Of a stretch of 64,000 bases of DNA, positions 1 to 64,000 are shown in pieces (within the stretch, counting starts at the first letter, position 1; each line of letters begins with the position of its first letter). This stretch comes from Flavivirga eckloniae (GTDB taxonomy: Bacteria > Bacteroidota > Bacteroidia > Flavobacteriales > Flavobacteriaceae). The translations under genes and the position numbers were made by a program. The DNA is taken from assembly GCF_002886045.1 (NCBI RefSeq), contig NZ_CP025791.1, forward strand, positions 2,805,001-2,869,000. The letters are read 5' to 3'. Under the pieces are notes generated by a model. The model was not told where the DNA came from and made no database searches. It saw only the letters and a program-made list of their open reading frames with translations.

Positions 1-491
1 CGCAACGCCCTACCATAGACAAGCACATTATCCAATCTGAAAAACCAATCCTAATTTTAGACTTATCGATTCCGAAAAACGTTGATTCCAATGTTGAAGA
101 ATTAGGCAATGTTACTTTGGTTCATTTAGATCATTTATCTAAAATTACAGATAAAACTTTAGAAGACAGAAAAAAGGATATTCCTCTTGCCGAATCTATT
201 ATAGAAGAAGTAAAAACAGAATTTAACGGTTGGTTAGAAACCAGAAAATTTGCGCCAACTATTAAAGCATTAAAACACAAGCTTAGCGACTTTGCTGCTG
301 CAGAATTGGAAACGCAACGCAAGAAAAACGCCGATTTTAACGAAGCACAAGCAGAGCTAATTAGCAACAATATTATTCAAAAAATAACCAATCACTTTGC
401 GCATCATTTAAAGGATGATGACATCTCCACCGATGAGAGCCTGGAACTTATAAAAAAAGTATTTCAGCTAGAACCAACAACACATGTCTAA
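1..491 (+). CDS. hemA: Glutamyl-tRNA reductase, 3' part (5' end outside window)
   Basis: An open frame enters from the left edge (first full codon at base 3) and ends at the TAA at 489-491. The visible ~163 residues are the end of the NADPH-binding domain (a run LILDLSIPKNVD, then LDHL) and the helical dimerisation domain of glutamyl-tRNA reductase, which makes glutamate-1-semialdehyde in the first committed step of C5 heme synthesis. Catalytic residues lie upstream of the window. The stop overlaps the next start by 8 bases (ATGTCTAA), which implies translational coupling with hemC. Identification rests on the C-terminal domain pattern plus the heme-cluster context. Confidence 0.88.
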   Translation, partial: QRPTIDKHIIQSEKPILILDLSIPKNVDSNVEELGNVTLVHLDHLSKITDKTLEDRKKDIPLAESIIEEVKTEFNGWLETRKFAPTIKALKHKLSDFAAAELETQRKKNADFNEAQAELISNNIIQKITNHFAHHLKDDDISTDESLELIKKVFQLEPTTHV

Positions 492-2061
492 AGTTATTAG
501 AATTGGCACACGCGATAGCGAATTAGCGCTATGGCAAGCTAAAACCGTACAACAACAACTCGAACATTTAGGATATCAGACAAAACTCGTTCCTGTAAAA
601 TCTACCGGCGATTTGGTTTTAGATAAACCATTATACGAACTAGGTATTACCGGTATTTTTACGCGTACACTCGATATTGCCATGTTAAATCATGATATCG
701 ATATTGCCGTACACTCGTTAAAGGATGTTCCAACGGTTTTGCCAAAAGGCATTGTACAAGTAGCCGTTTTAAAACGAGGAAACGTAAACGATACGTTAGT
801 TTTTAAAAAGAATGAAGAGTTTTTAAGCGCCGAAAAAGCCGTAATAGCAACAGGCAGCTTAAGACGAAAAGCACAATGGTTAAACCGATATCCAACCCAT
901 ACCATTGAAGATTTACGTGGCAATGTAAATTCGCGTTTACAAAAACTTCAAGATAACGACCATTGGAATGCTGCTATTTTTGCTGCTGCCGGTATAGGGC
1001 GTATTGGAATAAGACCAGATGAATCTATTAACTTAGATTGGATGATTCCTGCGCCAGCACAAGGTGCCATCATGATTACTGCTCTAGAGGAGGATGAGTT
1101 TATAAAAACCGCCTGTGCTCAACTAAATCATGAGGAAACTGAAATTTGCACCACTATTGAGCGTAAATTTTTAAACCGACTAGAAGGTGGTTGCACTGCA
1201 CCTATTGGGGCTTTAGCCCGCATAAAAAATGAAGAAATACATTTTAAAGGCGTGCTTTTAAGTAAAGATGGTTCTAAAAAAATAGAAGTTACCAAAACCG
1301 AAAAATTAGGTAAACACGAATATATAGCGGGTTTTTGTGCCGACTATATTATCGAACGAGGCGGCAAACGTTTAATGGATGATATTAAACACACAAACCA
1401 CCCAACAAATGTAGTTTCTACTAAGTCCTTAACCGAAGACCAACGTTTATTGTTTCACCAGAAAGTAGCAGCAAAAAGTGATGACTTTATAAAAATAAGT
1501 TTGAATCGTATTCGTCCGCAACTTTTAAGGTCTGAAATTGAAAATGTTATTATTACAAGCAAAAATGCCGTTGAAGCTTTAATAACAAACTATTCGGCTA
1601 CCGAATTACAATTCAAGAATATTTACTGTGTAGGGAGACGAACAAAAAAACTTATTGAAAACAGAATTGGCAAGGTAAAGCATGTTGAAAAAAATGCTAA
1701 GAAGCTGGCAGAGTATTTAGTGGAGTATCTGGAAGGAACCGAAGTCACTTATTTTTGCAGCGATATACGACTAGATGCGCTACCAACCATTTTGGCCGAT
1801 AACAATATAAAAGTTAACGAAATAGAAGCCTACCAAACCAAATTTGACGGTCACAAAATTGAGGAATCTGTAGAAGCCGTAATGTTTTACAGCCCATCTA
1901 CCGTACAAAGTTTTGTAAAAAAGAATAATGCAGAAGTTATTGCCTTTTGTATTGGGGATACCACCGCAAAAGAAGCAAAAAAACACTTTGAAGATGTTAG
2001 AGTGGCAAAAGTGCCAACTGTTGAAAGTGTGATTGAGTTGGTTAATGAGCATTATGTTTAA
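484..2061 (+). CDS. hemC: Hydroxymethylbilane synthase fused to uroporphyrinogen-III synthase
   Basis: The 525-residue product has two parts. Residues 1 to about 305 are HemC (start IRIGTRDSELALWQA; dipyrromethane cofactor cysteine C237 in GGCTAPIG), which polymerises four porphobilinogens. Residues from about 320 to the end match the divergent HemD fold (ITSKNAVEAL, CVGRRTKKL, FYSPSTVQSF), which closes and isomerises the tetrapyrrole ring. A stand-alone HemC is about 300 residues, so the length itself indicates a fusion. The product of one half is the substrate of the other, and hydroxymethylbilane is unstable, so channelling is plausible but inferred. It overlaps hemA by 8 bases. HemD assignment is by fold pattern and order because HemD sequences are poorly conserved. 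Confidence 0.9.
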   Translation: MSKVIRIGTRDSELALWQAKTVQQQLEHLGYQTKLVPVKSTGDLVLDKPLYELGITGIFTRTLDIAMLNHDIDIAVHSLKDVPTVLPKGIVQVAVLKRGNVNDTLVFKKNEEFLSAEKAVIATGSLRRKAQWLNRYPTHTIEDLRGNVNSRLQKLQDNDHWNAAIFAAAGIGRIGIRPDESINLDWMIPAPAQGAIMITALEEDEFIKTACAQLNHEETEICTTIERKFLNRLEGGCTAPIGALARIKNEEIHFKGVLLSKDGSKKIEVTKTEKLGKHEYIAGFCADYIIERGGKRLMDDIKHTNHPTNVVSTKSLTEDQRLLFHQKVAAKSDDFIKISLNRIRPQLLRSEIENVIITSKNAVEALITNYSATELQFKNIYCVGRRTKKLIENRIGKVKHVEKNAKKLAEYLVEYLEGTEVTYFCSDIRLDALPTILADNNIKVNEIEAYQTKFDGHKIEESVEAVMFYSPSTVQSFVKKNNAEVIAFCIGDTTAKEAKKHFEDVRVAKVPTVESVIELVNEHYV

Positions 2062-2070
2062 TCATTAACT

Positions 2071-2155
2071 GTCATTACGAGGAACGCAGTGACGTGGTAA
2101 TCTCTTTAAACGAACAGATTTTACACCACACCCAAAAAACGTGATTCGCAATGAC
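2071..2155. repeat. REP-like imperfect palindrome between hemC and hemE
   Basis: Outer arms GTCATTACGA (2071-2080) and TCGCAATGAC (2146-2155) are inverted with one mismatch, enclosing text of the type 'aggaacgcagtgacgtgg'. Such 'GTCATTGCGAGG' elements are a familiar dispersed repeat style in Bacteroidota genomes. It occupies most of the hemC-hemE gap and may form an RNA hairpin in the operon transcript. A second REP-like fragment (tcttgagcgtagacgaaagg) follows at about 2201-2222. Confidence 0.5.
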
Positions 2156-2237
2156 GAAAATAAAATTAAAGTTTCAATTAAAAAGATTCTTGCCGAAGTT
2201 TATCTTGAGCGTAGACGAAAGGCAGAAATAATAAGGT

Positions 2238-3269
2238 ATGAGTATAAAGAACGATTTATTTTTAAGAGCATTAAAAGGAGAAACCGTTGATCGTCCACCA
2301 GTTTGGATGATGCGTCAAGCAGGGCGTTATCTTCCAGAATTTATCGCTATTCGCGAGAAATACGATTTCTTTACCCGTTGTAGAACTCCAGAATTAGCCA
2401 GTGAAATTACCGTGCAACCTATTCGTCGTTATGGTATGGATGCCGCTATTTTGTTCAGTGATATTTTGGTCATCCCGCAGGCTATGAATATTGAGGTGCA
2501 AATGAAACCTAATTTTGGACCATATTTACCAAATCCTGTACGCACTCAAAAAGATGTTGATCATGTTGTCGTTCCAGATGTAACAGTAGAGCTCGACTAT
2601 GTATACCAAGCTATTAAAGCCACTAAAAAATTACTAAATGACGAGATTCCTTTAATTGGATTTGCCGGTTCGCCATGGACTATTTTATGCTATTGTGTAC
2701 AAGGCCAAGGAAGTAAAACGTTCGATAAAGCCAAAGAATTTTGTTTTACAAACCCCATTGCTGCGCACCAATTACTTCAAAAAATAACCGATACAACCAT
2801 AGCTTACCTAAAAGAAAAAGTAAAAGCTGGTGTTAATGCCGTACAAGTGTTCGATTCTTGGGGAGGCATGTTATCTCCAGTAGATTACCAAGAGTTCTCA
2901 TGGCAATATATCAATCAAATTATTGAAGCTTTAAAAGATGATGCTCCAGTAATTGCATTTGGTAAAGGCTGTTGGTTTGCCCTTGGCGATATGGCAAAAA
3001 GTAACGCCTCTGCGTTAGGTGTAGACTGGACGTGTTCACCAAGAAATGCACGTTATTTAACAGGCGGCAACATTACACTTCAAGGTAATTTCGATCCATC
3101 TCGCTTATTGTCGCCACCTTCTGAAATAAAGAAAATGGTACACCAAATGATTAACGAATTTGGCAAAGACAAATACATCGTAAACCTGGGCCATGGTATT
3201 TTACCTAATATTCCGTTAGATCATGCCAAGGCATTTATTGATGCTGTAAAAGAATATAGCCCTTCTTAA
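2238..3269 (+). CDS. hemE: Uroporphyrinogen decarboxylase
   Basis: The 343-residue protein has the full UroD family length. The N-terminal signature [17 protein letters not shown] (from about residue 20) carries the substrate-binding arginines, and [10 protein letters not shown] and [11 protein letters not shown] lie at the expected spacing. It decarboxylates the four acetate side chains of uroporphyrinogen III to coproporphyrinogen III in the cytoplasm, supplying the substrate of HemF encoded downstream. It follows hemC by 176 bases filled with repeat-like sequence. The start at 2238 gives [15 protein letters not shown], typical of the family. Confidence 0.96.
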
Positions 3270-3356
3270 TCTCCAAAGGAAAGAAACTGCTATATCGGAT
3301 ATAACTTTAACTTTTAATAGTTGAATAAATTTTAATAGTTTAGATGTAATTAATTC

Positions 3357-3418
3357 AGGCTGTCTAAAAAGTTCTTGAATTGTCATTTTTATTCTAAATA
3401 ACACTTTTTAGACAACCT
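3357..3418. mobile_element. 62-bp MITE-like element or IS-end remnant
   Basis: A short segment is bounded by near-perfect terminal inverted repeats: AGGCTGTCTAAAAAGTT at the left end and ACTTTTTAGACAACCT at the right. The interior of about 29 bases has no coding capacity. Ends of the AGGTTGTCTAAAAAGT type resemble insertion-sequence termini, so this looks like two IS ends with the transposase deleted, or a miniature element. It lies between hemE and the EI24 gene. No clear target duplication was found. It could also fold as a transcriptional hairpin. Confidence 0.5.
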
Positions 3419-3434
3419 CCTAGGAAGAGGCATT

Positions 3435-4190
3435 ATGATTAAAAACATAATATTAGGAATCAAGGCATATTTCGGAGCGTTTAACTTAATTTCTAAACTA
3501 AATCTCTGGAAATACTTCGCCATTCCAATGCTTATTAGCTTTATAACAGCTATCATTATTTTTACAACAGCTTACGGACTGTCTGATAATCTTGGAGCAT
3601 TTATTTCAAAAATCTGGATTTGGGAATGGGGAAAAGAAACCTTTACAACAATAAGTTCCTTTATTGGGGGGCTTTTCATTATCGTTATCGGATTAATCCT
3701 TTTCAAACACATCATTATGGCATTATCGGCGCCATTTATGAGTCCAGTATCCGAAAAAATAGAAAATCATTTAACAGGAAATGTTCAATTCACGCATAGA
3801 AATACAACGTTTTTACAACAGCTATGGCGTGGGATACGAATTAACGGAAGAAACTTACTCATGGAGTTGGTAATAACCGTTCCATTGTTACTATTAAAAT
3901 TTATTCCTGTTGTAAATATATTTTCGGCTATACTGCTCTTTGCTGTCCAAGCATACTACGCTGGTTTCGGTAATTTAGATTACACTCTGGAACGTCATTT
4001 TAAATACCAAGAAAGCACTGCCTTTGTTAGAAAAAATCGTGGTTTAGCTATTGGAAATGGTGTTATTTTTCTCTTGTTCCTATTAATTCCCATTGTTGGT
4101 GTTATACTAGTATTACCTTTATCTGTAACAGCTGCTACCACAAGAACCGTAGAAGTTTTACAACTAAAAAACAGTCCTAAAAATGCTTAG
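3435..4190 (+). CDS. EI24/CysZ-like integral membrane protein
   Basis: The 251-residue protein has about four to six hydrophobic spans (near residues 28-50, 75-100, 140-175 and 205-232) and the motif AYYAGFGNLDYTLER typical of the EI24 domain family, which includes the CysZ sulfate permease. No sulfate-assimilation genes are nearby, so transport of sulfate is not supported; the function is best left as membrane protein. It overlaps the following acetyltransferase by 8 bases, so the two are probably co-translated. It recurs in heme clusters of flavobacteria as far as I recall. Confidence 0.75.
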   Translation: MIKNIILGIKAYFGAFNLISKLNLWKYFAIPMLISFITAIIIFTTAYGLSDNLGAFISKIWIWEWGKETFTTISSFIGGLFIIVIGLILFKHIIMALSAPFMSPVSEKIENHLTGNVQFTHRNTTFLQQLWRGIRINGRNLLMELVITVPLLLLKFIPVVNIFSAILLFAVQAYYAGFGNLDYTLERHFKYQESTAFVRKNRGLAIGNGVIFLLFLLIPIVGVILVLPLSVTAATTRTVEVLQLKNSPKNA

Positions 4191-4722
4191 CTTTAATGGT
4201 TACAATATAGAACCCATTCAATTAAAAGACGCTTGGAACTTATGCGATTTTATTGTTGCAAACGAAGATCGGTTAAAACGTTATTTTCCTAAAACGCTTA
4301 AGCAAAATTTAACCCCAGACTTATCTAAATATTTTGTAGAAAAAAAAGTCAAGCAATTTGGCTTAAAAGAAGAACTCTTATTTACTATTAAAGAAAATGA
4401 GCCAAATACATTAGTTGGTTTAGTTTATTTAAAAGAACTTGATTGGAATAAAAAACAAGGTGAGTTTGCCTATTGTATTGGCTATCCTTTTGAAGAAAAA
4501 GGAATTATGACCAAAACCATTGGCAAATTATCAGAATATGCTTTTGCTCAACTAGGTCTGGAAACACTTCAAATTATTGTTCATAAAGACAACATAGCTA
4601 GTGTAAAAGTTGCAGAAAAATGCAACTTTATCTGGAAAAGGACACTGAACAATGAGTATACACCACCTGGAGAAACTCCTTTAAATATGGAGTTATATGA
4701 ATTATATCGTGAAATAGAATAA
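4183..4722 (+). CDS. GNAT family N-acetyltransferase (RimJ/RimL-like)
   Basis: The 179-residue protein has the GNAT core: N-terminal strand-helix segment, central strands LVGLVYLKELDW and GEFAYCIGYPFEEKGIMTKT (acetyl-CoA pyrophosphate loop region), and the C-terminal IIVHKDNIASVKVAEKCNF motif that marks the RimJ/RimL subgroup. Members acetylate protein N-termini or small amines with acetyl-CoA; the substrate here cannot be read from sequence. It overlaps the EI24 gene by 8 bases. The transposon-derived palindrome begins 28 bases past its stop. Confidence 0.87.
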   Translation: MLSFNGYNIEPIQLKDAWNLCDFIVANEDRLKRYFPKTLKQNLTPDLSKYFVEKKVKQFGLKEELLFTIKENEPNTLVGLVYLKELDWNKKQGEFAYCIGYPFEEKGIMTKTIGKLSEYAFAQLGLETLQIIVHKDNIASVKVAEKCNFIWKRTLNNEYTPPGETPLNMELYELYREIE

Positions 4723-4750
4723 TAATATAAAACAGAGAGTAGATATAAAT

Positions 4751-4783
4751 AGACCTGTCAGGTTTTAGAAACCTGACAGGTCT
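4751..4783. repeat. REP palindrome, left copy flanking the RAYT
   Basis: A perfect palindrome with 15-base arms AGACCTGTCAGGTTT and AAACCTGACAGGTCT separated by TAG. An identical-armed copy lies at 5323-5355, on the other side of the transposase domain. It sits 18 bases before the transposase start codon. Palindromes of this kind are the DNA-hairpin substrates of RAYT (Y1/HUH) transposases. Confidence 0.93.
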
Positions 4784-4801
4784 CTAAGCAAAACTTAACA
4801 A

Positions 4802-6289
4802 ATGAGGCAAGAAAAAATAGAAAAAGACCATTATTACCATATCTTTAATAGAGGAATTAATAGTGATGTTATTTTTCAAACAGAAGATAATAAGTCTTAT
4901 TTCCTTAAGTTAGTTGAGAAACACTTAATGGGTAAAGTGGATATTCTTGCTTATTGTTTGATGGATAATCATTTTCATTTTGCCATTAAAATTGTTAAAG
5001 AAGAATCTATTGCTACTCAGGCTTTTTCTAATCTTTTTAATGCCTACGCTAAAGCATATAATAAACAACAAAACAGAACAGGAACTCTTTTTGAAAGACC
5101 TTATAAAAGAATTCGGATTCAAGATGAAGACTATTTAAAAAAGCTTATTCTTTATATTCATAAAAACCCAGAGAATCATAATGTGATTAACAACTTTGAA
5201 AATTATGAATTCTCATCATATAAAAACTACCTTGATGATAGCAATAGTATTATCGTTACAAATAAATCATACATTATAAATCTTTTTAATGATTTGGAAA
5301 ATTTTAAATATACACATAGCTCAGACCTGTCAGGTTTCGAAAACCTGACAGGTCTTAATAACGACACGACAAGTAATTCAACTACTATAAAGTCCAAATT
5401 CTACCAATACATACAAGATTTACAAAATACCATCACGTCTAAATTAGAAGCTATTGATAGCAAAGCAACGTTCCAAGAAGACATCTGGAAACGACCTGAA
5501 GGCGGCGGCGGACGTACCAGAGTTATCGAAAACGGAAATGTTTTTGAAAAAGGAGGTGTAAATATCTCTGGCGTTCATGGTAAACTTCCAGAATCGATGC
5601 AAGCGTATTTTAAGGTCGGTGATGTCGACTTTTTTGCTTGTGGATTGAGTTTGGTCTTACACCCTAAAAACCCAATGGTTCCAACAGTACATGCCAACTG
5701 GCGTTATTTCGAAATGTATGATAAACAGGGGGAAATTATTGATAGTTGGTTTGGTGGCGGACAAGACCTAACGCCTTATTATTTGTTTGAAGAAGATGCC
5801 ATACATTTTCATCAAATCTGTAAAACCGCTTGTGATAACCACAACCCAGAATTTTACCCAAAATATAAAGCACGTTGCGACGAATATTTTTATAATGCAC
5901 ACCGTAACGAGGGCAGGGGGATTGGTGGTTTGTTTTTCGATTATTGTAAAACTTCAGAAACTATGACCATGGAAAGCTGGTATGACTTTGTAACCGAAGT
6001 TGGAGATAGTTTTTTAGAAGCTTACACACCAATAGTTGAAAAACGCAAAGATTTATCATACACAGAAGCCCAACGCAATTGGCAAGAAATTCGTCGCGGA
6101 CGCTACGTTGAATTTAATTTAGTACATGATAAAGGCACCCTTTTTGGATTAAAAACAAATGGACGTATAGAAAGTATTTTAATGAGCCTACCCCCTCATG
6201 TACAATGGGTTTACGACCATCAACCTGAAACTGGAAGTGAAGAAGAAAAATTAATAGAGGTTTTAAAAACACCCAAAAATTGGATTTAA
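4802..6289 (+). CDS. hemF: RAYT (Y1 transposase) fused in frame to coproporphyrinogen-III oxidase
   Basis: One uninterrupted 495-codon frame encodes two unrelated proteins. Residues 1 to about 174 are a REP-associated tyrosine transposase: YHIFNRG near the start, the HUH-type pair in MDNHFHFAI, and the tyrosine-bearing helix AYAKAYNKQQNRTGTLFERPYK. Residues about 196-495 are a complete oxygen-dependent HemF (family length about 300): RPEGGGGRTRV, VHANWRYFEM, RGIGGLFFDY, GRYVEFNLVHDKGT. HemF converts coproporphyrinogen III to protoporphyrinogen IX. The join runs through a REP palindrome (5323-5355) that is translated as DLSGFENLTGL. Comparison with ordinary HemF starts suggests the native initiator was at codon 196 (5387-5389), which now reads ATA; no ATG, GTG or TTG occurs in frame between it and the conserved core. 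Either a chimeric protein is made, or HemF starts at a non-canonical codon. Confidence 0.93.
   Translation: MRQEKIEKDHYYHIFNRGINSDVIFQTEDNKSYFLKLVEKHLMGKVDILAYCLMDNHFHFAIKIVKEESIATQAFSNLFNAYAKAYNKQQNRTGTLFERPYKRIRIQDEDYLKKLILYIHKNPENHNVINNFENYEFSSYKNYLDDSNSIIVTNKSYIINLFNDLENFKYTHSSDLSGFENLTGLNNDTTSNSTTIKSKFYQYIQDLQNTITSKLEAIDSKATFQEDIWKRPEGGGGRTRVIENGNVFEKGGVNISGVHGKLPESMQAYFKVGDVDFFACGLSLVLHPKNPMVPTVHANWRYFEMYDKQGEIIDSWFGGGQDLTPYYLFEEDAIHFHQICKTACDNHNPEFYPKYKARCDEYFYNAHRNEGRGIGGLFFDYCKTSETMTMESWYDFVTEVGDSFLEAYTPIVEKRKDLSYTEAQRNWQEIRRGRYVEFNLVHDKGTLFGLKTNGRIESILMSLPPHVQWVYDHQPETGSEEEKLIEVLKTPKNWI
5323..5355. repeat. REP palindrome, right copy, inside the fused coding frame
   Basis: Arms AGACCTGTCAGGTTT and AAACCTGACAGGTCT are identical to the copy at 4751-4783; the spacer is CGA instead of TAG. 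It is translated in frame within the RAYT-HemF chimera. The spacer change matters little for this frame but the copy contains no stop in the frame used. In mRNA it would form a very stable 15-bp hairpin 31 bases before the presumed original hemF start. Confidence 0.93.
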
Positions 6290-6456
6290 CCATGAGAAAT
6301 ATAGGGCATATTTATCTTGGTGCTGACATAAACAAAGAACTTTTTCAAAGTAACAACGGTTAAGATTCAGGAAGGAATAGCCTTTGGTAGTGAACATTTT
6401 GTAAAAAGAAAAATAGCTATAAATGAATAAATGGGTTACAAATAAAACCTGGTTAA

Positions 6457-9093
6457 CTATTTCCAAACAACCCCTTGTTTGGAAACTTTTTTAAAGGCAT
6501 TGTTAATATGAAATAATCTTGCTTTTAACAACAACTTCCTCCCTTCAATACGGTAGGTATAAAAAACCTTATTTTGCCCTAAATTAGAGCGCCAATACTT
6601 TTGAAACACCAATACATTAGCTTTTTTATCTCCAAAAACTTCCGGAACAGGATAAAAATTCTCAATATTTAAACGTCTTCTAAAAAGACTCGTTTTTACA
6701 ATTAAATATCTTGGTGATGTTATAGGTTCTATTAGCTCACTCAAAGCCTTTGAAAATAATGAGTTCTCGAACGGATTTCCTCCAACTAAATTACAAACAA
6801 TATCGCCATTATTAACCCGCATAGATTCTACAAACACAGCATTTTTATCAGTTGTCATAAACCCTAATTCGAACAAGGTACTAAGTATAGTGTTCCCCAT
6901 CTTTTTCACCTTTCTGTCTAGGTAACCATATCTTATATAAAGCGCAATAGCTTTATATAACTTATAACCAAACGACACTGTAAAAGCAGCCAAAAAAGTA
7001 TATAGAAAGTATACAACACCCCGATTTAAAACTATATGAATGCTCTTAAGAATAAACTCGAGATAAAACAATAAAATTGCAAAAGATAATTCTGCAACAA
7101 AAAACCGCACAGCATCAAAATAATAGATCTGTTTTTGCTTTTTATATGAGAGCTCTCCCAAATGAAAAAACTTAACTTCCCTTGTTAAACGCTTTCCTTT
7201 TATAATGGCCTTATCCCATTTTGTAATTGTATCATTTCTATTAGTTGCCTGCTTAAGCGTTTGAATATTTAAAGCTTCAACATCTTCTTCTAAAATTTGT
7301 TGAGGGAATTGTAAACGATCAAATCCGTTTTCAATATAAGGTTGATCACTGTTTGAAATACCTGCGAAAGCTTCAAATCTTCGTCTTAACATATCAACAT
7401 CTCTACCACCGTTAGAAACTGTACTATCTACACATGCTAGATGCCAGATATTGCCTGTTTTGTTCGATTTATCTGCATCTTTTCTAATGGCTCGTCCACG
7501 CATTTGGTTAGACGATACAAACGAGCCAACAAACGATGCCAAAATCAAACTATTAATTGATGGGGCATCCCAGCCTTCTCCTAGTAAAGATTTCGTACCA
7601 ATCAAAACTTTAACATCACCATTTTCAAAAAGCGCTGTAATAATACTTACTATAGAATTCTTTGTCTTCTTTTTAGAGGTAACTAATAAAAACTCATTAT
7701 CTACTTTTAATGGAGTGAATGAAAAATGATCGCAGTTCTCAATGCGGCCAAAAGCCTCTAAAATAGATTTATGGATGATAACCATGCTTCCAGATATTAC
7801 GGCCAATGCTTCTTTATTCGAAAACCGTATTCTTAAATGTTGAAATACAGGAATAACCCCTATTTTATTAATAGTTTGTAGCTTACTTTCATCAATATCT
7901 AAAAACTCTTTTCTAATATAATCTGTTAAAACAACACACCTTAAATCATGACCTAGGTTCTCATGTTCTGCAGACACAATACTAACAACACTTTTAAGCT
8001 TACTCGGACTACTGGATAACGATTTATACAGTAAACTCTCACCTATAAAATTTACTCTTCTTTTTTCGAATACATTTATCCTTCTTAATTCCTTTTCTAA
8101 ACTTAAAAGATAAGGTTCGTTTTCCAACAATTGCTCCCTATCGTCAACTAACAAATTTTGAAATAAAACCTCTAACCATTCCAATTCTAATACTGGAAAG
8201 ACTATAGCTTTACCTTTATTAAAACCCAGTATTTCTAATTTATACATTTCAACGGGCACATCACAAGCATTTAAAAAAATCAGAATCGCCGAAAAGTACT
8301 CAGCATTGGCATAAAGTTCTTCCAAACAAGCTTCAGGTTTTTTAAAAAACCGATGCTGTTTAATGAAAGAAATAAAGGTTTGGTCTTTTAACAAAGTATC
8401 TTTAAAATCAGCTATATTTCGCCTGTAATCAACAATAAAATTTATTTCTAAATCCTCTGGTTTAGAAAAATAAACGAAATCCTGATGCGCACATAAATCT
8501 GTCTCTTTCACCAAATCTGGAACCGCAATTTCATCATCTATTTCCCCACAAAGCATAAAATATTTCGAAATTTCTGCTTTTTCGCTATCATATGGAGGCG
8601 TTGCTGTTAATGCTACTACATAAAAAGGATTGTTGTTTTTTAAATCGATTAAACAATTCCACCATTCATTTTTTAAATGATGAGCCTCATCTAATACAAG
8701 TGTTTTTATATTGTGTTTTTTAAAGAAAGCGTAATAGTTATTTTTGTCCTCGAATGTTTTATAAAAAGCATGCAACGATTGATAAGTTGCAAAAGTTATA
8801 TCTGCTGGCGATTTTATGTTAAAAGAATGCGATTGATAATCTTCATTTTTAGTGAAAAAAGATTGCAATCTATCTTCCCATTGATTTCGAATGATGAGGG
8901 TAGGTGCTAAAACCAATGTTTTTTCGCCTAGTCGTCTTATAATTTCAATACCTAGAATTGTTTTTCCAGAACCGGGAGGTGCTATTACATGAAAATGACC
9001 ATCGGAGATATGATTATTAAAGCTTTTTAAAAGATTTGCCTGATAACTTCTCCACGGAAAATTAAATTTTAAACCACTTAACGATTCCCTCAA
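6457..9093 (-). CDS. SF2 DEAH-box helicase with C-terminal membrane segment
   Basis: The 878-residue protein has a ResIII/SF2 helicase core: Walker A GSGKT (41-45), DEAH (135-138), TATPP (163-167), and in the second RecA-like lobe GEGWDAPSINSLIL and QMRGRAIRKD (about 530). About 300 residues separate the two lobes, much more than in minimal helicases, and include a cysteine-poor insert of unknown fold. Residues about 662-714 form two strongly hydrophobic spans, so the ATPase is probably tethered to the inner membrane, followed by a ~160-residue soluble tail. It lies antisense between hemF and hemB. No methylase or nuclease gene is adjacent. Similar helicases occur in defence loci, but a role here is conjecture. 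Confidence 0.85.
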   Translation of the reverse strand: MRESLSGLKFNFPWRSYQANLLKSFNNHISDGHFHVIAPPGSGKTILGIEIIRRLGEKTLVLAPTLIIRNQWEDRLQSFFTKNEDYQSHSFNIKSPADITFATYQSLHAFYKTFEDKNNYYAFFKKHNIKTLVLDEAHHLKNEWWNCLIDLKNNNPFYVVALTATPPYDSEKAEISKYFMLCGEIDDEIAVPDLVKETDLCAHQDFVYFSKPEDLEINFIVDYRRNIADFKDTLLKDQTFISFIKQHRFFKKPEACLEELYANAEYFSAILIFLNACDVPVEMYKLEILGFNKGKAIVFPVLELEWLEVLFQNLLVDDREQLLENEPYLLSLEKELRRINVFEKRRVNFIGESLLYKSLSSSPSKLKSVVSIVSAEHENLGHDLRCVVLTDYIRKEFLDIDESKLQTINKIGVIPVFQHLRIRFSNKEALAVISGSMVIIHKSILEAFGRIENCDHFSFTPLKVDNEFLLVTSKKKTKNSIVSIITALFENGDVKVLIGTKSLLGEGWDAPSINSLILASFVGSFVSSNQMRGRAIRKDADKSNKTGNIWHLACVDSTVSNGGRDVDMLRRRFEAFAGISNSDQPYIENGFDRLQFPQQILEEDVEALNIQTLKQATNRNDTITKWDKAIIKGKRLTREVKFFHLGELSYKKQKQIYYFDAVRFFVAELSFAILLFYLEFILKSIHIVLNRGVVYFLYTFLAAFTVSFGYKLYKAIALYIRYGYLDRKVKKMGNTILSTLFELGFMTTDKNAVFVESMRVNNGDIVCNLVGGNPFENSLFSKALSELIEPITSPRYLIVKTSLFRRRLNIENFYPVPEVFGDKKANVLVFQKYWRSNLGQNKVFYTYRIEGRKLLLKARLFHINNAFKKVSKQGVVWK

Positions 9094-9114
9094 TATAAAC
9101 TAGGTTTTAATGAT

Positions 9115-9122
9115 TAACTTTG
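9115..9122 (+). promoter_or_regulatory. Flavobacterial -7 box for hemB
   Basis: TAACTTTG matches the Bacteroidota -7 consensus TAnnTTTG. A transcript starting about 5 bases downstream would exclude the ATG at 9110 and supports the hemB start at 9167. A -33 TTG is not evident. The box lies in the 73-base gap shared with the divergent helicase gene. Confidence 0.55.
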
Positions 9123-9166
9123 CAATCGATAAAAATAACAATTATCAAGAATTTATAGATATAAAT

Positions 9167-10159
9167 ATGTATCCATTAAGAAGAAATAGAAGACTTAGAG
9201 CTGGTGAAGCAATTCGCTCTATAGTTCGAGAAACCATTATTACTCCAAATGATTTTTTAGTGCCTTTATTTGTTGTAGAGGGCAAAGGTATTAAAGATGA
9301 GATTCCATCTATGCCTAACTACTTTCGTTACAGTTTGGATTTGCTTGAAGGCGAAGTAAAAGAGTTATGGAAATTGGGGTTAAAATCGGTGTTATTGTTT
9401 GTAAAAGTTCCAGACAACCTAAAAGACAATAAGGGTACAGAAGCCTTAAACCCAAATGGGCTCATGCAACGTGCTATTAAAACTGTAAAAAACGCCTGCC
9501 CTGATATGTTGGTTATGACTGATGTTGCATTAGATCCTTACTCGGCTTATGGTCATGATGGCATTGTTGAAAACGGACAGATTTTAAACGATGAAACTGC
9601 TGAAGTTTTAAGTGAAATGAGTATATCTCATGCTAAAGCCGGTGCTAATTTTGTAGCGCCAAGTGACATGATGGATGGTCGCATTCTATCTATTCGAGAA
9701 GCATTAGAAGATGAAGGCTTTATCAATACTGGTATTATGAGCTATTCGGCAAAATACGCTTCGGCATTTTACGGTCCATTTCGTGATGCATTAGATTCTG
9801 CACCTGTAGACCAAATGGATATTCCAAAAGACAAAAAAACCTATCAAATGGATTATGCTAATCGTTTTGAAGCTATTAGGGAAACCGAAATGGACATAGA
9901 TGAAGGTGCAGATATTGTTATGGTGAAGCCCGGTTTATGTTATTTAGATATTGTACGAGAAATTAAAAATGAGGTTGATGTTCCTGTGGCGGTGTATCAA
10001 GTTTCTGGCGAATATGCCATGCTTAAAGCTGCTGCCGAAAAAGGTTGGCTAGAACACGATGCTGTTATGATGGAACAAATTACCGCTATTAAACGTGCTG
10101 GAGGAGATATTATAGCTAGTTACTTTGCCAAAGATGTTGTGAGGCTATTGAATTCTTAA
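9167..10159 (+). CDS. hemB: Porphobilinogen synthase (delta-aminolevulinic acid dehydratase)
   Basis: From 9167 the product begins MYPLRRNRRLRAGEAIRS, the usual family N-terminus, and is 330 residues; the ATG at 9110 lies upstream of the -7 box and adds 19 unconserved residues. Schiff-base lysines are K196 (SAKYASAFYGPF) and K254 (MVKPGLCY). The metal-site segment DVALDPYSAYGHDG has aspartates and alanine where zinc-type enzymes have three cysteines, so this is the magnesium-type, zinc-independent form. The enzyme condenses two aminolevulinates into porphobilinogen, the substrate of HemC. It has its own promoter, separated from the rest of the heme cluster by the antisense helicase. Confidence 0.96.
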   Translation: MYPLRRNRRLRAGEAIRSIVRETIITPNDFLVPLFVVEGKGIKDEIPSMPNYFRYSLDLLEGEVKELWKLGLKSVLLFVKVPDNLKDNKGTEALNPNGLMQRAIKTVKNACPDMLVMTDVALDPYSAYGHDGIVENGQILNDETAEVLSEMSISHAKAGANFVAPSDMMDGRILSIREALEDEGFINTGIMSYSAKYASAFYGPFRDALDSAPVDQMDIPKDKKTYQMDYANRFEAIRETEMDIDEGADIVMVKPGLCYLDIVREIKNEVDVPVAVYQVSGEYAMLKAAAEKGWLEHDAVMMEQITAIKRAGGDIIASYFAKDVVRLLNS

Positions 10160-10278
10160 ATAACAATACATGAAAGATGAGCCTTCGCACAACTAAATCA
10201 TCATAAAACCGTTAATAAATATACTGGAACTAAATATACATTTAAATAAAACCCTAAATCCACTAATACAATTTACCT

Positions 10279-10869
10279 ATGAAAAAAATTCTTTCAATTC
10301 TATTGCTAACTGTAGTTTTCGCATGTAATTCTGGAAACAAATCAAAGGATGAAACCCAAAAAGACAATGTGCCAAGTGCTGAAACTGAAATGAGGGCTGA
10401 AACCAAAACAGATACCAAAGCTGAAACTAAAACAGAAACGAAGACTGAGGCTAAAACGGAAACAAAGATCGAGACCAAGTCAAATGTAAATTCTAACTCA
10501 AATATTGTCTCTGAATTCTTAGCCGACATCAAAACATTAGAGGACGTTAAGGGTCAAAATCCTATTAGTTCATTTCAAAAATTAGCCGAAGAAAAAGCGA
10601 GTAAAGTATTAACGGTATCTAAAGACAATATTAAAGAGGTATTAGCTTCAGCAAAAGAGTACAGCAACTGTGTTATTACTACTGGCGACCATACCATTGT
10701 TAAAATAAGTGACATAACCGATTGTAAACCATCTGGATCATGGGGTGCTTGCATGCCTTTTGCTAAAGGATATATTAAAAAAGGTGAACTTATATTACAA
10801 GAAGATTACATCAATAATATTATTGGTATCCCTGACTCGCAAGATAGGAAAGCATATCTTTTTAACTAA
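10279..10869 (+). CDS. Putative lipoprotein with Glu-Thr-Lys repeat tract
   Basis: The 196-residue protein starts with a lipoprotein signal (KKILSILLLTVVFACNS, lipobox cysteine near residue 16). Residues about 33-62 are a tandem run of ETK/TKT/AETK triplets encoded by repeating 'gaaaccaaaac'-type DNA, probably a flexible charged spacer that can vary in length by slippage. The C-terminal ~100 residues are compact with cysteines (NCVITTGDH, DCKPSGSWGACMPFAKGYI), which may form disulfides in the periplasm or on the cell surface. I do not recognise the C-terminal domain. It follows hemB by 119 bases and probably has its own promoter. Confidence 0.7.
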   Translation: MKKILSILLLTVVFACNSGNKSKDETQKDNVPSAETEMRAETKTDTKAETKTETKTEAKTETKIETKSNVNSNSNIVSEFLADIKTLEDVKGQNPISSFQKLAEEKASKVLTVSKDNIKEVLASAKEYSNCVITTGDHTIVKISDITDCKPSGSWGACMPFAKGYIKKGELILQEDYINNIIGIPDSQDRKAYLFN

Positions 10870-10977
10870 AGATCAAATGTCTCTACCTTCCTGGTTTATA
10901 ACTTTGAATTAAATAATTTTCTTTCAGAACATTGGGAAGGTCGATAAAAGCTATTAGAAGCTTTAACATTGGTATGT

Positions 10978-11217
10978 TTATTTTTTTCTCAAATACACTC
11001 TTTGACTAAGACCACAACTGCACTTAATAACGACATAGTCATCAACTCTATTTTCGTTAGCGGTTTCACTTTGATCTAAGGGATTAAATTTTATTCCTCC
11101 AACAGGCTTGTCAACAACAGTATATATTGAAGAAATAATAACACTAAAAGTTTCATTACAGTCTTTTTTCTCACAGGTAACTTCTGCAAGTTCATAGGAT
11201 GGTTTTTCAGTTAACAT
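10978..11217 (-). CDS. Small protein with paired cysteines (zinc-ribbon-like)
   Basis: The 79-residue product has CEKKDC near residue 15 and CSC near residue 69, which could bind one metal ion like a zinc ribbon, with a predicted beta-rich middle. No signal peptide or membrane span is present. It stands alone on the minus strand between two rightward genes. I do not recognise a family; coding status rests on the intact frame, the cysteine spacing and the AT-rich codon usage matching neighbours. Confidence 0.5.
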   Translation of the reverse strand: MLTEKPSYELAEVTCEKKDCNETFSVIISSIYTVVDKPVGGIKFNPLDQSETANENRVDDYVVIKCSCGLSQRVYLRKK

Positions 11218-11350
11218 AATTTGCTATTTAATTATGCTATTAATAAAAAATTCAAGAGGGAAAAAAATACCAACCAACCAAATAGACAGTATTTACTTAC
11301 ACAATGTACAAAATAAATTTTAACTATTTTAGCGATTAAATCGATTTTTA

Positions 11351-12436
11351 ATGAGTGCATTATTCTTTTGGGCAACAATTTCTATCTTTTTTTCTTTTTT
11401 ATGCTCCATACTCGAAGCTGTTTTATTAAGTGTAACCCCAACATTTATAAATGTAAAAAAACAGGAAAACAAAGCTTACGCCAAAACCTTGGAACTACTT
11501 AAGAAGGACGTAGACAAACCACTAATTGCCATACTTACATTAAATACCATTGCGCACACGCTAGGAGCCATGATGGTAGGTATTGAAGCTGAAAAACTAC
11601 CTTATAAACTAGAACTATTTGGTATTAATACAGTTGGCATCGTTTCGGCAATAATGACATTTCTTATTTTAGTAGCCTCCGAAATTATTCCAAAAACCAT
11701 TGGAGCTACCTACTGGAAAAGCTTAGCTAATTTTACATCCAAGACCTTAACTATTTTAATTTTCCCTTTAAAATGGACAGGTATTTTGTGGTTACTTCAA
11801 CTTACCACAAAACTAATTGGAGGTAAAGGCCATGGAAGTGTTTTAAGCCGTGAAGATTTTCAGGCCATGACAGATATAGCACACGAGGAAGGGGTATTTC
11901 AAGAAAACGAGAGCAAAATAATAAAGAACCTATTAACCTTTAAAGAAGTATTTGCAAAAGATATTATGACGCCCAGAACCGTTATGTTAGCAGTAGATCA
12001 AAACACAACGGTCGAGGATTTCTTTAATAAAAACATGAACCTTCGTTTTTCAAGAATTCCAATTTATTCAAACAATCCAGATGATATAAAAGGCCTAGTA
12101 CTTAAAGACGAAGTTTTTAAAGAAATGGCATTAAATCACGGAGACAAAAAATTATCCGATTTAAAACGGCATATTATTATTGTTAACCGTAATTTACCTA
12201 TACCTAATCTGTTTGAACAACTCGTTGAAAGTAGAAACCATATGGCCTTGGTTGTTGATGAGTATGGTTCTGTGAGTGGTTTGGTAACCATGGAAGATGT
12301 TATTGAAACGCTTTTAGGCCTAGAGATTATGGACGAAAGCGACAACGTTTCAGATCTTCAACATCTGGCACGCAAAAGTTGGGAAGCAAGAGCCAAAAAA
12401 CTAGGCATTTTAGATGATTTTAAATCTGAAGAATAA
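11351..12436 (+). CDS. CNNM/DUF21 membrane protein with CBS pair
   Basis: The 361-residue protein has an N-terminal CNNM (DUF21) transmembrane domain (about residues 1-150, with VASEIIPKTIGATYW as the typical conserved stretch), a linker with EEGVFQENESKIIKNLLTF, and two CBS domains (about 200-320; MTPRTVML, MALVVDEYGSVSGLVTMEDVIETLLG). The family includes CorC/HlyC/MpfA magnesium-efflux proteins. The CorC_HlyC C-terminal domain seems to be absent, replaced by a short tail. Transport of magnesium is the family-based expectation only. Its stop overlaps the next start (TAATG), so the two are coupled. Confidence 0.87.
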   Translation: MSALFFWATISIFFSFLCSILEAVLLSVTPTFINVKKQENKAYAKTLELLKKDVDKPLIAILTLNTIAHTLGAMMVGIEAEKLPYKLELFGINTVGIVSAIMTFLILVASEIIPKTIGATYWKSLANFTSKTLTILIFPLKWTGILWLLQLTTKLIGGKGHGSVLSREDFQAMTDIAHEEGVFQENESKIIKNLLTFKEVFAKDIMTPRTVMLAVDQNTTVEDFFNKNMNLRFSRIPIYSNNPDDIKGLVLKDEVFKEMALNHGDKKLSDLKRHIIIVNRNLPIPNLFEQLVESRNHMALVVDEYGSVSGLVTMEDVIETLLGLEIMDESDNVSDLQHLARKSWEARAKKLGILDDFKSEE

Positions 12437-12909
12437 TGGAAACTTGCATCATCCAAACACCTTTAGGTTATTCTAAAATAGAAGGAGATGCAGATGGAAT
12501 TGCTTCTGTTATTGTTTTAAACTCTCAAGAAAAAACAACCGATGTTATTCCTGAAGTGTTAGAAGATTGTGTACATCAACTTAGAGAATATTTTGAAGGC
12601 AAACGCAAACACTTCAGTCTAAAATTAGCTCCCAAAGGAACCGAGTTTCAAAAAAAAGTTTGGAAACAGCTTGAACAAATTCCCTATGGCAAAACCCTTT
12701 CTTATTTAGAGTTATCGAAACAATTGGGTGATATAAAAGCAATTCGCGCCGTTGCAAATGCCAATGGAAAAAATCCGTTATGGATTATAGTACCCTGTCA
12801 TCGTGTAATTGGTAGTGATGGCAGTTTAACAGGCTACGCCGGAGGTTTGCACCGTAAACAATGGTTATTAGAACACGAGAGCCCGTATAAACAGCAATCT
12901 CTTTTTTAA
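12436..12909 (+). CDS. ogt: Methylated-DNA--protein-cysteine methyltransferase
   Basis: The 157-residue protein has the typical Ogt/MGMT length. The C-terminal domain contains the helix-turn-helix region and the active site PCHRV with acceptor cysteine C121, followed by GYAGGLHRKQWLLEHE. It repairs O6-alkylguanine by moving the alkyl group to that cysteine in a suicide reaction. It overlaps the CNNM gene by one base and is followed after one base by the DUF4442 gene, so it sits within a tight operon with no obvious functional link. Confidence 0.94.
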   Translation: METCIIQTPLGYSKIEGDADGIASVIVLNSQEKTTDVIPEVLEDCVHQLREYFEGKRKHFSLKLAPKGTEFQKKVWKQLEQIPYGKTLSYLELSKQLGDIKAIRAVANANGKNPLWIIVPCHRVIGSDGSLTGYAGGLHRKQWLLEHESPYKQQSLF

Positions 12910-12910
12910 C

Positions 12911-13432
12911 ATGTACCGAACGCTTACTAAAATCTTAAAAACCTTTTTAACAGATGCCCAAATTTTCAAGTACGCGTTTAACTGGTCACCCATGTATAGA
13001 CGTACAACAGGCAGAATAATAGAGGTTTCAAATAATTTATTATACGTTAAAATAGCCATTCCTTTAAGTATAAAAAATAAAAATTATGTAGGCTCAATAT
13101 TTGGGGGAAGCCTTTTTTCTGCTACCGACCCTATCTATATGATTCAGCTTATGAATACTTTGGGCGATAACTATATTGTTTGGGATAAAGATGCTACCAT
13201 AAAATATAAACGCCCTGCCAAAGAACATGTTTATGCAGAGTTTTCTTTTTTGCCAGAAGAGATAAATCATATTAAAAGCGAAGTCGCAAAAAACGGCGAA
13301 CTAAATCTTACAAAAACATCCAACATAATAAACAAAGAAAATATTGTTATTGCAGAAGTTATAAAAACTATCTACGTAGCAGACAAAACCTTCTATAAAG
13401 AAAAGCGAAAACTAAAGGCAAATAAAGAATAA
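12911..13432 (+). CDS. DUF4442 hotdog-fold protein, putative thioesterase
   Basis: The 173-residue protein fits the DUF4442 group of the hotdog superfamily: central helix-containing segment YVGSIFGGSLFSATDPIYMIQLM followed by the strand DATIKYKRPAKEHVYAEF. Hotdog relatives hydrolyse acyl-CoA thioesters; a specific substrate cannot be proposed, and some members have lost activity. It begins one base after the ogt stop and is likely co-transcribed with it. Confidence 0.78.
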   Translation: MYRTLTKILKTFLTDAQIFKYAFNWSPMYRRTTGRIIEVSNNLLYVKIAIPLSIKNKNYVGSIFGGSLFSATDPIYMIQLMNTLGDNYIVWDKDATIKYKRPAKEHVYAEFSFLPEEINHIKSEVAKNGELNLTKTSNIINKENIVIAEVIKTIYVADKTFYKEKRKLKANKE

Positions 13433-13490
13433 GCTTGTTTTATTCGTATAGAAATTCCTTATCTTTAGTTTCTCCAAATATTTTTCGCTT

Positions 13491-14642
13491 ATGAAATTTT
13501 TAAAAAAACTCCTAAAATGGATCGTTATCCTATTTGGTCTTTTAATAATAGTCCTATATGTTACCGATACCGATTATTTAATAAAAGCTGTTAGAACAAT
13601 ATACCTTACTGGGCATTCAACAGCCTACCTGGAAGATTATAAGAAGTTTGATAATCAAGCTATAGAAAATGGAACGCCACACCCCTGGCCTAATCATAAA
13701 GATTACAATACGGCAAAAGAAACCGAAGGCTTAAACAAGATAAACAAATCCAATGGCACTATTGCCTACCTTATTATTAAAAACGATAGTATTTGGTTTG
13801 AAAACTACTATGGGGGGTTTAATGAAAATTCGCAATCGAATTCATTTTCAATGGCAAAAAGTTATGTGTCCGGACTTATGGGTAAAGCTATTGAAGATGG
13901 TTACATAAAAAGTTTAGACCAACCGGTAAGTGATTTCATCCCAGAATTTGGGGAAGGCTTGGCTGCTAAAATGACGGTCGGCGATTTATCGAGTATGGCT
14001 TCCGGAACTAATTGGGATGAAGCTTACTACTCACCGCTTTCCATTACAACACGCGCTTATTTTGATGATGACCTAGAAAAAGTAATGCTAGGGCTAAAAG
14101 TGGTTGATGAACCAGGTAAAGCGTTTAAATATTCAAGTGGCGATACCCAAATGCTAGCTATGGTTATTGAAAAAGCTACTGGCAAAAAAATGTATGATTA
14201 TTTAACCGAAAGCTTCTGGAAACCCTTAGGTTGTGAAAATCCAACCCTTTGGCAAGTAGATAGCGAAGGCCACGATTTAGTAAAAGCATATTGTTGTATT
14301 GCCAGTAATGCAAAAGACTTTGCACGTTTCGGAAAACTATATAAAGACCATGGTAAATGGAACGGAAAACAAGTCTTAGACTCTGCATTTGTAGCAAAAT
14401 CAATAACACCACGATTTCAAGAAAGTCCCGTATATGGCTATGGCTGGTGGTTAAAAAATATTGATGACAAAAACTTCTTTATGATGCGTGGCCATTTAGG
14501 ACAATATGTTATTGTAGAACCTACCGATAATATTATTATTGTAAGACTGGGGCACTCTAAGGGTAAAAACAACATAGACGGCGATTATACAACAGATATT
14601 TACACTTATATTAGAGAAGCTTATAAGATGCTTAACCAATGA
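13491..14642 (+). CDS. Serine hydrolase, beta-lactamase/DD-peptidase (class C) fold
   Basis: The 383-residue protein begins with a signal anchor (LKWIVILFGLLIIVLYV). The serine-lysine catalytic pair is S120-M-A-K123, the tyrosine motif is YSSGD near residue 213, and a late RGHLGQY replaces the KTG box, as usual in the esterase EstB/6-aminohexanoate hydrolase branch. It likely acts in the periplasm on an ester, amide or peptide. True beta-lactamase activity is not implied. A candidate -7 box TATCTTTA lies about 20 bases upstream. The stop overlaps the next start (ATGA). Confidence 0.87.
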   Translation: MKFLKKLLKWIVILFGLLIIVLYVTDTDYLIKAVRTIYLTGHSTAYLEDYKKFDNQAIENGTPHPWPNHKDYNTAKETEGLNKINKSNGTIAYLIIKNDSIWFENYYGGFNENSQSNSFSMAKSYVSGLMGKAIEDGYIKSLDQPVSDFIPEFGEGLAAKMTVGDLSSMASGTNWDEAYYSPLSITTRAYFDDDLEKVMLGLKVVDEPGKAFKYSSGDTQMLAMVIEKATGKKMYDYLTESFWKPLGCENPTLWQVDSEGHDLVKAYCCIASNAKDFARFGKLYKDHGKWNGKQVLDSAFVAKSITPRFQESPVYGYGWWLKNIDDKNFFMMRGHLGQYVIVEPTDNIIIVRLGHSKGKNNIDGDYTTDIYTYIREAYKMLNQ

Positions 14643-15352
14643 TATCAAGACTCAATTTAGAAAATATTCTATTTCTCGATATTGAAACAGTTCCAGAAAC
14701 ACAACATTTTTCTGAGTTAAATGACGTTAAACAGATGCTATGGGAATCTAAATCCCAATACCAACGCAAAGACGATTTTACAGCCGAAGAGTTTTACGAT
14801 CGTGCTGGTATATGGGCAGAATTCGGAAAAATAATCTGTATCTCAGTTGGATATTTCAATATTTTAAATGATGTACGTACTTTTAGGGTAACATCGTTTT
14901 ATGGAGATGAAATTAAAATTTTAAAGGATTTTAAAAACTTACTAATATCTCATTTTAGTGAAAACAAGCACCTCCTTTGTGCCCATAATGGTAAAGAATT
15001 CGATTTCCCTTATATTGCGCGACGTATGATAATTAATAATATCGAGTTGCCTTATAAATTAAATCTTTTTGGGAAAAAACCTTGGGAGGTTCCTCATTTA
15101 GATACTATGGAACTATGGAAATTTGGAGACTACAAAGCCTATACATCTTTAAAACTATTAACCAATGTTTTAGGAATTCCTTCACCAAAAGATGATATCG
15201 ATGGTAGCGAAGTATGTCGCGTATATTACGAAGAAAATGATATAGACAGAATTATTATTTATTGCGAGAAAGACACGATAGCTGTGGCTCAAATATTCTT
15301 AAGATTACGTGGTGACGATCTTTTAATTGACGATGAAATTATTCATATTTAA
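14639..15352 (+). CDS. DnaQ-like 3'-5' exonuclease (PolB exonuclease-like)
   Basis: The 237-residue protein carries DEDD-type exonuclease motifs: FLDIETVPE with D14 and E16, CAHNGKEFDFPYIARRM, and the C-terminal YCEKDTIAVAQIFLRL containing the last acidic residue. This matches the stand-alone family of predicted exonucleases related to the proofreading domain of family B DNA polymerases. It probably trims single-stranded DNA or RNA 3' ends with two metal ions. It overlaps the serine hydrolase by 4 bases and precedes the ABC ATPase by 9. Confidence 0.86.
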   Translation: MISRLNLENILFLDIETVPETQHFSELNDVKQMLWESKSQYQRKDDFTAEEFYDRAGIWAEFGKIICISVGYFNILNDVRTFRVTSFYGDEIKILKDFKNLLISHFSENKHLLCAHNGKEFDFPYIARRMIINNIELPYKLNLFGKKPWEVPHLDTMELWKFGDYKAYTSLKLLTNVLGIPSPKDDIDGSEVCRVYYEENDIDRIIIYCEKDTIAVAQIFLRLRGDDLLIDDEIIHI

Positions 15353-15361
15353 CCAGCATAA

Positions 15362-17041
15362 ATGCAGGAAAACGCTATTTTAAACATCGAGGATCTTTCC
15401 ATTTCGTTCGGAAAAAATGAAGTGATACACCATATTTCGTATCATCTAAATAAAAATGAAATATTGGGTATTGTAGGAGAATCCGGTTCTGGAAAATCGG
15501 TATCTTCCTTAGCTATTTTGGGTTTATTGCCTAAAAAGATTTCGAAAATCACTTCAGGAAGTATCCAATATAATGGTAAAGACTTAACCACACTTGCATC
15601 AAAAGGGTTTCAAAACATACGCGGGAAAAAAATTGCTATGATTTTTCAAGAACCTATGAGTTCTTTAAACCCTTCAATGACCTGTGGAAAACAAGTTCAG
15701 GAAATTTTATTGCAGCATACTAAACTTTCTAAACAAAGTACCAAGGAAGAAACTATTCTATTATTCGAAAAAGTAAAACTTCCAGATGCCAAAAGAGTAT
15801 TTAACGCTTATCCGCATGAGATTTCCGGTGGACAAAAGCAACGTGTAATGATTGCTATGGCTATTGCCTGTAAACCCGATATTTTAATTGCAGACGAACC
15901 TACCACAGCGCTGGATGTTACTGTTCAAAAGGAGATTATTAAACTACTAAAAGCTTTACAGGTTGAAACAAAAATGAGTGTTATTTTTATTACTCACGAT
16001 TTGGCTTTAATTTCCGAAATAGCCGATAGGGTTCTGGTTATGTACAAGGGAGATATTGTTGAACAAGGTGACGTTTCATCTATTTTTAAAGCGCCAAAGC
16101 ATATTTATACAAAAGCACTCATCAATTCACGCCCCTCATTAGACACACGGTTAAAAACACTACCAACCATAGATGATTATTTAAATAATACAACGTCGAA
16201 CGAGATTATTACTAACGAGCAACGTAAACTTCAACACGAAAAATTATATAACAAAGCGCCTCTGCTGGAAGTTATAAATGTTGAAAAAGAATATATTTCT
16301 AAATCAGGATGGTTTACTAAACCGCAATCGTTTAAAGCGGTAAACAATGTTAGTTTTAAATTGTATGAAGGTGAAACCTTAGGTTTGGTGGGAGAATCTG
16401 GTTGTGGAAAATCTACACTGGGAAATGCTATCCTTCAACTGGATAAAGCAACCGCAGGTAAAATACTATATAAAGGCACTAATATTACAAAGCTCCCTCA
16501 ATCTGAAATTAAAAAACTTCGAAAAGATATTCAAATTATCTTTCAAGATCCATATTCATCCTTAAATCCAAGAATTCCTGTTGGCGAAGCAATCATGGAA
16601 CCTATGGTCGTTCACAATCTTTTTAATTCGGAAAAAGAACGAAAGGAAAAAGCTATAGATATATTAAACCGTGTTGGCTTATCTGAAGATTATTTTTATC
16701 GCTATCCTCATGAGTTTTCTGGTGGACAAAGACAACGTATTGGAATTGCCAGAACAATAGCATTACAGCCTAAATTAATTGTCTGTGACGAATCTGTTTC
16801 TGCTTTGGACATATCGGTTCAAGCACAAGTTTTAAACCTTTTAAATGAGCTTAAGGACACTTTTGGCTTTACCTATATTTTTATTTCGCACGACTTAGCC
16901 GTGGTTAAATATATGTCTGACCAATTGCTGGTAATGAATAAAGGTAAAATAGAGGAGTTAGATGATGCAGATGTAATTTACAATGCACCCAAAAAGGAAT
17001 ATACTAAGAAATTGATTGAAGCTATACCAAAAGGATTATAA
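15362..17041 (+). CDS. Double-cassette ABC transporter ATPase (dipeptide/oligopeptide type)
   Basis: The 559-residue protein contains two complete ABC cassettes. The first has GESGSGKS, the signature ISGGQKQRV and ADEPTTALD; the second has [18 protein letters not shown] and CDESVSALD. This is the DppD-DppF/GsiA arrangement, where each half resembles one ATPase of a peptide or nickel importer. Permeases and binding protein are not in this window, so the substrate is unknown; they are often encoded elsewhere in Bacteroidota. It ends the operon that began at ogt or the serine hydrolase. A GACTCT/AGAGTC hairpin at about 17069-17106 could terminate transcription. Confidence 0.92.
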
Positions 17042-17575
17042 CATAAATACCTTTTTTGTTAAATAATATAGACTCTTTATAAATCTTATATTCGCTTTGA
17101 GAGTCTCTTTGAATTTACTCTCATTTAAAGTAGGTTGTTCAGGTAGATTTGTTGCAAATTTCATAAGTTTTTCAATTTATGGTAGATTTGGGAAATCTAT
17201 AATTGTTTGGTGTTTTTGGGGACAACAAATATGGAACATTTTTTCAATAAACCAGTTAAAAAACAAAAAAAATCGATGAAATACATTTAATTTTAACATT
17301 TAGTCGGTTTTATGTTTATGGTTGCTCTATGAGGTTAGAAATACATCACCCAAAAGCACTACAGTTAATATGTTGATAACCCTCCGAATCCCGATTTCAT
17401 CGAGATCCACCTCCCTTAAAAAAAGGAGGAGTGCCTAGAACTCTTAATCAAATCCTATATATAACTTCACAAATAGCGTTTAATAATAAGTAAAACACGA
17501 TTTATTTATTATTAAATCATCTACGTATAGAACAATAAGTATTAATTCGTGATATTAGTGTCAAATTCTTTTTAT
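17042..17575. other. Non-coding gap with repeat fragments
   Basis: No convincing gene. Contents: the AGACTCT...AGAGTCT hairpin at about 17069-17106, a dispersed-repeat fragment at 17407-17434 (cctccctt followed by aaggagg, the same style as the repeat between atpA and atpG), and A/T-rich sequence. A 60-codon frame at 17097-17279 has a TTG start and no coding character. Confidence 0.5.
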
Positions 17576-17619
17576 GATATAAAAACAAAATCCAACCATT
17601 TACTAAAAACAGTTGGATT
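17576..17619 (-). terminator. Intrinsic terminator of the scoA-scoB unit
   Basis: On the minus strand AATCCAAC (17619-17612) pairs with GTTGGATT (17596-17589) and is followed by TTGTTTTTAT. It lies 26 bases past the scoB stop. Confidence 0.75.
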
Positions 17620-17644
17620 CTGGTATTTTGTTATTCAAATATAG

Positions 17645-18298
17645 TTACAATACCATCTCAGGAATATCGCCATCAACAATCAATGCGCCTTGTGTAGCTT
17701 CTTTTATATCTTCTACAGTTACTCCCGGAGCACGTTCTAAAAGTTTAAAGCCTTCGTTTGTTACCTCAAGTACGGCCATATTAGTTACGATCTTTTTTAC
17801 ACAACCCACACCCGTTAATGGTAACGAGCATCGTTTTAAGAGCTTAGATTCGCCCCTCTTATTTGTATGCATCATGGCTACTATAATATTATCTGCACTG
17901 GCAACCAAATCCATAGCACCTCCCATACCCTTAACCATTTTACCCGGTATTTTCCAGTTTGCTATATCGCCATTTTCTGCAACTTCCATAGCTCCTAAAA
18001 TAGTTAAGTCCACATGTTGTCCGCGTATCATGGAGAAACTCATAGCCGAATCGAAAAAGCTGGCTCCCGGTAAAGTCGTTATCGTTTGCTTTCCAGCATT
18101 TATAACATCGGCGTCTTCTTCTCCTTCAAAAGGAAATGGCCCCATACCTAAAACACCATTTTCACTCTGGAACTCTACTTCTATATCATGTCGCACATAA
18201 TTTGCAACCAAAGTAGGTATTCCAATTCCAAGGTTTACATAATACCCATCTTTTACTTCTTTAGCTATGCGTTTTGCTATTCCGTTTTTATCTAACAT
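17645..18298 (-). CDS. scoB: 3-oxoacid CoA-transferase subunit B
   Basis: The 217-residue protein has the beta-subunit hallmark QSENGVLGMGP, whose glutamate forms the CoA thioester intermediate, and GGAMDLV and KRCSLPLTGVGCVKKIVTNMAVL as in succinyl-CoA:3-ketoacid CoA-transferases. With subunit A it transfers CoA between succinyl-CoA and acetoacetate, feeding ketone bodies or branched-chain amino-acid products into central metabolism. Subunit A is encoded 124 bases upstream, a wide gap for partner subunits, filled by AAAGTT-type repeats. Confidence 0.94.
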   Translation of the reverse strand: MLDKNGIAKRIAKEVKDGYYVNLGIGIPTLVANYVRHDIEVEFQSENGVLGMGPFPFEGEEDADVINAGKQTITTLPGASFFDSAMSFSMIRGQHVDLTILGAMEVAENGDIANWKIPGKMVKGMGGAMDLVASADNIIVAMMHTNKRGESKLLKRCSLPLTGVGCVKKIVTNMAVLEVTNEGFKLLERAPGVTVEDIKEATQGALIVDGDIPEMVL

Positions 18299-18300
18299 CT

Positions 18301-18425
18301 TTTTAGTTTTAAGTGTCTAAAGTTATAAGTGCCTAAAGTATTTTCCAGTACAGCCAACTTAAGCCCACTTTAAGTACTTATAACTTGCAACTTTATTTTT
18401 CAACTTTACAACTTTTAACTTTCTA
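18301..18425. repeat. AAAGTT-type short tandem repeats between scoA and scoB
   Basis: Read on the minus strand the gap contains successive units such as AAAGTTAG, AAAGTTA, AAAGTTG, TAAAGTTG and later TTATAAGT, CTAAAGT. The array includes the last two codons and stop of scoA (AGT TAG), which suggests that repeat growth reached the 3' end of the gene. Confidence 0.6.
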
Positions 18426-19124
18426 ACTTTTGGATCTTACCGTTCGCTGTTCAATACGCTTTTCATAACGAGCGCCTTGAAAAATGCGTTGCACAAAAAT
18501 TCCTGGAATATGAATTTGGTTGGGGTCTAAAGTACCCAGAGGAACTAACTCCTCAACCTCAGCCACAGTTATTTTTGCTGCACCACACATATTAGGATTG
18601 AAATTTCTGGAGGTCCCTTTAAAAATCAAATTGCCTGCAGCATCTCCTTTCCATGCTTTTACAAAAGCAAAATCGGCTTTAAATGCATGTTCTAACACAT
18701 ACATCTTTCCATCAAATTCTCTGGTTTCTTTACCTTCTGCCACTTCTGTTCCATACCCTGCCGGTGTATAGATAGCTGGAAAACCAGCTTGGGCAGCTCG
18801 ACAACGTTCTGCTAAAGTACCTTGCGGAATAAGCTCTACCTCCAACTCACCAGAAAGCATCTGACGTTCAAATTCGTCATTTTCACCCACATAAGACGAT
18901 ATCATTTTCTTTATCTGTTTATTTTGAAGAAGTAAACCCAGTCCAAAATCGTCAACACCAGCATTATTTGATATACAAGTCACCCCTTTAACACCGAGGT
19001 TTACCAATTCTGAAATAGCGTTTTCGGGTATCCCACTAAGTCCAAAACCACCAAGCATAAATGTCATGTTATCCGAAACTCCTTTTAAAGCTTTCTGAAC
19101 ATTAGCAACATTTTTATTAATCAT
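18423..19124 (-). CDS. scoA: 3-oxoacid CoA-transferase subunit A
   Basis: The 233-residue protein has the alpha-subunit pattern: [15 protein letters not shown] near residue 23 (CoA-binding glycine loop), [16 protein letters not shown], and [13 protein letters not shown]. It forms the heteromeric CoA-transferase with ScoB. The C-terminal residues RSKS and the TAG stop lie inside the adjoining repeat, so the original terminus may have been slightly different. No obvious -7 box was found in the 60 bases upstream. Confidence 0.94.
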
Positions 19125-19583
19125 ACTTATTAAATTTTTACCGTATAAATTTACATATAAATGAATTATTTTTAAAACAATCGAGCAATAAGTTATTATT
19201 TAATAAAATCGTACGCTTTACACCCCATTTTGTTTATCAAAAAGGAGTGCTAAAATGTATTTGCCGAAGCCATATAAATCTTATTAAAAAATCGTCCAGA
19301 TTGGTAATCGGTGATTTGTTAGACTTAATCTTAAAAAAGGAAAATAACAACGGTATCTCATCAAACTAAGGTTTTTCCTTAGTAGTTTTTATTGAAAAAA
19401 TGTAAAATATCTTAAGTCCAATATTTTACCTTACAAAAAAGATGTATTTGCCTCACACATTTGAAGGCGAATCCTTAGCTGTTTTATCAGTCTACGCTTT
19501 AATTTTACAGTTAAATAAATTCTAGATTTATTTTTCTATGAAACAGCCCCTTTCACCATTTCATATATAATTTTTATTTCGTC

Positions 19584-19609
19584 GTTCTTGAGCATAAATG
19601 CTCAAGAAC
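19584..19609. repeat. Perfect hairpin, 12-bp arms
   Basis: GTTCTTGAGCAT and ATGCTCAAGAAC are separated by two bases. No T-run follows on either strand within 5 bases, so it is not a standard terminator. Confidence 0.75.
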
Positions 19610-19650
19610 TTCCTGAGATTGTTAATAGCAAGTTTTCTGATTAGTGTCTG

Positions 19651-19753
19651 GCTGAGTATTTCAACTACTCTCTCATGTGGTAGGCGGGTACTCAGCAAAA
19701 ACTAAAGTTAAAACCTATTTTAATGCCCTAGGTTTTAACTTTAGTTTACCACA
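19651..19753. repeat. Interlocking inverted repeats (possible structured RNA or element end)
   Basis: Three pairs overlap: GCTGAGTA (19651-19658) with TACTCAGC (19689-19696); TGTGGTA (19676-19682) with TACCACA (19747-19753); and a perfect 19-bp stem (19699-19717, arm starting AAACTAAAGTT) with 19729-19747. The first and second pairs interleave, so not all can form together, as in a switch or pseudoknot. Confidence 0.6.
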
Positions 19754-19825
19754 AGTTGTTATACTTAAGTAATAGCATTAGATTGGACGCCCATAAAAAC
19801 AGGCTTATCGAACCTGCGTATATAG

Positions 19826-22165
19826 TTAAAATCCGCTTAAATCTTCTGGAAGATCATTATCGTCATCATCGTCCATAATTTTATTTGAATCCTTGGAACA
19901 ATCCACGTTTATAGATAAGTTTTTTGGCTCTTCAAACGCATCTTTAGAAACATTTAATGTTTTATCTGCATAACAACTTTTCATGTATAGTCCCCAAATT
20001 GGTAATGCCATAGAGGCACCTTGTCCATAAGTTATTGACCTAAAATGAGCAGCTCTATCTTCCGCCCCTACCCATACTCCGGTAACTAAATTAGGCACCA
20101 TCCCCATAAACCAACCGTCACTTTGGTTTTGGGTTGTTCCTGTTTTTCCAGCTATAGGGTTTGTAAAACCATATGGGTAGCCCGTAATTATTTCTTTATA
20201 TTCTGCTCTATTGGCTTTATAGTTATGTCTTAACCTTGTTCCTGAACCACCTTGCGTAACACCCTCCATAAGCTTTAAAGCAACATAAGCTGTTTCTTCG
20301 TTTAAAACGTCTCGTGTTTCTGGTTTGAATTGATACAAAATGGTTCCATTTTTGTCCTCTATACTAGTTACCATTACAGGTTTTGTATACACTCCTTTGT
20401 TAACAAATGCTGAATAAGCACCTACCATTTCATAGACACTTATCTCTGGTACCCCTAAAGCTATAGAAGGCACTGCTGGTATTTCAGATTTAATCCCTAA
20501 GTTTTTTGCTAAATCTGCAACAGGTTGCGGCCCAACTTTATCAATCAATCTCGCCGTTATGGTATTTACTGAGTTTGCCAATGCATTCTTTAAAGTTCGG
20601 GTACCACCATAATCATCTTCTCCACCTGAGTTTTTAGGACACCATTCTTCCGGATTGCCATACTTATCTTTTTCTATACAAAAAGGGGTGTCCGGAAATT
20701 TATCGCAAGGCGAATAGTGTAACTGATCTATTGCTGCCGTATAAACAAAAGGTTTAAATGTTGAACCAACTTGACGTTTCCCCTGTTTTACCATATCATA
20801 CTGGAAATGTCTATAATTCATACCACCAACCCACGCTTTTACATGACCCGTTAAAGGATCCATAGACATCATCCCTGGTTTTAAAAACGACTTGTAATAG
20901 CGCATAGAGTCGATAGGCTTCATAATAGTATCTACTTCTGAAGGTTTGCCTTCTTCCCATTTAAAAACAGTCATTTGTGTTGGCTCATAAAACGATTTTT
21001 CAATCTCAGCATCAGACTTTCCAGCTTCTTTTAGTATTCTCCAACGCTCTCCTTGTCTCATTGAACGCTTCATTAAATCGTCTATTTCCTTACGTGATAG
21101 CTCTAAAAACGGTGCTGTTGGATTACGCTTTGGTGTGTTTTGGTTAAAAAACTCTGCCTGTAATCTAGGCATATGTTGTTGTACTGCTGCTTCTGCATAT
21201 CGCTGCATACGCGAATCAATGGTGGTGTAAATCTTTAAACCATCATTATATAAACTGTATTTTGTTCCGTCTGGTTTTGGGTTTTTCTTAATCCAATCCT
21301 TCATAAAACCATCCAAGTAACCTCTAAAATAAGTTGCTATACCATCACGATGAGATTGTGGTGTATATCGTATATCTAACTCTGTTTTTTGTAGTGAATC
21401 TTTAACAGTTTCATCAATATAATCATAGTACTCCAACTGATGTAAAACAACATTACGTCTATTTTTTACTCCTACTGGGTTTCTTCTTGGATTATATAAT
21501 GATGAGTTTTTAAACATCCCTACCAACATGGCAGATTCCTTCATATCTAATTCATTGGGCTCTTTATCAAAATAAATTGCTGCTGCACTACGAATACCAT
21601 CTGCATTATTACCAAAATCATAAATATTAAAATATTGGGCTATAATTTCTTCTTTGGTATACTGGCGCTCTAAACGAATGGCTATGATCCACTCTCGGAG
21701 TTTTTGAGAAAGCTTTTCTATAATATTCGCTTTTTCTCTTTTATGAAATAATTGTTTTGCAAGTTGCTGAGATATGGTACTAGCACCACCTTTAGATCCT
21801 AAAAAAAATGCTGCCCTTAAAGTTCCACGAGCATCAATTCCTGCATGATCATGAAAACGGGCATCTTCCGTAGCAACTAAAGCATCTATTAAATCTGGTG
21901 ATAACTCATCGTAACCTACAGGTGTTCTATTATCATTTAAATAAAACTTACCTAACGTTTCTCCATCAGACGAAATAATTTCGGTTGCTAAGTGCGTTTT
22001 GGGATTTTCTAATACGGTATGGTCTGGCATTTCACCAAAAGCACCCCAAGAAGCCAATAAAAAAAGAAGAATTATAAAAAATATTCCTCCTGAAAATAAA
22101 ATCCAAAACCAACGAATGTATTTTGAAAAATCTTGAGTTGCTGCTGCTTGCTTTTTTTTCGCCAT
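19826..22165 (-). CDS. Penicillin-binding protein 1A (bifunctional peptidoglycan synthase)
   Basis: The 779-residue class A PBP has a short cytoplasmic lysine-rich start, one membrane anchor (about 18-42), a GT51 glycosyltransferase domain (catalytic glutamate in VATEDARFHDHAGID near residue 93; GGASTISQQLAKQLF), and a transpeptidase domain with SxxK in GSTFKPFVY (about residue 470), SVN and KTGTT. It polymerises and cross-links peptidoglycan in the periplasm. The tail contains a run of acidic residues (MDDDDDNDLPED), unusual but without known role. It follows gldH by 65 bases, probably in one transcript. Confidence 0.95.
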   Translation of the reverse strand: MAKKKQAAATQDFSKYIRWFWILFSGGIFFIILLFLLASWGAFGEMPDHTVLENPKTHLATEIISSDGETLGKFYLNDNRTPVGYDELSPDLIDALVATEDARFHDHAGIDARGTLRAAFFLGSKGGASTISQQLAKQLFHKREKANIIEKLSQKLREWIIAIRLERQYTKEEIIAQYFNIYDFGNNADGIRSAAAIYFDKEPNELDMKESAMLVGMFKNSSLYNPRRNPVGVKNRRNVVLHQLEYYDYIDETVKDSLQKTELDIRYTPQSHRDGIATYFRGYLDGFMKDWIKKNPKPDGTKYSLYNDGLKIYTTIDSRMQRYAEAAVQQHMPRLQAEFFNQNTPKRNPTAPFLELSRKEIDDLMKRSMRQGERWRILKEAGKSDAEIEKSFYEPTQMTVFKWEEGKPSEVDTIMKPIDSMRYYKSFLKPGMMSMDPLTGHVKAWVGGMNYRHFQYDMVKQGKRQVGSTFKPFVYTAAIDQLHYSPCDKFPDTPFCIEKDKYGNPEEWCPKNSGGEDDYGGTRTLKNALANSVNTITARLIDKVGPQPVADLAKNLGIKSEIPAVPSIALGVPEISVYEMVGAYSAFVNKGVYTKPVMVTSIEDKNGTILYQFKPETRDVLNEETAYVALKLMEGVTQGGSGTRLRHNYKANRAEYKEIITGYPYGFTNPIAGKTGTTQNQSDGWFMGMVPNLVTGVWVGAEDRAAHFRSITYGQGASMALPIWGLYMKSCYADKTLNVSKDAFEEPKNLSINVDCSKDSNKIMDDDDDNDLPEDLSGF

Positions 22166-22230
22166 TTAACTTTAAAATATTTATTTGGGTACAATTCTAA
22201 GAAAATTTAAGAATTATTAGAAGTTAATTT

Positions 22231-22725
22231 TTATTTGTTTAACGGTTTTTCAATTCTAAAACCAACATCTGTAATCCCTTCAAGTTCTATAACGCCATTA
22301 ACTTTTCCGTTTTCTCGCATGGCGTGCTGTATATTCACTGTGTAGTCTCCCGCTTCTTTAAAAACAACTCGTTCTTTATACCAAAGCTTATTTTCTTTAA
22401 CACTTGTAAGACCCGTGCCTAAAAGTTTTCCGCTAGGGTCTGCCATTCTATACTCTAACGTATCTTTAATGGTTTTTCCATGTGGAAAATTCATCTCAAC
22501 AATTAAAAACAAGTTATTGTATTTATAACTATTTGTGTTTCTTAAGTTAACAAACAAATTGTAGGCATTTATAGAATCTGGAGGTGCAACCTTAAAACTA
22601 ACTACTGAATCTTTATGCCATTTGTTAGGAACCGATTTATAGGTATCGAAAACACGATTAGAATCACAGGAGATAAATACTAGAGAGATAATTAAAAGAA
22701 ATAATAATACCTTACTTTGCTGCAT
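22231..22725 (-). CDS. gldH: Gliding motility lipoprotein GldH
   Basis: The 164-residue protein starts with a lipoprotein signal ending in FISCDSNRVFDTYKSV (cysteine near residue 20) and continues with a beta-rich domain (NSYKYNNLFLIVEMNFPHG, MADPSGKLLGTG), matching GldH of Flavobacterium gliding motility. GldH is a membrane lipoprotein needed for gliding and linked to the type IX secretion machinery. It overlaps the end of the RicT gene by 14 bases. Presence of gldH and sprE in this window indicates a gliding or T9SS-bearing organism. Confidence 0.9.
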   Translation of the reverse strand: MQQSKVLLFLLIISLVFISCDSNRVFDTYKSVPNKWHKDSVVSFKVAPPDSINAYNLFVNLRNTNSYKYNNLFLIVEMNFPHGKTIKDTLEYRMADPSGKLLGTGLTSVKENKLWYKERVVFKEAGDYTVNIQHAMRENGKVNGVIELEGITDVGFRIEKPLNK

Positions 22726-23923
22726 TTTTACTGTTTTGTGGTTTCCTTTTATTTCTATTGTTTCTGCTATTCTTATTGTTTTTACTGTTCTTACTGTTTT
22801 TCCTTCTATTATTTTTACGTTTATTCTTTGGCTTTGGACTATCGAAACGTGTTAAACTGTCTTGTCCCACAACGTTTTCAAACTCGGCTTTATTATCTTC
22901 GACTAATTCTGAAGCGTACTCTTCAATACTTGCTATTTTTTGATTCTTCTTATTTAAATCAATTATTTCGTTGGCTTGATCTGCCGTTATTTTATGCCAA
23001 TTGTTCCACTCGCCTTCATAGGCATACCACAGATGACCTTTAAAAATATCTGTTTTTTGACATACTGCTATGCCTTTTTCGGTTTGTAATTTTGTATCTG
23101 TTTTAGGGAAGTTCTTTAAAGCATCTAGATACGTATCAAGCTCATAGTTTAAACAACATTTTAATTTACCACACTGTCCTGCCAATTTTTGAGGATTTAG
23201 TGATAGTTGCTGATACCTCGCCGCCGATGTACTTACCGAGCGAAAATCTGTTAACCATGTTGAGCAGCATAACTCACGTCCGCACGACCCAATACCTCCA
23301 AGTCTTGAAGCCTCTTGGCGAAACCCTACTTGTTTCATTTCTATTCGGGTTCTAAACTCGCGGGCAAACACTTTTATAAGCTCTCTAAAATCGACACGTT
23401 CTTCGGCTGTATAATAAAATGTAGCTTTACTGGCATCGCCCTGAAATTCGATATCGGAAATTTTCATTTCCAAATTTAAGTCTATTGCAAACTGACGCGC
23501 CTTTACCTTCATAGGTTCCTCCTTATCGCGGGCAGACGACCAAATATCTATATCTTTTTGACTTGCTTTTCGGTAAATCTTTAAAGCTTCCTCTTCGTTA
23601 TCGGATATGTTTTTACGCTTCATTTGAACACGCACCAATTCCCCCGTAAGGGTTACCATACCAATATCATGACCAGCTTTTGCTTGTGTAGCTACAATAT
23701 CTCCAATACTTAGTGTTAAGTTCTGGATATTTTTGTAATATTCTTTTCTTCCGTTTTTATAACGAACCTCAATCCAGTTATAAGGCTTTTCGCCATTAGG
23801 TAAGGACATATTTGCTAACCAATCGAAAACAGTTAGTTTATTACAACTATCTGTACCACAAGTACCATTATTTTTGCAGCCTTTAGGTTGGCCGTCTTTA
23901 GTTGAGCAACTTGCGCAAGCCAT
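22712..23923 (-). CDS. ricT: RicT/PSP1-domain protein
   Basis: The 403-residue protein has a PSP1 domain (about 60-250) with the conserved cysteine clusters GSCGRELCCSTWL and CGKLKCCLNYE. In Bacillus the RicA-RicF-RicT (YlbF-YmcA-YaaT) complex binds iron-sulfur clusters and adjusts RNase Y activity; no RicA or RicF genes are nearby. Unusual parts are a cysteine-rich N-terminus (CASC, then C at about 16, 22 and 27) that could hold another metal site, and a C-terminal tail of about 45 residues made mostly of Lys, Asn, Arg and Ser, suited to RNA or ribosome contact. It overlaps gldH by 14 bases. Confidence 0.88.
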   Translation of the reverse strand: MACASCSTKDGQPKGCKNNGTCGTDSCNKLTVFDWLANMSLPNGEKPYNWIEVRYKNGRKEYYKNIQNLTLSIGDIVATQAKAGHDIGMVTLTGELVRVQMKRKNISDNEEEALKIYRKASQKDIDIWSSARDKEEPMKVKARQFAIDLNLEMKISDIEFQGDASKATFYYTAEERVDFRELIKVFAREFRTRIEMKQVGFRQEASRLGGIGSCGRELCCSTWLTDFRSVSTSAARYQQLSLNPQKLAGQCGKLKCCLNYELDTYLDALKNFPKTDTKLQTEKGIAVCQKTDIFKGHLWYAYEGEWNNWHKITADQANEIIDLNKKNQKIASIEEYASELVEDNKAEFENVVGQDSLTRFDSPKPKNKRKNNRRKNSKNSKNNKNSRNNRNKRKPQNSKNAAK

Positions 23924-24037
23924 ATATTTATATATTGATTCCGATTAGAACTAAAATGCTATCGGAAGGGGATTAATAATTTAATTTGAAATGTAAAGAT
24001 ATGATTATTATGTTTACTATGAAAAGCTTGGATTTTT

Positions 24038-24268
24038 TTAAATACTCTTTACACTAATTATCTTTACTGGACATGCTTTTGAAGCTTTATCACAATCGTC
24101 AAAAATAACATCGTCGTTAGACTTTAAGGTAAAAAATCCTTTTTTATCTTTTGAATGTAAAAGCACAGATTTCCCATCTTTTTTAGACATTTGAAATTGA
24201 TTGGGTGCCAACTCCACACAGTAATTGCAACCTATACATTTATTGCGTTGTAATGTGATAACAACCAT
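24038..24268 (-). CDS. 4Fe-4S ferredoxin
   Basis: The 76-residue protein has CIGCNYC near residue 11 and a C-terminal CDKASKACPVK. The four ligands of one 4Fe-4S cluster are C-x2-C-x2-C plus the cysteine before proline, while the middle replaces a second cluster motif. The start codon overlaps the last base(s) of trhP (24268), so the two are translated together. It probably supplies electrons or an Fe-S cluster to the U32 protein; that link is inferred from coupling. Confidence 0.88.
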   Translation of the reverse strand: MVVITLQRNKCIGCNYCVELAPNQFQMSKKDGKSVLLHSKDKKGFFTLKSNDDVIFDDCDKASKACPVKIISVKSI

Positions 24269-25512
24269 TAAGCCTCTACTTTATTTTCAACAATTTTATA
24301 TAATTTATCCGAGGGTCTTATTCTAAAATCCAATGGTATGGTAACGGTATCTCCCTTAGAACCTATTGTTAACTTCTCATCGTTTACCAACATTTCATTT
24401 ACTTCCATTTCTTGTGCTCCTGTTGTTGGTCCTGTAATTAAAATGGTATCTCCGATAGAAACATCGTAAGCATCAATTTTAAACTCACCAATTTTAGCCT
24501 TGGTATAAAAATGTACCCCTTTGCCTATGTACACCTTTTTTTGTGTGGCATGCGACCCAGATCCTTTACTCCATTCTCCTAACTTCTGTCCCAAATAATA
24601 GCCATTCCAAAATCCGCGATTGTAAACCTTTTCCAGTTCCTGCATCCATGAAACAACTTTTTCTTTGTTATAAGTGTTGTTCTCAAGACTGTCAATAGCG
24701 TCTCTGTAACATTTTATTACTCTGGCTACATATTCTGGAGCGCGTCCTCTACCTTCAATTTTCAATACTTTAATTCCGGATTCTGCTACCTCATCTAAAA
24801 TATCTATGGTACACAAATCTTTAGGAGACATAATGTATTCGTTATCCAATTCCATTTCAAAACCTGTTTCCTGATCAATAACGGTATACTTCTTTCTACA
24901 ATTCTGCTTACATGCTCCTCTGTTTGCCGATGAATTTTGGGAATGCAAACTCATATAACATTTCCCCGAAACGGCCATGCAAAGTGCGCCATGACCAAAT
25001 ACTTCAATTTCTACAAGTTTACCCGAAGGTCCTTTTATTTGTTCTTTTTCAATGGCTTCGGTTATTTTTTTTACCTGGCGTAAGCTTAACTCTCTACTCA
25101 ACACCATGGTATCTGCAAATAGTGCATAAAACTTAACGGTTTCTACATTGGTAATATTAATTTGTGTAGAAATATGCACTTCCATCCCTACCTCGCGAGC
25201 AGAAGCTATTACTGCCTGATCCATAGCTATTACAGCCGTAATATCTGCTTCTTTTGCTTTATTTATAAGTGTTTTTACGATAGATAGATCATGATCGTAA
25301 ATAATGGTATTTAATGTTAAATACGTTCTTACATTTTTCGCTTTACATCGCTTTGAAATTTCGGGTAAATCATCTAAAGTAAAATTTATAGTCGCCCTGG
25401 CTCTCATATTTAACTGCTCTACACCAAAATATATAGAGTTTGCTCCATTATCTAAAGCTGCTTGAAGGGATTCAAAATTCCCTGCCGGAGCCATTAATTC
25501 TATTTGCTGCAT
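24268..25512 (-). CDS. trhP: U32-family tRNA hydroxylation protein TrhP
   Basis: The 414-residue protein is a peptidase-U32-family member: LMAPAGNFESLQAALDNGANSIYFG at the start, VFGHGALCMAVSGKCYMSL and NRGACKQNCRKKY with four cysteines that bind a 4Fe-4S cluster. Despite the family name, the studied members TrhP/YegQ and RlhA hydroxylate RNA; TrhP introduces 5-hydroxyuridine at tRNA position 34 using prephenate as oxygen source. The neighbour trhO (2 bases upstream) makes the same modification by an oxygen-dependent route, which supports TrhP over RlhA. A C-terminal barrel domain (VYIGKGVHFYTKAKIGEF onward) is present. Confidence 0.87.
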   Translation of the reverse strand: MQQIELMAPAGNFESLQAALDNGANSIYFGVEQLNMRARATINFTLDDLPEISKRCKAKNVRTYLTLNTIIYDHDLSIVKTLINKAKEADITAVIAMDQAVIASAREVGMEVHISTQINITNVETVKFYALFADTMVLSRELSLRQVKKITEAIEKEQIKGPSGKLVEIEVFGHGALCMAVSGKCYMSLHSQNSSANRGACKQNCRKKYTVIDQETGFEMELDNEYIMSPKDLCTIDILDEVAESGIKVLKIEGRGRAPEYVARVIKCYRDAIDSLENNTYNKEKVVSWMQELEKVYNRGFWNGYYLGQKLGEWSKGSGSHATQKKVYIGKGVHFYTKAKIGEFKIDAYDVSIGDTILITGPTTGAQEMEVNEMLVNDEKLTIGSKGDTVTIPLDFRIRPSDKLYKIVENKVEA

Positions 25513-25513
25513 C

Positions 25514-26542
25514 TTATTTATACTTTAAGGCTTCAGACCTTCCTTTTTTAAAAATATCGTTACTGTTTCCTTGTCCTTTACGCAGTTCTTTTTGTTTTTC
25601 GTAAGGCAACCTATTTATTTCCATACATTCGTTAGAGCAACAGTTTTCCATAGCTTCTTTACAAGTATCGCATTGAATAAACAGTAAATGACAAGCCTCG
25701 TTAGCACAGTTTGTATGTACATCGAATGGATTTCCGCACTGGTGACAATTCGCTATAACATCATCGCTGATGCGTTCGGCCCTTCTATCGTCAAATACAA
25801 AGTTTTGGCCTAAAAATTTATTTTCTAAGTTTTCTTCTTTTACTTGTCTTGTATACTCAATAATACCGCCTTCTAACTGATATACATTTTTAAATCCTTT
25901 ATGCTTAAAATACGCGCTTGCTTTCTCGCAACGAATACCTCCTGTACAGTACATCACCAGTTTTTTATCTTCCTTGTGTGCTTTTAAATCGTCTTCAATA
26001 ATATCTAAAGACTCTCTAAAAGTGTCTACATCTGGTGTTACGGCATTTTTAAAATGACCTATCTCACTTTCATAATGGTTGCGCATATCTACCAATACCG
26101 TTTTTTCGTCTTCAATAAGGTTATTAAACTCTTCTGCTCCTACATGAATTCCTTTATTGGTAACATCGAACGTATCGTCATTTAAACCATCCGCAACAAT
26201 TTTGTTACGCACTTTTACTTTTAGTTTTAAAAACGATTTGTTGTCTTGCTCTATCGCTACATTTAATCGGATATCTTTTAAAAAGGAAATTGTATCCAAA
26301 TGCGCTTTAAATTCATTAAAACGATCTGCTGGTAACGACAATTGACCATTTATTCCTTCGTGAGCAACATATATTCTGCCTAGAACATCTAATGCATTCC
26401 AAGTAATAAACAAATGATCTCTAAATATTTGTGGATTGCCAATCTTGGCATATTGATAAAAAGAAAGTGTTAATCGATTTTTACCTGCTTTATCGATTAA
26501 TTCTGCTCTTTCTTTTCCGCTTAATTTATTGTACAGTTGCAT
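25514..26542 (-). CDS. trhO: tRNA uridine-34 hydroxylase, rhodanese family
   Basis: The 342-residue protein has the TrhO (YceA) layout: N-terminal acylphosphatase-like domain (LSFYQYAKIGNP, VAHEGINGQLS), a rhodanese domain with active-site loop C199-TGGIRC, and a cysteine-rich C-terminal zinc-binding segment (CHQCGNPFDVHTNC, CDTCKEAMENCC). TrhO makes 5-hydroxyuridine at the wobble position of tRNAs using molecular oxygen. It is first in the unit trhO-trhP-fdx, with only one base to trhP. A -7 box at 26586-26593 would give a leader of about 40 bases. Confidence 0.92.
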   Translation of the reverse strand: MQLYNKLSGKERAELIDKAGKNRLTLSFYQYAKIGNPQIFRDHLFITWNALDVLGRIYVAHEGINGQLSLPADRFNEFKAHLDTISFLKDIRLNVAIEQDNKSFLKLKVKVRNKIVADGLNDDTFDVTNKGIHVGAEEFNNLIEDEKTVLVDMRNHYESEIGHFKNAVTPDVDTFRESLDIIEDDLKAHKEDKKLVMYCTGGIRCEKASAYFKHKGFKNVYQLEGGIIEYTRQVKEENLENKFLGQNFVFDDRRAERISDDVIANCHQCGNPFDVHTNCANEACHLLFIQCDTCKEAMENCCSNECMEINRLPYEKQKELRKGQGNSNDIFKKGRSEALKYK

Positions 26543-26585
26543 GCTATACTAATTATAAGGTTAAAGAATATTTTATTTTAAAGTG

Positions 26586-26593
26586 CAAAAGTA
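26586..26593 (-). promoter_or_regulatory. Candidate -7 box for trhO operon
   Basis: On the minus strand TACTTTTG matches TAnnTTTG, about 45 bases before the trhO start. No exact -33 TTG at the preferred distance. Confidence 0.5.
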
Positions 26594-26674
26594 CAATTTT
26601 AAACAGAAGTGCGAAATTAAATTACTGAAGACGAGGTTTGTCATGTATAAGTTAAATATGAATTTCACTAATAA

Positions 26675-26707
26675 AAAAAGCACTTTATATATACTAAAGT
26701 GCTTTTT
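26675..26707. terminator. Strong 12-bp terminator hairpin downstream of the 30-codon gene
   Basis: AAAAAGCACTTT (26675-26686) pairs with AAAGTGCTTTTT (26696-26707). It has an A-run and T-run on both sides and can work in either direction. It lies between two divergent genes (trhO, recA), where no terminator would be needed unless something else is transcribed; the minus-strand small frame at 26763-26855 fits. Confidence 0.8.
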
Positions 26708-26762
26708 CTTGACTAATCCGTAGTTAATATTACTTTTATTTCTCTAACAATATGCTACGTAC

Positions 26763-26855
26763 TTAGCCACCATCGGCTTTACAGTTACTATTTGTAATAA
26801 CGGTAACTGAAACACCTAATAGGTTAATTAAAGTTGTTTGTTTGAAAAATTTCAT
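26763..26855 (-). CDS. Possible 30-residue peptide gene between trhO and recA
   Basis: A short minus-strand frame starts ATG at 26855 and stops TAA at 26763. The product begins MKFFKQTTLINLLGVSVTV and ends TNSNCKADGG: a short basic start, a hydrophobic stretch of about 14 residues and a small polar end with one cysteine. It could be a micro-membrane peptide, a secreted peptide with a signal-like part, or a leader. The best support is the strong terminator 56 bases downstream. I do not recognise a family and no clear -7 box was found. Confidence 0.45.
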   Translation of the reverse strand: MKFFKQTTLINLLGVSVTVITNSNCKADGG

Positions 26856-26990
26856 TTAGTTCTTCTTCATAGCAAAATTTTCCTCTACAATTATTAGATG
26901 CAAAATGTGTAAAAAGGTTGCGTGATAAAATTGTATTGTGATAAAAGATGTAGTATTTTAGCAGACATAACTTCAGAAAAAAATTTATAG

Positions 26991-27992
26991 ATGAGCAGCG
27001 AAAAAGAAGCTAAATTAAAAGCCCTTAAACTTACATTAGATAAATTAGACAAAGCTTACGGAAAAGGAACAGTAATGAAAATGAGCGATGCAGCTGTACA
27101 AGATGTAGAAGCCATTCCATCAGGTTCTTTAGGTTTAGATATTGCTTTGGGTGTTGGTGGTTATCCACGTGGGCGTATTATAGAAATTTATGGTCCGGAA
27201 TCTTCTGGTAAAACCACACTTACGTTACACGCTATAGCTGAAGCACAAAAAACTGGCGGCATAGCTGCTTTTATTGATGCCGAGCATGCTTTTGATAGAT
27301 TTTATGCTGAAAAACTTGGAATTGATATCGATAACTTAATTATATCGCAACCAGATAATGGTGAGCAGGCTCTTGAAATTGCCGATAATTTAATTCGTTC
27401 TGGAGCTATTGACATTGTTGTGATCGATTCTGTAGCTGCATTAACTCCTAAAAGTGAAATTGAAGGAGAAATGGGAGACTCTAAAATGGGGCTACATGCT
27501 CGTTTAATGTCTCAAGCCTTAAGAAAGCTAACAGCTTCTATTAGTAAGACCAATTGTACCGTTATATTTATTAACCAATTGCGTGAAAAAATTGGTGTTA
27601 TGTTCGGTAATCCTGAAACAACTACAGGTGGTAATGCTTTAAAGTTCTATGCTTCTGTTCGATTAGATATAAGACGTTCTACTCAAATTAAAGAAACAGA
27701 CGGCAGCGTTGCAGGTAATAAAACCCGTGTAAAAGTGGTTAAAAACAAAGTAGCGCCTCCCTTTAAAATGGCAGAGTTCGATATTATGTATGGAGAAGGT
27801 GTTTCTAAAGTTGGTGAAATACTGGATCTTGCTGTGGAGCATGAAATTGTAAAAAAGAGCGGCTCTTGGTTTAGCTACGACGATACTAAACTTGGTCAAG
27901 GCCGAGATGCCGTAAAAGCACTTATAAAGGATAACCCAGAGCTTATGGAAGAGCTCGAAGGAAAGGTTAGAAAAATAGTCGTATCCGAATAA
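26991..27992 (+). CDS. recA: Recombinase RecA
   Basis: The 333-residue protein has Walker [10 protein letters not shown] (about 64-72), the Walker B strand [10 protein letters not shown], the L2 loop region [26 protein letters not shown], and the usual C-terminal domain. It forms filaments on single-stranded DNA for recombination repair and SOS control. No LexA-type operator was recognised upstream; a weak -7 like TATTTTAG lies about 35 bases before the start. A large hairpin terminator follows. Confidence 0.98.
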
Positions 27993-28007
27993 TAGAAACG
28001 GGTATTT

Positions 28008-28067
28008 AAAAGAGTGTCATTCAGAATGAAGTGAAGAATCTTCAGTCATTCTGAATGACACTCTTTT
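28008..28067. terminator. 22-bp hairpin after recA, made of a dispersed-repeat sequence
   Basis: Arms of 22 bases (28008-28029 and 28046-28067; left arm contains GTGTCATTCAGAATGA) match perfectly around a 16-base loop, and a T-run follows on the plus strand. The 'gtcattctgaatgaagtgaagaatct' text is a repeat style seen widely in Bacteroidota, here serving as recA terminator. Confidence 0.8.
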
Positions 28068-28490
28068 TTTTAAAACTATCTCTTTTATAAAAGATACTCT
28101 TTTCAACAAAAATCCCATCTAAAAAACTTCGGATTGTTTACTCATTTGGTCTGCTCCATCACCTCCAAAAGCATTTTTTCATCAATGTTTGATGCTTTTT
28201 CTTTAAATACATTTTGTCTAAAAAAACCTGTAACAACAATAGTTTTAACCCTTTCACTTTATTGAATATGTAATAACTATAAATTCAAAAACGTTTATTT
28301 CGTTAGAGATATACTGAAACAAAAAAGCACTAGCAGAATAATGAATGTATTATTTTTGATATGAAAATGAGTTTAAACCGATAAAACACACCAAAGCCCT
28401 AAAATATTCAACATTTTCTCATTAATTACGCAACCTTTTATAAATATGTGTATCTACATGGTAAACATGTATTAAAAAAAAGAAAAATGT
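28068..28490. other. Non-coding gap between recA and the sigma-factor operon
   Basis: Mostly A/T-rich. It includes a second weaker hairpin AAAAGCAT...ATGCTTTT at about 28167-28199 and a minus-strand 38-codon frame (28142-28258) that lacks a start codon. No other feature supported. Confidence 0.45.
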
Positions 28491-28898
28491 ATGAAAAGAT
28501 TATTAGCTCTTTGTGTAGCGCTGGTTATTTTTGCATCTTGTAGTATTGATGATGGTGAAGATTTCACCAAAGTATTTGTACCTGTAGAGAGTGTGGAGAT
28601 CCCCGATGAATTTGAATTGGGGAAAATATATTCGATTGAAGTAAATTATTTAAGACCTTCTACATGCCATTCTTTTAATGAGTTTTACTATTTAATTGAA
28701 GGCAATGAGCGTATTGTTGCCCCTATCAACTACGCTTTTGAAGGTGACGACTGCCAAATTCTGGAAGACAAACTGGTAAAAGCAAGTTTTCCCTTTAAAG
28801 TTATAAGTACCAATTCTTATATTTTTAAATTCTGGAAAGGAAACGACACAGAGGGAAAAAGTGAATATTTAACAATTGAAGTGCCTGTAGTACAATAA
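28491..28898 (+). CDS. Small lipoprotein upstream of ECF sigma factor
   Basis: The 135-residue protein has a signal peptide and lipobox (LVIFASCSIDDGED, cysteine near residue 17), then an Ig-like beta domain (VESVEIPDEFELGKIYSIEVNYLRPSTCHSF ... YFLTIEV-type strands). A cysteine pair (TCHSF, DDCQI) could form a disulfide. No family recognised. It precedes the sigma factor gene by 36 bases and may belong to the same transcript, so it could report envelope state to the sigma/anti-sigma pair; that is inference. Confidence 0.68.
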   Translation: MKRLLALCVALVIFASCSIDDGEDFTKVFVPVESVEIPDEFELGKIYSIEVNYLRPSTCHSFNEFYYLIEGNERIVAPINYAFEGDDCQILEDKLVKASFPFKVISTNSYIFKFWKGNDTEGKSEYLTIEVPVVQ

Positions 28899-28934
28899 AA
28901 AATTAAGTGTTACTAATTAAATACATGTTTTGAT

Positions 28935-29477
28935 TTGAGTTTAGACCAAATCATAGAAAATTGTAAAATTGAAGATGCCAAGGCACAAGGGGAACTATAT
29001 AAGCTCTTTTCGAGCAAACTATTCTCTGTGTGCTTGAAGTATTCTAGAAACCGTGTTGAAGCCGAAGATAATCTTCAAGACGCGTTTTTAACGATTTTTA
29101 AAAAAATTGAACAGTATAAAAATAAAGGTTCGTTTGAGGGTTGGTTAAAACGTGTTACTATAAACACTGTATTGCAACGGTATAGAAGTGAAAAGGTTTT
29201 TGATATTGTTAATGAAAATATAATTGAAGATGTTGAATTAGAGGTTGATGAAGACACAGTATCTATCGACTATCTTTTACAAATTATTCAAGAATTACCA
29301 GACAGATATAGATTGGTTTTTAACCTGTACGTACTAGATGGTTATTCACATAAAGATATAGCAGACATGCTAAACATAAATATAGGAACTTCAAAGTCTA
29401 ATTTGGCTCGTGCTAGACAGAGTTTGAAGGAAACTATTGAAAAGTACAAGACAATGCAAAGTTTACAATCATTATAA
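28935..29477 (+). CDS. ECF-type RNA polymerase sigma factor
   Basis: The 180-residue protein has sigma region 2 (LFSVCLKYSRNRVEAEDNLQDAFLTIFKKIEQY, followed by FEGWLKRVTINTVLQRYR) and region 4 (LPDRYRLVFNLYVLDGYSHKDIADMLNINIGTSKSNLARARQSLK). The start is TTG at 28935; the only nearby ATG (28925) is in another frame and stops after two codons. It directs RNA polymerase to a dedicated promoter set, probably in response to envelope signals through the partner encoded without a gap downstream (TAAATG). Confidence 0.93.
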   Translation: MSLDQIIENCKIEDAKAQGELYKLFSSKLFSVCLKYSRNRVEAEDNLQDAFLTIFKKIEQYKNKGSFEGWLKRVTINTVLQRYRSEKVFDIVNENIIEDVELEVDEDTVSIDYLLQIIQELPDRYRLVFNLYVLDGYSHKDIADMLNINIGTSKSNLARARQSLKETIEKYKTMQSLQSL

Positions 29478-31142
29478 ATGAGTGATAAAAAACATATTGA
29501 TAGATTGTTTCAGGAAAGTTTCAAAGATTTTGAAGTTACTCCTAACGATGCCGTATGGAAAAATATAGAAGCTCAGCTTAATCAGAAAAAGAAAAAGCGT
29601 CGTGTTATCCCAATTTGGTGGCGCTATGCTGGTGTAGCTGCACTATTATTGCTTTCACTAACCATTGGCGGTATTTATTTTAATAATACAGATACGCCTC
29701 CTAATAATCAAATAGTTGATATAGAAGATGCAACGGCACCTACAGACCTTAAGGATAACATTGTTATCGATAATTCGAATAACACAAAAAATGCTGTTGC
29801 CAATTCTAAGAACGATGACATTATAGATACGAACACATCGCAAAATAAAACAGAGCACACTACTCCTTACGAAATCGTTTCTTCGCAAAAATCATCGCCA
29901 ATAGCAGAAACATCCGCCTCAGAAAACAGTAACAATGAGAATAATGGCGCCACGAATATAGCAACCCAGAAAAAACAGAATACACTCGACAAATTAATAA
30001 ATACAAAACGCAATAATAATGCTGTTGCAGAGCATATTGAAGAAAAAAACAGCGCCGATAAAACACTCAATAAATCAAAAAACAATATTGTTGTAGCAAG
30101 CAATTCTGAAGAAAATAAAGATGTTCAAGAACTTCAAAATACAATAAAGAATAGTACTGCGGTAACTTCAGATTCAGAAAAAAACAATCAAGTGCCCCAA
30201 CACAATAAGACGCCATTAATCGACAAAAATCGAGCTAAAGAAGTCATCAATAACGCTTCTAAAAACAACCATGTAATTGCAAAAACTGAAAATACAGAAA
30301 CTGTAAAAAACGATACAAGTAAGGAAGAAAAAAACAGTCTTACTATAGAAGAGGCGATAGATAAAAATAAAGATATTATTGCTGAAGAAAAAGAAAACAA
30401 AAACAGGTGGAGTATCGCCCCAAATGCTGCGCCTGTTTATTTTAATACTTTAGGCAAAGGCTCTTCGTTAGGTCAGCAATTAAATAATAATTCCAAAAGC
30501 GGAGATGTTAACATGAGCTATGGTATATCTGCCAGTTATGCCCTTAACGAAAAGGTAAGTATTCGCTCTGGTATTAATAGGGTTAATTTGGGTTACGACA
30601 CTAACAATGTAGTAGCTTATCAATCTGTGGGTGTTAACTCCAGTAGACGTGAGCTACAAAATGTTACCCCAATTAACACTAATACTAGTAGTAGCCCACT
30701 AGAGAATGATGGTTTTTCGCTTGTTGATGGTCAAGGGTTTAGTCCTAATGATGTTCCAGAATCATTCTCATTATCGGACATATCAACTTACAATCAAGAT
30801 TTAGGGTATATAGAAGTTCCTTTGGAAATTCAATATGCGCTTTTAAACAAGAAATTAGGCGTTAATGTTATTGGAGGTTTTAGCTCATTCTTCTTAAATA
30901 ATCATAAGGTATTTTCAGAATCGGAAAATGGCGAAAGAACCCTCTTAGGCAAAGCAAACAATATTAATAAAATAAGCTACAGTGCTAATTTTGGACTAGG
31001 GTTTAAGTATCGAGTATCTAAAAGGATAGATTTGAATTTAGAACCCATGTTTAAGTATCAAATTAACACATTTAATAATACAACTGGCGACTTTAAACCC
31101 TTCTTTATAGGGGTTTATTCAGGGTTTGCCATTAAATTCTAG
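29478..31142 (+). CDS. Anti-sigma-like inner-membrane protein with C-terminal outer-membrane barrel domain
   Basis: The 554-residue protein begins with a cytoplasmic ~45 residues (DRLFQESFKDFEVTPNDAVWKNIEAQL) resembling anti-sigma leaders, one membrane span (about 48-68, VAALLLLSLTIGGIYF), then about 240 low-complexity residues rich in Asn, Lys, Glu, Thr and Ser, and a C-terminal domain of alternating strands ending in aromatic F (IGVYSGFAIKF), as in PorT-like beta barrels. The layout could link the cytoplasmic sigma factor, periplasm and outer membrane. It is translationally coupled to the sigma gene. Similar paired proteins are frequent in Bacteroidota; regulation of the sigma factor is inferred. 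Confidence 0.72.
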   Translation: MSDKKHIDRLFQESFKDFEVTPNDAVWKNIEAQLNQKKKKRRVIPIWWRYAGVAALLLLSLTIGGIYFNNTDTPPNNQIVDIEDATAPTDLKDNIVIDNSNNTKNAVANSKNDDIIDTNTSQNKTEHTTPYEIVSSQKSSPIAETSASENSNNENNGATNIATQKKQNTLDKLINTKRNNNAVAEHIEEKNSADKTLNKSKNNIVVASNSEENKDVQELQNTIKNSTAVTSDSEKNNQVPQHNKTPLIDKNRAKEVINNASKNNHVIAKTENTETVKNDTSKEEKNSLTIEEAIDKNKDIIAEEKENKNRWSIAPNAAPVYFNTLGKGSSLGQQLNNNSKSGDVNMSYGISASYALNEKVSIRSGINRVNLGYDTNNVVAYQSVGVNSSRRELQNVTPINTNTSSSPLENDGFSLVDGQGFSPNDVPESFSLSDISTYNQDLGYIEVPLEIQYALLNKKLGVNVIGGFSSFFLNNHKVFSESENGERTLLGKANNINKISYSANFGLGFKYRVSKRIDLNLEPMFKYQINTFNNTTGDFKPFFIGVYSGFAIKF

Positions 31143-31200
31143 GTTTTTGGTTAGATCTGGATATTGATTCTCTTTTAAGCTCGAAAATCAATATCGAAAA

Positions 31201-31227
31201 AAAACTGCTCTTCCCCAGAGCAGTTTT
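31201..31227. terminator. Bidirectional terminator between the sigma operon and plsC
   Basis: AAAACTGCTC (31201-31210) pairs with GAGCAGTTTT (31218-31227), flanked by A and T runs. It abuts the plsC stop codon at 31228. Confidence 0.88.
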
Positions 31228-31965
31228 TTATTTATTAAAGGTTTGTAGTTGTTTTAAGATAATGTTTCGTGCCATATTATTTAAAGGTTTAGTATCATCG
31301 ACCGTTAAATTTTCTGTAGATAAGAATTTATGAATCTTAACACGCATTCTTCCGGGACTACCGCTAAAAAATGTAAACGAAAACCGTTTCTTATTATCGG
31401 CAAAAGTTAAAGGTACAATAGGTATTTGGTGGTTTATTGCCAATCTAAATGCACCATCTTTAAAAGTATCTAATTCAATATGTTCATCTGGCACACCACC
31501 TTCTGGAAAAATACAGATACTTAAACCAGATCGCAATCTCCGCTGTGCTCTTAAAAAAACACCTTTTCTGCTTTTAGAAGAACTTCTGTCTACTAAAATA
31601 CAAGTACGCTTGTAAAAAAAGCCGAAAAGCGGAATTTTAGCAAGCTCTTTTTTCCCAACAAATACAAACGGGTTTTTAATAGAAGCCAACATCAGCATAA
31701 TATCTGCCATCGAAGTATGGTTAGCTATAAACATATAGCTCTTATTCTTATCTGGTATTTGTTCTCTATCGATACGATAACCAAACCCCATACCTATTAA
31801 AATCATTTTAGCCCAAACTCGCGCAATTTTAAAAAAAAACGGATACCACGATTCTTTAGAAATAGAAATTAAAAGCACTGGAAGCATAATAAGTATAGGC
31901 AATCCAACGAGGATATAAAACCAGATACGATATAATACCCAAAAAATGTATTTGAAAACTATCAT
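31228..31965 (-). CDS. plsC: 1-acyl-sn-glycerol-3-phosphate acyltransferase
   Basis: The product from ATG 31965 is 245 residues. An N-terminal membrane region (about 5-40) precedes the acyltransferase motifs NHTSMAD (the catalytic NHx4D box), a basic second motif, and FPEGGVPD (phosphate-binding). It acylates lysophosphatidic acid to phosphatidic acid at the inner membrane. The TTG at 31974 would add three residues but lies within the -7 box, so 31965 is preferred. Confidence 0.9.
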   Translation of the reverse strand: MIVFKYIFWVLYRIWFYILVGLPILIMLPVLLISISKESWYPFFFKIARVWAKMILIGMGFGYRIDREQIPDKNKSYMFIANHTSMADIMLMLASIKNPFVFVGKKELAKIPLFGFFYKRTCILVDRSSSKSRKGVFLRAQRRLRSGLSICIFPEGGVPDEHIELDTFKDGAFRLAINHQIPIVPLTFADNKKRFSFTFFSGSPGRMRVKIHKFLSTENLTVDDTKPLNNMARNIILKQLQTFNK

Positions 31966-31971
31966 CGCATC

Positions 31972-31979
31972 CAAAAATA
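31972..31979 (-). promoter_or_regulatory. -7 box for plsC, near-leaderless
   Basis: TATTTTTG on the minus strand fits TAnnTTTG. The predicted transcription start is only about 2-4 bases before the ATG at 31965. Confidence 0.5.
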
Positions 31980-31989
31980 CATAATTGTA

Positions 31990-32020
31990 TTGAGCAATTC
32001 TATTAAAAAAATTACCTTTG
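31990..32020 (+). promoter_or_regulatory. Promoter of trpS
   Basis: TTG (31990-31992), a 20-base spacer, and TACCTTTG (32013-32020) match the flavobacterial -33/-7 pattern. The predicted start site is about 16 bases before the ATG at 32042, and the box rules out the upstream ATG at 32018. Confidence 0.7.
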
Positions 32021-32041
32021 TGGCTTTATCCAAAAAATATA

Positions 32042-33010
32042 ATGGCAAGAATACTAACAGGTATACAAAGTACAGGAACACCACATTTAGGAAATATTTT
32101 AGGGGCTATTATGCCGGCCATAGAGATGGCCAACAACCCTGAAAATGATTCATATCTATTTATCGCAAATCTGCATACTTTAACACAAATAAAAGATGCA
32201 GAAACATTGCGTACAAATACATATTCTACAGCCGCTACGTGGTTAGCTTTTGGCTTGGATATAGAAAAAACCGTGTTTTACAGACAAAGTGATATTCCGC
32301 AAGTTACAGAGCTATCCTGGTATTTAAGTTGTTTCTTTCCTTATCAACGTTTAACATTGGCGCATAGTTTTAAAGACAAGGCAGATAGGTTAGAAGATGT
32401 AAATTCAGGCTTGTTTACCTACCCAATGCTTATGGCTGCCGATATTTTGCTGTACGATGCAGAAATTATTCCTGTTGGAAAAGATCAACTACAGCATATT
32501 GAAATGACTCGCGATGTAGCTTCTCGTTTTCATGCTAAAATGGGAGATACATTTGTACAACCCGAGGGTAAAATACAGGAAAATACTAAACTCATTCCAG
32601 GAACTGATGGTGAAAAAATGAGCAAGAGTAGAGACAATATCATCAATATATTTTTGGGTGATAAAAAACTGCGCAAGCAAATCATGACCATTCAAACAGA
32701 TAGCACACCCTTGGAAGATCCGAAAGATTGGAAAACCTGTAATTGTTTTGCCATCTATAATCTGTTGGCTAACGATGAGCAAATTGAAGCCATGAAAGCT
32801 AATTATGAAAATGGCGGTTATGGTTACGGCCATGCAAAACAAGCTCTATTCGAATTGATTATTGAGAAATTTGCAGAACAGCGCGAACGTTACAACTACT
32901 ACATGAATAATCTTAACGAGATTGACAAAGCCTTAGCTTTAGGTGCTGAGAAAGCAACAAAAGTGGCTGACAATGTTTTGAAAAGAGTTAGAGAGAAAGT
33001 TGGCTATTAA
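32042..33010 (+). CDS. trpS: Tryptophanyl-tRNA synthetase
   Basis: From 32042 the product is 322 residues starting MARILTGIQSTGTPHLGN, which includes the HIGH-type motif (PHLGN); KMSKS appears in GEKMSKSRDN near residue 195. These are the two ATP-binding signatures of class I synthetases. It charges tRNA-Trp. The eight extra codons from 32018 overlap the -7 promoter element and lack conservation. It is divergent from plsC and convergent with dprA. Confidence 0.96.
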   Translation: MARILTGIQSTGTPHLGNILGAIMPAIEMANNPENDSYLFIANLHTLTQIKDAETLRTNTYSTAATWLAFGLDIEKTVFYRQSDIPQVTELSWYLSCFFPYQRLTLAHSFKDKADRLEDVNSGLFTYPMLMAADILLYDAEIIPVGKDQLQHIEMTRDVASRFHAKMGDTFVQPEGKIQENTKLIPGTDGEKMSKSRDNIINIFLGDKKLRKQIMTIQTDSTPLEDPKDWKTCNCFAIYNLLANDEQIEAMKANYENGGYGYGHAKQALFELIIEKFAEQRERYNYYMNNLNEIDKALALGAEKATKVADNVLKRVREKVGY

Positions 33011-33035
33011 TTTGGCTCTGCAATCCGAACTGGAA

Positions 33036-34139
33036 TTAGACAACCTCAAACAATTTTCCGGGTAAAGGTCTTATTACGCCTTTAAGCTCCATAGTGAGCA
33101 ATACACTAGCTATTTTAAAAGTAGGCATATTGCAATTAACAGCAATTATATCTAGTTGTTGCTTATTATTCTCCTTTAAGTATGAATAAACTGTTTTCTC
33201 TGTAGCATCCAATTCAACAAACAATCGTTTCTGTACGGCTGGTTTTTCATCTGCTTCTAATTCCCAATTTAAAATATAAGGCACATCCAAAGGCGTAGTA
33301 AGCATATGTGCCTTTTGGTGTTTTATTAAATTGTTACATCCTATACTTTGGCTATCTGTTGTTCTTCCTGGAACAGCAAACACATCTCTATTATAAGAAT
33401 TAGCAATATCTGCAGTTACCAAACTTCCGCCTTTCTCTGCAGATTCTATAACAATGGTCGCTTCGCTTAAACCTGCAATAACCCTATTTCGCTTTAAAAA
33501 GTTTGTTCTTTCGAATTTGTCGCTGCTCCAAAAATCGGTAAAAAACCCTCCGTTTTTCAATATATCATTCTTATACTTTTCGTGCACTTTGGGGTAAACT
33601 TGATTCAGTCCATGCGCCAAACAGCCAATAGTTTGCAAATTATTTTTAATAGCAGCTTTATGTGCCGTAATATCGGTTCCGTATGCAAAGCCAGAAATGA
33701 TAATAGGATTATAAGGCTTTAAAGTTTCCACCAAATCTTCACAAAATGCTATACCGTTAGTGGTTATCTTTCGGGCACCTACTATACTAATAATATGTTG
33801 CTGTTTTAAGTTATTATTACCCATTTGAAACAATAAAATAGGACCATCGATACAATGCTTTAATTTTTCCGGATAACTCCCGTCTTTAAAATAAGATACT
33901 TTAATCTTGTTCGATTTTATAAAGTCAATCTCTTTTTCTGCAGCTAATAAATGATGCGCTTCAAACAAATCACTCAAAACGACATGCCCAATACCATTAA
34001 TTTTTAAAAGATTTTGTTTCTTTTCCTTTAAAACAGCCTCTGCCGAACCACAATTCGAAATAAGACGTTTGGCGGTTATATCGCCAATATTAGGCACATG
34101 TTGTAATGCGAGTGTATAAAGCAAATCATTTTCCGTCAT
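33036..34139 (-). CDS. dprA: DNA processing protein DprA
   Basis: The 367-residue protein has a short N-terminal helix-hairpin-helix/SAM-like part, the Rossmann-like core (ISIVGARKITTNG, IISGFAYGTDITAHKAA, TIGCLAHGLNQVYP, RNRVIAGLSEATIVIESAEKGGSLVTA) and a C-terminal winged-helix-like end. DprA loads RecA onto incoming single-stranded DNA during natural transformation. recA lies 6 kb away. It converges with trpS, only 25 bases separating the stops. Confidence 0.95.
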   Translation of the reverse strand: MTENDLLYTLALQHVPNIGDITAKRLISNCGSAEAVLKEKKQNLLKINGIGHVVLSDLFEAHHLLAAEKEIDFIKSNKIKVSYFKDGSYPEKLKHCIDGPILLFQMGNNNLKQQHIISIVGARKITTNGIAFCEDLVETLKPYNPIIISGFAYGTDITAHKAAIKNNLQTIGCLAHGLNQVYPKVHEKYKNDILKNGGFFTDFWSSDKFERTNFLKRNRVIAGLSEATIVIESAEKGGSLVTADIANSYNRDVFAVPGRTTDSQSIGCNNLIKHQKAHMLTTPLDVPYILNWELEADEKPAVQKRLFVELDATEKTVYSYLKENNKQQLDIIAVNCNMPTFKIASVLLTMELKGVIRPLPGKLFEVV

Positions 34140-34230
34140 TCTATATTATTGATTTTGAGATTGCAATAAAAGAATTTTCACACATTTAATAAATAGTTAC
34201 ATCTAACTTTTATTTGAAAGTATAATTCTT

Positions 34231-34238
34231 TAACTTTG
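34231..34238 (+). promoter_or_regulatory. -7 box of the HU-SPOR gene, apparently leaderless
   Basis: TAACTTTG ends 5 bases before the ATG at 34244. If transcription starts 4-6 bases past the box, the mRNA has no 5' leader. Confidence 0.55.
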
Positions 34239-34243
34239 TTTTT

Positions 34244-35209
34244 ATGCAATTAGAGACCTACATAAGCGATTTACTATATAGATATGAGTGTGTTACGGTT
34301 CCTGAGTTTGGAGCTTTTTTAACACAACGTACATCAGCAACCATTCATGAAAGTACAAATGCTTTTTATCCACCAAAAAAAATGGTGTCGTTTAATGAGC
34401 AAATTCAAAAAAATGATGGCTTGCTGGCAAATTATATTGCCGATATTGAAAAAATCCCTTTTGAGGTTGCCACCAAAAAAATTGCAAAGCGCGTTAGAGT
34501 ATTAAAATCTTATTTAACTCAAGGAGAAACGCTCTCATTTAAAAATATTGGTGAGATTACGTTTAATAGCGAAGGTAAAATTTTATTCGAACCTTCGAAC
34601 CATCTTAACTATCTAACCGATTCCTTTGGTTTATCACAATATGTATCACCTCCGGTAACGAGAGAGACTTACAAAGAACCTATGGTAATCCGAGAGGCAT
34701 ACAAAGAGAAAGTAGAAACCATCGAAAAGGTAGTTCCTATTATAGTTACTCCAGAAAAACGTAACATAAGACCTTACTTAAAATATGCTGCTGTTGGTTT
34801 AATTGCCTTAACACTTGCTGGTTTTGCTGGCTCTAATTATTACATAAATAAAGTGGAGCAGCACAATCAATTAGCTCAAGAAGAAGCTACGCAGCAATTA
34901 GAAACCAAAATACAAAAGGCAACATTTAATTTAAACCCGCTTCCTGCTATTACTTTAAATGTAGATAAACAAACAGGTAGTTATCACATTGTTGCCGATG
35001 CATTTCGAATTGAGGAAAACTCCGATTTAAAAGTTAAACAACTTAGAGCTTTAGGTTATAACGCCAGAAAAATAGGCACTAATAAATTCGGATTGCATCT
35101 TGTTGTATATTCTAGCTACGAAAATGGCCAAGATGCTCTTAAAGCCGTTCGTGAAATTAGAAATACGCACAACAGAGATGCTTGGATATTGATTAAAAAA
35201 TTGGATTAG
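34244..35209 (+). CDS. HU-domain / SPOR-domain membrane protein
   Basis: The 321-residue protein has an N-terminal tandem HU-like (CCDC81-type) DNA-binding region (YISDLLYRYECVTVPEFGAFLTQ; FKNIGEITFNSEGKILFEP), a membrane span at about 182-204 (AAVGLIALTLAGFAGS), and a C-terminal SPOR domain (SYHIVADAFRIEENSDLKVKQL ... VVYSSYENGQDALKAVREIR). SPOR domains bind denuded peptidoglycan at division sites, while the HU part faces the cytoplasm and may contact DNA, so the protein could connect nucleoid and septal wall. That role is inference from the domains; the architecture is typical of Bacteroidota. Confidence 0.85.
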   Translation: MQLETYISDLLYRYECVTVPEFGAFLTQRTSATIHESTNAFYPPKKMVSFNEQIQKNDGLLANYIADIEKIPFEVATKKIAKRVRVLKSYLTQGETLSFKNIGEITFNSEGKILFEPSNHLNYLTDSFGLSQYVSPPVTRETYKEPMVIREAYKEKVETIEKVVPIIVTPEKRNIRPYLKYAAVGLIALTLAGFAGSNYYINKVEQHNQLAQEEATQQLETKIQKATFNLNPLPAITLNVDKQTGSYHIVADAFRIEENSDLKVKQLRALGYNARKIGTNKFGLHLVVYSSYENGQDALKAVREIRNTHNRDAWILIKKLD

Positions 35210-35260
35210 GTTTATATCGTAATTCGCTTCTTTTTACTTCTTTAATATTTAAAAGCATAG

Positions 35261-35268
35261 TACCTTTG
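35261..35268 (+). promoter_or_regulatory. -7 box for the acyl-CoA thioesterase gene
   Basis: TACCTTTG matches TAnnTTTG, 22 bases before the ATG at 35291. Confidence 0.5.
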
Positions 35269-35290
35269 CAGCATCTTTAAAAAAGACATC

Positions 35291-35800
35291 ATGCGTGCAA
35301 AAACACCCGAACAATCTAAAACGATTCTCACCGACATGGTTTTACCTGGTGAAACCAACCCTTTAAACAACTTATTTGGTGGTGAATTACTGGCAAGAAT
35401 GGATCGTGCTGCAAGTATCGCTGCAAGGCGTCACTCAAGACGTATCGTGGTAACCGCTTCGGTTAATCACGTTGCTTTTAACAGGGCAGTTCCTTTAGGC
35501 AGTGTTGTAACTGTAGAGGCGAAAGTGTCTCGCGCTTTTAAAACTTCTATGGAAGTGTTTATTGATGTTTGGATAGAAGACAGGGAGTCTGGTGATAAAA
35601 CAAAAGCAAACGAAGCGATTTACACTTTTGTGGCTGTAGATGAAACCGGACGCCCAATAGCTATTCCCGAAATAACTCCAGAAACCGACTTGGAAAAAGA
35701 ACGTTTTGATGCCGCATTGCGCCGTAAACAATTAAGCTTATTATTAGCTGGTAAAATAAAACCAAATGATGCTACTGAGTTAAAGGCTTTATTTGAATAA
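35291..35800 (+). CDS. Acyl-CoA thioesterase, hotdog fold
   Basis: The 169-residue protein fits the YciA/ACOT7 class: TDMVLPGETNPLNNLFGGELLARMDRAASIAARRHS, with the catalytic-type Asn and Asp positions, then VTASVNHVAFNRAVPLGSVVTVEA. It hydrolyses acyl-CoA to free acid and CoA in the cytoplasm; chain preference cannot be read. It stands alone behind its own promoter. Confidence 0.9.
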   Translation: MRAKTPEQSKTILTDMVLPGETNPLNNLFGGELLARMDRAASIAARRHSRRIVVTASVNHVAFNRAVPLGSVVTVEAKVSRAFKTSMEVFIDVWIEDRESGDKTKANEAIYTFVAVDETGRPIAIPEITPETDLEKERFDAALRRKQLSLLLAGKIKPNDATELKALFE

Positions 35801-35874
35801 ATAAAAGAATTTCTTTTGGATTAAACCTTTTATTTTTTAGCAAGTCTTATAGTAAAATCAAATCTAAAAAAGCT

Positions 35875-36093
35875 ATGAGACATTTAATTATTTTATTTTT
35901 CGCGTTGTGCACCATGAGTTTAACATCTTGCGCTACTCGCACGCACGTTGTTACAAAACCAAACAGAGTAACCGTTGTAAAAACAGCGCCAAAACACTAC
36001 AAAATTGTTAATGTAAGAGGTAAACGTTATTATTTCTGGAACGGAAACCACTATAGAAAAACTAGAAGAGGTTATGTTCTTGTAAGAGTGTAA
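35875..36093 (+). CDS. Small basic lipoprotein
   Basis: The 72-residue product has a lipoprotein signal (LIILFFALCTMSLTSCATR, cysteine near residue 19) and a mature part rich in Tyr, Arg and Lys (KHYKIVNVRGKRYYFWNGNHYRKTRRGYVLVRV) with a YYFWNGNHY beta-hairpin-like motif found in small envelope proteins of flavobacteria. Function unknown. It is followed by a strong terminator hairpin. Confidence 0.68.
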   Translation: MRHLIILFFALCTMSLTSCATRTHVVTKPNRVTVVKTAPKHYKIVNVRGKRYYFWNGNHYRKTRRGYVLVRV

Positions 36094-36170
36094 GCTTCAT
36101 CCTGCCTTAGTCCATTTTGAGTACTTTGACTATGTTCAGCATAAACTAAAGTCGAAAGGCTGGAATGGAA

Positions 36171-36209
36171 GAGCCAAAAGCATCTCAATTCGAGATGCTT
36201 TTTTGGCTC
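36171..36209. terminator. Bidirectional terminator overlapping the 3' end of the minus-strand gene
   Basis: GAGCCAAAAGCATCTC (36171-36186) pairs with GAGATGCTTTTTTGGCTC (36192-36209), with a two-base bulge in the T-run. The right arm covers the last codons of the gene at 36185-36541. Confidence 0.8.
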
Positions 36210-36541
36210 TTACTATCAACACAAATTATTTTATCTGCTTTAATACATTGGTGAATATTTTCAACAATCATAATTGGGGAAATGGAGTCCCTGTTATTAA
36301 AATATAAAGCAGGAAATTTATCGTAGAACTCATCAAATTCTTTTCTTGCCAAAAGATCTGTTCCGTTATTATAACTCTTATTAATACGAATAACGATAAT
36401 AACTTTTAGCCCCGTTATGCAATGCTTTACAACGTTATCTGCTAAACCAGATTGGTTTAACAGTGCCATCAATTTGACTATAGTAGTATAAGGAGGTAAC
36501 ACAATATCATCAGGCGATATATAGGCTTCTGTTTTTTCCAT
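36185..36541 (-). CDS. Uncharacterised 118-residue protein
   Basis: No family recognised. The product starts MEKTEAYISPDDIVLPPYTTIVKLM and has a hydrophobic central strand (KVIIVIRINKSY) and acidic helices; no signal peptide or membrane span. Its C-terminal ten residues (VDSKSQKSISN end) are encoded by one arm of the terminator hairpin, so the original 3' end may have been changed by the hairpin. It lies next to the candidate small RNA. Confidence 0.5.
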   Translation of the reverse strand: MEKTEAYISPDDIVLPPYTTIVKLMALLNQSGLADNVVKHCITGLKVIIVIRINKSYNNGTDLLARKEFDEFYDKFPALYFNNRDSISPIMIVENIHQCIKADKIICVDSKSQKSISN

Positions 36542-36639
36542 AGAACTTTAACGTTTTTATAAGATTCAAAAATTATAAGTTGGAGTTAACATTCAACAGG
36601 TGCTGAAATGAATTCAGCACTTATGCCCATAATGCATGA

Positions 36640-36813
36640 AAACAAAAAGGCGTGGAACTCAACTTACCTGAATTGAGGTACTGGTATACCTTATAGCGAT
36701 AAGAGAGCCCACGCCCGGGTACGTGAGCCAATCTGCTTATCGTCTCGCTATAAAAAGTACCAGTTTTCAATTCAGAGACTCAAAGCGATAGCTTCTAATA
36801 TTTTATGTACGAA
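36640..36813 (-). ncRNA. Candidate 6S-like small RNA (long rod hairpin)
   Basis: The DNA folds into one long interrupted hairpin. Paired blocks in plus coordinates: 36668-36675 with 36768-36775 (CTGAATTG/CAATTCAG); GGTACT 36677-36682 with AGTACC 36756-36761; TATAGCG 36692-36698 with CGCTATA 36746-36752; ATAAG 36699-36703 with CTTAT 36736-36740; and an apical GCCCACG 36707-36713 with CGTGAGC 36722-36728. The apical pair needs a G-U wobble on the minus strand but is a C-A mismatch on the plus strand, so the minus strand is favoured. A perfect -7 box (36820-36827) lies upstream on that strand and a T-rich run (36648-36639) lies at the end. A rod with interior bubbles resembles 6S RNA, and a 6S-Flavo class has been described; the identity is not proven. 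Confidence 0.55.
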
Positions 36814-36819
36814 GAATCG

Positions 36820-36827
36820 CAAATATA
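36820..36827 (-). promoter_or_regulatory. -7 box for the candidate small RNA
   Basis: On the minus strand TATATTTG is an exact TAnnTTTG match. No clear -33 TTG. It points into the hairpin and away from the XRE gene. Confidence 0.5.
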
Positions 36828-36923
36828 TGTTATTGGAGACTAATATAATAAAAATTCATGATTTGGGTGTATATCCCCAAAGAGATTTTTCAAATTAATA
36901 CCAATTTCACTCAAAATAGAGTA

Positions 36924-37172
36924 ATGGACGTTGATGACGCATTAAATAAATTTTTAATCGCTTTTGGTAAAAGAGTGAAAGAGCTTAGAGAAAGTAAAAA
37001 TTATACTCTCGAAGAGATAGATGCTTTATGCGATATTGACCCAAGTGATTTTAGTAAAATCGAAAAAGGAAAAACGAATATTACTTTTCGCACTTTAATT
37101 AAAATTTCTAATGGCTTAAATGTCAATCCTAAGGAACTATTAGATTTCGAATCAAAAAAAGATAATTTTTAA
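36924..37172 (+). CDS. XRE-family helix-turn-helix regulator
   Basis: From the ATG at 36924 the product is 82 residues, almost entirely one Cro/C1-type HTH: FGKRVKELRESKNYTLEEIDALCDIDPSDFSKIEKGKTNITFRTLIKISNGLNVNPKELL. An upstream ATG at 36858 would add 22 residues without domain character. It is a lone regulator beside the candidate small RNA and a lipoprotein gene; no toxin partner follows directly. Confidence 0.82.
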   Translation: MDVDDALNKFLIAFGKRVKELRESKNYTLEEIDALCDIDPSDFSKIEKGKTNITFRTLIKISNGLNVNPKELLDFESKKDNF

Positions 37173-37290
37173 ATAGATAATCTTTTTAACTACTACCTTA
37201 CTTTTTGAAATTAGCGAACACAAACAGTTAATTTTAGATTATTAACTTGATTTGATTGTATATACCGATGAATAAATACAAAAAATAAAA

Positions 37291-37767
37291 ATGAATAAAA
37301 CAATTCTTAAACTATTAGCTTTTTCAACATTAATTTTTATTGTTGGATGTGGTAAAGCAAATAACAGCAATACTAAATTGATAACCGACAAAGACAAGGA
37401 AGTCTTACGGTATTTAAAAGAAGTTGAATGGCCTAAAGCATATGCAGAACAAGACACTTTGCTCTTAGATAGAATTTTGGGAGAAGATTTTAAAATGATA
37501 GACCATTCAGGAAATTGGTATAGTAAGAAAGATGAATTAGATTGGATTAAAAAAAATTCTACAAATAACGATTCTTTCAATTATGAAATAAAGAGATTTG
37601 AAATTTTAGATAATGGAACTGCAGTTATTTGTGGAACAGGTCATATTTTAAAAGATTCAGTAAAATCAATTTACCAATCGAGCAATGTACTTGTAAAAAG
37701 AGAAGGGAAATGGAAGGCAGTATTATCTCATGTTTCAGGATTCAAAAATATTGAAGAAGAAGAATGA
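37291..37767 (+). CDS. NTF2-like (DUF4440) lipoprotein
   Basis: The 158-residue protein has a lipoprotein signal (FSTLIFIVGCGKANN, cysteine near residue 20) and one SnoaL/NTF2-like cone domain: WPKAYAEQDTLLLDRILGEDFKMIDHSGNWYSKKDELDWIK, then GTAVICGTGHILK and NVLVKREGKWKAVLSHVSG. Such domains bind small hydrophobic ligands or act as enzymes; nothing in the sequence fixes the role. It stands 118 bases after the XRE gene. Confidence 0.8.
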   Translation: MNKTILKLLAFSTLIFIVGCGKANNSNTKLITDKDKEVLRYLKEVEWPKAYAEQDTLLLDRILGEDFKMIDHSGNWYSKKDELDWIKKNSTNNDSFNYEIKRFEILDNGTAVICGTGHILKDSVKSIYQSSNVLVKREGKWKAVLSHVSGFKNIEEEE

Positions 37768-37909
37768 ATAAAAACGATAAAATCTAAAAATTCTTCCTAC
37801 TGATGCTCGTTTGAAACGAGTACTACACAATTTTTAACATCTATTTGTTTGGAGAAATGCCATTCCTCTCTAAAGATATTTTTATATTTATTTGAGCATA
37901 CTAAAACAA

Positions 37910-38479
37910 ATGGCTGAAAGTATTTTAATAAACCATATTAAATCTTATTTAATCCTTTCAGAAAAAGAATTATCTGAAATTGCGCGCTTTTTCGATTATC
38001 ATTCTTTCAATAAAAAAGACACACTACTCCATGCAGAAAAACGTTGCGACAAGCTATTTTTTGTTATAAAAGGATGTTTGCAATTATATTTTATTGATGG
38101 TTTGAGTAACCCAAAAACCTCACAATTTGCCATAGAGAATTGGTGGCTAACCGATTTTTTAGCATTTCAAAACCAACAACCATCCAATTTCTATATAGAA
38201 ACAGTCGAAAATTCAGAGGTTCTATCAATCTCTTTTTCAAAATATCAAGAGCTATTAGATACATTCCCTAAAATGGAAAAATATTTTAGAAACATTTACG
38301 AAACGGCTTATGGTGCTGCATTAATGCGTATAAAATATATGAACAGCCTTTCTAAAGAAGATATGTTTTTAATGTTTCGGGATAATTTTCCGGAATTTGT
38401 GCAACGTGTACCACAATACCTTTTAGCAAGTTTTCTTGGCTTAACTCCAGAGTATTTGAGCGAGATTAAAAGAAAGTAA
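37910..38479 (+). CDS. Crp/Fnr-family regulator
   Basis: The product from ATG 37910 is 189 residues: an N-terminal cyclic-nucleotide-binding-like barrel (FFVIKGCLQLYFIDGLSNPKTSQFAIENWWLTDF) and a C-terminal winged helix (VPQYLLASFLGLTPEYLSEIKRK). cAMP-binding residues are not conserved, as in most of the flavobacterial group. The TTG at 37892 could extend it by six residues. It lies 78 bases before an exported DJ-1/PfpI gene and may control it. Confidence 0.88.
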   Translation: MAESILINHIKSYLILSEKELSEIARFFDYHSFNKKDTLLHAEKRCDKLFFVIKGCLQLYFIDGLSNPKTSQFAIENWWLTDFLAFQNQQPSNFYIETVENSEVLSISFSKYQELLDTFPKMEKYFRNIYETAYGAALMRIKYMNSLSKEDMFLMFRDNFPEFVQRVPQYLLASFLGLTPEYLSEIKRK

Positions 38480-38557
38480 CTTTCTTAAACCAGCTTAATT
38501 TTTTCTACAATTGATTTTATCAACTTTGTTTTACATTAAATAAAGGATAAATAAACT

Positions 38558-39313
38558 ATGAAACATTTAAGCATTATAACAACACTTTTTCTAGTCTCTA
38601 TTTTTATTAGCTGTAATACCGAGAAATCAAAAACCAGCAGCAATAATGAGACTATTAATCAAGTAGCAGCACAATCGGACACGCTAACAAAACACTTAAA
38701 ACCATTTAAACCGGAGTTACCGACAATAGGGCTTCTTATGTTTAATGGTGTTTTGCAAGGAGAAGTTATAGCTACATCGGATGTTTTTGCAAAACCAGAC
38801 AAAAACATGAAACAAATTTTTAATGTAATAACTATAGCAGAAACGGAAAAACCCATCACAACCGAAGAAGGTATGCGATTTGTTCCCGATTACACTTTTA
38901 AGAACTGTCCAAAATTAACCGCCTTATTTGTTCCTAGTGGTTACGATATGTACGCACAGGTGCATAATGAGCAAATGGTAGATTTTATTAAAAAGAAAAA
39001 CAACGAAACTAAATACATAGTAAGCAATTGTGCCGGGGCTCAGCTTATAGGTCAATCTGGGATTGCAGATGGACATAAAATAGTCACCTATATTGGAGGA
39101 GGAAAACAACTGCAGAAGGAATACCCAAATTTAAAAGTTCAAAATGATAGTTTGGTAACTTTTGTTGAAGACGGAAAATTTAGCTCCTCGAACGGAAACT
39201 TGACCAGCTATATTTCTGCTCTAAATTTAGTAGAAAAAATGACCAGTACTGAGCATAGGGAATTTATAGAAAGTTATTTATACATTGACCGACTTCAAAA
39301 TTGGAAGAAATAA
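38558..39313 (+). CDS. Exported DJ-1/PfpI-family lipoprotein
   Basis: The 251-residue protein has a lipoprotein signal (LFLVSIFISCNTEKS, cysteine near residue 19) and one DJ-1/PfpI domain: TIGLLMFNGVLQGEVIATSDVF, LTALFVPSGYDMYAQ, and the nucleophile elbow SNCAGAQLIGQSG, with a late segment SSNGNLTSYISALNLVE. The family is usually cytoplasmic (glyoxalase, chaperone, amidase or regulator), so export as a lipoprotein is unusual. Chemistry cannot be read. It is preceded by the Crp/Fnr gene. Confidence 0.85.
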   Translation: MKHLSIITTLFLVSIFISCNTEKSKTSSNNETINQVAAQSDTLTKHLKPFKPELPTIGLLMFNGVLQGEVIATSDVFAKPDKNMKQIFNVITIAETEKPITTEEGMRFVPDYTFKNCPKLTALFVPSGYDMYAQVHNEQMVDFIKKKNNETKYIVSNCAGAQLIGQSGIADGHKIVTYIGGGKQLQKEYPNLKVQNDSLVTFVEDGKFSSSNGNLTSYISALNLVEKMTSTEHREFIESYLYIDRLQNWKK

Positions 39314-39336
39314 GTGCTTTTCTGTTGTCATATTAT

Positions 39337-39396
39337 TTTGAGTACAGTCGAAGATCAGTAAATCTTGGGTTTCATAGATCTTCGACTGTACTCAAA
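39337..39396. repeat. 20-bp perfect inverted repeat after the PfpI gene
   Basis: TTTGAGTACAGTCGAAGATC (39337-39356) and its exact inverse (39377-39396) enclose 20 bases. The 'gagtacagtcgaagatc' text is a dispersed-repeat style of Bacteroidota. No T-run follows, so it is a weak terminator at best. Confidence 0.8.
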
Positions 39397-39529
39397 CTCA
39401 TATTTACGGCTTAACCCCTAACAGTCCGTTATAACAGATGGCTATAGTGAAAGATATCCTTTGAGCAATACAGAAAACAAAAATCCCTGCCTTATTTTAT
39501 AAATATATCCTTTTATTCTGATTTTTTAA

Positions 39530-39564
39530 TTGATCTGAAGTTACACCTCTTTATCTTATATTTG
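39530..39564 (+). promoter_or_regulatory. Candidate promoter of the O-acyltransferase operon
   Basis: TTG (39530-39532) and the exact -7 box TATATTTG (39557-39564) are 24 bases apart, slightly long. The leader would be about 95 bases and contains a small hairpin (ctcctttatggag, about 39587-39600) and a 10-codon frame. Confidence 0.5.
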
Positions 39565-39625
39565 ATTTTTACATAAAAATAAACACTCCTTTATGGAGGT
39601 TATGTGATTTAGATAACAAGAGGTT

Positions 39626-39658
39626 ATGAAAAAATTAGATATCAAAAAACCAGAATAA
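39626..39658 (+). CDS. Possible 10-codon leader peptide frame
   Basis: ATG at 39626 begins MKKLDIKKPE and ends with TAA at 39656-39658, five bases before the ATG of the O-acyltransferase. It could couple translation to that gene. It may equally be chance in A-rich sequence. Confidence 0.2.
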   Translation: MKKLDIKKPE

Positions 39659-39662
39659 AAGA

Positions 39663-41102
39663 ATGCTTTTTAACTCTATAGACTTTGCTATATTCTTACC
39701 CATCATTTTTATTCTTTATTGGTTTGTAACTAACAAGAACTTAAAACTACAAAACTTATTAATCGTAGTAGCAAGTTATACCTTTTATGGCTGGTGGGAT
39801 TGGCGATTTTTAGCTTTAATACTTTTTAGCACTATAATAGATTATTCCGTTGGTGTTAGTTTATCAAAACAAGAAAATCCAACCAAAAGAAAAACGCTTC
39901 TTTGGGTAAGTATTTTAGTAAATCTTGGGTTTTTAGGTTTTTTTAAGTATTATAATTTCTTCCTTGATAATTTTGTGACAGCATTTTCACTTTTTGGAAC
40001 AGAAATAAAAACAAGCTCTTTAAACATTATTTTACCAGTTGGGATTAGTTTTTATACGTTTCAAACCTTAAGTTATTCAATAGATGTTTACAAAAGAAAA
40101 CTTGAACCAACTAGAGATTTTATTTCATTCTCAGCATTTGTTAGTTTCTTTCCTCAATTAGTTGCTGGACCAATTGAACGAGCCACAAATTTACTACCTC
40201 AATTCTATAAAAAGCGAAAATTCGACTACTCGAAAGCAGTCGATGGTATGCAACAGATACTTTGGGGTTTATTTAAAAAAATAGTAATTGCCGACACATG
40301 TGCTCAATACGCTAATATAATTTTCAACAGTTCTTCTCAATATTCTGGTAGCACACTGGTTCTTGGAGCCGTATTTTTTGCGTTTCAAATTTATGGCGAT
40401 TTTTCGGGCTATTCAGATATAGCCATAGGTACTTCACGCCTATTTGGGTTTAACTTAAAGCAAAATTTTGCTTTTCCATACTTTTCGAGAGATATTGCAG
40501 AGTTTTGGAGACGTTGGCATATATCACTTTCCACCTGGTTTAGAGATTACCTTTATATTCCTTTGGGCGGTAGTCGGGGAGGATCGTGGAATACAATCAG
40601 GAATGTATTTATCATTTTTATTGTAAGTGGGTTTTGGCACGGAGCGAATTGGACATTTATAATCTGGGGTACTTTAAATGCTCTATATTTTTTACCCATT
40701 ATTTTAACAAATAACAACAGAAATAATTTAGATATTGTAGCTCAAGGTAAATATTTACCAAGTATCAAAGAGTTATTCTTCATGCTAATTACATTTGGGT
40801 TAACGGTTTTAGCTTGGATTTTTTTTAGAGCCGAAAACATAACACATGCGTTCAATATTTTTTCAGAAATATTTTCTAGCTCTCTTTTTTCAATTCCAGA
40901 AATCAGACCTAAAATCTTATTTTTCACAACGCTATTCTTTATAGTTTTTGAATGGTTAGGACGCCATGAAGAATTTGCCTTAGGAAACTTAAACATGCGA
41001 TACCCTAGAGCTATTAGATATCCTTTATACCTTATATTAGCTACTACGATACTAATGTTTAGCGGAGGCAAAGCTGAAGAGTTTATATACTTCCAATTCT
41101 AA
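39663..41102 (+). CDS. MBOAT-family O-acyltransferase (AlgI-like)
   Basis: The 479-residue protein has about 10-12 membrane spans and MBOAT motifs: PVGISFYTFQTLSYSIDVY, SFFPQLVAGPIERATNLLPQ, FWRRWHISLSTWFRDYLYIPLGG, and SGFWHGANWTFIIWG with the active-site histidine. AlgI-type proteins bring acetyl groups across the inner membrane to polysaccharide in the periplasm. No polysaccharide cluster adjoins, so the target is unknown. The next gene, 6 bases on, encodes a likely SGNH-type acceptor partner. Confidence 0.92.
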   Translation: MLFNSIDFAIFLPIIFILYWFVTNKNLKLQNLLIVVASYTFYGWWDWRFLALILFSTIIDYSVGVSLSKQENPTKRKTLLWVSILVNLGFLGFFKYYNFFLDNFVTAFSLFGTEIKTSSLNIILPVGISFYTFQTLSYSIDVYKRKLEPTRDFISFSAFVSFFPQLVAGPIERATNLLPQFYKKRKFDYSKAVDGMQQILWGLFKKIVIADTCAQYANIIFNSSSQYSGSTLVLGAVFFAFQIYGDFSGYSDIAIGTSRLFGFNLKQNFAFPYFSRDIAEFWRRWHISLSTWFRDYLYIPLGGSRGGSWNTIRNVFIIFIVSGFWHGANWTFIIWGTLNALYFLPIILTNNNRNNLDIVAQGKYLPSIKELFFMLITFGLTVLAWIFFRAENITHAFNIFSEIFSSSLFSIPEIRPKILFFTTLFFIVFEWLGRHEEFALGNLNMRYPRAIRYPLYLILATTILMFSGGKAEEFIYFQF

Positions 41103-41108
41103 TTTATC

Positions 41109-42014
41109 ATGAATAAATTCATCATTAAATCTCTAATATTCTCTTCTATTACTTTAATCATATTCCTGTGGATCTGTTTAAAGGCAGATGGATACTCAGA
41201 TCCTTTTTATATTAGGTTTACTACTCCAAAGCAAAATTCATTAATTCTAGGTACTTCAAGAGCAGCGCAAGGGTTACAACCAAAAGTATTTAATGCTACC
41301 TTAAACGAAAATATTTCAAATTATTCCTTTACCATGGCACATAGTCCTTTTGGACCTACTTACTTAAATAGCATCAAGAAAAAGGTTAATTCACATGCAA
41401 AAAACGGCACATTCATAGTTACTGTAGATCCTTGGAGTTTGTCCAGTTTTACAAAAACCCCAAATGACTCTTCATCTTTTAGAGAATTAAAACTAGAGCT
41501 AGAAAACACACCAATCGTTAATATGAACCCTAATGTTGTTTATTTACTAAATAACTGGAATAAAAACTACTATAATTTAATATGGCACAAAAAATCAAAA
41601 ATGTTTTTGCATAAAGATGGATGGCTTGAAGTAAATATTAGTTTAGATTCGATTGATATTTTAAACATAGAAAATAAAGAGAAAATGTACAGAGAAAGTA
41701 TGTTGCCTATAGCACAATTCTCGAAAACCAGATTTAATTATTTAAAACAGACTATTACTTTCCTAAAAAAACATGGAGAAGTATATTTAGTAAGGCTACC
41801 TATTCATCCAAAAATCATGCAGATAGAAAATGAGCTAATGCCTAATTTTGATAACGACATAAAAGAAGTTGTTTCTTTAACCCGTGGCTATTTAGATTTA
41901 ACAAACAGGAACTCTGATTTTAATTATACAGACGGCAATCATTTACATAAAACATCTGGTAAAATAGTATCGGAAATTGTTGCATCTTGGATAAACAAAT
42001 TAAAAACACAATAG
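41109..42014 (+). CDS. SGNH-like periplasmic partner of the O-acyltransferase
   Basis: The 301-residue protein has an N-terminal signal anchor (SLIFSSITLIIFLWICL) and an SGNH-hydrolase-like fold: block I serine in LILGTSRAAQGLQP and the C-terminal Asp/His in YTDGNHLHKTSGK. It resembles DltD/AlgX/AlgJ proteins, which pass the acyl group to the final polymer outside the membrane. The gene pair with the MBOAT protein supports this, but the polymer is not known. Confidence 0.72.
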   Translation: MNKFIIKSLIFSSITLIIFLWICLKADGYSDPFYIRFTTPKQNSLILGTSRAAQGLQPKVFNATLNENISNYSFTMAHSPFGPTYLNSIKKKVNSHAKNGTFIVTVDPWSLSSFTKTPNDSSSFRELKLELENTPIVNMNPNVVYLLNNWNKNYYNLIWHKKSKMFLHKDGWLEVNISLDSIDILNIENKEKMYRESMLPIAQFSKTRFNYLKQTITFLKKHGEVYLVRLPIHPKIMQIENELMPNFDNDIKEVVSLTRGYLDLTNRNSDFNYTDGNHLHKTSGKIVSEIVASWINKLKTQ

Positions 42015-42106
42015 CATACACTGGAAATCGCCCCACAAAGTCCTTATAATTTGGTCTATTAGATTATACTTGCAGAAAACAAAAATTGATTCTCAATAAG
42101 TTAAAA

Positions 42107-42772
42107 ATGAAATACTCAAAATTTACCATCCTATTTCTAATGTTCTTAACAACCCTATCCTTTTCCCAGGACTATAGTGGCAAAAAATTTAAAATCGGAC
42201 TAAATTTAGGGGCAAATCTATCTGATTTTAACGGCTCTGTTTATGACAAATATAGTCCAGTAACAAGTTATTCTTTTGGACTTTCCGTTGAATACATTAT
42301 AAGTGAAAAATGGTCATTATTATCAAACATTAACTACGATAATAAAATAATGAAATTCGAAAACTTCAGAACAATAAATTTAAATGGCGATTATTTTTTT
42401 GTAGATACTAAAACGATATTTAACTATCTTAATATACCTCTTAACCTTAGGTATAATATTGGAAAACGTAATAACATATTAGCAGATGCTGGTATATTTT
42501 ACAATTATTTTCTTAATCTGGAACATGTAACTACAAGACAAGATACTGGAGAAAAAGGAGCTTATTTCTCTAAACCGAGAATAAAAAAATACGACTATGG
42601 TTTTTTAATCGGATTTGGATATAGATTTAATTTAGGCAATAAGAATTATTTATCCTTTATTGTAAGAGATGAATTTGGTTTACCTAATCTCTACGATTAC
42701 AAAACTAATTCATCATTAAATCTAAAAACGAATACTCTTAAACTTATATTAAACTGGCAATTTTTAATATAA
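42107..42772 (+). CDS. PorT-like outer-membrane beta-barrel protein
   Basis: From ATG 42107 the product is 221 residues, with a signal peptide (YSKFTILFLMFLTTLSFSQ) and an eight-strand barrel of the outer-membrane protein/PorT type: IGLNLGANLSDF, YSFGLSVEYIISEKWSLLSN, NIPLNLRYNIGKRNNILADAGIFYNYF, and the aromatic terminal strand LNWQFLI. The TTG at 42086 adds seven non-signal residues. Function unknown. A candidate -7 TATACTTG precedes it. Confidence 0.82.
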   Translation: MKYSKFTILFLMFLTTLSFSQDYSGKKFKIGLNLGANLSDFNGSVYDKYSPVTSYSFGLSVEYIISEKWSLLSNINYDNKIMKFENFRTINLNGDYFFVDTKTIFNYLNIPLNLRYNIGKRNNILADAGIFYNYFLNLEHVTTRQDTGEKGAYFSKPRIKKYDYGFLIGFGYRFNLGNKNYLSFIVRDEFGLPNLYDYKTNSSLNLKTNTLKLILNWQFLI

Positions 42773-42837
42773 TGGTTTATAACTGGTGGGTAGTTTTAAG
42801 CAAAATAAAAACACATGTAACGTTCTACCTTAAGGTA

Positions 42838-44067
42838 TCACATTTTATAAATCCAAGAAGCTGGATTTTCTGTTTTTGTTCCTTTAGATATTGTAAATCT
42901 TAAAATGGTTTCGCCGTTAGAAGGGTTTGTAAAAACCTCTCCTATAACTTGTTTGGTGGATACTTTATCTCCTTTTTTAACATAAACATTGGATAGGTTT
43001 CTGTATAATGTTAAATAATTTCCATGGCGAATCATTACGATGGGATTTACGTTTTTCATTTTAAGTATTTCGCTCACCTCACCATCAAAAACAGCTCTTA
43101 CTTTAGCCCCTTTTTGGGTGGCAATTCGTACTCCATTACTTTTTATTGTTAAAGATTTATCAATGGGATGACGCTGTGTACCGTAACCTAATCTTACTAC
43201 CCCTCTTTCAACCGGCCAGGGTAATTTACCTTTGTTCGCTACAAAATTAGATGCTAAAACTTTTTCTTCAGCCGTAAGCGCAAAACTTTTTGTACTTGTT
43301 ACTTTACCCGCTTTTTTATTGGATTTTGCAATAGCAGCTTTAATAATACGGTCTATCTCTCTATCAATTCTATCGGCTTCTCGCTGTTTCTTTCTTATTT
43401 GAGAAGCATATAATGATAAGTTTCTTTTAATGGTCTTCATAAGAGCCTCATGCTCTTTACGCTCAGATTCCAAAGATTTCTGAATCTCCCTGTTCTCTGC
43501 GATTAACCGTTTTTTGTCTTCTTTTTGATTTTGCAGGTCTTTATTAATATCCTGTAATTCCAGTGCCTTAGACTTTATGGTTTCTCCTTGTTGTTTTTGA
43601 TGATCTGAATACTGTTTTATATACTGTAACCGCTTATAGGCTTGCTTAAAATCGTCTGAAGACAGCAAAAACATGATCCTGCTTTGCTTGTTCTTGCTTT
43701 TATAAGACTTGACTACCATGGCAGCATAATCTTCCTTTAATTGGCTTAATTCGCTTCTTAAAGTTGAGATTTTCTTTTGGTTCGAATTAATTTTGCGGGT
43801 TAGTAAATTTGCTTGCTGATTGGTAACTTTAATCAAGTTAGATAAAACATTTATCTTATGATTGAAATCTTCTATTAACGATATCTGCGATTTTTCCTTT
43901 GACTTGTTTTCGGCACGCAATTCATTTATTCTCTGTATTTCCCTGCGTAATTCCTTTCGTCGGGTTTCCAACTCCTTTTGCTTGTTATTCTGGGAAAACA
44001 CAAAAGAACTACATAGCAAAAGAGCTAGAAAAAAAACTGCCCTGTATGAAAATGTTATATTTAGCAT
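42838..44067 (-). CDS. EnvC-like murein hydrolase activator (M23 domain)
   Basis: The 409-residue protein has a signal peptide, a long coiled coil (about 30-260; ELETRRKELRREIQRINELRAENKS and later Lys/Glu/Gln-rich repeats), and a C-terminal LytM/M23 domain (LPWPVERGVVRLGYGTQ ... GVRIATQKGAKVRAVFDGEVSEI). The HxxxD zinc residues of active M23 peptidases are replaced: the first motif reads RHPIDKS-type and the last HxH is not evident, so it more likely activates amidases, as EnvC does, than cuts peptidoglycan itself. It ends the operon flippase-dut-transferase-TPR-DUF4292-EnvC. Confidence 0.88.
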   Translation of the reverse strand: MLNITFSYRAVFFLALLLCSSFVFSQNNKQKELETRRKELRREIQRINELRAENKSKEKSQISLIEDFNHKINVLSNLIKVTNQQANLLTRKINSNQKKISTLRSELSQLKEDYAAMVVKSYKSKNKQSRIMFLLSSDDFKQAYKRLQYIKQYSDHQKQQGETIKSKALELQDINKDLQNQKEDKKRLIAENREIQKSLESERKEHEALMKTIKRNLSLYASQIRKKQREADRIDREIDRIIKAAIAKSNKKAGKVTSTKSFALTAEEKVLASNFVANKGKLPWPVERGVVRLGYGTQRHPIDKSLTIKSNGVRIATQKGAKVRAVFDGEVSEILKMKNVNPIVMIRHGNYLTLYRNLSNVYVKKGDKVSTKQVIGEVFTNPSNGETILRFTISKGTKTENPASWIYKM

Positions 44068-44834
44068 TAAAGTTTTATTTCTTTAAAACCAGAGGGTATC
44101 TTAAAAGGAAATCGTAAATCCTCATTTAAAGTAATGTTTTTAAACTCTAAATTTATAATAGTTTCTTGGTTAGCCTCCACTGCAATCACTTTTATTTTTT
44201 GTGGCAGAAACTGTTTTTCAACATCCTGATACGATAAGTAATCGATCTGTAAATGCCTAAACTCCTTTGGCTGCGATATTTGTTGCGACTTAACTTTAAA
44301 ATGCGACGGATCCAATAAAAAGAATATCTCGAAAAGCTCACGTTGTCTCTTTGGTTGAAGAACATATGAACCATCATTAACAGACCCTTTATAGGTACCA
44401 TCTTTTAAATTAAATATTGTTTCTCCCAGCAATAGATTTTGAACTTTTTGAAAATCCAATTCAGTACCCAGCAAATCACTTAAATACTTATAATCACCAT
44501 CAAAATAGGTGTTGTCCAGTTTATTATAAAAACTAACTTTTTCTGGTGTAACTAGGGCTTTTACTATCGAAAAAGTAGCGCTAATCCATAAGGCTTCATT
44601 CTTTTTAGCTCTAAAACTTACCGAATGTGTTTGTGAGTCTCCTCTTTGTGTATAGGTTATTTTAAGCGTAGACTTAAGTGTTTTAAAGTCTGGTGCTTTT
44701 TTCGCATTTTCCTTTATTAATTGCTTTGTAGAAAGTTTATAGTTGGCTTCACCTTCTACTATTGTTTTTGATGACTTGCAATTACATACCAATAGTATTA
44801 AAAAGACTAAAGTAAGTTGAGAGCGTATTTTCAT
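44067..44834 (-). CDS. DUF4292 lipoprotein
   Basis: The 255-residue protein has a lipoprotein signal (LVFLILLVCNCKSSK) and a domain of long beta strands (STLKITYTQRGDSQTHSVSFRAKKNEALWISATF, TYFDGDYKYLSDLLGTELDFQKVQNLLLGE), resembling the LolA/LppX-like fold proposed for DUF4292. It may carry lipid or lipoprotein in the envelope; inference only. It shares one base with each neighbour (TPR gene and EnvC-like gene), a tight coupling conserved in flavobacteria. Confidence 0.85.
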   Translation of the reverse strand: MKIRSQLTLVFLILLVCNCKSSKTIVEGEANYKLSTKQLIKENAKKAPDFKTLKSTLKITYTQRGDSQTHSVSFRAKKNEALWISATFSIVKALVTPEKVSFYNKLDNTYFDGDYKYLSDLLGTELDFQKVQNLLLGETIFNLKDGTYKGSVNDGSYVLQPKRQRELFEIFFLLDPSHFKVKSQQISQPKEFRHLQIDYLSYQDVEKQFLPQKIKVIAVEANQETIINLEFKNITLNEDLRFPFKIPSGFKEIKL

Positions 44835-46195
44835 TAATTCGAACTTTCTAATTGTTTTGCTTTATCACTAAACGTTTTTGCTTTAGTGGTATTGTTTAAT
44901 AGGGTATATGCCTTACTTAGCTGGTTGTAAAAATCTGCTTCCATCTTGGTATCATCAATAATATAATCTAGTCCCATTTCTAAAGCTTCAATTGCCTTTT
45001 TTGGTTGATTTAATTGATTTAACGCAACACCATTTATTAAATAGAAAATAGGTTGGGCTGGATACTTTTGAAACGCTTCGTTACTTTTTTCTTCTGCCAA
45101 ATTATACTTCTGTAAATCTATATATAACAACAGTACATTACGTAATACCCCAAAATTATTTGTTTCTAATTTTAATGCAGCCTCAAAATATTCTAACGCC
45201 TTTTCTTTATTCTTCTTTGCTAAATAGTACTGTCCTAATTCGATGAGCGTTTTACTATTATTATTGCTGCTAACCATCGCTGTAGCTTCTACCAGATCTG
45301 CTTCGTATTGCGGGTTATTACCAACAAACTTTACAAAATCTGTTAATACTTTAAGTTTGGTATCTGGTTTTATCTCGTTACTGTTAACAACAATTTTCAT
45401 CGACTCGATAGCTTTTTCAGCATTGTTATCATCTAAATAAAACTTATACAAAGCTAAATGTACTAGTTGCGAATTCGGATTGATTTTTAGAAGTTCCTTA
45501 GCGGTTTGAAATGCTTTTTCCTTTTCGTTGTTTTCGCTATAGCGGAAAATCAGGGCTAAATAATTAGATTCTTTGTCAGGATGACTCTCCACCCGTTCTT
45601 CAAGATTCTTTATTTGGTCATTTTTTCGCCCAGTTTCTTCATAAATTTGGTTACGCATCCTGTCACGAGCTTTCGAAATTCCAAATTTTGAATCTAATTC
45701 GTCTAAAAGCTTTAAAGCTTCATCATACTCTTCAGCTCTTAGGTAAAGTGATGCTAAATCCTCTTTATAGTCAGGATGGTACTTAACAAGTTGCTTAACC
45801 GTTTTTAAGGCTTTACCGATTTCGTTTTGCGAAGTATAGAATCCGTACAAGGCATCTAAAAACCACTCGTTGTCTGGGTCTTTACTAACTGCCTTTTTTA
45901 AGGCTTCTTCTGCAGCATTAAAATTTTTAAGCTTGTAATAGTTTTTTCCTAATTCGAAATATAGAACTGGTACAGAATTATCTAATTCTATACATTTAAG
46001 AAGCGCTTCAACCGATCTGTCGTAATTTTCAATACCTTTTTGTTTTAAGGCTTCGTAAAAAAGTTCCTGAAACTTGTCTTCTACATTGCCAAGGTCGTCG
46101 TCCGGTTTTTTATTAAAATCTACTTGGGCATAGTTTAACTGTGGATATAGTAACATTCCAAAGATTAAAAATAGTATGTAGATTTTATTTTTCAT
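44834..46195 (-). CDS. Tetratricopeptide repeat protein
   Basis: From ATG 46195 the 453-residue product has a signal peptide (IYILFLIFGMLLYPQLNYAQ) and about 10 TPR units (for example LYFELGKNYYKLKNFNAAEEALKKAV, LIELGQYYLAKKNKEKALEYFEAALKL). It likely acts as a periplasmic scaffold for the envelope proteins encoded next to it. An earlier start at 46270 would translate a dispersed repeat (HVEQSETSH), so it is rejected. It overlaps the DUF4292 gene by one base. Confidence 0.87.
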   Translation of the reverse strand: MKNKIYILFLIFGMLLYPQLNYAQVDFNKKPDDDLGNVEDKFQELFYEALKQKGIENYDRSVEALLKCIELDNSVPVLYFELGKNYYKLKNFNAAEEALKKAVSKDPDNEWFLDALYGFYTSQNEIGKALKTVKQLVKYHPDYKEDLASLYLRAEEYDEALKLLDELDSKFGISKARDRMRNQIYEETGRKNDQIKNLEERVESHPDKESNYLALIFRYSENNEKEKAFQTAKELLKINPNSQLVHLALYKFYLDDNNAEKAIESMKIVVNSNEIKPDTKLKVLTDFVKFVGNNPQYEADLVEATAMVSSNNNSKTLIELGQYYLAKKNKEKALEYFEAALKLETNNFGVLRNVLLLYIDLQKYNLAEEKSNEAFQKYPAQPIFYLINGVALNQLNQPKKAIEALEMGLDYIIDDTKMEADFYNQLSKAYTLLNNTTKAKTFSDKAKQLESSN

Positions 46196-46325
46196 TTTAT
46201 TATGTGATGTCTCACTCTGTTCGACATGACCAATTGGTTTCAAAAAAGTATTATATAGATGAAATAACAAAAGTTATTCCGAAAATTAACTAATGGGATT
46301 CCCTTCTGCGAGGGGAATGCATGAA

Positions 46326-47345
46326 TTATTCTAATACTGAATAGTCACCAATACTAACCGACGTGTAATTTCCATCATATTTAACATGATTACCAATCAT
46401 AGCGTCATCTAAATTAGCGTTTTTAATTGTTGTATTTGTTTGAATTAAGCTATTCTTAACACTTGAATTTTCAATAACTGTATTATTTCCTATAGACACA
46501 TGTGGGCCAATGGTACTATCTTTAAGAACAACATTTTCACCAATAAAACAAGGCTCTATAATTGTTGAATTATCCAGTTTTGCCGAAGCCGAAACTAATT
46601 GCTCTTGTCCATCTGCTTTTAAAAAGCCTAACATCCTTTCATTAGTTTCAATGGTTATGGCTTTATTACCACAATCCATCCATTCATCAACTGTTCCCGT
46701 TTTAAAAACTTTCCCTTCTGCCATCATACGCTTAATACCGTCATTAATTTGGTATTCGCCTCCGTTCATAACATTTTCATCTAGTATTTCTTGTAGCTTG
46801 CCTTTTAAAACAGCTACATCTTTAAAATAATAAATTCCGATAACGGCTTGATCGCTTACAAAGGTCTCTGGTTTTTCAACAAGCTCTACAATCTCTTGGT
46901 TTTCATTTAATTTAACAACACCGTAAGCTTCTGGGTTTTCAACTTGTTTTGTCCAAATAACACTATCTGCCATTGGGTCTAAATCAAATTCAGCTCTAAT
47001 TAATGTATCTGCATATGCTATTACAGCAGGTCCAGACAGAGATGGTTTTGCACACATAATGGCATGACCCGTTCCCAGTGGTTGATCTTGACGGTAGATA
47101 GAAGCTTTAGCTCCCAAACTTTTTGCTAAATCTTGTAAACTAGACACCACATCGTCACCAAACCAAGCTGGATCTCCTAAAACAAACGCTATTTCTTCTA
47201 TAGGTTGCTTTAAAACTTTGGCAATATCTTTTACTAATCTATGAACTATGGGTTGCCCTGCTACCGGAATTAATGGTTTTGGAACTGTTAAACTGTGCGG
47301 ACGTAAACGAGAGCCTCGCCCTGCCATTGGTACTATTATTTTCAT
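46326..47345 (-). CDS. Sugar-phosphate nucleotidyltransferase
   Basis: The 339-residue protein has a nucleotidyltransferase domain (MKIIVPMAGRGSRLRPHSLTVPKPLIPVAGQPI, the nucleotide-binding loop; DTLIRAEFDL; EKPETFVSDQAVIGIYYF; GGEYQINDGI) and a C-terminal left-handed beta-helix of hexapeptide repeats (IIEPCFIGENVVLKDSTIGPHVSIGNNTVIE). It couples a sugar-1-phosphate to NTP, as RmlA or GlmU/GalU-like enzymes do; the exact sugar is unclear. The adjoining flippase points to surface glycan synthesis. Confidence 0.88.
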   Translation of the reverse strand: MKIIVPMAGRGSRLRPHSLTVPKPLIPVAGQPIVHRLVKDIAKVLKQPIEEIAFVLGDPAWFGDDVVSSLQDLAKSLGAKASIYRQDQPLGTGHAIMCAKPSLSGPAVIAYADTLIRAEFDLDPMADSVIWTKQVENPEAYGVVKLNENQEIVELVEKPETFVSDQAVIGIYYFKDVAVLKGKLQEILDENVMNGGEYQINDGIKRMMAEGKVFKTGTVDEWMDCGNKAITIETNERMLGFLKADGQEQLVSASAKLDNSTIIEPCFIGENVVLKDSTIGPHVSIGNNTVIENSSVKNSLIQTNTTIKNANLDDAMIGNHVKYDGNYTSVSIGDYSVLE

Positions 47346-47435
47346 TTTTAAAGTTGATTCGTTTATTTGTAAAGTTGTTTATACGGTTTAATACAACTTC
47401 TTTTTATTCAAAAATCGTTAATCGTAATTCGTCAA

Positions 47436-47870
47436 TCACTTCACTCCCGTACTACCAAAACCACCTTCACCTCTAGACGTTTCAGATAATTCTTCAACAG
47501 CAATCCATTCAGCGCGTTCGTGCTTAGCTATAACCAATTGTGCAACACGTTCGCCATCTTCAATAGTAAAATCTTCGTTTGAAAGATTCACCAGAATCAC
47601 GCCAATTTCGCCTCTATAATCGGCATCCACTGTTCCCGGAGCATTTAAAACTGTAATTCCCTTTTTTGCTGCCAGTCCGCTACGTGGGCGTACTTGAGCT
47701 TCAAACCCAATAGGAAGCTCTATAAACAAACCTGTTTTAACTATGGTACGCTCTAAAGGCTTTAACGTAATTGGTTCTGTAATATTTGCTCTTAAATCCA
47801 TCCCGGCCGACGCTATGGTCTCATAATGTGGCAAGTTATGACTTGATTTGTTTATTATTTTAATTTGCAT
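47436..47870 (-). CDS. dut: dUTP diphosphatase
   Basis: The 144-residue trimeric-type dUTPase shows all five motifs in order: [41 protein letters not shown], and [10 protein letters not shown] at the C-terminus. It hydrolyses dUTP to dUMP. It begins one base after the flippase stop, so a housekeeping enzyme is embedded in an envelope operon; this neighbourhood recurs in flavobacteria. Confidence 0.97.
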
Positions 47871-47871
47871 G

Positions 47872-49332
47872 TTATCGTTTTAATAATTGTTTTATTTGAT
47901 TTCTTTCGGAAATATAAACAAAGCCCAAAAATACAATTAACATTGATATACCCATTATATAATTGCCTCTAAATTGATAGAATGACAGCCATGATAACCC
48001 TACTGAAAGTACTAGATAAAGTCCAATTTTTCTAAGGTTGTAAGGAATGGGATAATACTTTCTTCCAAAATAGTAAGACAATAACATCATTGTTGCATAA
48101 GCGACAAGCGTGGCTACAGCCGATGCTTTGTAACTATAGCTCTTAATAAATAGAAAATTGATGACTAGAGTTACTACTGCTCCAATAATTGAAATGTAGG
48201 CTCCAAATTTTGTTCTGTCGGTTATCTTATACCAAACAGATAAATTATGATAAATACCTAAACAGAAATTAGCCAACAAAATAATTGGAACAACCCATAT
48301 GGCTTCCCAATAAGCTTCACTTCTTACAATAATTGGTTTTAAAACATCTACAAAAACAACTACGCCAAGTAAAATAATAGCCCCAAATGCCACGAAAAAC
48401 TCTAGTATTTTGGCATAATTCTTTTGAGGGTTTTCGGTGTTGGCATGACTAAAAAAGAAAGGTTCAATACCAAGCCTATAAGCCGTAGCGAACAAGGTCA
48501 TAAATAAAGCCAGCTTATAGCAGGCTGAATACATACCTATATGGGTTTTAGCTATATCTTCGGGAAGCAGATAATCTAATAAAATACGATCGAAGGTTTC
48601 GTTAATCGAAAAGGCAATTCCTGCAATTAAAACAGGGAGCGCATAGCGCATCATTTTTTTCCATAGTTCCGAATTGAATACATACTTAATCTTAGCATAA
48701 AAAGGAAGCATGAGTATTAGGGTTACTGCACTTGCCCCTAAATTGGCTATAAAAATATAACTGATTTCAAAGTTTGGTCTGTAAATACTTTTAAATATTG
48801 AATCACTATCTGCTAGGTCTTTTAATGCCAGTAAGAAGAATAGATTCAACCCTAGGTTAATGACTACATTTAAAATTTTAATTATTGCATAACGCATAGG
48901 TCTTTGCGTTGCTCTTAGCCATGCAAAAGGAACAATAACCAGAGCGTCCAACAACAAAATCCATATAACCAGATTAATATATTTTACATCAATATCTATA
49001 AATGATGCTATTTGATTTTGACAAATTAAAGCCAATGCAAAAAAGCCAACGGATGAGGTTATTAAAGAAATTGTTGAGGTGCCTAATACACTACTTTTAT
49101 CACCCTCTTTATTGAAGAATCTAAAAAAGGCGGTTTCCATACCATAGGCTAAAACAACATTGAATAATACAAAGTATGAAAAGATAACTGATACTTCTCC
49201 ATACTCTGCCACGGAAGACAACACGCCTTCTGAAGTATAAAGCGGCACTAATAAAAAGCTCAACATTCTGGGAAGCACAGTTGCTAATCCGTAAATAAAT
49301 GTTTGCTTAAATAATGATTTAAGTGCGCTCAA
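47872..49332 (-). CDS. Polysaccharide/lipid flippase (MOP superfamily)
   Basis: The 486-residue protein has about 14 membrane spans and the polysaccharide-biosynthesis (Wzx/MurJ-like) pattern, starting [27 protein letters not shown], with conserved [10 protein letters not shown] and [21 protein letters not shown] segments. It probably moves a lipid-linked oligosaccharide across the inner membrane. It heads the dut-nucleotidyltransferase-TPR-DUF4292-EnvC run. Confidence 0.9.
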
Positions 49333-49392
49333 TGCCTGGTTTTTTTAATCTGCTAAAAATACGTTTTTAGCTCATGTAAACCAAAAGATAAG

Positions 49393-49893
49393 TTATTGCT
49401 TATTAAATGGCATATTAAGACGCTTTTCCGATGCTTTTTGGGTAATATTAGGAATTTTGTGATACTTGGTCTTATTACCTTTTTTATATGTAACAACGCA
49501 TTCTGTATCGTTTAATTCGAAAGGCATCTTTTTAGTGAGTTTAGGAACTTCATTTTTATATTCCTCCAATCGATTACTACTCATAATAATATCTTGTTTT
49601 TTGTTAGCTTCAGATTTAAAGCGCCCTACAAAAACAGTCTCTCCCTTAAGTTCCAACTTTACTTGCTGCTCTTTAAAATAAAGACTATCCAACATAATAT
49701 CATTAGGGTTTGATTTTATTGGAATGAAGAGATTGTAGCCTGAACCTCCACCTTCTACTCCAGAAGTCCAATGTTGGTAGTATACATTATCTATTTCTAA
49801 AGGTAATTTATCTTCTAACTTTTGAGTGCTTGCACATTGTGAAAAACCTATAACGATTAACAAAAACAATAATGAGTTCAATATATTCTTCAA
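49393..49893 (-). CDS. Lipoprotein of unknown function
   Basis: The 166-residue protein has a lipobox signal (SLLFLLIVIGFSQCASTQKL, cysteine near residue 20) and a beta-rich mature part (YYQHWTSGVEGGGSGYNLFIPIK, CVVTYKKGNKTKYHKIPNI). I do not recognise the family. It is encoded alone between the flippase and ATP synthase units, with 60 bases to the former. Confidence 0.68.
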   Translation of the reverse strand: MKNILNSLLFLLIVIGFSQCASTQKLEDKLPLEIDNVYYQHWTSGVEGGGSGYNLFIPIKSNPNDIMLDSLYFKEQQVKLELKGETVFVGRFKSEANKKQDIIMSSNRLEEYKNEVPKLTKKMPFELNDTECVVTYKKGNKTKYHKIPNITQKASEKRLNMPFNKQ

Positions 49894-50050
49894 TGGTTTA
49901 TTTTTTAAAGTTTAATTTTACAAAAGACGTAAGACTGCTTTGTTATTATAACTTAAGAACAAAGACTAGATTGCTTCTAACGGTTACTATTATTAAATTT
50001 AACTAGGCAATAATAGTTATAAATATATGATTTCAAAATTGATGCCATAA

Positions 50051-50081
50051 AAAAAGCCTCGCAAAACTTGAGAGGCTTTTT
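50051..50081 (-). terminator. Terminator of the ATP synthase operon
   Basis: AAAAAGCCTC (50051-50060) pairs with GAGGCTTTTT (50072-50081); on the minus strand a run of seven T follows. It lies about 40 bases past the atpG stop. Confidence 0.88.
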
Positions 50082-50122
50082 ATTAAAACCCTTCGATTGC
50101 TCGAGGGTCAAACGTTGTCTTT

Positions 50123-50983
50123 TTAATTATTTAAAGCCTCAGCACCTCCAACGATCTCAAGGATTTCGTTAGTAATAGCTGCCTGACGTGCCTTATTATA
50201 TGTTAATTTAAGTTGATCTCTCAACTCTGTTGCGTTATCTGTAGCTTTATGCATCGCAGTCATACGAGCACCGTGCTCACTTGCAAATGAATCTCTAACG
50301 CCTTTGTATAATTGTGTTTTTAAGGATTTTGGTATTAGCTGCTCAACAATCTCTGCCTTAGCTGGCTCAAAAATGTAATCTGCATTACTATTCGTATCAC
50401 CTTCAACAGGAACAATTGGTAAAAACTGCTCGGTCATTACAATTTGAGTGGCTGCATTTTTAAACTTATTGTAAATGATTTCGATTTTATCAAACTCACC
50501 CGAAACAAATTTATCCATTAATAGCTCGGCAATTGCTGCAACATTATCGAAGGTTAAATCGTCAAAAACGTCACTTTTATTAGCAATTACTCTGTCTTGT
50601 TTAACAAAAGCATCATTAGTTTTCTTTCCTATTGCTACAATAGATACATTTTTATCTGCATAAACATTATCAATTAAATTTTGTGTTTCCTTAATAATGT
50701 TCGAATTAAAAGCACCACATAAACCTCTGTTAGAGGTAATAGGAACAATTAATACGTTTTTAACTTCACGCTGCGTTGCAAATTTACTTCCTGAATCTGC
50801 ATCTAAAGTTGCACTCAAGCTTTGTAAAAGCTCTGTTAACTTATCTGCATAAGGACGCATTGCCGTAATAGCATCTTGGGCCTTCTTTAACTTTGCAGCA
50901 GATACCATTTTCATGGCACTGGTAATCTGCATCGTTGAAGATACCGATGATATTCTGTTACGTATTTCTTTTAAGTTTGCCAT
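50123..50983 (-). CDS. atpG: ATP synthase gamma subunit
   Basis: From ATG 50983 the 286-residue protein begins MANLKEIRNRISSVSSTMQITSAMKMVSAAKLKKA, the conserved N-terminal helix of the rotor shaft, and ends with the matching C-terminal helix (ELRDQLKLTYNKARQAAITNEILEIVGGAEAL). It forms the central stalk of F1. Three codons from the 50992 start come from the neighbouring repeat and are excluded. It is the last gene of the operon. Confidence 0.97.
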   Translation of the reverse strand: MANLKEIRNRISSVSSTMQITSAMKMVSAAKLKKAQDAITAMRPYADKLTELLQSLSATLDADSGSKFATQREVKNVLIVPITSNRGLCGAFNSNIIKETQNLIDNVYADKNVSIVAIGKKTNDAFVKQDRVIANKSDVFDDLTFDNVAAIAELLMDKFVSGEFDKIEIIYNKFKNAATQIVMTEQFLPIVPVEGDTNSNADYIFEPAKAEIVEQLIPKSLKTQLYKGVRDSFASEHGARMTAMHKATDNATELRDQLKLTYNKARQAAITNEILEIVGGAEALNN

Positions 50984-51086
50984 TGGCCCCACCTAACCTC
51001 CCCAAAGGGAAGGGATTTTTATTAATTGTACTTAATATTTTAGATCCTCCTGATTACTCCTCCCTTTTGAGGAGGGCGGGAGGGGT
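50984..51086. repeat. Dispersed palindromic repeat filling the atpA-atpG gap
   Basis: Read on the minus strand, the segment begins with AAACCCCTCCCGCCCTCCTC right after the atpA stop, has AAAAGGGAGGAG, and later TCCCTTCCC TTTGGGGAGGTTAGGTGGGG, reaching the atpG ATG. Nested inverted G/C-rich arms (cctccc/gggagg) contrast with the A/T-rich surroundings. A shorter copy is at 17407-17434. Confidence 0.75.
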
Positions 51087-52664
51087 TTAATTGTATTTAC
51101 CTGATAAATCCTTTGCTACAGCAGCTAATGTATCTGTAACTTCATCAGTTAATTTTCCTGACTTTAAAGTATCTAAAATACCTCTATGCTTAGCGTTTAA
51201 GAATTCAATGAAATCTCTTTCGAATTCTTTTACTTTCTCTACAGGAACATCTTTTAACAAGTTTTTAGATCCTGCATAAATAATAGCAACTTGATCTTCA
51301 ACAGTAAAAGGATCGTTTTGAGCTTGTTTTAAGATCTCAACGTTACGTTTACCTTTTTCAATTACGTTTAAAGTTGCTGCATCTAGATCGGAACCAAACT
51401 TAGCGAATGCTTCTAGTTCACGGAACTGTGCTTGGTCTAACTTTAACGTACCTGCTACTTTCTTCATTGATTTAATCTGTGCATTACCACCAACACGCGA
51501 TACTGAAATACCTACGTTAATTGCAGGACGTACACCAGAGTTAAATAAATCTGACTCTAAGAATATTTGTCCGTCTGTAATAGAAATTACGTTTGTTGGA
51601 ATATATGCCGATACGTCACCTGCTTGTGTTTCAATAATCGGTAGTGCTGTTAAAGAACCTCCACCTTTTACTATCGGTTTTAATGACTCAGGAAGATCGT
51701 TCATATCTTTAGCAATACTATCATCGTTGATCACCTTAGCAGAACGCTCTAATAATCTTGAGTGTAAGTAGAAAACGTCACCTGGATACGCCTCACGTCC
51801 TGGTGGACGACGTAATAATAAAGATACCTCACGGTATGCTACCGCTTGTTTAGATAAATCATCATAAATGATTAAAGCTGGACGACCAGTATCTCTAAAA
51901 TACTCACCAATTGCAGCACCTGCCATTGGAGCGTATACCTGCATTGGAGCAGGATCTGATGCGTTTGCTGCAACAATAGTAGTGTAAGCAAGAGCTCCTT
52001 TATCTTCTAATGTTTTAGCAATGTTTGCTACTGTAGATGCTTTTTGACCTACGGCAACATATATACAGTATACAGGCTCACCTGCATCGTAAAATTCTTT
52101 TTGATTTAAGATGGTATCAATACAAACTGTTGTTTTACCAGTTTGACGATCACCAATAACCAACTCACGTTGTCCACGACCTACAGGAATCATCGCATCG
52201 ATAGATTTAATACCTGTTTGTAATGGTTCTGTTACTGGCTCACGGAAAATAACACCAGGAGCTTTACGCTCTAGAGGCATTTCGTAAGTCTCTCCAGAGA
52301 TAGGTCCTTTACCATCAATTGGATTTCCTAAAGTATCTACAACACGTCCAACAATACCTTCTCCAACATTAATAGAAGCGATACGTCCTGTACGCTTTAC
52401 AGTAGATCCTTCTCTAACTCCTACAGAAGCACCTAATAATACAATACCTACATTATCTTCTTCAAGGTTAAGTACAATACCTTCTAATCCACCATCGAAC
52501 TCTACTAACTCACCATATTGAGCGTTAGCTAATCCGTAAGCACGTACAATACCATCACCTACTGTTAATACTGTTCCTACCTCATCTAATGAAGCGCCTG
52601 CTTCAAAACCTGAAAGTTGTTGTTTTAAGATTGCTGATATTTCAGCTGGTTTTACTTCTGCCAT
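51087..52664 (-). CDS. atpA: ATP synthase alpha subunit
   Basis: The 525-residue protein has Walker [10 protein letters not shown] near residue 172, [27 protein letters not shown] (ATPase alpha/beta signature), and [14 protein letters not shown]. It is the non-catalytic nucleotide-binding subunit of F1. The catalytic beta subunit gene (atpD) is not in the window. It follows atpH by 42 bases that contain another repeat-like fragment (cccttcgacaagctctggg). Confidence 0.98.
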
Positions 52665-52706
52665 CTTAGTTATTTATTTCTACCCTTCGACAAGCTCTGG
52701 GCAAGT

Positions 52707-53243
52707 TTAATTTAATGTAAATTCTCTTTTTAATTTGTTAAGTTGATTTGCAATACTTGCGTCGTATTGAATATCTCCTATACGTAAAATGAAACCACCT
52801 AAAATGCTTTCATCTACAATGTTTTCTATCTCAACATTTTTACCTGTAAGTTCTTTGGCTTTTACCAGAACTTTTTTCTCTAAATCTGCTGTTAATGCAA
52901 CGGCTGTTGTAACTGTTGCTAGCTCTATACCTTTCGATTGATCAAATAACTGATTATATTTTAACGCTACATGCCCTAAAATATCAATTCTGTTATTACT
53001 GATTAAAATATCTACTAAGCTTAGAGTTGTTTTATCTGATTTTTTAAAAACCTCTAATACAACTGCTTTTTTTACTGAAGGACTAATCACAGGACTTTGA
53101 AGCGTCTCGCTTAAGTCTTTGCTTTCTGCAATAGTATTAGCTATTAGCTTCATATCATTATTTACGGCTTCTGCCGATTTTTGATCTGATGCTAAACTTA
53201 ATACTGCTTTTGCGTAACGTATTGCTGCTCTTGTTCCTGCCAT
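52707..53243 (-). CDS. atpH: ATP synthase delta subunit
   Basis: The 178-residue protein fits the OSCP/delta family: N-terminal helical domain (AAIRYAKAVLSLASDQKSAEAVNNDMKLI, SPVISPSVKKAVVLEVFKKS) and C-terminal GFILRIGDIQYDASIANQLNKLKREF. It connects the peripheral stalk to F1. It shares one base with atpF (53243). Confidence 0.95.
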   Translation of the reverse strand: MAGTRAAIRYAKAVLSLASDQKSAEAVNNDMKLIANTIAESKDLSETLQSPVISPSVKKAVVLEVFKKSDKTTLSLVDILISNNRIDILGHVALKYNQLFDQSKGIELATVTTAVALTADLEKKVLVKAKELTGKNVEIENIVDESILGGFILRIGDIQYDASIANQLNKLKREFTLN

Positions 53244-53749
53244 TATACTCCTGTTAATGATTTTTCACCTAACATAGTTTCAACCAACTCTAATTGCTTG
53301 TCTTTGTTAGATAATTCATTACGCACTACTTTCTCAGCAATATTTAAAGATAAATCTGCCATGTGATTTTTAAGCTCAGCCATTGCTGCTTTCTTCTCGC
53401 TTTCGATAGCTGCTTGTGCTTGTTGAATCATTTTATTAGCTTGATCTTGAGCTTCTCCTTTAGCATCTTCAATCATTTTATTCTTGATATCACGTGCTTC
53501 CTTTAACATAGCCTCTCTTTCAGCTCTGGCTTCTTTTAATAATTTTTGATTATCAGCTTGAAGGTTTTCCATTTCTAATTTTGCCTTTTCAGCAGAATCC
53601 AATGCATTTTTAATTCCTTCTTCTCTATCATTTACAGCATCTAAAATAGGTTTCCATGCAAATTTTCTCAATAAGAAAATTAATGCAACGAAAAGAATTG
53701 CCATCCAAAAAAACAGTCCTAATGAAAACTGATCAAGTAACTTTTCCAT
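53243..53749 (-). CDS. atpF: ATP synthase b subunit
   Basis: The 168-residue protein has one N-terminal membrane span (LGLFFWMAILFVALIFLLRKFAW) and a long charged coiled coil (ALDSAEKAKLEMENLQADNQKLLKEAR and on). It forms the dimeric peripheral stalk. It precedes atpH with a one-base overlap. Confidence 0.96.
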   Translation of the reverse strand: MEKLLDQFSLGLFFWMAILFVALIFLLRKFAWKPILDAVNDREEGIKNALDSAEKAKLEMENLQADNQKLLKEARAEREAMLKEARDIKNKMIEDAKGEAQDQANKMIQQAQAAIESEKKAAMAELKNHMADLSLNIAEKVVRNELSNKDKQLELVETMLGEKSLTGV

Positions 53750-53846
53750 AATAGTTTATATATATTTCTAAAAAATAACTTCTGTTTAATTTTAAAAGAA
53801 CAGTTATAACCAACCGTTATAACTGTTTCTTTTTTGATTTTGATAA

Positions 53847-54104
<258 letters not shown>

Positions 54105-54144
54105 TCAACAATTTGTGCGAAACGCTCAAACACTACCAACTTAA

Positions 54145-55230
54145 TTAATGATGATCGTGCTCTTCAACAGCTGCTCCAAAATATAAAGCGGATAGCATTG
54201 TAAATATATAGGCTTGTAGTGCTGCTACTAACAGTTCTAATATACCCAATACAAATGCTAGTAAGAATGACAATGGACTACCAAGCCAGTTCTTAAAAAT
54301 AAACATCATTCCAATTAAACTCATTAATACGATATGCCCTGCTGTAATATTTGCATACAAACGAATCATTAATGAGAATGGTTTTATTATAGTTCCCAAT
54401 AATTCTATTGGAGCTAGTATAATTTTCATTGGTACTGGCACGCCTGGCATCCAAAAGATGTGTTTCCAGTAATCTTTCTTTCCTGAAAATGTCGTGATTA
54501 AATACGTAACGATAGCTAAACAAAATGTTACGGCTATATTGTTCGTTACATTAACTCCTAGCGGTGTTAAACCGAACAGATTAACAATCCAAATAAAGAA
54601 AAAGACCGTTAACAAATAACTCATGTATTTCTTATAATGCTTTTCTCCAATGTTTGGACGTGCAATATCATCACGAATATAAAGCACGATAGGCTCTAAT
54701 AAACGCCCCATTCCTTTTGGCATACCATTATTCTTTTTATATGCTTTAGCCATTCTGCTAAACATAAAGAACATGATTAAGAATACCACAAAAATCATGA
54801 ATACGTTTTTCGTGAATGAAAAATCCAATGGCTTTTCATTCGTGGCATGGTGTTGATCGTCTAAAACGATTTCTCCATTAGCGCCATCTACTTTATATAT
54901 TTTTCCGTGATGTTGTTTGTAAAAATTACCGTCTACTTCGGCAACTGTTTCACCATGATGGAATTTAGAAGAAGAAAAAACCTTTAATCCATTATCCCAT
55001 AAAATAACTGGTAACGGAAATCCGATGTGTTTATGTTCTCCTTCATCGGTTGTATAGGAATACAAACCAAAATCGTAAGAATCTTGTAAATGGTGCTGAA
55101 TATATTCCTTTATTTCTGTTTTCTTATCGGTTTTTTGTTCACCGTGACCTTCTTGTTCTTTACCAAAAGAAGTAAAGGTTACTAAAAGCAGTAATAATGT
55201 AATTGGTTTTAAAGATATTTTTCTTCGCAT
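54145..55230 (-). CDS. atpB: ATP synthase a subunit with Bacteroidota N-terminal extension
   Basis: The 361-residue protein has a signal peptide-like start (SLKPITLLLLLVTFTSFGKE), a His- and Asp-rich periplasmic extension of about 120 residues (EYIQHHLQDSYDFG, FYKQHHGKIYKVDG), then the five-helix a-subunit core with the essential arginine in SLMIRLYANITAGHIVL. Ordinary bacterial a subunits are about 250 residues; the extension is typical of this phylum. It ends EEHDHH. It forms the proton half-channels beside the c ring. Confidence 0.95.
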   Translation of the reverse strand: MRRKISLKPITLLLLLVTFTSFGKEQEGHGEQKTDKKTEIKEYIQHHLQDSYDFGLYSYTTDEGEHKHIGFPLPVILWDNGLKVFSSSKFHHGETVAEVDGNFYKQHHGKIYKVDGANGEIVLDDQHHATNEKPLDFSFTKNVFMIFVVFLIMFFMFSRMAKAYKKNNGMPKGMGRLLEPIVLYIRDDIARPNIGEKHYKKYMSYLLTVFFFIWIVNLFGLTPLGVNVTNNIAVTFCLAIVTYLITTFSGKKDYWKHIFWMPGVPVPMKIILAPIELLGTIIKPFSLMIRLYANITAGHIVLMSLIGMMFIFKNWLGSPLSFLLAFVLGILELLVAALQAYIFTMLSALYFGAAVEEHDHH

Positions 55231-55347
55231 ATCACTCTAAATAATAGTGGCTTAAAAATCGGTGCAAAGGTATGTTTTTAAATCAAAAACAAAAATAATT
55301 TTGCTCTTTTATTTTAAAGCATCGTTATAACGAAAAGGTTATAGTCT

Positions 55348-55737
55348 TTACTCCAGTTTATTCAACCATTTACTTAAACTTACAGATTCTAAAATTAAAC
55401 CGAAAGCATAGGGCACAAAAAAGGATGCAAACTCTAGTTTAGAGATTGTACCATCTAATTTATATAAAGGATAAAACACCACAAAAAAGACTGCAAATTT
55501 TAACACACTTCCTGCTAAAAATAAAAACCCTAACTGGCTTTTATATTTTTTTCTAAGTAGATAAAGCACCCCAAAAATCACTATGATTAAAACGAGGTTT
55601 ACTACATAAGATAATACGATTTTATTTTCGAAAAGCGGAAGGTCTAAAAGACGTAATACTCCTAAGTGAACACCAAAAATTGCTATAAAAACGATATTGG
55701 CTTTTACTGTAAAATTAAAAAACGGGTTACTCATCAA
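55348..55737 (-). CDS. DUF6168-like membrane protein in the atp operon
   Basis: The 129-residue protein has four hydrophobic spans (about 12-30, 42-62, 70-90, 100-120) and sits where the AtpI accessory gene is normally found. It may help c-ring assembly or magnesium supply like AtpI, but that is by position only. It overlaps atpZ by 4 bases and leaves 117 bases to atpB. Confidence 0.7.
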   Translation of the reverse strand: MMSNPFFNFTVKANIVFIAIFGVHLGVLRLLDLPLFENKIVLSYVVNLVLIIVIFGVLYLLRKKYKSQLGFLFLAGSVLKFAVFFVVFYPLYKLDGTISKLEFASFFVPYAFGLILESVSLSKWLNKLE

Positions 55738-55967
55738 TATTTAATTCTATTGACCTGTTTAAGAACTGCGTACAACGAAATGGCAACCCCTAAAAGGGTC
55801 ATAATTATAATGTATAGCTTCTCACCATCATTATAATTTGTATCAAGCCACTTACCCAGAAGAACAAACAGGTAAATAGTAATACCCATTTGCAAACCTA
55901 TTCCTGTAAGGATGGCAGCATTTTTAAGCTGTTTTTTCGGCTTCTGGTCTTTTTTGTTGTTGTCCAC
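55734..55967 (-). CDS. atpZ: AtpZ/AtpI-type ATP synthase accessory protein
   Basis: The 77-residue protein has a lysine-rich cytoplasmic start (NKKDQKPKKQLKN) and two membrane helices (GIGLQMGITIYLFVLLGKWL and KLYIIIMTLLGVAISLYAVL), the AtpZ pattern with G-x-G-x-Q in helix 1. It aids F0 assembly. The first 44 bases overlap the end of the bactofilin gene in another frame, unusually long for a coupled pair. Confidence 0.85.
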   Translation of the reverse strand: MDNNKKDQKPKKQLKNAAILTGIGLQMGITIYLFVLLGKWLDTNYNDGEKLYIIIMTLLGVAISLYAVLKQVNRIKY

Positions 55968-56346
55968 CTTTATTCATTTCTTTTACGGTGCCTTTCATAA
56001 CGCAAGTTACGTTAAAAGTAGCTCCAGGCTCTACAGCTAATTTACCAGCAACTACTTCGCCTTCAACATAAGCAGATGTTTTTAATGTTAATGTACCTGA
56101 AAGCTCTAATTTTCCAGAAAACTTACCTTCAAAATAGGCATCTGTTCCGTTTAAAGTTCCTTTAACGAAACCTGTTTTACCAACAACTACTTTTCCTGAA
56201 GTTTTAATATTTCCTTCTATTATTCCGTCGATTCTAAAATCGCCTTCACTAGTTAAGTCACCAACCATTTTGGTGCCTTGAGATACAATGTTTTGACTTG
56301 GTTTTCCTTCTACCATTTGTTTTTCTTTTTTATTATCAGAGAACAT
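55924..56346 (-). CDS. Bactofilin family cytoskeletal protein
   Basis: The 140-residue protein has the bactofilin (DUF583) domain, a right-handed beta-helix of short repeats: GDLTSEGDFRIDGIIEGNIKTSGKVVVGKTGFVKGTLNG and ELSGTLTLKTSAYVEGEVVAGKLAVEPGATF. It polymerises without nucleotides and organises envelope processes. It lies between sprE and atpZ, overlapping the latter by 44 bases and 14 bases after the sprE stop. Confidence 0.93.
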   Translation of the reverse strand: MFSDNKKEKQMVEGKPSQNIVSQGTKMVGDLTSEGDFRIDGIIEGNIKTSGKVVVGKTGFVKGTLNGTDAYFEGKFSGKLELSGTLTLKTSAYVEGEVVAGKLAVEPGATFNVTCVMKGTVKEMNKGGQQQKRPEAEKTA

Positions 56347-56360
56347 ATTGCTATTAATTA

Positions 56361-58922
56361 TTAATGGTTGTCTTTATTCAAATACGCATCAAGGTTTTTA
56401 TGAATCTGAACAATTTGATAGTTTGCAGATGCTATTGCAAAATATGGTTCTTTTATTTTTTGTTCATCTTCTTCTTCAATTAACTGATCGAATGCTTTTG
56501 CTACTTCAGCATTTTTTAAATCGTGTACAACCACCAAAACTGTATTTGAGTTGTACACATCGATTGAAGATTTTAGGTCATAATATTTTATATTTTCCAA
56601 AACTTCATCTAAAGTCTTTTTAAAGCCTTGTAACTCTTCCATATCTGGATTTTCAAACTTATAAAAGATTTTATAATCGGTAGTTATATCTTCGTCCAAT
56701 ATAAAATCCTTATTTGTAAGTTTAGATAAAATATTGGCTTCAATATTTTGCGCCTGTATACCTTCTTCTGTATTAGCATAGGTAACACCTACGTAATTAA
56801 TAGCCTTACTATAAGCTTCGTAACCATGCAACCTTCCTATGGCCGTAGCTTTTAACAATTCAAATTTTGGCACAATAGCATCACCATCGAAAAGGTTTAT
56901 ATACTCTTCGCATTTAGAAATCACCTCTGCATATTCCTGATTTTCATGTTTTACATAAAGCGCTTCGTATAAACTTTCCGGGCTATTTTCATCTCGATCT
57001 GATGCCTGCTCTGGATTACTTAAAATAGTCGCATATCTGGAATTAGGATATTTGTCAATAATCTCATTCTTAGCTATTGTTGCCTCATCGCTTTCGCCCA
57101 AGGCTTCATAAATCTTGTACAGATTGTATTTAGACGGTAATATAAATCGCTCTTCGGGATTGCTTTTAAGCAGGTCTTGAAATTTGCTTTTAGCTAATTC
57201 GTATTCTCTAAACTTTTCTTTATAAATCAAGCCTAACTGATAATATGCATAGTTACGCTCTTTAGAGATACTATCTATTTCTTTTGCTTCTGTAGGGATT
57301 TTTGATATGTAAAATTGAGGATCATATAATTCCTCTTCAGAGGCTGTAACCAAAGGGTTATCATTTACATCGCTGCCAATTACTCCGGAATTTACTTTAC
57401 TAGACCATCTCCAATCATCTTCTAACACTCTATCGCCCCAAACTTTTACAAATTCGTTTTTGCCAAATGCTACGGTGGTGGGGTTATAAAAATAAAATAT
57501 GGCTTCTTGATTTACACCTCCTTGAGATTTTTTACTTCCTATTTGGTTATTGACTGTTGCTAATCCTGAATTACGTTTTGCCGCTTCTTCTCGTTTCCTT
57601 TTTTCCTCTTCTTCTTCGGCTTTAATTTTTAGCTTCTCGATGAGTGACTCAAAATACGACACTCTATCTGCTTCTGATAAATTTACAAGTCTTAAAACAC
57701 TATCGTTAACTTTTGCTATGCCTTCGTAATGAATAACATCTTCAAGGTTATCACGTTTGCGTTTAATAACACGGTATGGCTTCGAGTTTAATACCAGATT
57801 TGCCATGGTACTATCGTAATAAGCTCCTGCGTCTTTATAAAGGGACTTATCAAAATTCATATTTCCAAGAATTTCGTAATTCCTTGCTTTTAGCTTTTTA
57901 TCTCTAGAATTCGTGCGTAACGATTTGTTGTAATAAATGGTTGCCAGAGTATCTGAACCATTGTTTAAATTGTAAGATGCTATTTGGTGATAAATTTTAT
58001 CTAAAAAAGGCCTGTTTTCTCTATTTTCCTCAAGTTCGGTCAGTAATTCTGTAATCTCTAATTTGTTACCATTCTCGTAATCGAAATTTTTAATTTTTTC
58101 AATATGAGCACTTATCATATAAATCCTAGGTGTTTTTCGGTTAAGTTCAATAACCTTATCGAATACCATGTTAGCACTATCTTTTTTACCTAATTTATTA
58201 TATAATTGTCCTTGTATAAAACGGTAACGTCCGCGTTCATCATTACTTTTAGTAGCATTAGATGCTATTTCCAATTGCGTTATCGCGCTATCAATATATT
58301 TTGTGTTTAAAAATGCTTGAGCCAACATAGATGTAGCATCTGCCAAATCTTGTCCCTCTAAGTCCTCTTGGAATAAAAGACGTTTTAGATTTACAATAGC
58401 CAGATCGTCATTATCTAAACGAATGTTGGTTTTCTCACGCCAAACTTTTGCTTGATTTATCTTATCGCTTGCTGGATATTTGTAAAGAATATAATTGAAC
58501 GCTTCTAAGGCTGGTATAAAACGCTGATCGAAATATCTGGATTTTCCTAATAACAGGTAAGCTTCATCCATTTGTGGGTTTTTTTCTTTCCCATCAATAT
58601 TCATACTATGCTTCTGAATCGCTTTTACAGCTTTCTCTTCTGCTTTAGTGAAACTTTCGTTTTTAGACTGACCCGGAAGCACAACCTCATCGAATATTTG
58701 CATGCGCTCTATAGGTAAGACATCCCAGTAATCATCGGTATATCCATCTATAAGACTTTGCCTTCCTTCCTCTAAAGCAATATAGCCATTATAAAGCGTA
58801 TTAAACTCTGTCGTAACGGCATGAACGTTTCGGTTGATAAATTTGTCCTTTTTTCTGGAGCAACTTGCAACCAATAAAGTAAAACTTAGAATTATTAATA
58901 TCGCTTTAGAAGGTCTTTTCAA
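56361..58922 (-). CDS. sprE: Type IX secretion/gliding lipoprotein SprE/PorW
   Basis: The 853-residue protein has a lipoprotein signal (AILIILSFTLLVASCSRKKDKF, cysteine near residue 21), then TPR-rich helices (QMDEAYLLLGKSRYFDQRFIPALEAFNYILYKYP; YYQLGLIYKEKFREYELAKSKFQDLL), a region with Glu/Lys-rich coil, and a conserved tail. Length and N-terminal sequence VHAVTTEFNTLYNGYIALEEG fit SprE of Flavobacterium johnsoniae (PorW in Porphyromonas), required for gliding and T9SS secretion. It is first in the unit leading to bactofilin and ATP synthase. Confidence 0.86.
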   Translation of the reverse strand: MKRPSKAILIILSFTLLVASCSRKKDKFINRNVHAVTTEFNTLYNGYIALEEGRQSLIDGYTDDYWDVLPIERMQIFDEVVLPGQSKNESFTKAEEKAVKAIQKHSMNIDGKEKNPQMDEAYLLLGKSRYFDQRFIPALEAFNYILYKYPASDKINQAKVWREKTNIRLDNDDLAIVNLKRLLFQEDLEGQDLADATSMLAQAFLNTKYIDSAITQLEIASNATKSNDERGRYRFIQGQLYNKLGKKDSANMVFDKVIELNRKTPRIYMISAHIEKIKNFDYENGNKLEITELLTELEENRENRPFLDKIYHQIASYNLNNGSDTLATIYYNKSLRTNSRDKKLKARNYEILGNMNFDKSLYKDAGAYYDSTMANLVLNSKPYRVIKRKRDNLEDVIHYEGIAKVNDSVLRLVNLSEADRVSYFESLIEKLKIKAEEEEEKRKREEAAKRNSGLATVNNQIGSKKSQGGVNQEAIFYFYNPTTVAFGKNEFVKVWGDRVLEDDWRWSSKVNSGVIGSDVNDNPLVTASEEELYDPQFYISKIPTEAKEIDSISKERNYAYYQLGLIYKEKFREYELAKSKFQDLLKSNPEERFILPSKYNLYKIYEALGESDEATIAKNEIIDKYPNSRYATILSNPEQASDRDENSPESLYEALYVKHENQEYAEVISKCEEYINLFDGDAIVPKFELLKATAIGRLHGYEAYSKAINYVGVTYANTEEGIQAQNIEANILSKLTNKDFILDEDITTDYKIFYKFENPDMEELQGFKKTLDEVLENIKYYDLKSSIDVYNSNTVLVVVHDLKNAEVAKAFDQLIEEEDEQKIKEPYFAIASANYQIVQIHKNLDAYLNKDNH

Positions 58923-59263
58923 TGCTGGTATTTTTAGTCTAAATAAATAACTGTAAACTCTTACTTATATTATGTAAGTAGGTAAAAATAAACATCTTTT
59001 TTGATTAACCTATAAAATCAATCATTTTTAAACTAAAAGTATGACGGTAATTTTAATAATAGATAATGACCTTTTTATTTTTGCGGATATTTTCTTGCAA
59101 ATGCGTGTTATACATTGAATTATAGAACTGCTGAGAGCCTTTTTGGAAGTACAATGGAAAACTTTTTACAGAATACTAATATAATAAATTCTCGCGAAGG
59201 CGCTAACACGCCAAGTTTTGCATTAGCAAAAAACTGGAGCATCACGCTATTAGTGAGGTTGAA
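58923..59263. other. Non-coding gap upstream of sprE
   Basis: No gene found. It contains an inverted pair CTTAC/GTAAG near 58962-58980 and a dispersed-repeat fragment (tctcgcgaaggcgctaacacgcc, about 59192-59214) of the 'ctcgcaaaggcgc' kind. Otherwise A/T-rich; the sprE promoter is not obvious. Confidence 0.45.
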
Positions 59264-59333
<70 letters not shown>

Positions 59334-59334
59334 A

Positions 59335-60030
59335 CTAAGAAGCAAAATGCTCTTCCAACTCTTTTAAAGTGGCTTCACTGGTTTTTATATCTTTTACAAC
59401 TTCACCTTTTTCAAGAACCACAATACGTTCACAAACATCTGTTATATGCATTAAATCATGACTAGAAATTAAAACGGTAGTACCTTGTTTTTCGGCTAAA
59501 TTCTTAATAATACCTTTAAGTCGAATTTGAGTAGTAGGATCTAAATTAGCAAAAGGCTCATCTAAAACAACAACTTCGGGGTTTCCTATTAATGCAGCTA
59601 CTATACCTGCTTTTTTCTGATTTCCTTTACTTAAATCACGTAAATACTTTTTTTGACCAAGTATTTCACCATGGAAAAAGTCTTCAAATTGAGCTACCAG
59701 TTTATCAACATCCGCTTTATTCTGCCCTCGCAATTCTCCTATGAAGTAAAAGTATTCTTCTGCCGTTAAATAGCCTATTAAAAAGCTTTCATCTATAAAG
59801 GCCGAAGTAAACGGTTTCCAATCTTCACTTTCGTTTACCTGTATATCATGACTCTTTATAAATCCTGTAGATGGTTTTATTAAATCCAAAAGCAAGCTAA
59901 AATAAGTCGTTTTCCCTGCTCCATTGTTTCCAACTAAACCAAAACTTTGTCCTTTTGGAATGTCTAACGATTCTATATTTAAAACCTCATTTCCACTATA
60001 TTTCTTCGATAAATTTGAAGTTGTTATCAT
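59335..60030 (-). CDS. ABC transporter ATPase
   Basis: The 231-residue protein has Walker A GNNGAGKTT (about 34-42), signature LSKGNQKKAGI, Walker B VVVLDEPFANLDP and SSHD. It matches ATPases paired with DUF5687 permeases, encoded 11 bases upstream. Substrate unknown; the family resembles bacteriocin/antibiotic or CcmA-type exporters. Its stop codon is the end of a heptamer repeat array. Confidence 0.93.
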   Translation of the reverse strand: MITTSNLSKKYSGNEVLNIESLDIPKGQSFGLVGNNGAGKTTYFSLLLDLIKPSTGFIKSHDIQVNESEDWKPFTSAFIDESFLIGYLTAEEYFYFIGELRGQNKADVDKLVAQFEDFFHGEILGQKKYLRDLSKGNQKKAGIVAALIGNPEVVVLDEPFANLDPTTQIRLKGIIKNLAEKQGTTVLISSHDLMHITDVCERIVVLEKGEVVKDIKTSEATLKELEEHFAS

Positions 60031-60041
60031 AATTCTTTTTG

Positions 60042-61520
60042 TTAATTGTTTTGATCGAAAGCGTTAATCATTTTGTATTTCGATTCCATATACTTTTTGG
60101 TAATTGCTTTCATTAACTTTTGATGAAAAACAACTCCTATAACCCCAAGTGTTGCCAATACTAAACAAGCTACTTCAAAACTCACCAGAAAATTAAACAG
60201 TGCAAATATTATCATAGGAATTAAAAATAAGGGAATCCCAATAAGCCATTGTACCGCACCTGTACCTTGGTAATTAAAAGCTGCTTTTTGATCCAGATTA
60301 ATTTTTTTACGATTAAAAGATCCCCCATATAGAATAACATGGGTATTAACACCTACATTATAAATAGCTGCTGCAAAATGGGCTAATAATATTTTCCATC
60401 CAAAATAAACATACGGAATACTTAATACGAATAGTATAATAACGCTAAAAGCCATTAGTGTAAATTTCGATTTTAAGTATTGCTCGTATTTAATATTTTG
60501 ACTCATAAGCAGTTTATAATAACCACTATCCCAGGCTGGGATAAATTGCCCGAAATTGATTAAGAAGATTCCCGTTACAAAAACACCAACAAAAGCAAAA
60601 AACCATGGCTTATCTTGATACATAGGTTGTGGGTAAATAATCAAGCCATAAAACAGGCCTATTAACAATATCCAAATAGAAGATTTAGTACGCTTATTTC
60701 GCCATAATAATTTTAAATCCAATTGCATAAAAGGAGCTATACTCCCAAAGTTATTTGTCCATTCAAGATTAGAGGTATTAACTTCTTTCACTTCCTTTTT
60801 TAAACCACTATCTAAAAATAGTGTTTGCTTTAAAATTTTAAAGTTAAAGAGATATAAGCATATTAAGACAAGTATTAGAATACCAATTAAAACAGGTGTT
60901 TCGTAAACAGCATTAAACCCATATGCAACTATTTCGGTAAAAGAAACAACATTAAAATAGTTTAATACAAACAACCCTCCGGTTAAAGCTATTATTGGTA
61001 AAAAAGAAAGTTCTTTCTCTGCCGAAAAACTCTCAATAATAAAGTTCAAGAAATTAACACATAACGACACTAAAGTAAGTGCTAACATCCAGATCAATAC
61101 AGAATTTAGCGGATAACCGTTTACAATTAAAGTTGTTCCAAATGGTATAATAGCGAAAAGGGGCAAGTAATTAAAAAAAGACACTACCGATTTCCCTAAA
61201 ACATAATTAACAATTTTGTTCCTTTTTATTGGTAATGTAAGTAACGGCTTTACACTTATTACTGGCAATTTTTGAAAGAAAAACCTAAACATTAAGTCGG
61301 CTATAATCCAGTAAAAAAGATTATTGTTTACAATAACCAATGGGTCTTGATCTGGAAATGTTTTTTTAAGCCCATGATACATGAGCAACCCCATACCTAA
61401 AGACATAACTATAAAGTACAGAGCGAAAAAACCCATTAATATTTTTGCAGCCACACTTTTACCAAAGCTGGCAGATCTTAAAAAAGACTTCCACTCTAAC
61501 TTTAAAAAGTTTTTTATCAT
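60042..61520 (-). CDS. DUF5687 ABC permease
   Basis: The 492-residue protein has about 12 membrane spans, begins with the short cytosolic MIKNFLKLEWKSFLRSASFGKSVAAKI typical of DUF5687, and has IWILLIGLFYGLIIYPQPMYQDKPWFFAFVGVFVTGIFLINFGQF in the middle. It forms the membrane part of the ABC exporter encoded with the ATPase downstream (11 bases). Substrate unknown. Confidence 0.87.
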   Translation of the reverse strand: MIKNFLKLEWKSFLRSASFGKSVAAKILMGFFALYFIVMSLGMGLLMYHGLKKTFPDQDPLVIVNNNLFYWIIADLMFRFFFQKLPVISVKPLLTLPIKRNKIVNYVLGKSVVSFFNYLPLFAIIPFGTTLIVNGYPLNSVLIWMLALTLVSLCVNFLNFIIESFSAEKELSFLPIIALTGGLFVLNYFNVVSFTEIVAYGFNAVYETPVLIGILILVLICLYLFNFKILKQTLFLDSGLKKEVKEVNTSNLEWTNNFGSIAPFMQLDLKLLWRNKRTKSSIWILLIGLFYGLIIYPQPMYQDKPWFFAFVGVFVTGIFLINFGQFIPAWDSGYYKLLMSQNIKYEQYLKSKFTLMAFSVIILFVLSIPYVYFGWKILLAHFAAAIYNVGVNTHVILYGGSFNRKKINLDQKAAFNYQGTGAVQWLIGIPLFLIPMIIFALFNFLVSFEVACLVLATLGVIGVVFHQKLMKAITKKYMESKYKMINAFDQNN

Positions 61521-61528
61521 AGTTTTGG

Positions 61529-61933
61529 TTAATTATACTTTTGGGCTATTCCCTGTATTTTCATGCCCCAGGTTTGCCCATAACTCATTGCTTTTTGAGT
61601 TAAGTCCAATTGCTTTTCAGCCAATTTCTTTCCTAAGTCTGTGTTATAAAAAGCAACTAATTCTTTAATTTCATTTAGGGTAAATTCTGCCATATAAAGC
61701 TCGGCCATTTTAGCGTATAAGCCCTCTAAGGTACCTTTGGCTTCTTTCAAGTAAGCTTCTTTGTTGGCTTCTGAAACACTATTTCCAATTAAATCGATGG
61801 CACTATCAAATGCAGCTCCTGCTCCTGTAAGTTTTATAAATTCAACTGTTACATTTTTAAATTCCGTATTACTATCCTGAGCTTTAACAGTAACTGTTAA
61901 TATAAGCATACACACAAATAAGATTTTCTTCAT
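61529..61933 (-). CDS. Exported DUF2059 protein
   Basis: The 134-residue protein has a signal peptide (KKILFVCMLILTVTVKAQ) and a DUF2059 domain (YAKMAELYMAEFTLNEIKELVAFYNTDLGKKLAEKQ). The family is periplasmic and of unknown function. It precedes the DUF5687 permease by 8 bases and is probably co-transcribed with the ABC exporter. Confidence 0.84.
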   Translation of the reverse strand: MKKILFVCMLILTVTVKAQDSNTEFKNVTVEFIKLTGAGAAFDSAIDLIGNSVSEANKEAYLKEAKGTLEGLYAKMAELYMAEFTLNEIKELVAFYNTDLGKKLAEKQLDLTQKAMSYGQTWGMKIQGIAQKYN

Positions 61934-62034
61934 TTTTTAAAAATTTTTAGTTAACATTTATAAGTTCTACGTATTTGTAAAAATTTTAGTGGATTTGTTA
62001 CAGTCAAAGTTAAAATTTGCAAACCAACTTTACT

Positions 62035-62042
62035 ATTTTTGT
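62035..62042 (+). promoter_or_regulatory. -7 box for the PaaE-like reductase gene
   Basis: TATTTTTG fits TAnnTTTG and lies 13 bases before the ATG at 62056; it excludes the ATG at 62017. A -33 TTG at the preferred spacing is missing. Confidence 0.5.
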
Positions 62043-62055
62043 CAAAAATTTATAC

Positions 62056-63111
62056 ATGTCATCATTCCACAAACTTGCAGTTGCTTCAATAAATAGAGAA
62101 ACTAACGAATCGATAAGCATTACTTTTAGTGTTCCTGAAAACTTAAAAGACACCTTTATTTTTAAGGCAGGGCAATACGTAACCCTAAAAACTGTAATTG
62201 AAGGACATGATGTAAGAAGAGATTATTCCTTATGTGTTTCACCAAAAAGTGGCGAATTAAAGGTAGCCGTTAAAGCCGTAAAAGACGGTACTTTTTCATC
62301 TTATGCCAACAACCAATTACAAGTGGGAGATATTCTGGAAGTTGCACCTCCAAAAGGACGTTTTGTTTTCGAACCAAACGATTCTAAAACAAAAAACATT
62401 GCTGCGTTTGCCGCTGGCAGTGGTATTACACCCGTTTTAAGTATAATAAAATGCGCCTTAGAAGAAGAAGTTTATAGCAAAGTTATATTGGTTTACGGAA
62501 ACAAAACTACCCAAGACACTATGTTTTTAAACGAGCTATTGGAACTTCAACACGAATATAAAGACCGTTTTTCTATACAATTTGTATTTAGCCAACAAGA
62601 CAAAGAAGATGCCATTTTTGGTCGTATTGAAAAAAGCACGGTTAATTATGTTATGAAAAATGAGCATAAACACATAGATGTTGATGCTTTTTACCTTTGC
62701 GGACCAGAAGCCATGATCCATACAGTTAAAGACGTTTTAACAGATCATGGTATTGATGAAAACCGTATACATTTCGAACTTTTTAAAGCTGCTAAGCCTG
62801 CAGAAATACAAGAAGACATTGTTCCAAATGGAAAAACCAAAGTAACGGTTACTGTTGACGATGAGGAATCTACATTCGAAATGTCTCAAAAGCAAACTGT
62901 TCTTGAAGCTGCTTTAGATGAAGATATTGATGCTCCTTATTCTTGTCAAGGTGGTATTTGCAGTAGTTGTTTGGCCCGCATAAAAGAAGGCGAAGCAACT
63001 ATGAGGCAAAATAATATTCTAACCGAAAACGAAGTTGCAGAAGGCTTAATCTTAACGTGCCAGGCACACCCCACTTCACCAACTCTTATTATAGACTTCG
63101 ATGATGTTTAA
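62056..63111 (+). CDS. PaaE-like flavin and 2Fe-2S oxidoreductase
   Basis: From ATG 62056 the product is 351 residues: an FAD-binding barrel (RRDYSLCVSP), an NAD(P)-binding domain (AAFAAGSGITPVLSIIKCAL, YLCGPEAMI) and a C-terminal plant-type 2Fe-2S ferredoxin with C-x4-C-x2-C (CQGGICSSC) and a distal cysteine in LTCQAHP. The order matches PaaE, the reductase of ring-1,2-phenylacetyl-CoA epoxidase, and related reductases. No paaABCD genes adjoin, so it may serve a different oxygenase or desaturase. Confidence 0.87.
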   Translation: MSSFHKLAVASINRETNESISITFSVPENLKDTFIFKAGQYVTLKTVIEGHDVRRDYSLCVSPKSGELKVAVKAVKDGTFSSYANNQLQVGDILEVAPPKGRFVFEPNDSKTKNIAAFAAGSGITPVLSIIKCALEEEVYSKVILVYGNKTTQDTMFLNELLELQHEYKDRFSIQFVFSQQDKEDAIFGRIEKSTVNYVMKNEHKHIDVDAFYLCGPEAMIHTVKDVLTDHGIDENRIHFELFKAAKPAEIQEDIVPNGKTKVTVTVDDEESTFEMSQKQTVLEAALDEDIDAPYSCQGGICSSCLARIKEGEATMRQNNILTENEVAEGLILTCQAHPTSPTLIIDFDDV

Positions 63112-63408
63112 AACATCAACTATCTGTTAATTTTATCCCAAACAAAAACGTTTTAAATTCTTACGATTTTGTTTGAATTTTTCTTCATTTATAGCTATAA
63201 ATGATCATTTGATATAGCCGACAAACAGCAGCAGCAGCCCGCTAATCGATTATAAACAAAGAGATTAATTTATTTTCTTTTTTATTTGTGTAGGATTTTT
63301 ACTACTATTGTTTTGTTCTCTAGTTATAAGGATTTGTTCATTTGGATCATGGTTCAAATTATTGTTTAGGTAGTTTTCATAACTAATTAAAATTAAACTT
63401 AAACGTGT
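63112..63408. other. Leader region of the SusC-like gene
   Basis: No gene. It holds an imperfect hairpin (atttatagctataaatgatc, about 63187-63206) and a cag repeat (cagcagcagcagccc, about 63227-63241). Promoter elements for the receptor were not clear. Confidence 0.4.
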
Positions 63409-64000
63409 ATGAAATTATTAAAACTACTTAAGCAAAAATGCCAACATCGCATTTTTATGTTAACCATGGTTTGGTTAGCAGGAATATCCGTTGGACACTC
63501 TCAAAACACTATTACTGGTACTGTAAAAGATGAGTCTAACCAGCCATTAGCAGGTGCCAATGTAATAGTTAAGGGGACAAGTATTGGTTCTCAAACAGAT
63601 TTTGATGGACTCTTTTCTATTTCAGCAGCAAACAACGAAACAATAGTTGTTAGCTATTTGGGGTATGTTACCCAAGAAGTTCCTGTGGGAGGAAGAAGTA
63701 AAATTGATGTTATCTTAGTTGAGGACGCTAGTCAATTAGAAGAAATTGTAATTGTTGGTTACGGTTCCCAAAAGAAAAGTGACCTTACTGGAGCTGTTGC
63801 ATCAGTCAGCGGTAAAGACATCGACAACTTTACCTTCACAGATGCTTCTCAAGCCTTGCAAGGTAGAATGGCAGGGGTTAGCGTACAATCTTCAGGTGGT
63901 TCACCGGGAGCTTCTGCTAACATTACTATTAGAGGTACATCTACATTTACAGATATTGGCCCCTTATTTGTAATTGACGGTATGATAACAGGTAATATGA
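63409..64000 (+). CDS. SusC/RagA-family TonB-linked receptor, 5' part (runs off the window)
   Basis: The frame from ATG 63409 is open to the window end (197 codons). It has an N-terminal signal (MLTMVWLAGISVGHSQ), a carboxypeptidase-like CarboxypepD_reg domain (ITGTVKDESNQPLAGANVIVKGTSIGSQTDFDGLF), the TonB-box-like segment EEIVIVGYGSQKKSDLTGAV, and the start of the plug domain (ALQGRMAGVSVQSSGGSPG and IRGTSTFTDIGPLFVIDG). SusC-type receptors import glycans or peptides with a SusD lipoprotein, usually encoded next. The rest lies outside. Confidence 0.95.
   Translation, partial: MKLLKLLKQKCQHRIFMLTMVWLAGISVGHSQNTITGTVKDESNQPLAGANVIVKGTSIGSQTDFDGLFSISAANNETIVVSYLGYVTQEVPVGGRSKIDVILVEDASQLEEIVIVGYGSQKKSDLTGAVASVSGKDIDNFTFTDASQALQGRMAGVSVQSSGGSPGASANITIRGTSTFTDIGPLFVIDGMITGNM

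Follow-up and report, generated by a model that had tools for sequence, protein, structure and literature searches.

The window analysed here, i.e., a stretch of 64,000 nucleotides from contig NZ_CP025791.1 of Flavivirga eckloniae (genome G000), contains a gene in which a REP-associated Y1 transposase (RAYT) is joined in frame to HemF (Table 1). The gene is one open frame of 495 codons plus a stop codon with zero internal stops, as judged from the list of open reading frames and the translation. A sequence-only reading of this DNA had proposed such a frame, and the proposal was borne out: no stop separates the halves, and both pass their Pfam cut-offs, i.e., 27.5 bits over residues 9-122 for Y1_Tnp (cut-off 23) and 448.8 bits over residues 200-494 for Coprogen_oxidas (cut-off 31.8). 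Furthermore, the NCBIfam model NF003727 (HemF) scored 422.9 bits over residues 198-494 against a cut-off of 297, indicating a full-length oxygen-dependent coproporphyrinogen oxidase domain. The same reading had described REP-like palindromes of 33 bp with identical arms accompanying the RAYT, the translation of one of them as DLSGFENLTGL (residues 175-185) and an ATA triplet at codon 196, all of which we found in place. The genome consists of a single 5.67-Mb contig and encodes one HemF. The neighbouring genes are presumably a hemC-hemD-like gene, hemE, an EI24-like and a GNAT-like gene and hemB.

Table 1 Features of the RAYT-HemF locus, numbered from the first nucleotide of the window.
Feature	Position	Strand	Basis
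hemC-hemD-like fused gene	484..2061	+	ORF list; order same in relatives by tblastn
hemE (uroporphyrinogen decarboxylase)	2238..3269	+	ORF list; order conserved in relatives
EI24-like membrane protein	3435..4190	+	ORF list; frequent neighbour in relatives
GNAT-like acetyltransferase	4183..4722	+	ORF list; relatives compared
Left REP-like palindrome, 33 bp	4751..4783	.	Sequence; 22 genome copies at ≤3 mismatches
RAYT-HemF fusion gene, 495 aa	4802..6289	+	Pfam; same fusion in 21 genomes of the whole-genome set, and in 14 of the 80 named records
RAYT domain, HUH H57/H59 and Y118 (YIHKNP)	4802..5320	+	Pfam Y1_Tnp, alignment, Foldseek 4er8
Right palindrome, in-frame DLSGFENLTGL	5323..5355	.	Sequence, translation
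Linker encoded by palindrome	5324..5386	+	Predicted disordered, residues 175-194 pLDDT <50
ATA, site of start codon in unfused HemF relatives	5387..5389	+	Sequence, relatives compared
HemF domain, complete	5390..6289	+	Pfam 200-494; NCBIfam NF003727
hemB	9110..10159	+	ORF list; frequent neighbour in relatives

An AlphaFold2 model computed from a shallow alignment of 19 fusions reached a mean pLDDT of 69.7. The RAYT domain was predicted mostly with confidence (pLDDT 71-92 over residues 1-170, in blocks of ten), and the HemF part with mixed confidence that became poor toward its end. A Foldseek search with this model ranked HemF structures first and also retrieved 4er8_A (E = 1.3e-5, TMt 0.69), i.e., the E. 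coli TnpAREP (RAYT) bound to a REP hairpin. In a profile alignment of the fusion RAYT with 4er8 (E = 0.0075), H57/H59, Y118 and N122 coincide with the HUH motif, Tyr115 and Asn119 of 4er8, its residues being counted on the alignment. Y115 is the catalytic tyrosine of TnpAREP according to the portion of PMC8266576 consulted, and both Y115 and N119 are named in the excerpts of PMC6006769 and PMC8266576. None of H57, H59, Y118 and N122 varies across an alignment of 18 fusions, to which G144 does not belong. Across all 32 distinct fusions, the HUH motif is retained in 31; the exception is G144, in which it reads NQFH and one histidine is gone, so that RAYT activity appears dispensable in some fusions. 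L048 carries YIHTNS and thus lacks the proline of YxxxNP. As the Y1_Tnp cut-off is passed and that of the NCBIfam RAYT model NF047646 is not (45.2 bits versus 80), we class this half as a RAYT-like Y1 transposase with REPs. RAYTs of this clade occur as a single copy in the window genome. dN/dS is low in both halves, the RAYT half having a median of 0.159 and the HemF half one of 0.055 over 34 pairs (pS <0.65 in both halves) that are non-independent and include a few duplicate records. The RAYT half presumably still handles REPs. In four relatives (L041, L046, L048 and L147) the HemF domain contains, at one and the same place, a different in-frame insert following YFEMY/YFEIY (PSTPLRAGEPRE, EKDGSSPSGRSGG, ASAHFDSAQQPPLRVNEPRD and PDKVSGEASTLGARG, respectively), apparently another flavobacterial repeat that is translated as protein.

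The palindrome occurs 22 times in the window genome at ≤3 mismatches, both flanking copies counted, and the reversed control gave 0. Eight of these 22 copies were checked for a surrounding open reading frame, and none had one longer than 41 aa. The three other places with Y1 transposases in G000 are not supported as owners of the palindrome: aligned over part of their length, their proteins are just 22-34% alike, and no copy lies within about 1.5 kb of any of them. The main palindrome type is GACCTGTCAGG in G000 and GACCTGCCAGG in its congener G004, each matching the palindrome upstream of the respective RAYT; the palindromes at the HemF junction of G004 belong to yet another type. All 21 fused genomes hold copies (1 to 29, median 9), as do 8 of 9 genomes with an unfused RAYT in the heme cluster. 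Among genomes without a heme-cluster RAYT, copies were found in 6 of 16 and were absent from 10, and in seven same-genus pairs the RAYT-free partner had zero. Three of the six fusion-free congeners of the window genome hold 4, 9 and 10 copies, and G300 holds 3. In the pairs G142/G330 and G084/G294, the partners G330 (7 copies) and G294 (4 copies) exceed their fused counterparts; both lack a heme-cluster RAYT and carry another RAYT elsewhere in the genome. Five of the 21 fused genomes show only 1-2 copies by the strict pattern, probably the flanking palindromes themselves. Copy counts are thus only suggestive of RAYT activity. In G222 (C11:234806-236247, L215), at least seven palindromes cluster around a RAYT beside hemF, with four steps of ~160 bp.

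Within the genus of the window genome, hemF is present in 12 of 12 genomes and the in-frame fusion in six (G000, G002, G003, G004, G007 and G009). Among 397 sampled Flavobacteriaceae, of which 342 gave any match, at least 16 carry the fusion, i.e., 15 among the matches listed plus G144; surroundings were taken for most of the 53 RAYT matches of the family, the weaker ones being left out. Of 549 named records that contain a related RAYT, the best 80 were covered, and 14 of these carry the fusion as well; they belong to Algibacter, Hanstruepera, Winogradskyella, Polaribacter, Aestuariivivens, Gelidibacter, Aequorivita and unnamed taxa. Three of these 14 give proteins identical to those of genomes in the whole-genome set, which identifies the family sampled there as Flavobacteriaceae, and removal of identical proteins left the 32 distinct fusions. 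No fusion outside the family was seen at E = 1e-203 or better, a cut-off that would miss divergent fusions, in 395 genomes drawn from the order and 395 from the phylum; both draws overlap the family and yielded three fusions each, all from the family. Because the fusion is read in 21 genomes, five of them single contigs (G000, G355, G178, G135 and G167), and in 14 of 80 named records, it is neither a chance event nor a sequencing error, and the single contigs rule out an assembly error. The earlier reading had described the event in this one genome and suggested inspecting hemF, RAYT and the hemF upstream region in relatives; this comparison excludes a recent private insertion and instead reveals a recurrent state of one clade of heme-cluster RAYTs. 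Nor was fusion seen as a general habit of RAYTs: among 71 loci classed as free, the sole frame longer than 260 codons (L074) runs off its contig.

The earlier reading had also made an aerobic heme step dependent on transposon-derived translation. We found the oxygen-independent HemN above its curated cut-off in 20 of 21 fused genomes, so a general dependence of the cell on the fusion for heme is unsupported; dependence on the fused HemF would be mainly aerobic, and HemF may be conditionally needed. The further suggestions of that reading, namely that the DNA-binding half might place the enzyme near REP sites or let heme state act back on REPs, are speculative.

Comparison of the hemF border among relatives revealed several coexisting states. 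Where no RAYT is present (state 0), the upstream open reading frame ends ≤10 nt from the hemF start in 27 of 32 empty sites and overlaps it in four; in the genus member G001, the stop of the GNAT-like gene directly adjoins the hemF ATG. At such sites hemF is probably translated by coupling to the preceding gene, and the closeness of its start to an upstream stop could account for insertions there resulting in coupling or fusion. At the RAYT-free loci L145, L149 and L155, hemF starts with TTG instead of ATG, and in G303 (L162) the N terminus of HemF is linker-like, MEKTFNTTIKDKFF; these odd starts are possibly scars of a lost fusion. In state 1 (L070 from Arenibacter, L078, L082 and L215), a RAYT with its own stop is followed by palindromes and then by hemF with an ATG. 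In state 2, the RAYT frame crosses the palindrome sequence and ends 8 bp short of the hemF ATG (L213), or the RAYT stop overlaps the hemF start as ATGA (L214). The remaining states are fused, with a start codon either retained at HemF position 1 (state 3, 13 of 32) or lost (state 4, 19 of 32), the latter including the window. Reading the states 0-4 as a time series would be our interpretation. Since L213 and L214 are nested among fused relatives in the RAYT tree, they may be reversals and not forerunners.

In the RAYT tree, 31 fused and 15 unfused heme-cluster RAYTs fall into one group with moderate support (83/72; midpoint root), which also includes L074, a frame truncated by the end of its contig. 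The tree covers 31 of 32 distinct fusions (the motif did not find L049), 15 of 16 distinct unfused heme-cluster loci and 26 of the 71 free loci, those below 44% identity or without the motif being left out. The fused label changes five times on it, and one main branch of nine rows is entirely unfused. Wherever the surroundings were read, RAYTs of this clade were confined to the heme cluster and preceded hemF on the same strand. The fused ones sit at hemF itself; some of the unfused ones are as far as 2.6 kb from it, either between hemD and hemE or past hemE. On the HemF tree, which excludes 12 loci without a found motif and six duplicates, the fused label requires 23 changes compared to a shuffled mean of 23.1; sister species such as L065 (fused) and G054 (RAYT-free) thus differ in their RAYT state. 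Within the genus of the window genome, the RAYTs of G000, G009 and G007 differ by a pS of 0.31-0.34, against 0.46-0.67 for EI24, GNAT, HemF and hemB, and pairs with G004 show the opposite, with a RAYT pS of 0.77-0.84. Several RAYT lineages thus occupy the same border within one genus, and one set looks younger than the genes around it. Gain or loss at the same border in sister species, together with the younger RAYT in this trio, points to a cassette that was repeatedly gained and/or lost and to horizontal spread. Furthermore, the fusions L067 and L072 read the palindrome as RPARF..KPARS and L045 reads it as RPAR, instead of DLxGF..NLxGL. Judging from these different frames, at least two fusions look independent.

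How the cassette reaches this border bears on a first alternative, namely that the RAYT inserts site-specifically by transposition with the hemF 5' end as its target. The recurrence of the same border across many genera would agree with this, as would the pair L065 and G054, which represents a filled and an empty site with contiguous flanks and 691 bp separating the GNAT stop from the hemF ATG, i.e., a clean insertion in L065. In G002, moreover, a stretch resembling the hemF 5' end lies on the far (left) side of the RAYT, and in G003 (L182) a palindrome together with a decayed hemF 5' end precedes the present fusion, which hints at an earlier round of fusion or replacement. Such relics could agree with targeting, but they fit recombination of flanking DNA better, as they suggest that the incoming DNA carried its own hemF start region. 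As a donor hemF 5' end is implied, we provisionally prefer recombination over transposition. The positions of other RAYTs of this clade, between hemD and hemE or farther from hemF, also argue against such targeting, and the part of PMC8266576 covered here describes tnpAREP genes as showing no evidence of mobility. Overall, we consider site-specific transposition unlikely.

A second alternative holds that a single ancient fusion was inherited vertically and that many precise RAYT losses restored the hemF start. The grouping of the heme-cluster RAYTs into one clade would be expected under it, and the TTG starts and the linker-like N terminus at the RAYT-free loci could be its scars. The roughly 23 label changes on the HemF tree weigh against it, as do a trio whose RAYT is younger than the adjacent genes, the presence of other RAYT lineages in that genus, the two reading frames of the palindrome and the wholly unfused main branch of the RAYT clade. 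Moreover, the 800 bp upstream of hemF contained no REP half-site in any of eight empty loci checked. This history seems improbable to us.

The codons at the HemF border provide the evidence on a third alternative, in which internal initiation, either at AUA/AUC or at a leaky TTG within the RAYT, still yields a separate HemF and the continuous frame is incidental. HemF position 1 is ATG in 11 of the 32 distinct fusions, GTG in one and TTG in one, and holds no start codon in 19, where it is ATC (10), ATA (4), ACC (2), TTT, GTC or CTC (one each). Canonical codons in 13 of 32 speak for internal initiation, as does a TTG that precedes the EGGGG motif of HemF by 66 to 73 codons in several fusions. 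The window is among them: no ATG, GTG or TTG occurs between 25 codons upstream of codon 196 and 69 codons downstream of it, and the in-frame TTG is codon 165, inside the RAYT. The claim of the earlier reading that no in-frame start precedes the HemF core therefore holds downstream of codon 165 and fails at that codon. With some ATG, GTG or TTG at or near HemF position 1 in 17 of 32 fusions, internal starts are possible in those, and the 11 that keep ATG could make a separate HemF as well. The other 15, L095 included, lack these codons from about -25 to +20 codons around the HemF start. Against a separate HemF stand the loss of the start codon in 19 fusions, the absence of ATG, GTG and TTG from the 75 codons before EGGGG in L039, L040, L047, L080 and L095, and a frame that stays open across 32 distinct proteins. 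AUC and ACC are inefficient start codons, and they occupy position 1 in 10 and 2 fusions, respectively. We therefore give incidental fusion with internal initiation little credence. The coexistence of fusions with and without a HemF initiator fits the earlier suggestion that the native initiator was lost after insertion.

Taken together, we consider it quite likely that a REP-RAYT-REP cassette took over the translation of hemF, an enzyme gene that had been coupled to its upstream neighbour. According to this model, the cassette of the heme-cluster RAYT clade sits at the 5' border of hemF, which in Flavobacteriaceae without it mostly starts a few bases from an upstream stop and presumably relies on coupling for its translation. 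Where the cassette intervenes, hemF would be translated from the RAYT, either as a neighbour behind the palindromes or with an overlapping or abutting RAYT stop. Once the RAYT stop was gone, a single polypeptide would result in which the palindrome is read as protein and serves as linker. The hemF ATG would then be dispensable, in line with its absence from most fusions, the window included. HemF synthesis would hang on the RAYT start codon, and loss of the RAYT would be costly where this is the sole usable start. The sequences themselves show the frame, the coexistence of the states, the loss of start codons, the low dN/dS of both halves and the patchy distribution over one and the same site; the fusion polypeptide would be the active HemF, and the fusion may lock the transposase in place. 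The wider notion that the cassette spreads between species into the border of the heme cluster, takes hemF hostage and so makes its own loss costly is more tentative, and we rate its chances at slightly below even.

These loci document, in naturally occurring states, how a RAYT can end up physically inseparable from an enzyme gene, apparently on several occasions, and they bear on the question of why RAYTs persist for so long as single-copy genes. RAYTs are described as single-copy and vertically inherited in the passages of PMC8049555 covered, and the same passages together with those of PMC8266576 mention vertical inheritance and host benefit. If true, hostage-taking would be a mechanism of persistence without benefit from REPs, with intermediates in living species. 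The loci also indicate that palindromic repeats can serve as protein linkers, and they outline how neighbouring genes that are probably coupled turn into a fusion. Among the matches listed in the open PubMed Central literature, as far as their text was covered, no RAYT-HemF fusion is reported. A survey of TnpAREP proteins set aside a few unexpectedly long ones as gene fusions or annotation errors (PMC6006769, in part).

The RAYT half resembles RAYT/TnpAREP proteins of the IS200-like HUH Y1 family in its HUH and Y-x-x-x-N-P motifs, dispersed flanking palindromes, single copy and 4er8 fold, but differs from them in being fused in frame to a metabolic enzyme with the palindrome as coding sequence. 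In contrast to the vertical inheritance of RAYTs described in the covered part of PMC8049555, its distribution is patchy and shows signs of horizontal spread. REP insertions within the transposase gene are known from subclass 2.4 tnpAREP genes, Bacteroidetes included (PMC6006769, sections covered); here, REP sequence likewise lies within the transposase gene, but it serves to link the transposase with the host gene that follows. The HemF half is like other HemF proteins in its complete domain, its score above the curated cut-off and its match by fold to solved HemF relatives, whereas its own start codon is lost and about 195 residues of RAYT and linker precede it. Palindromic repeats read in frame within genes are also known from Rickettsia, as the Rickettsia palindromic elements. 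The palindrome described here is similarly translated within a gene, but unlike those elements it connects two whole genes.
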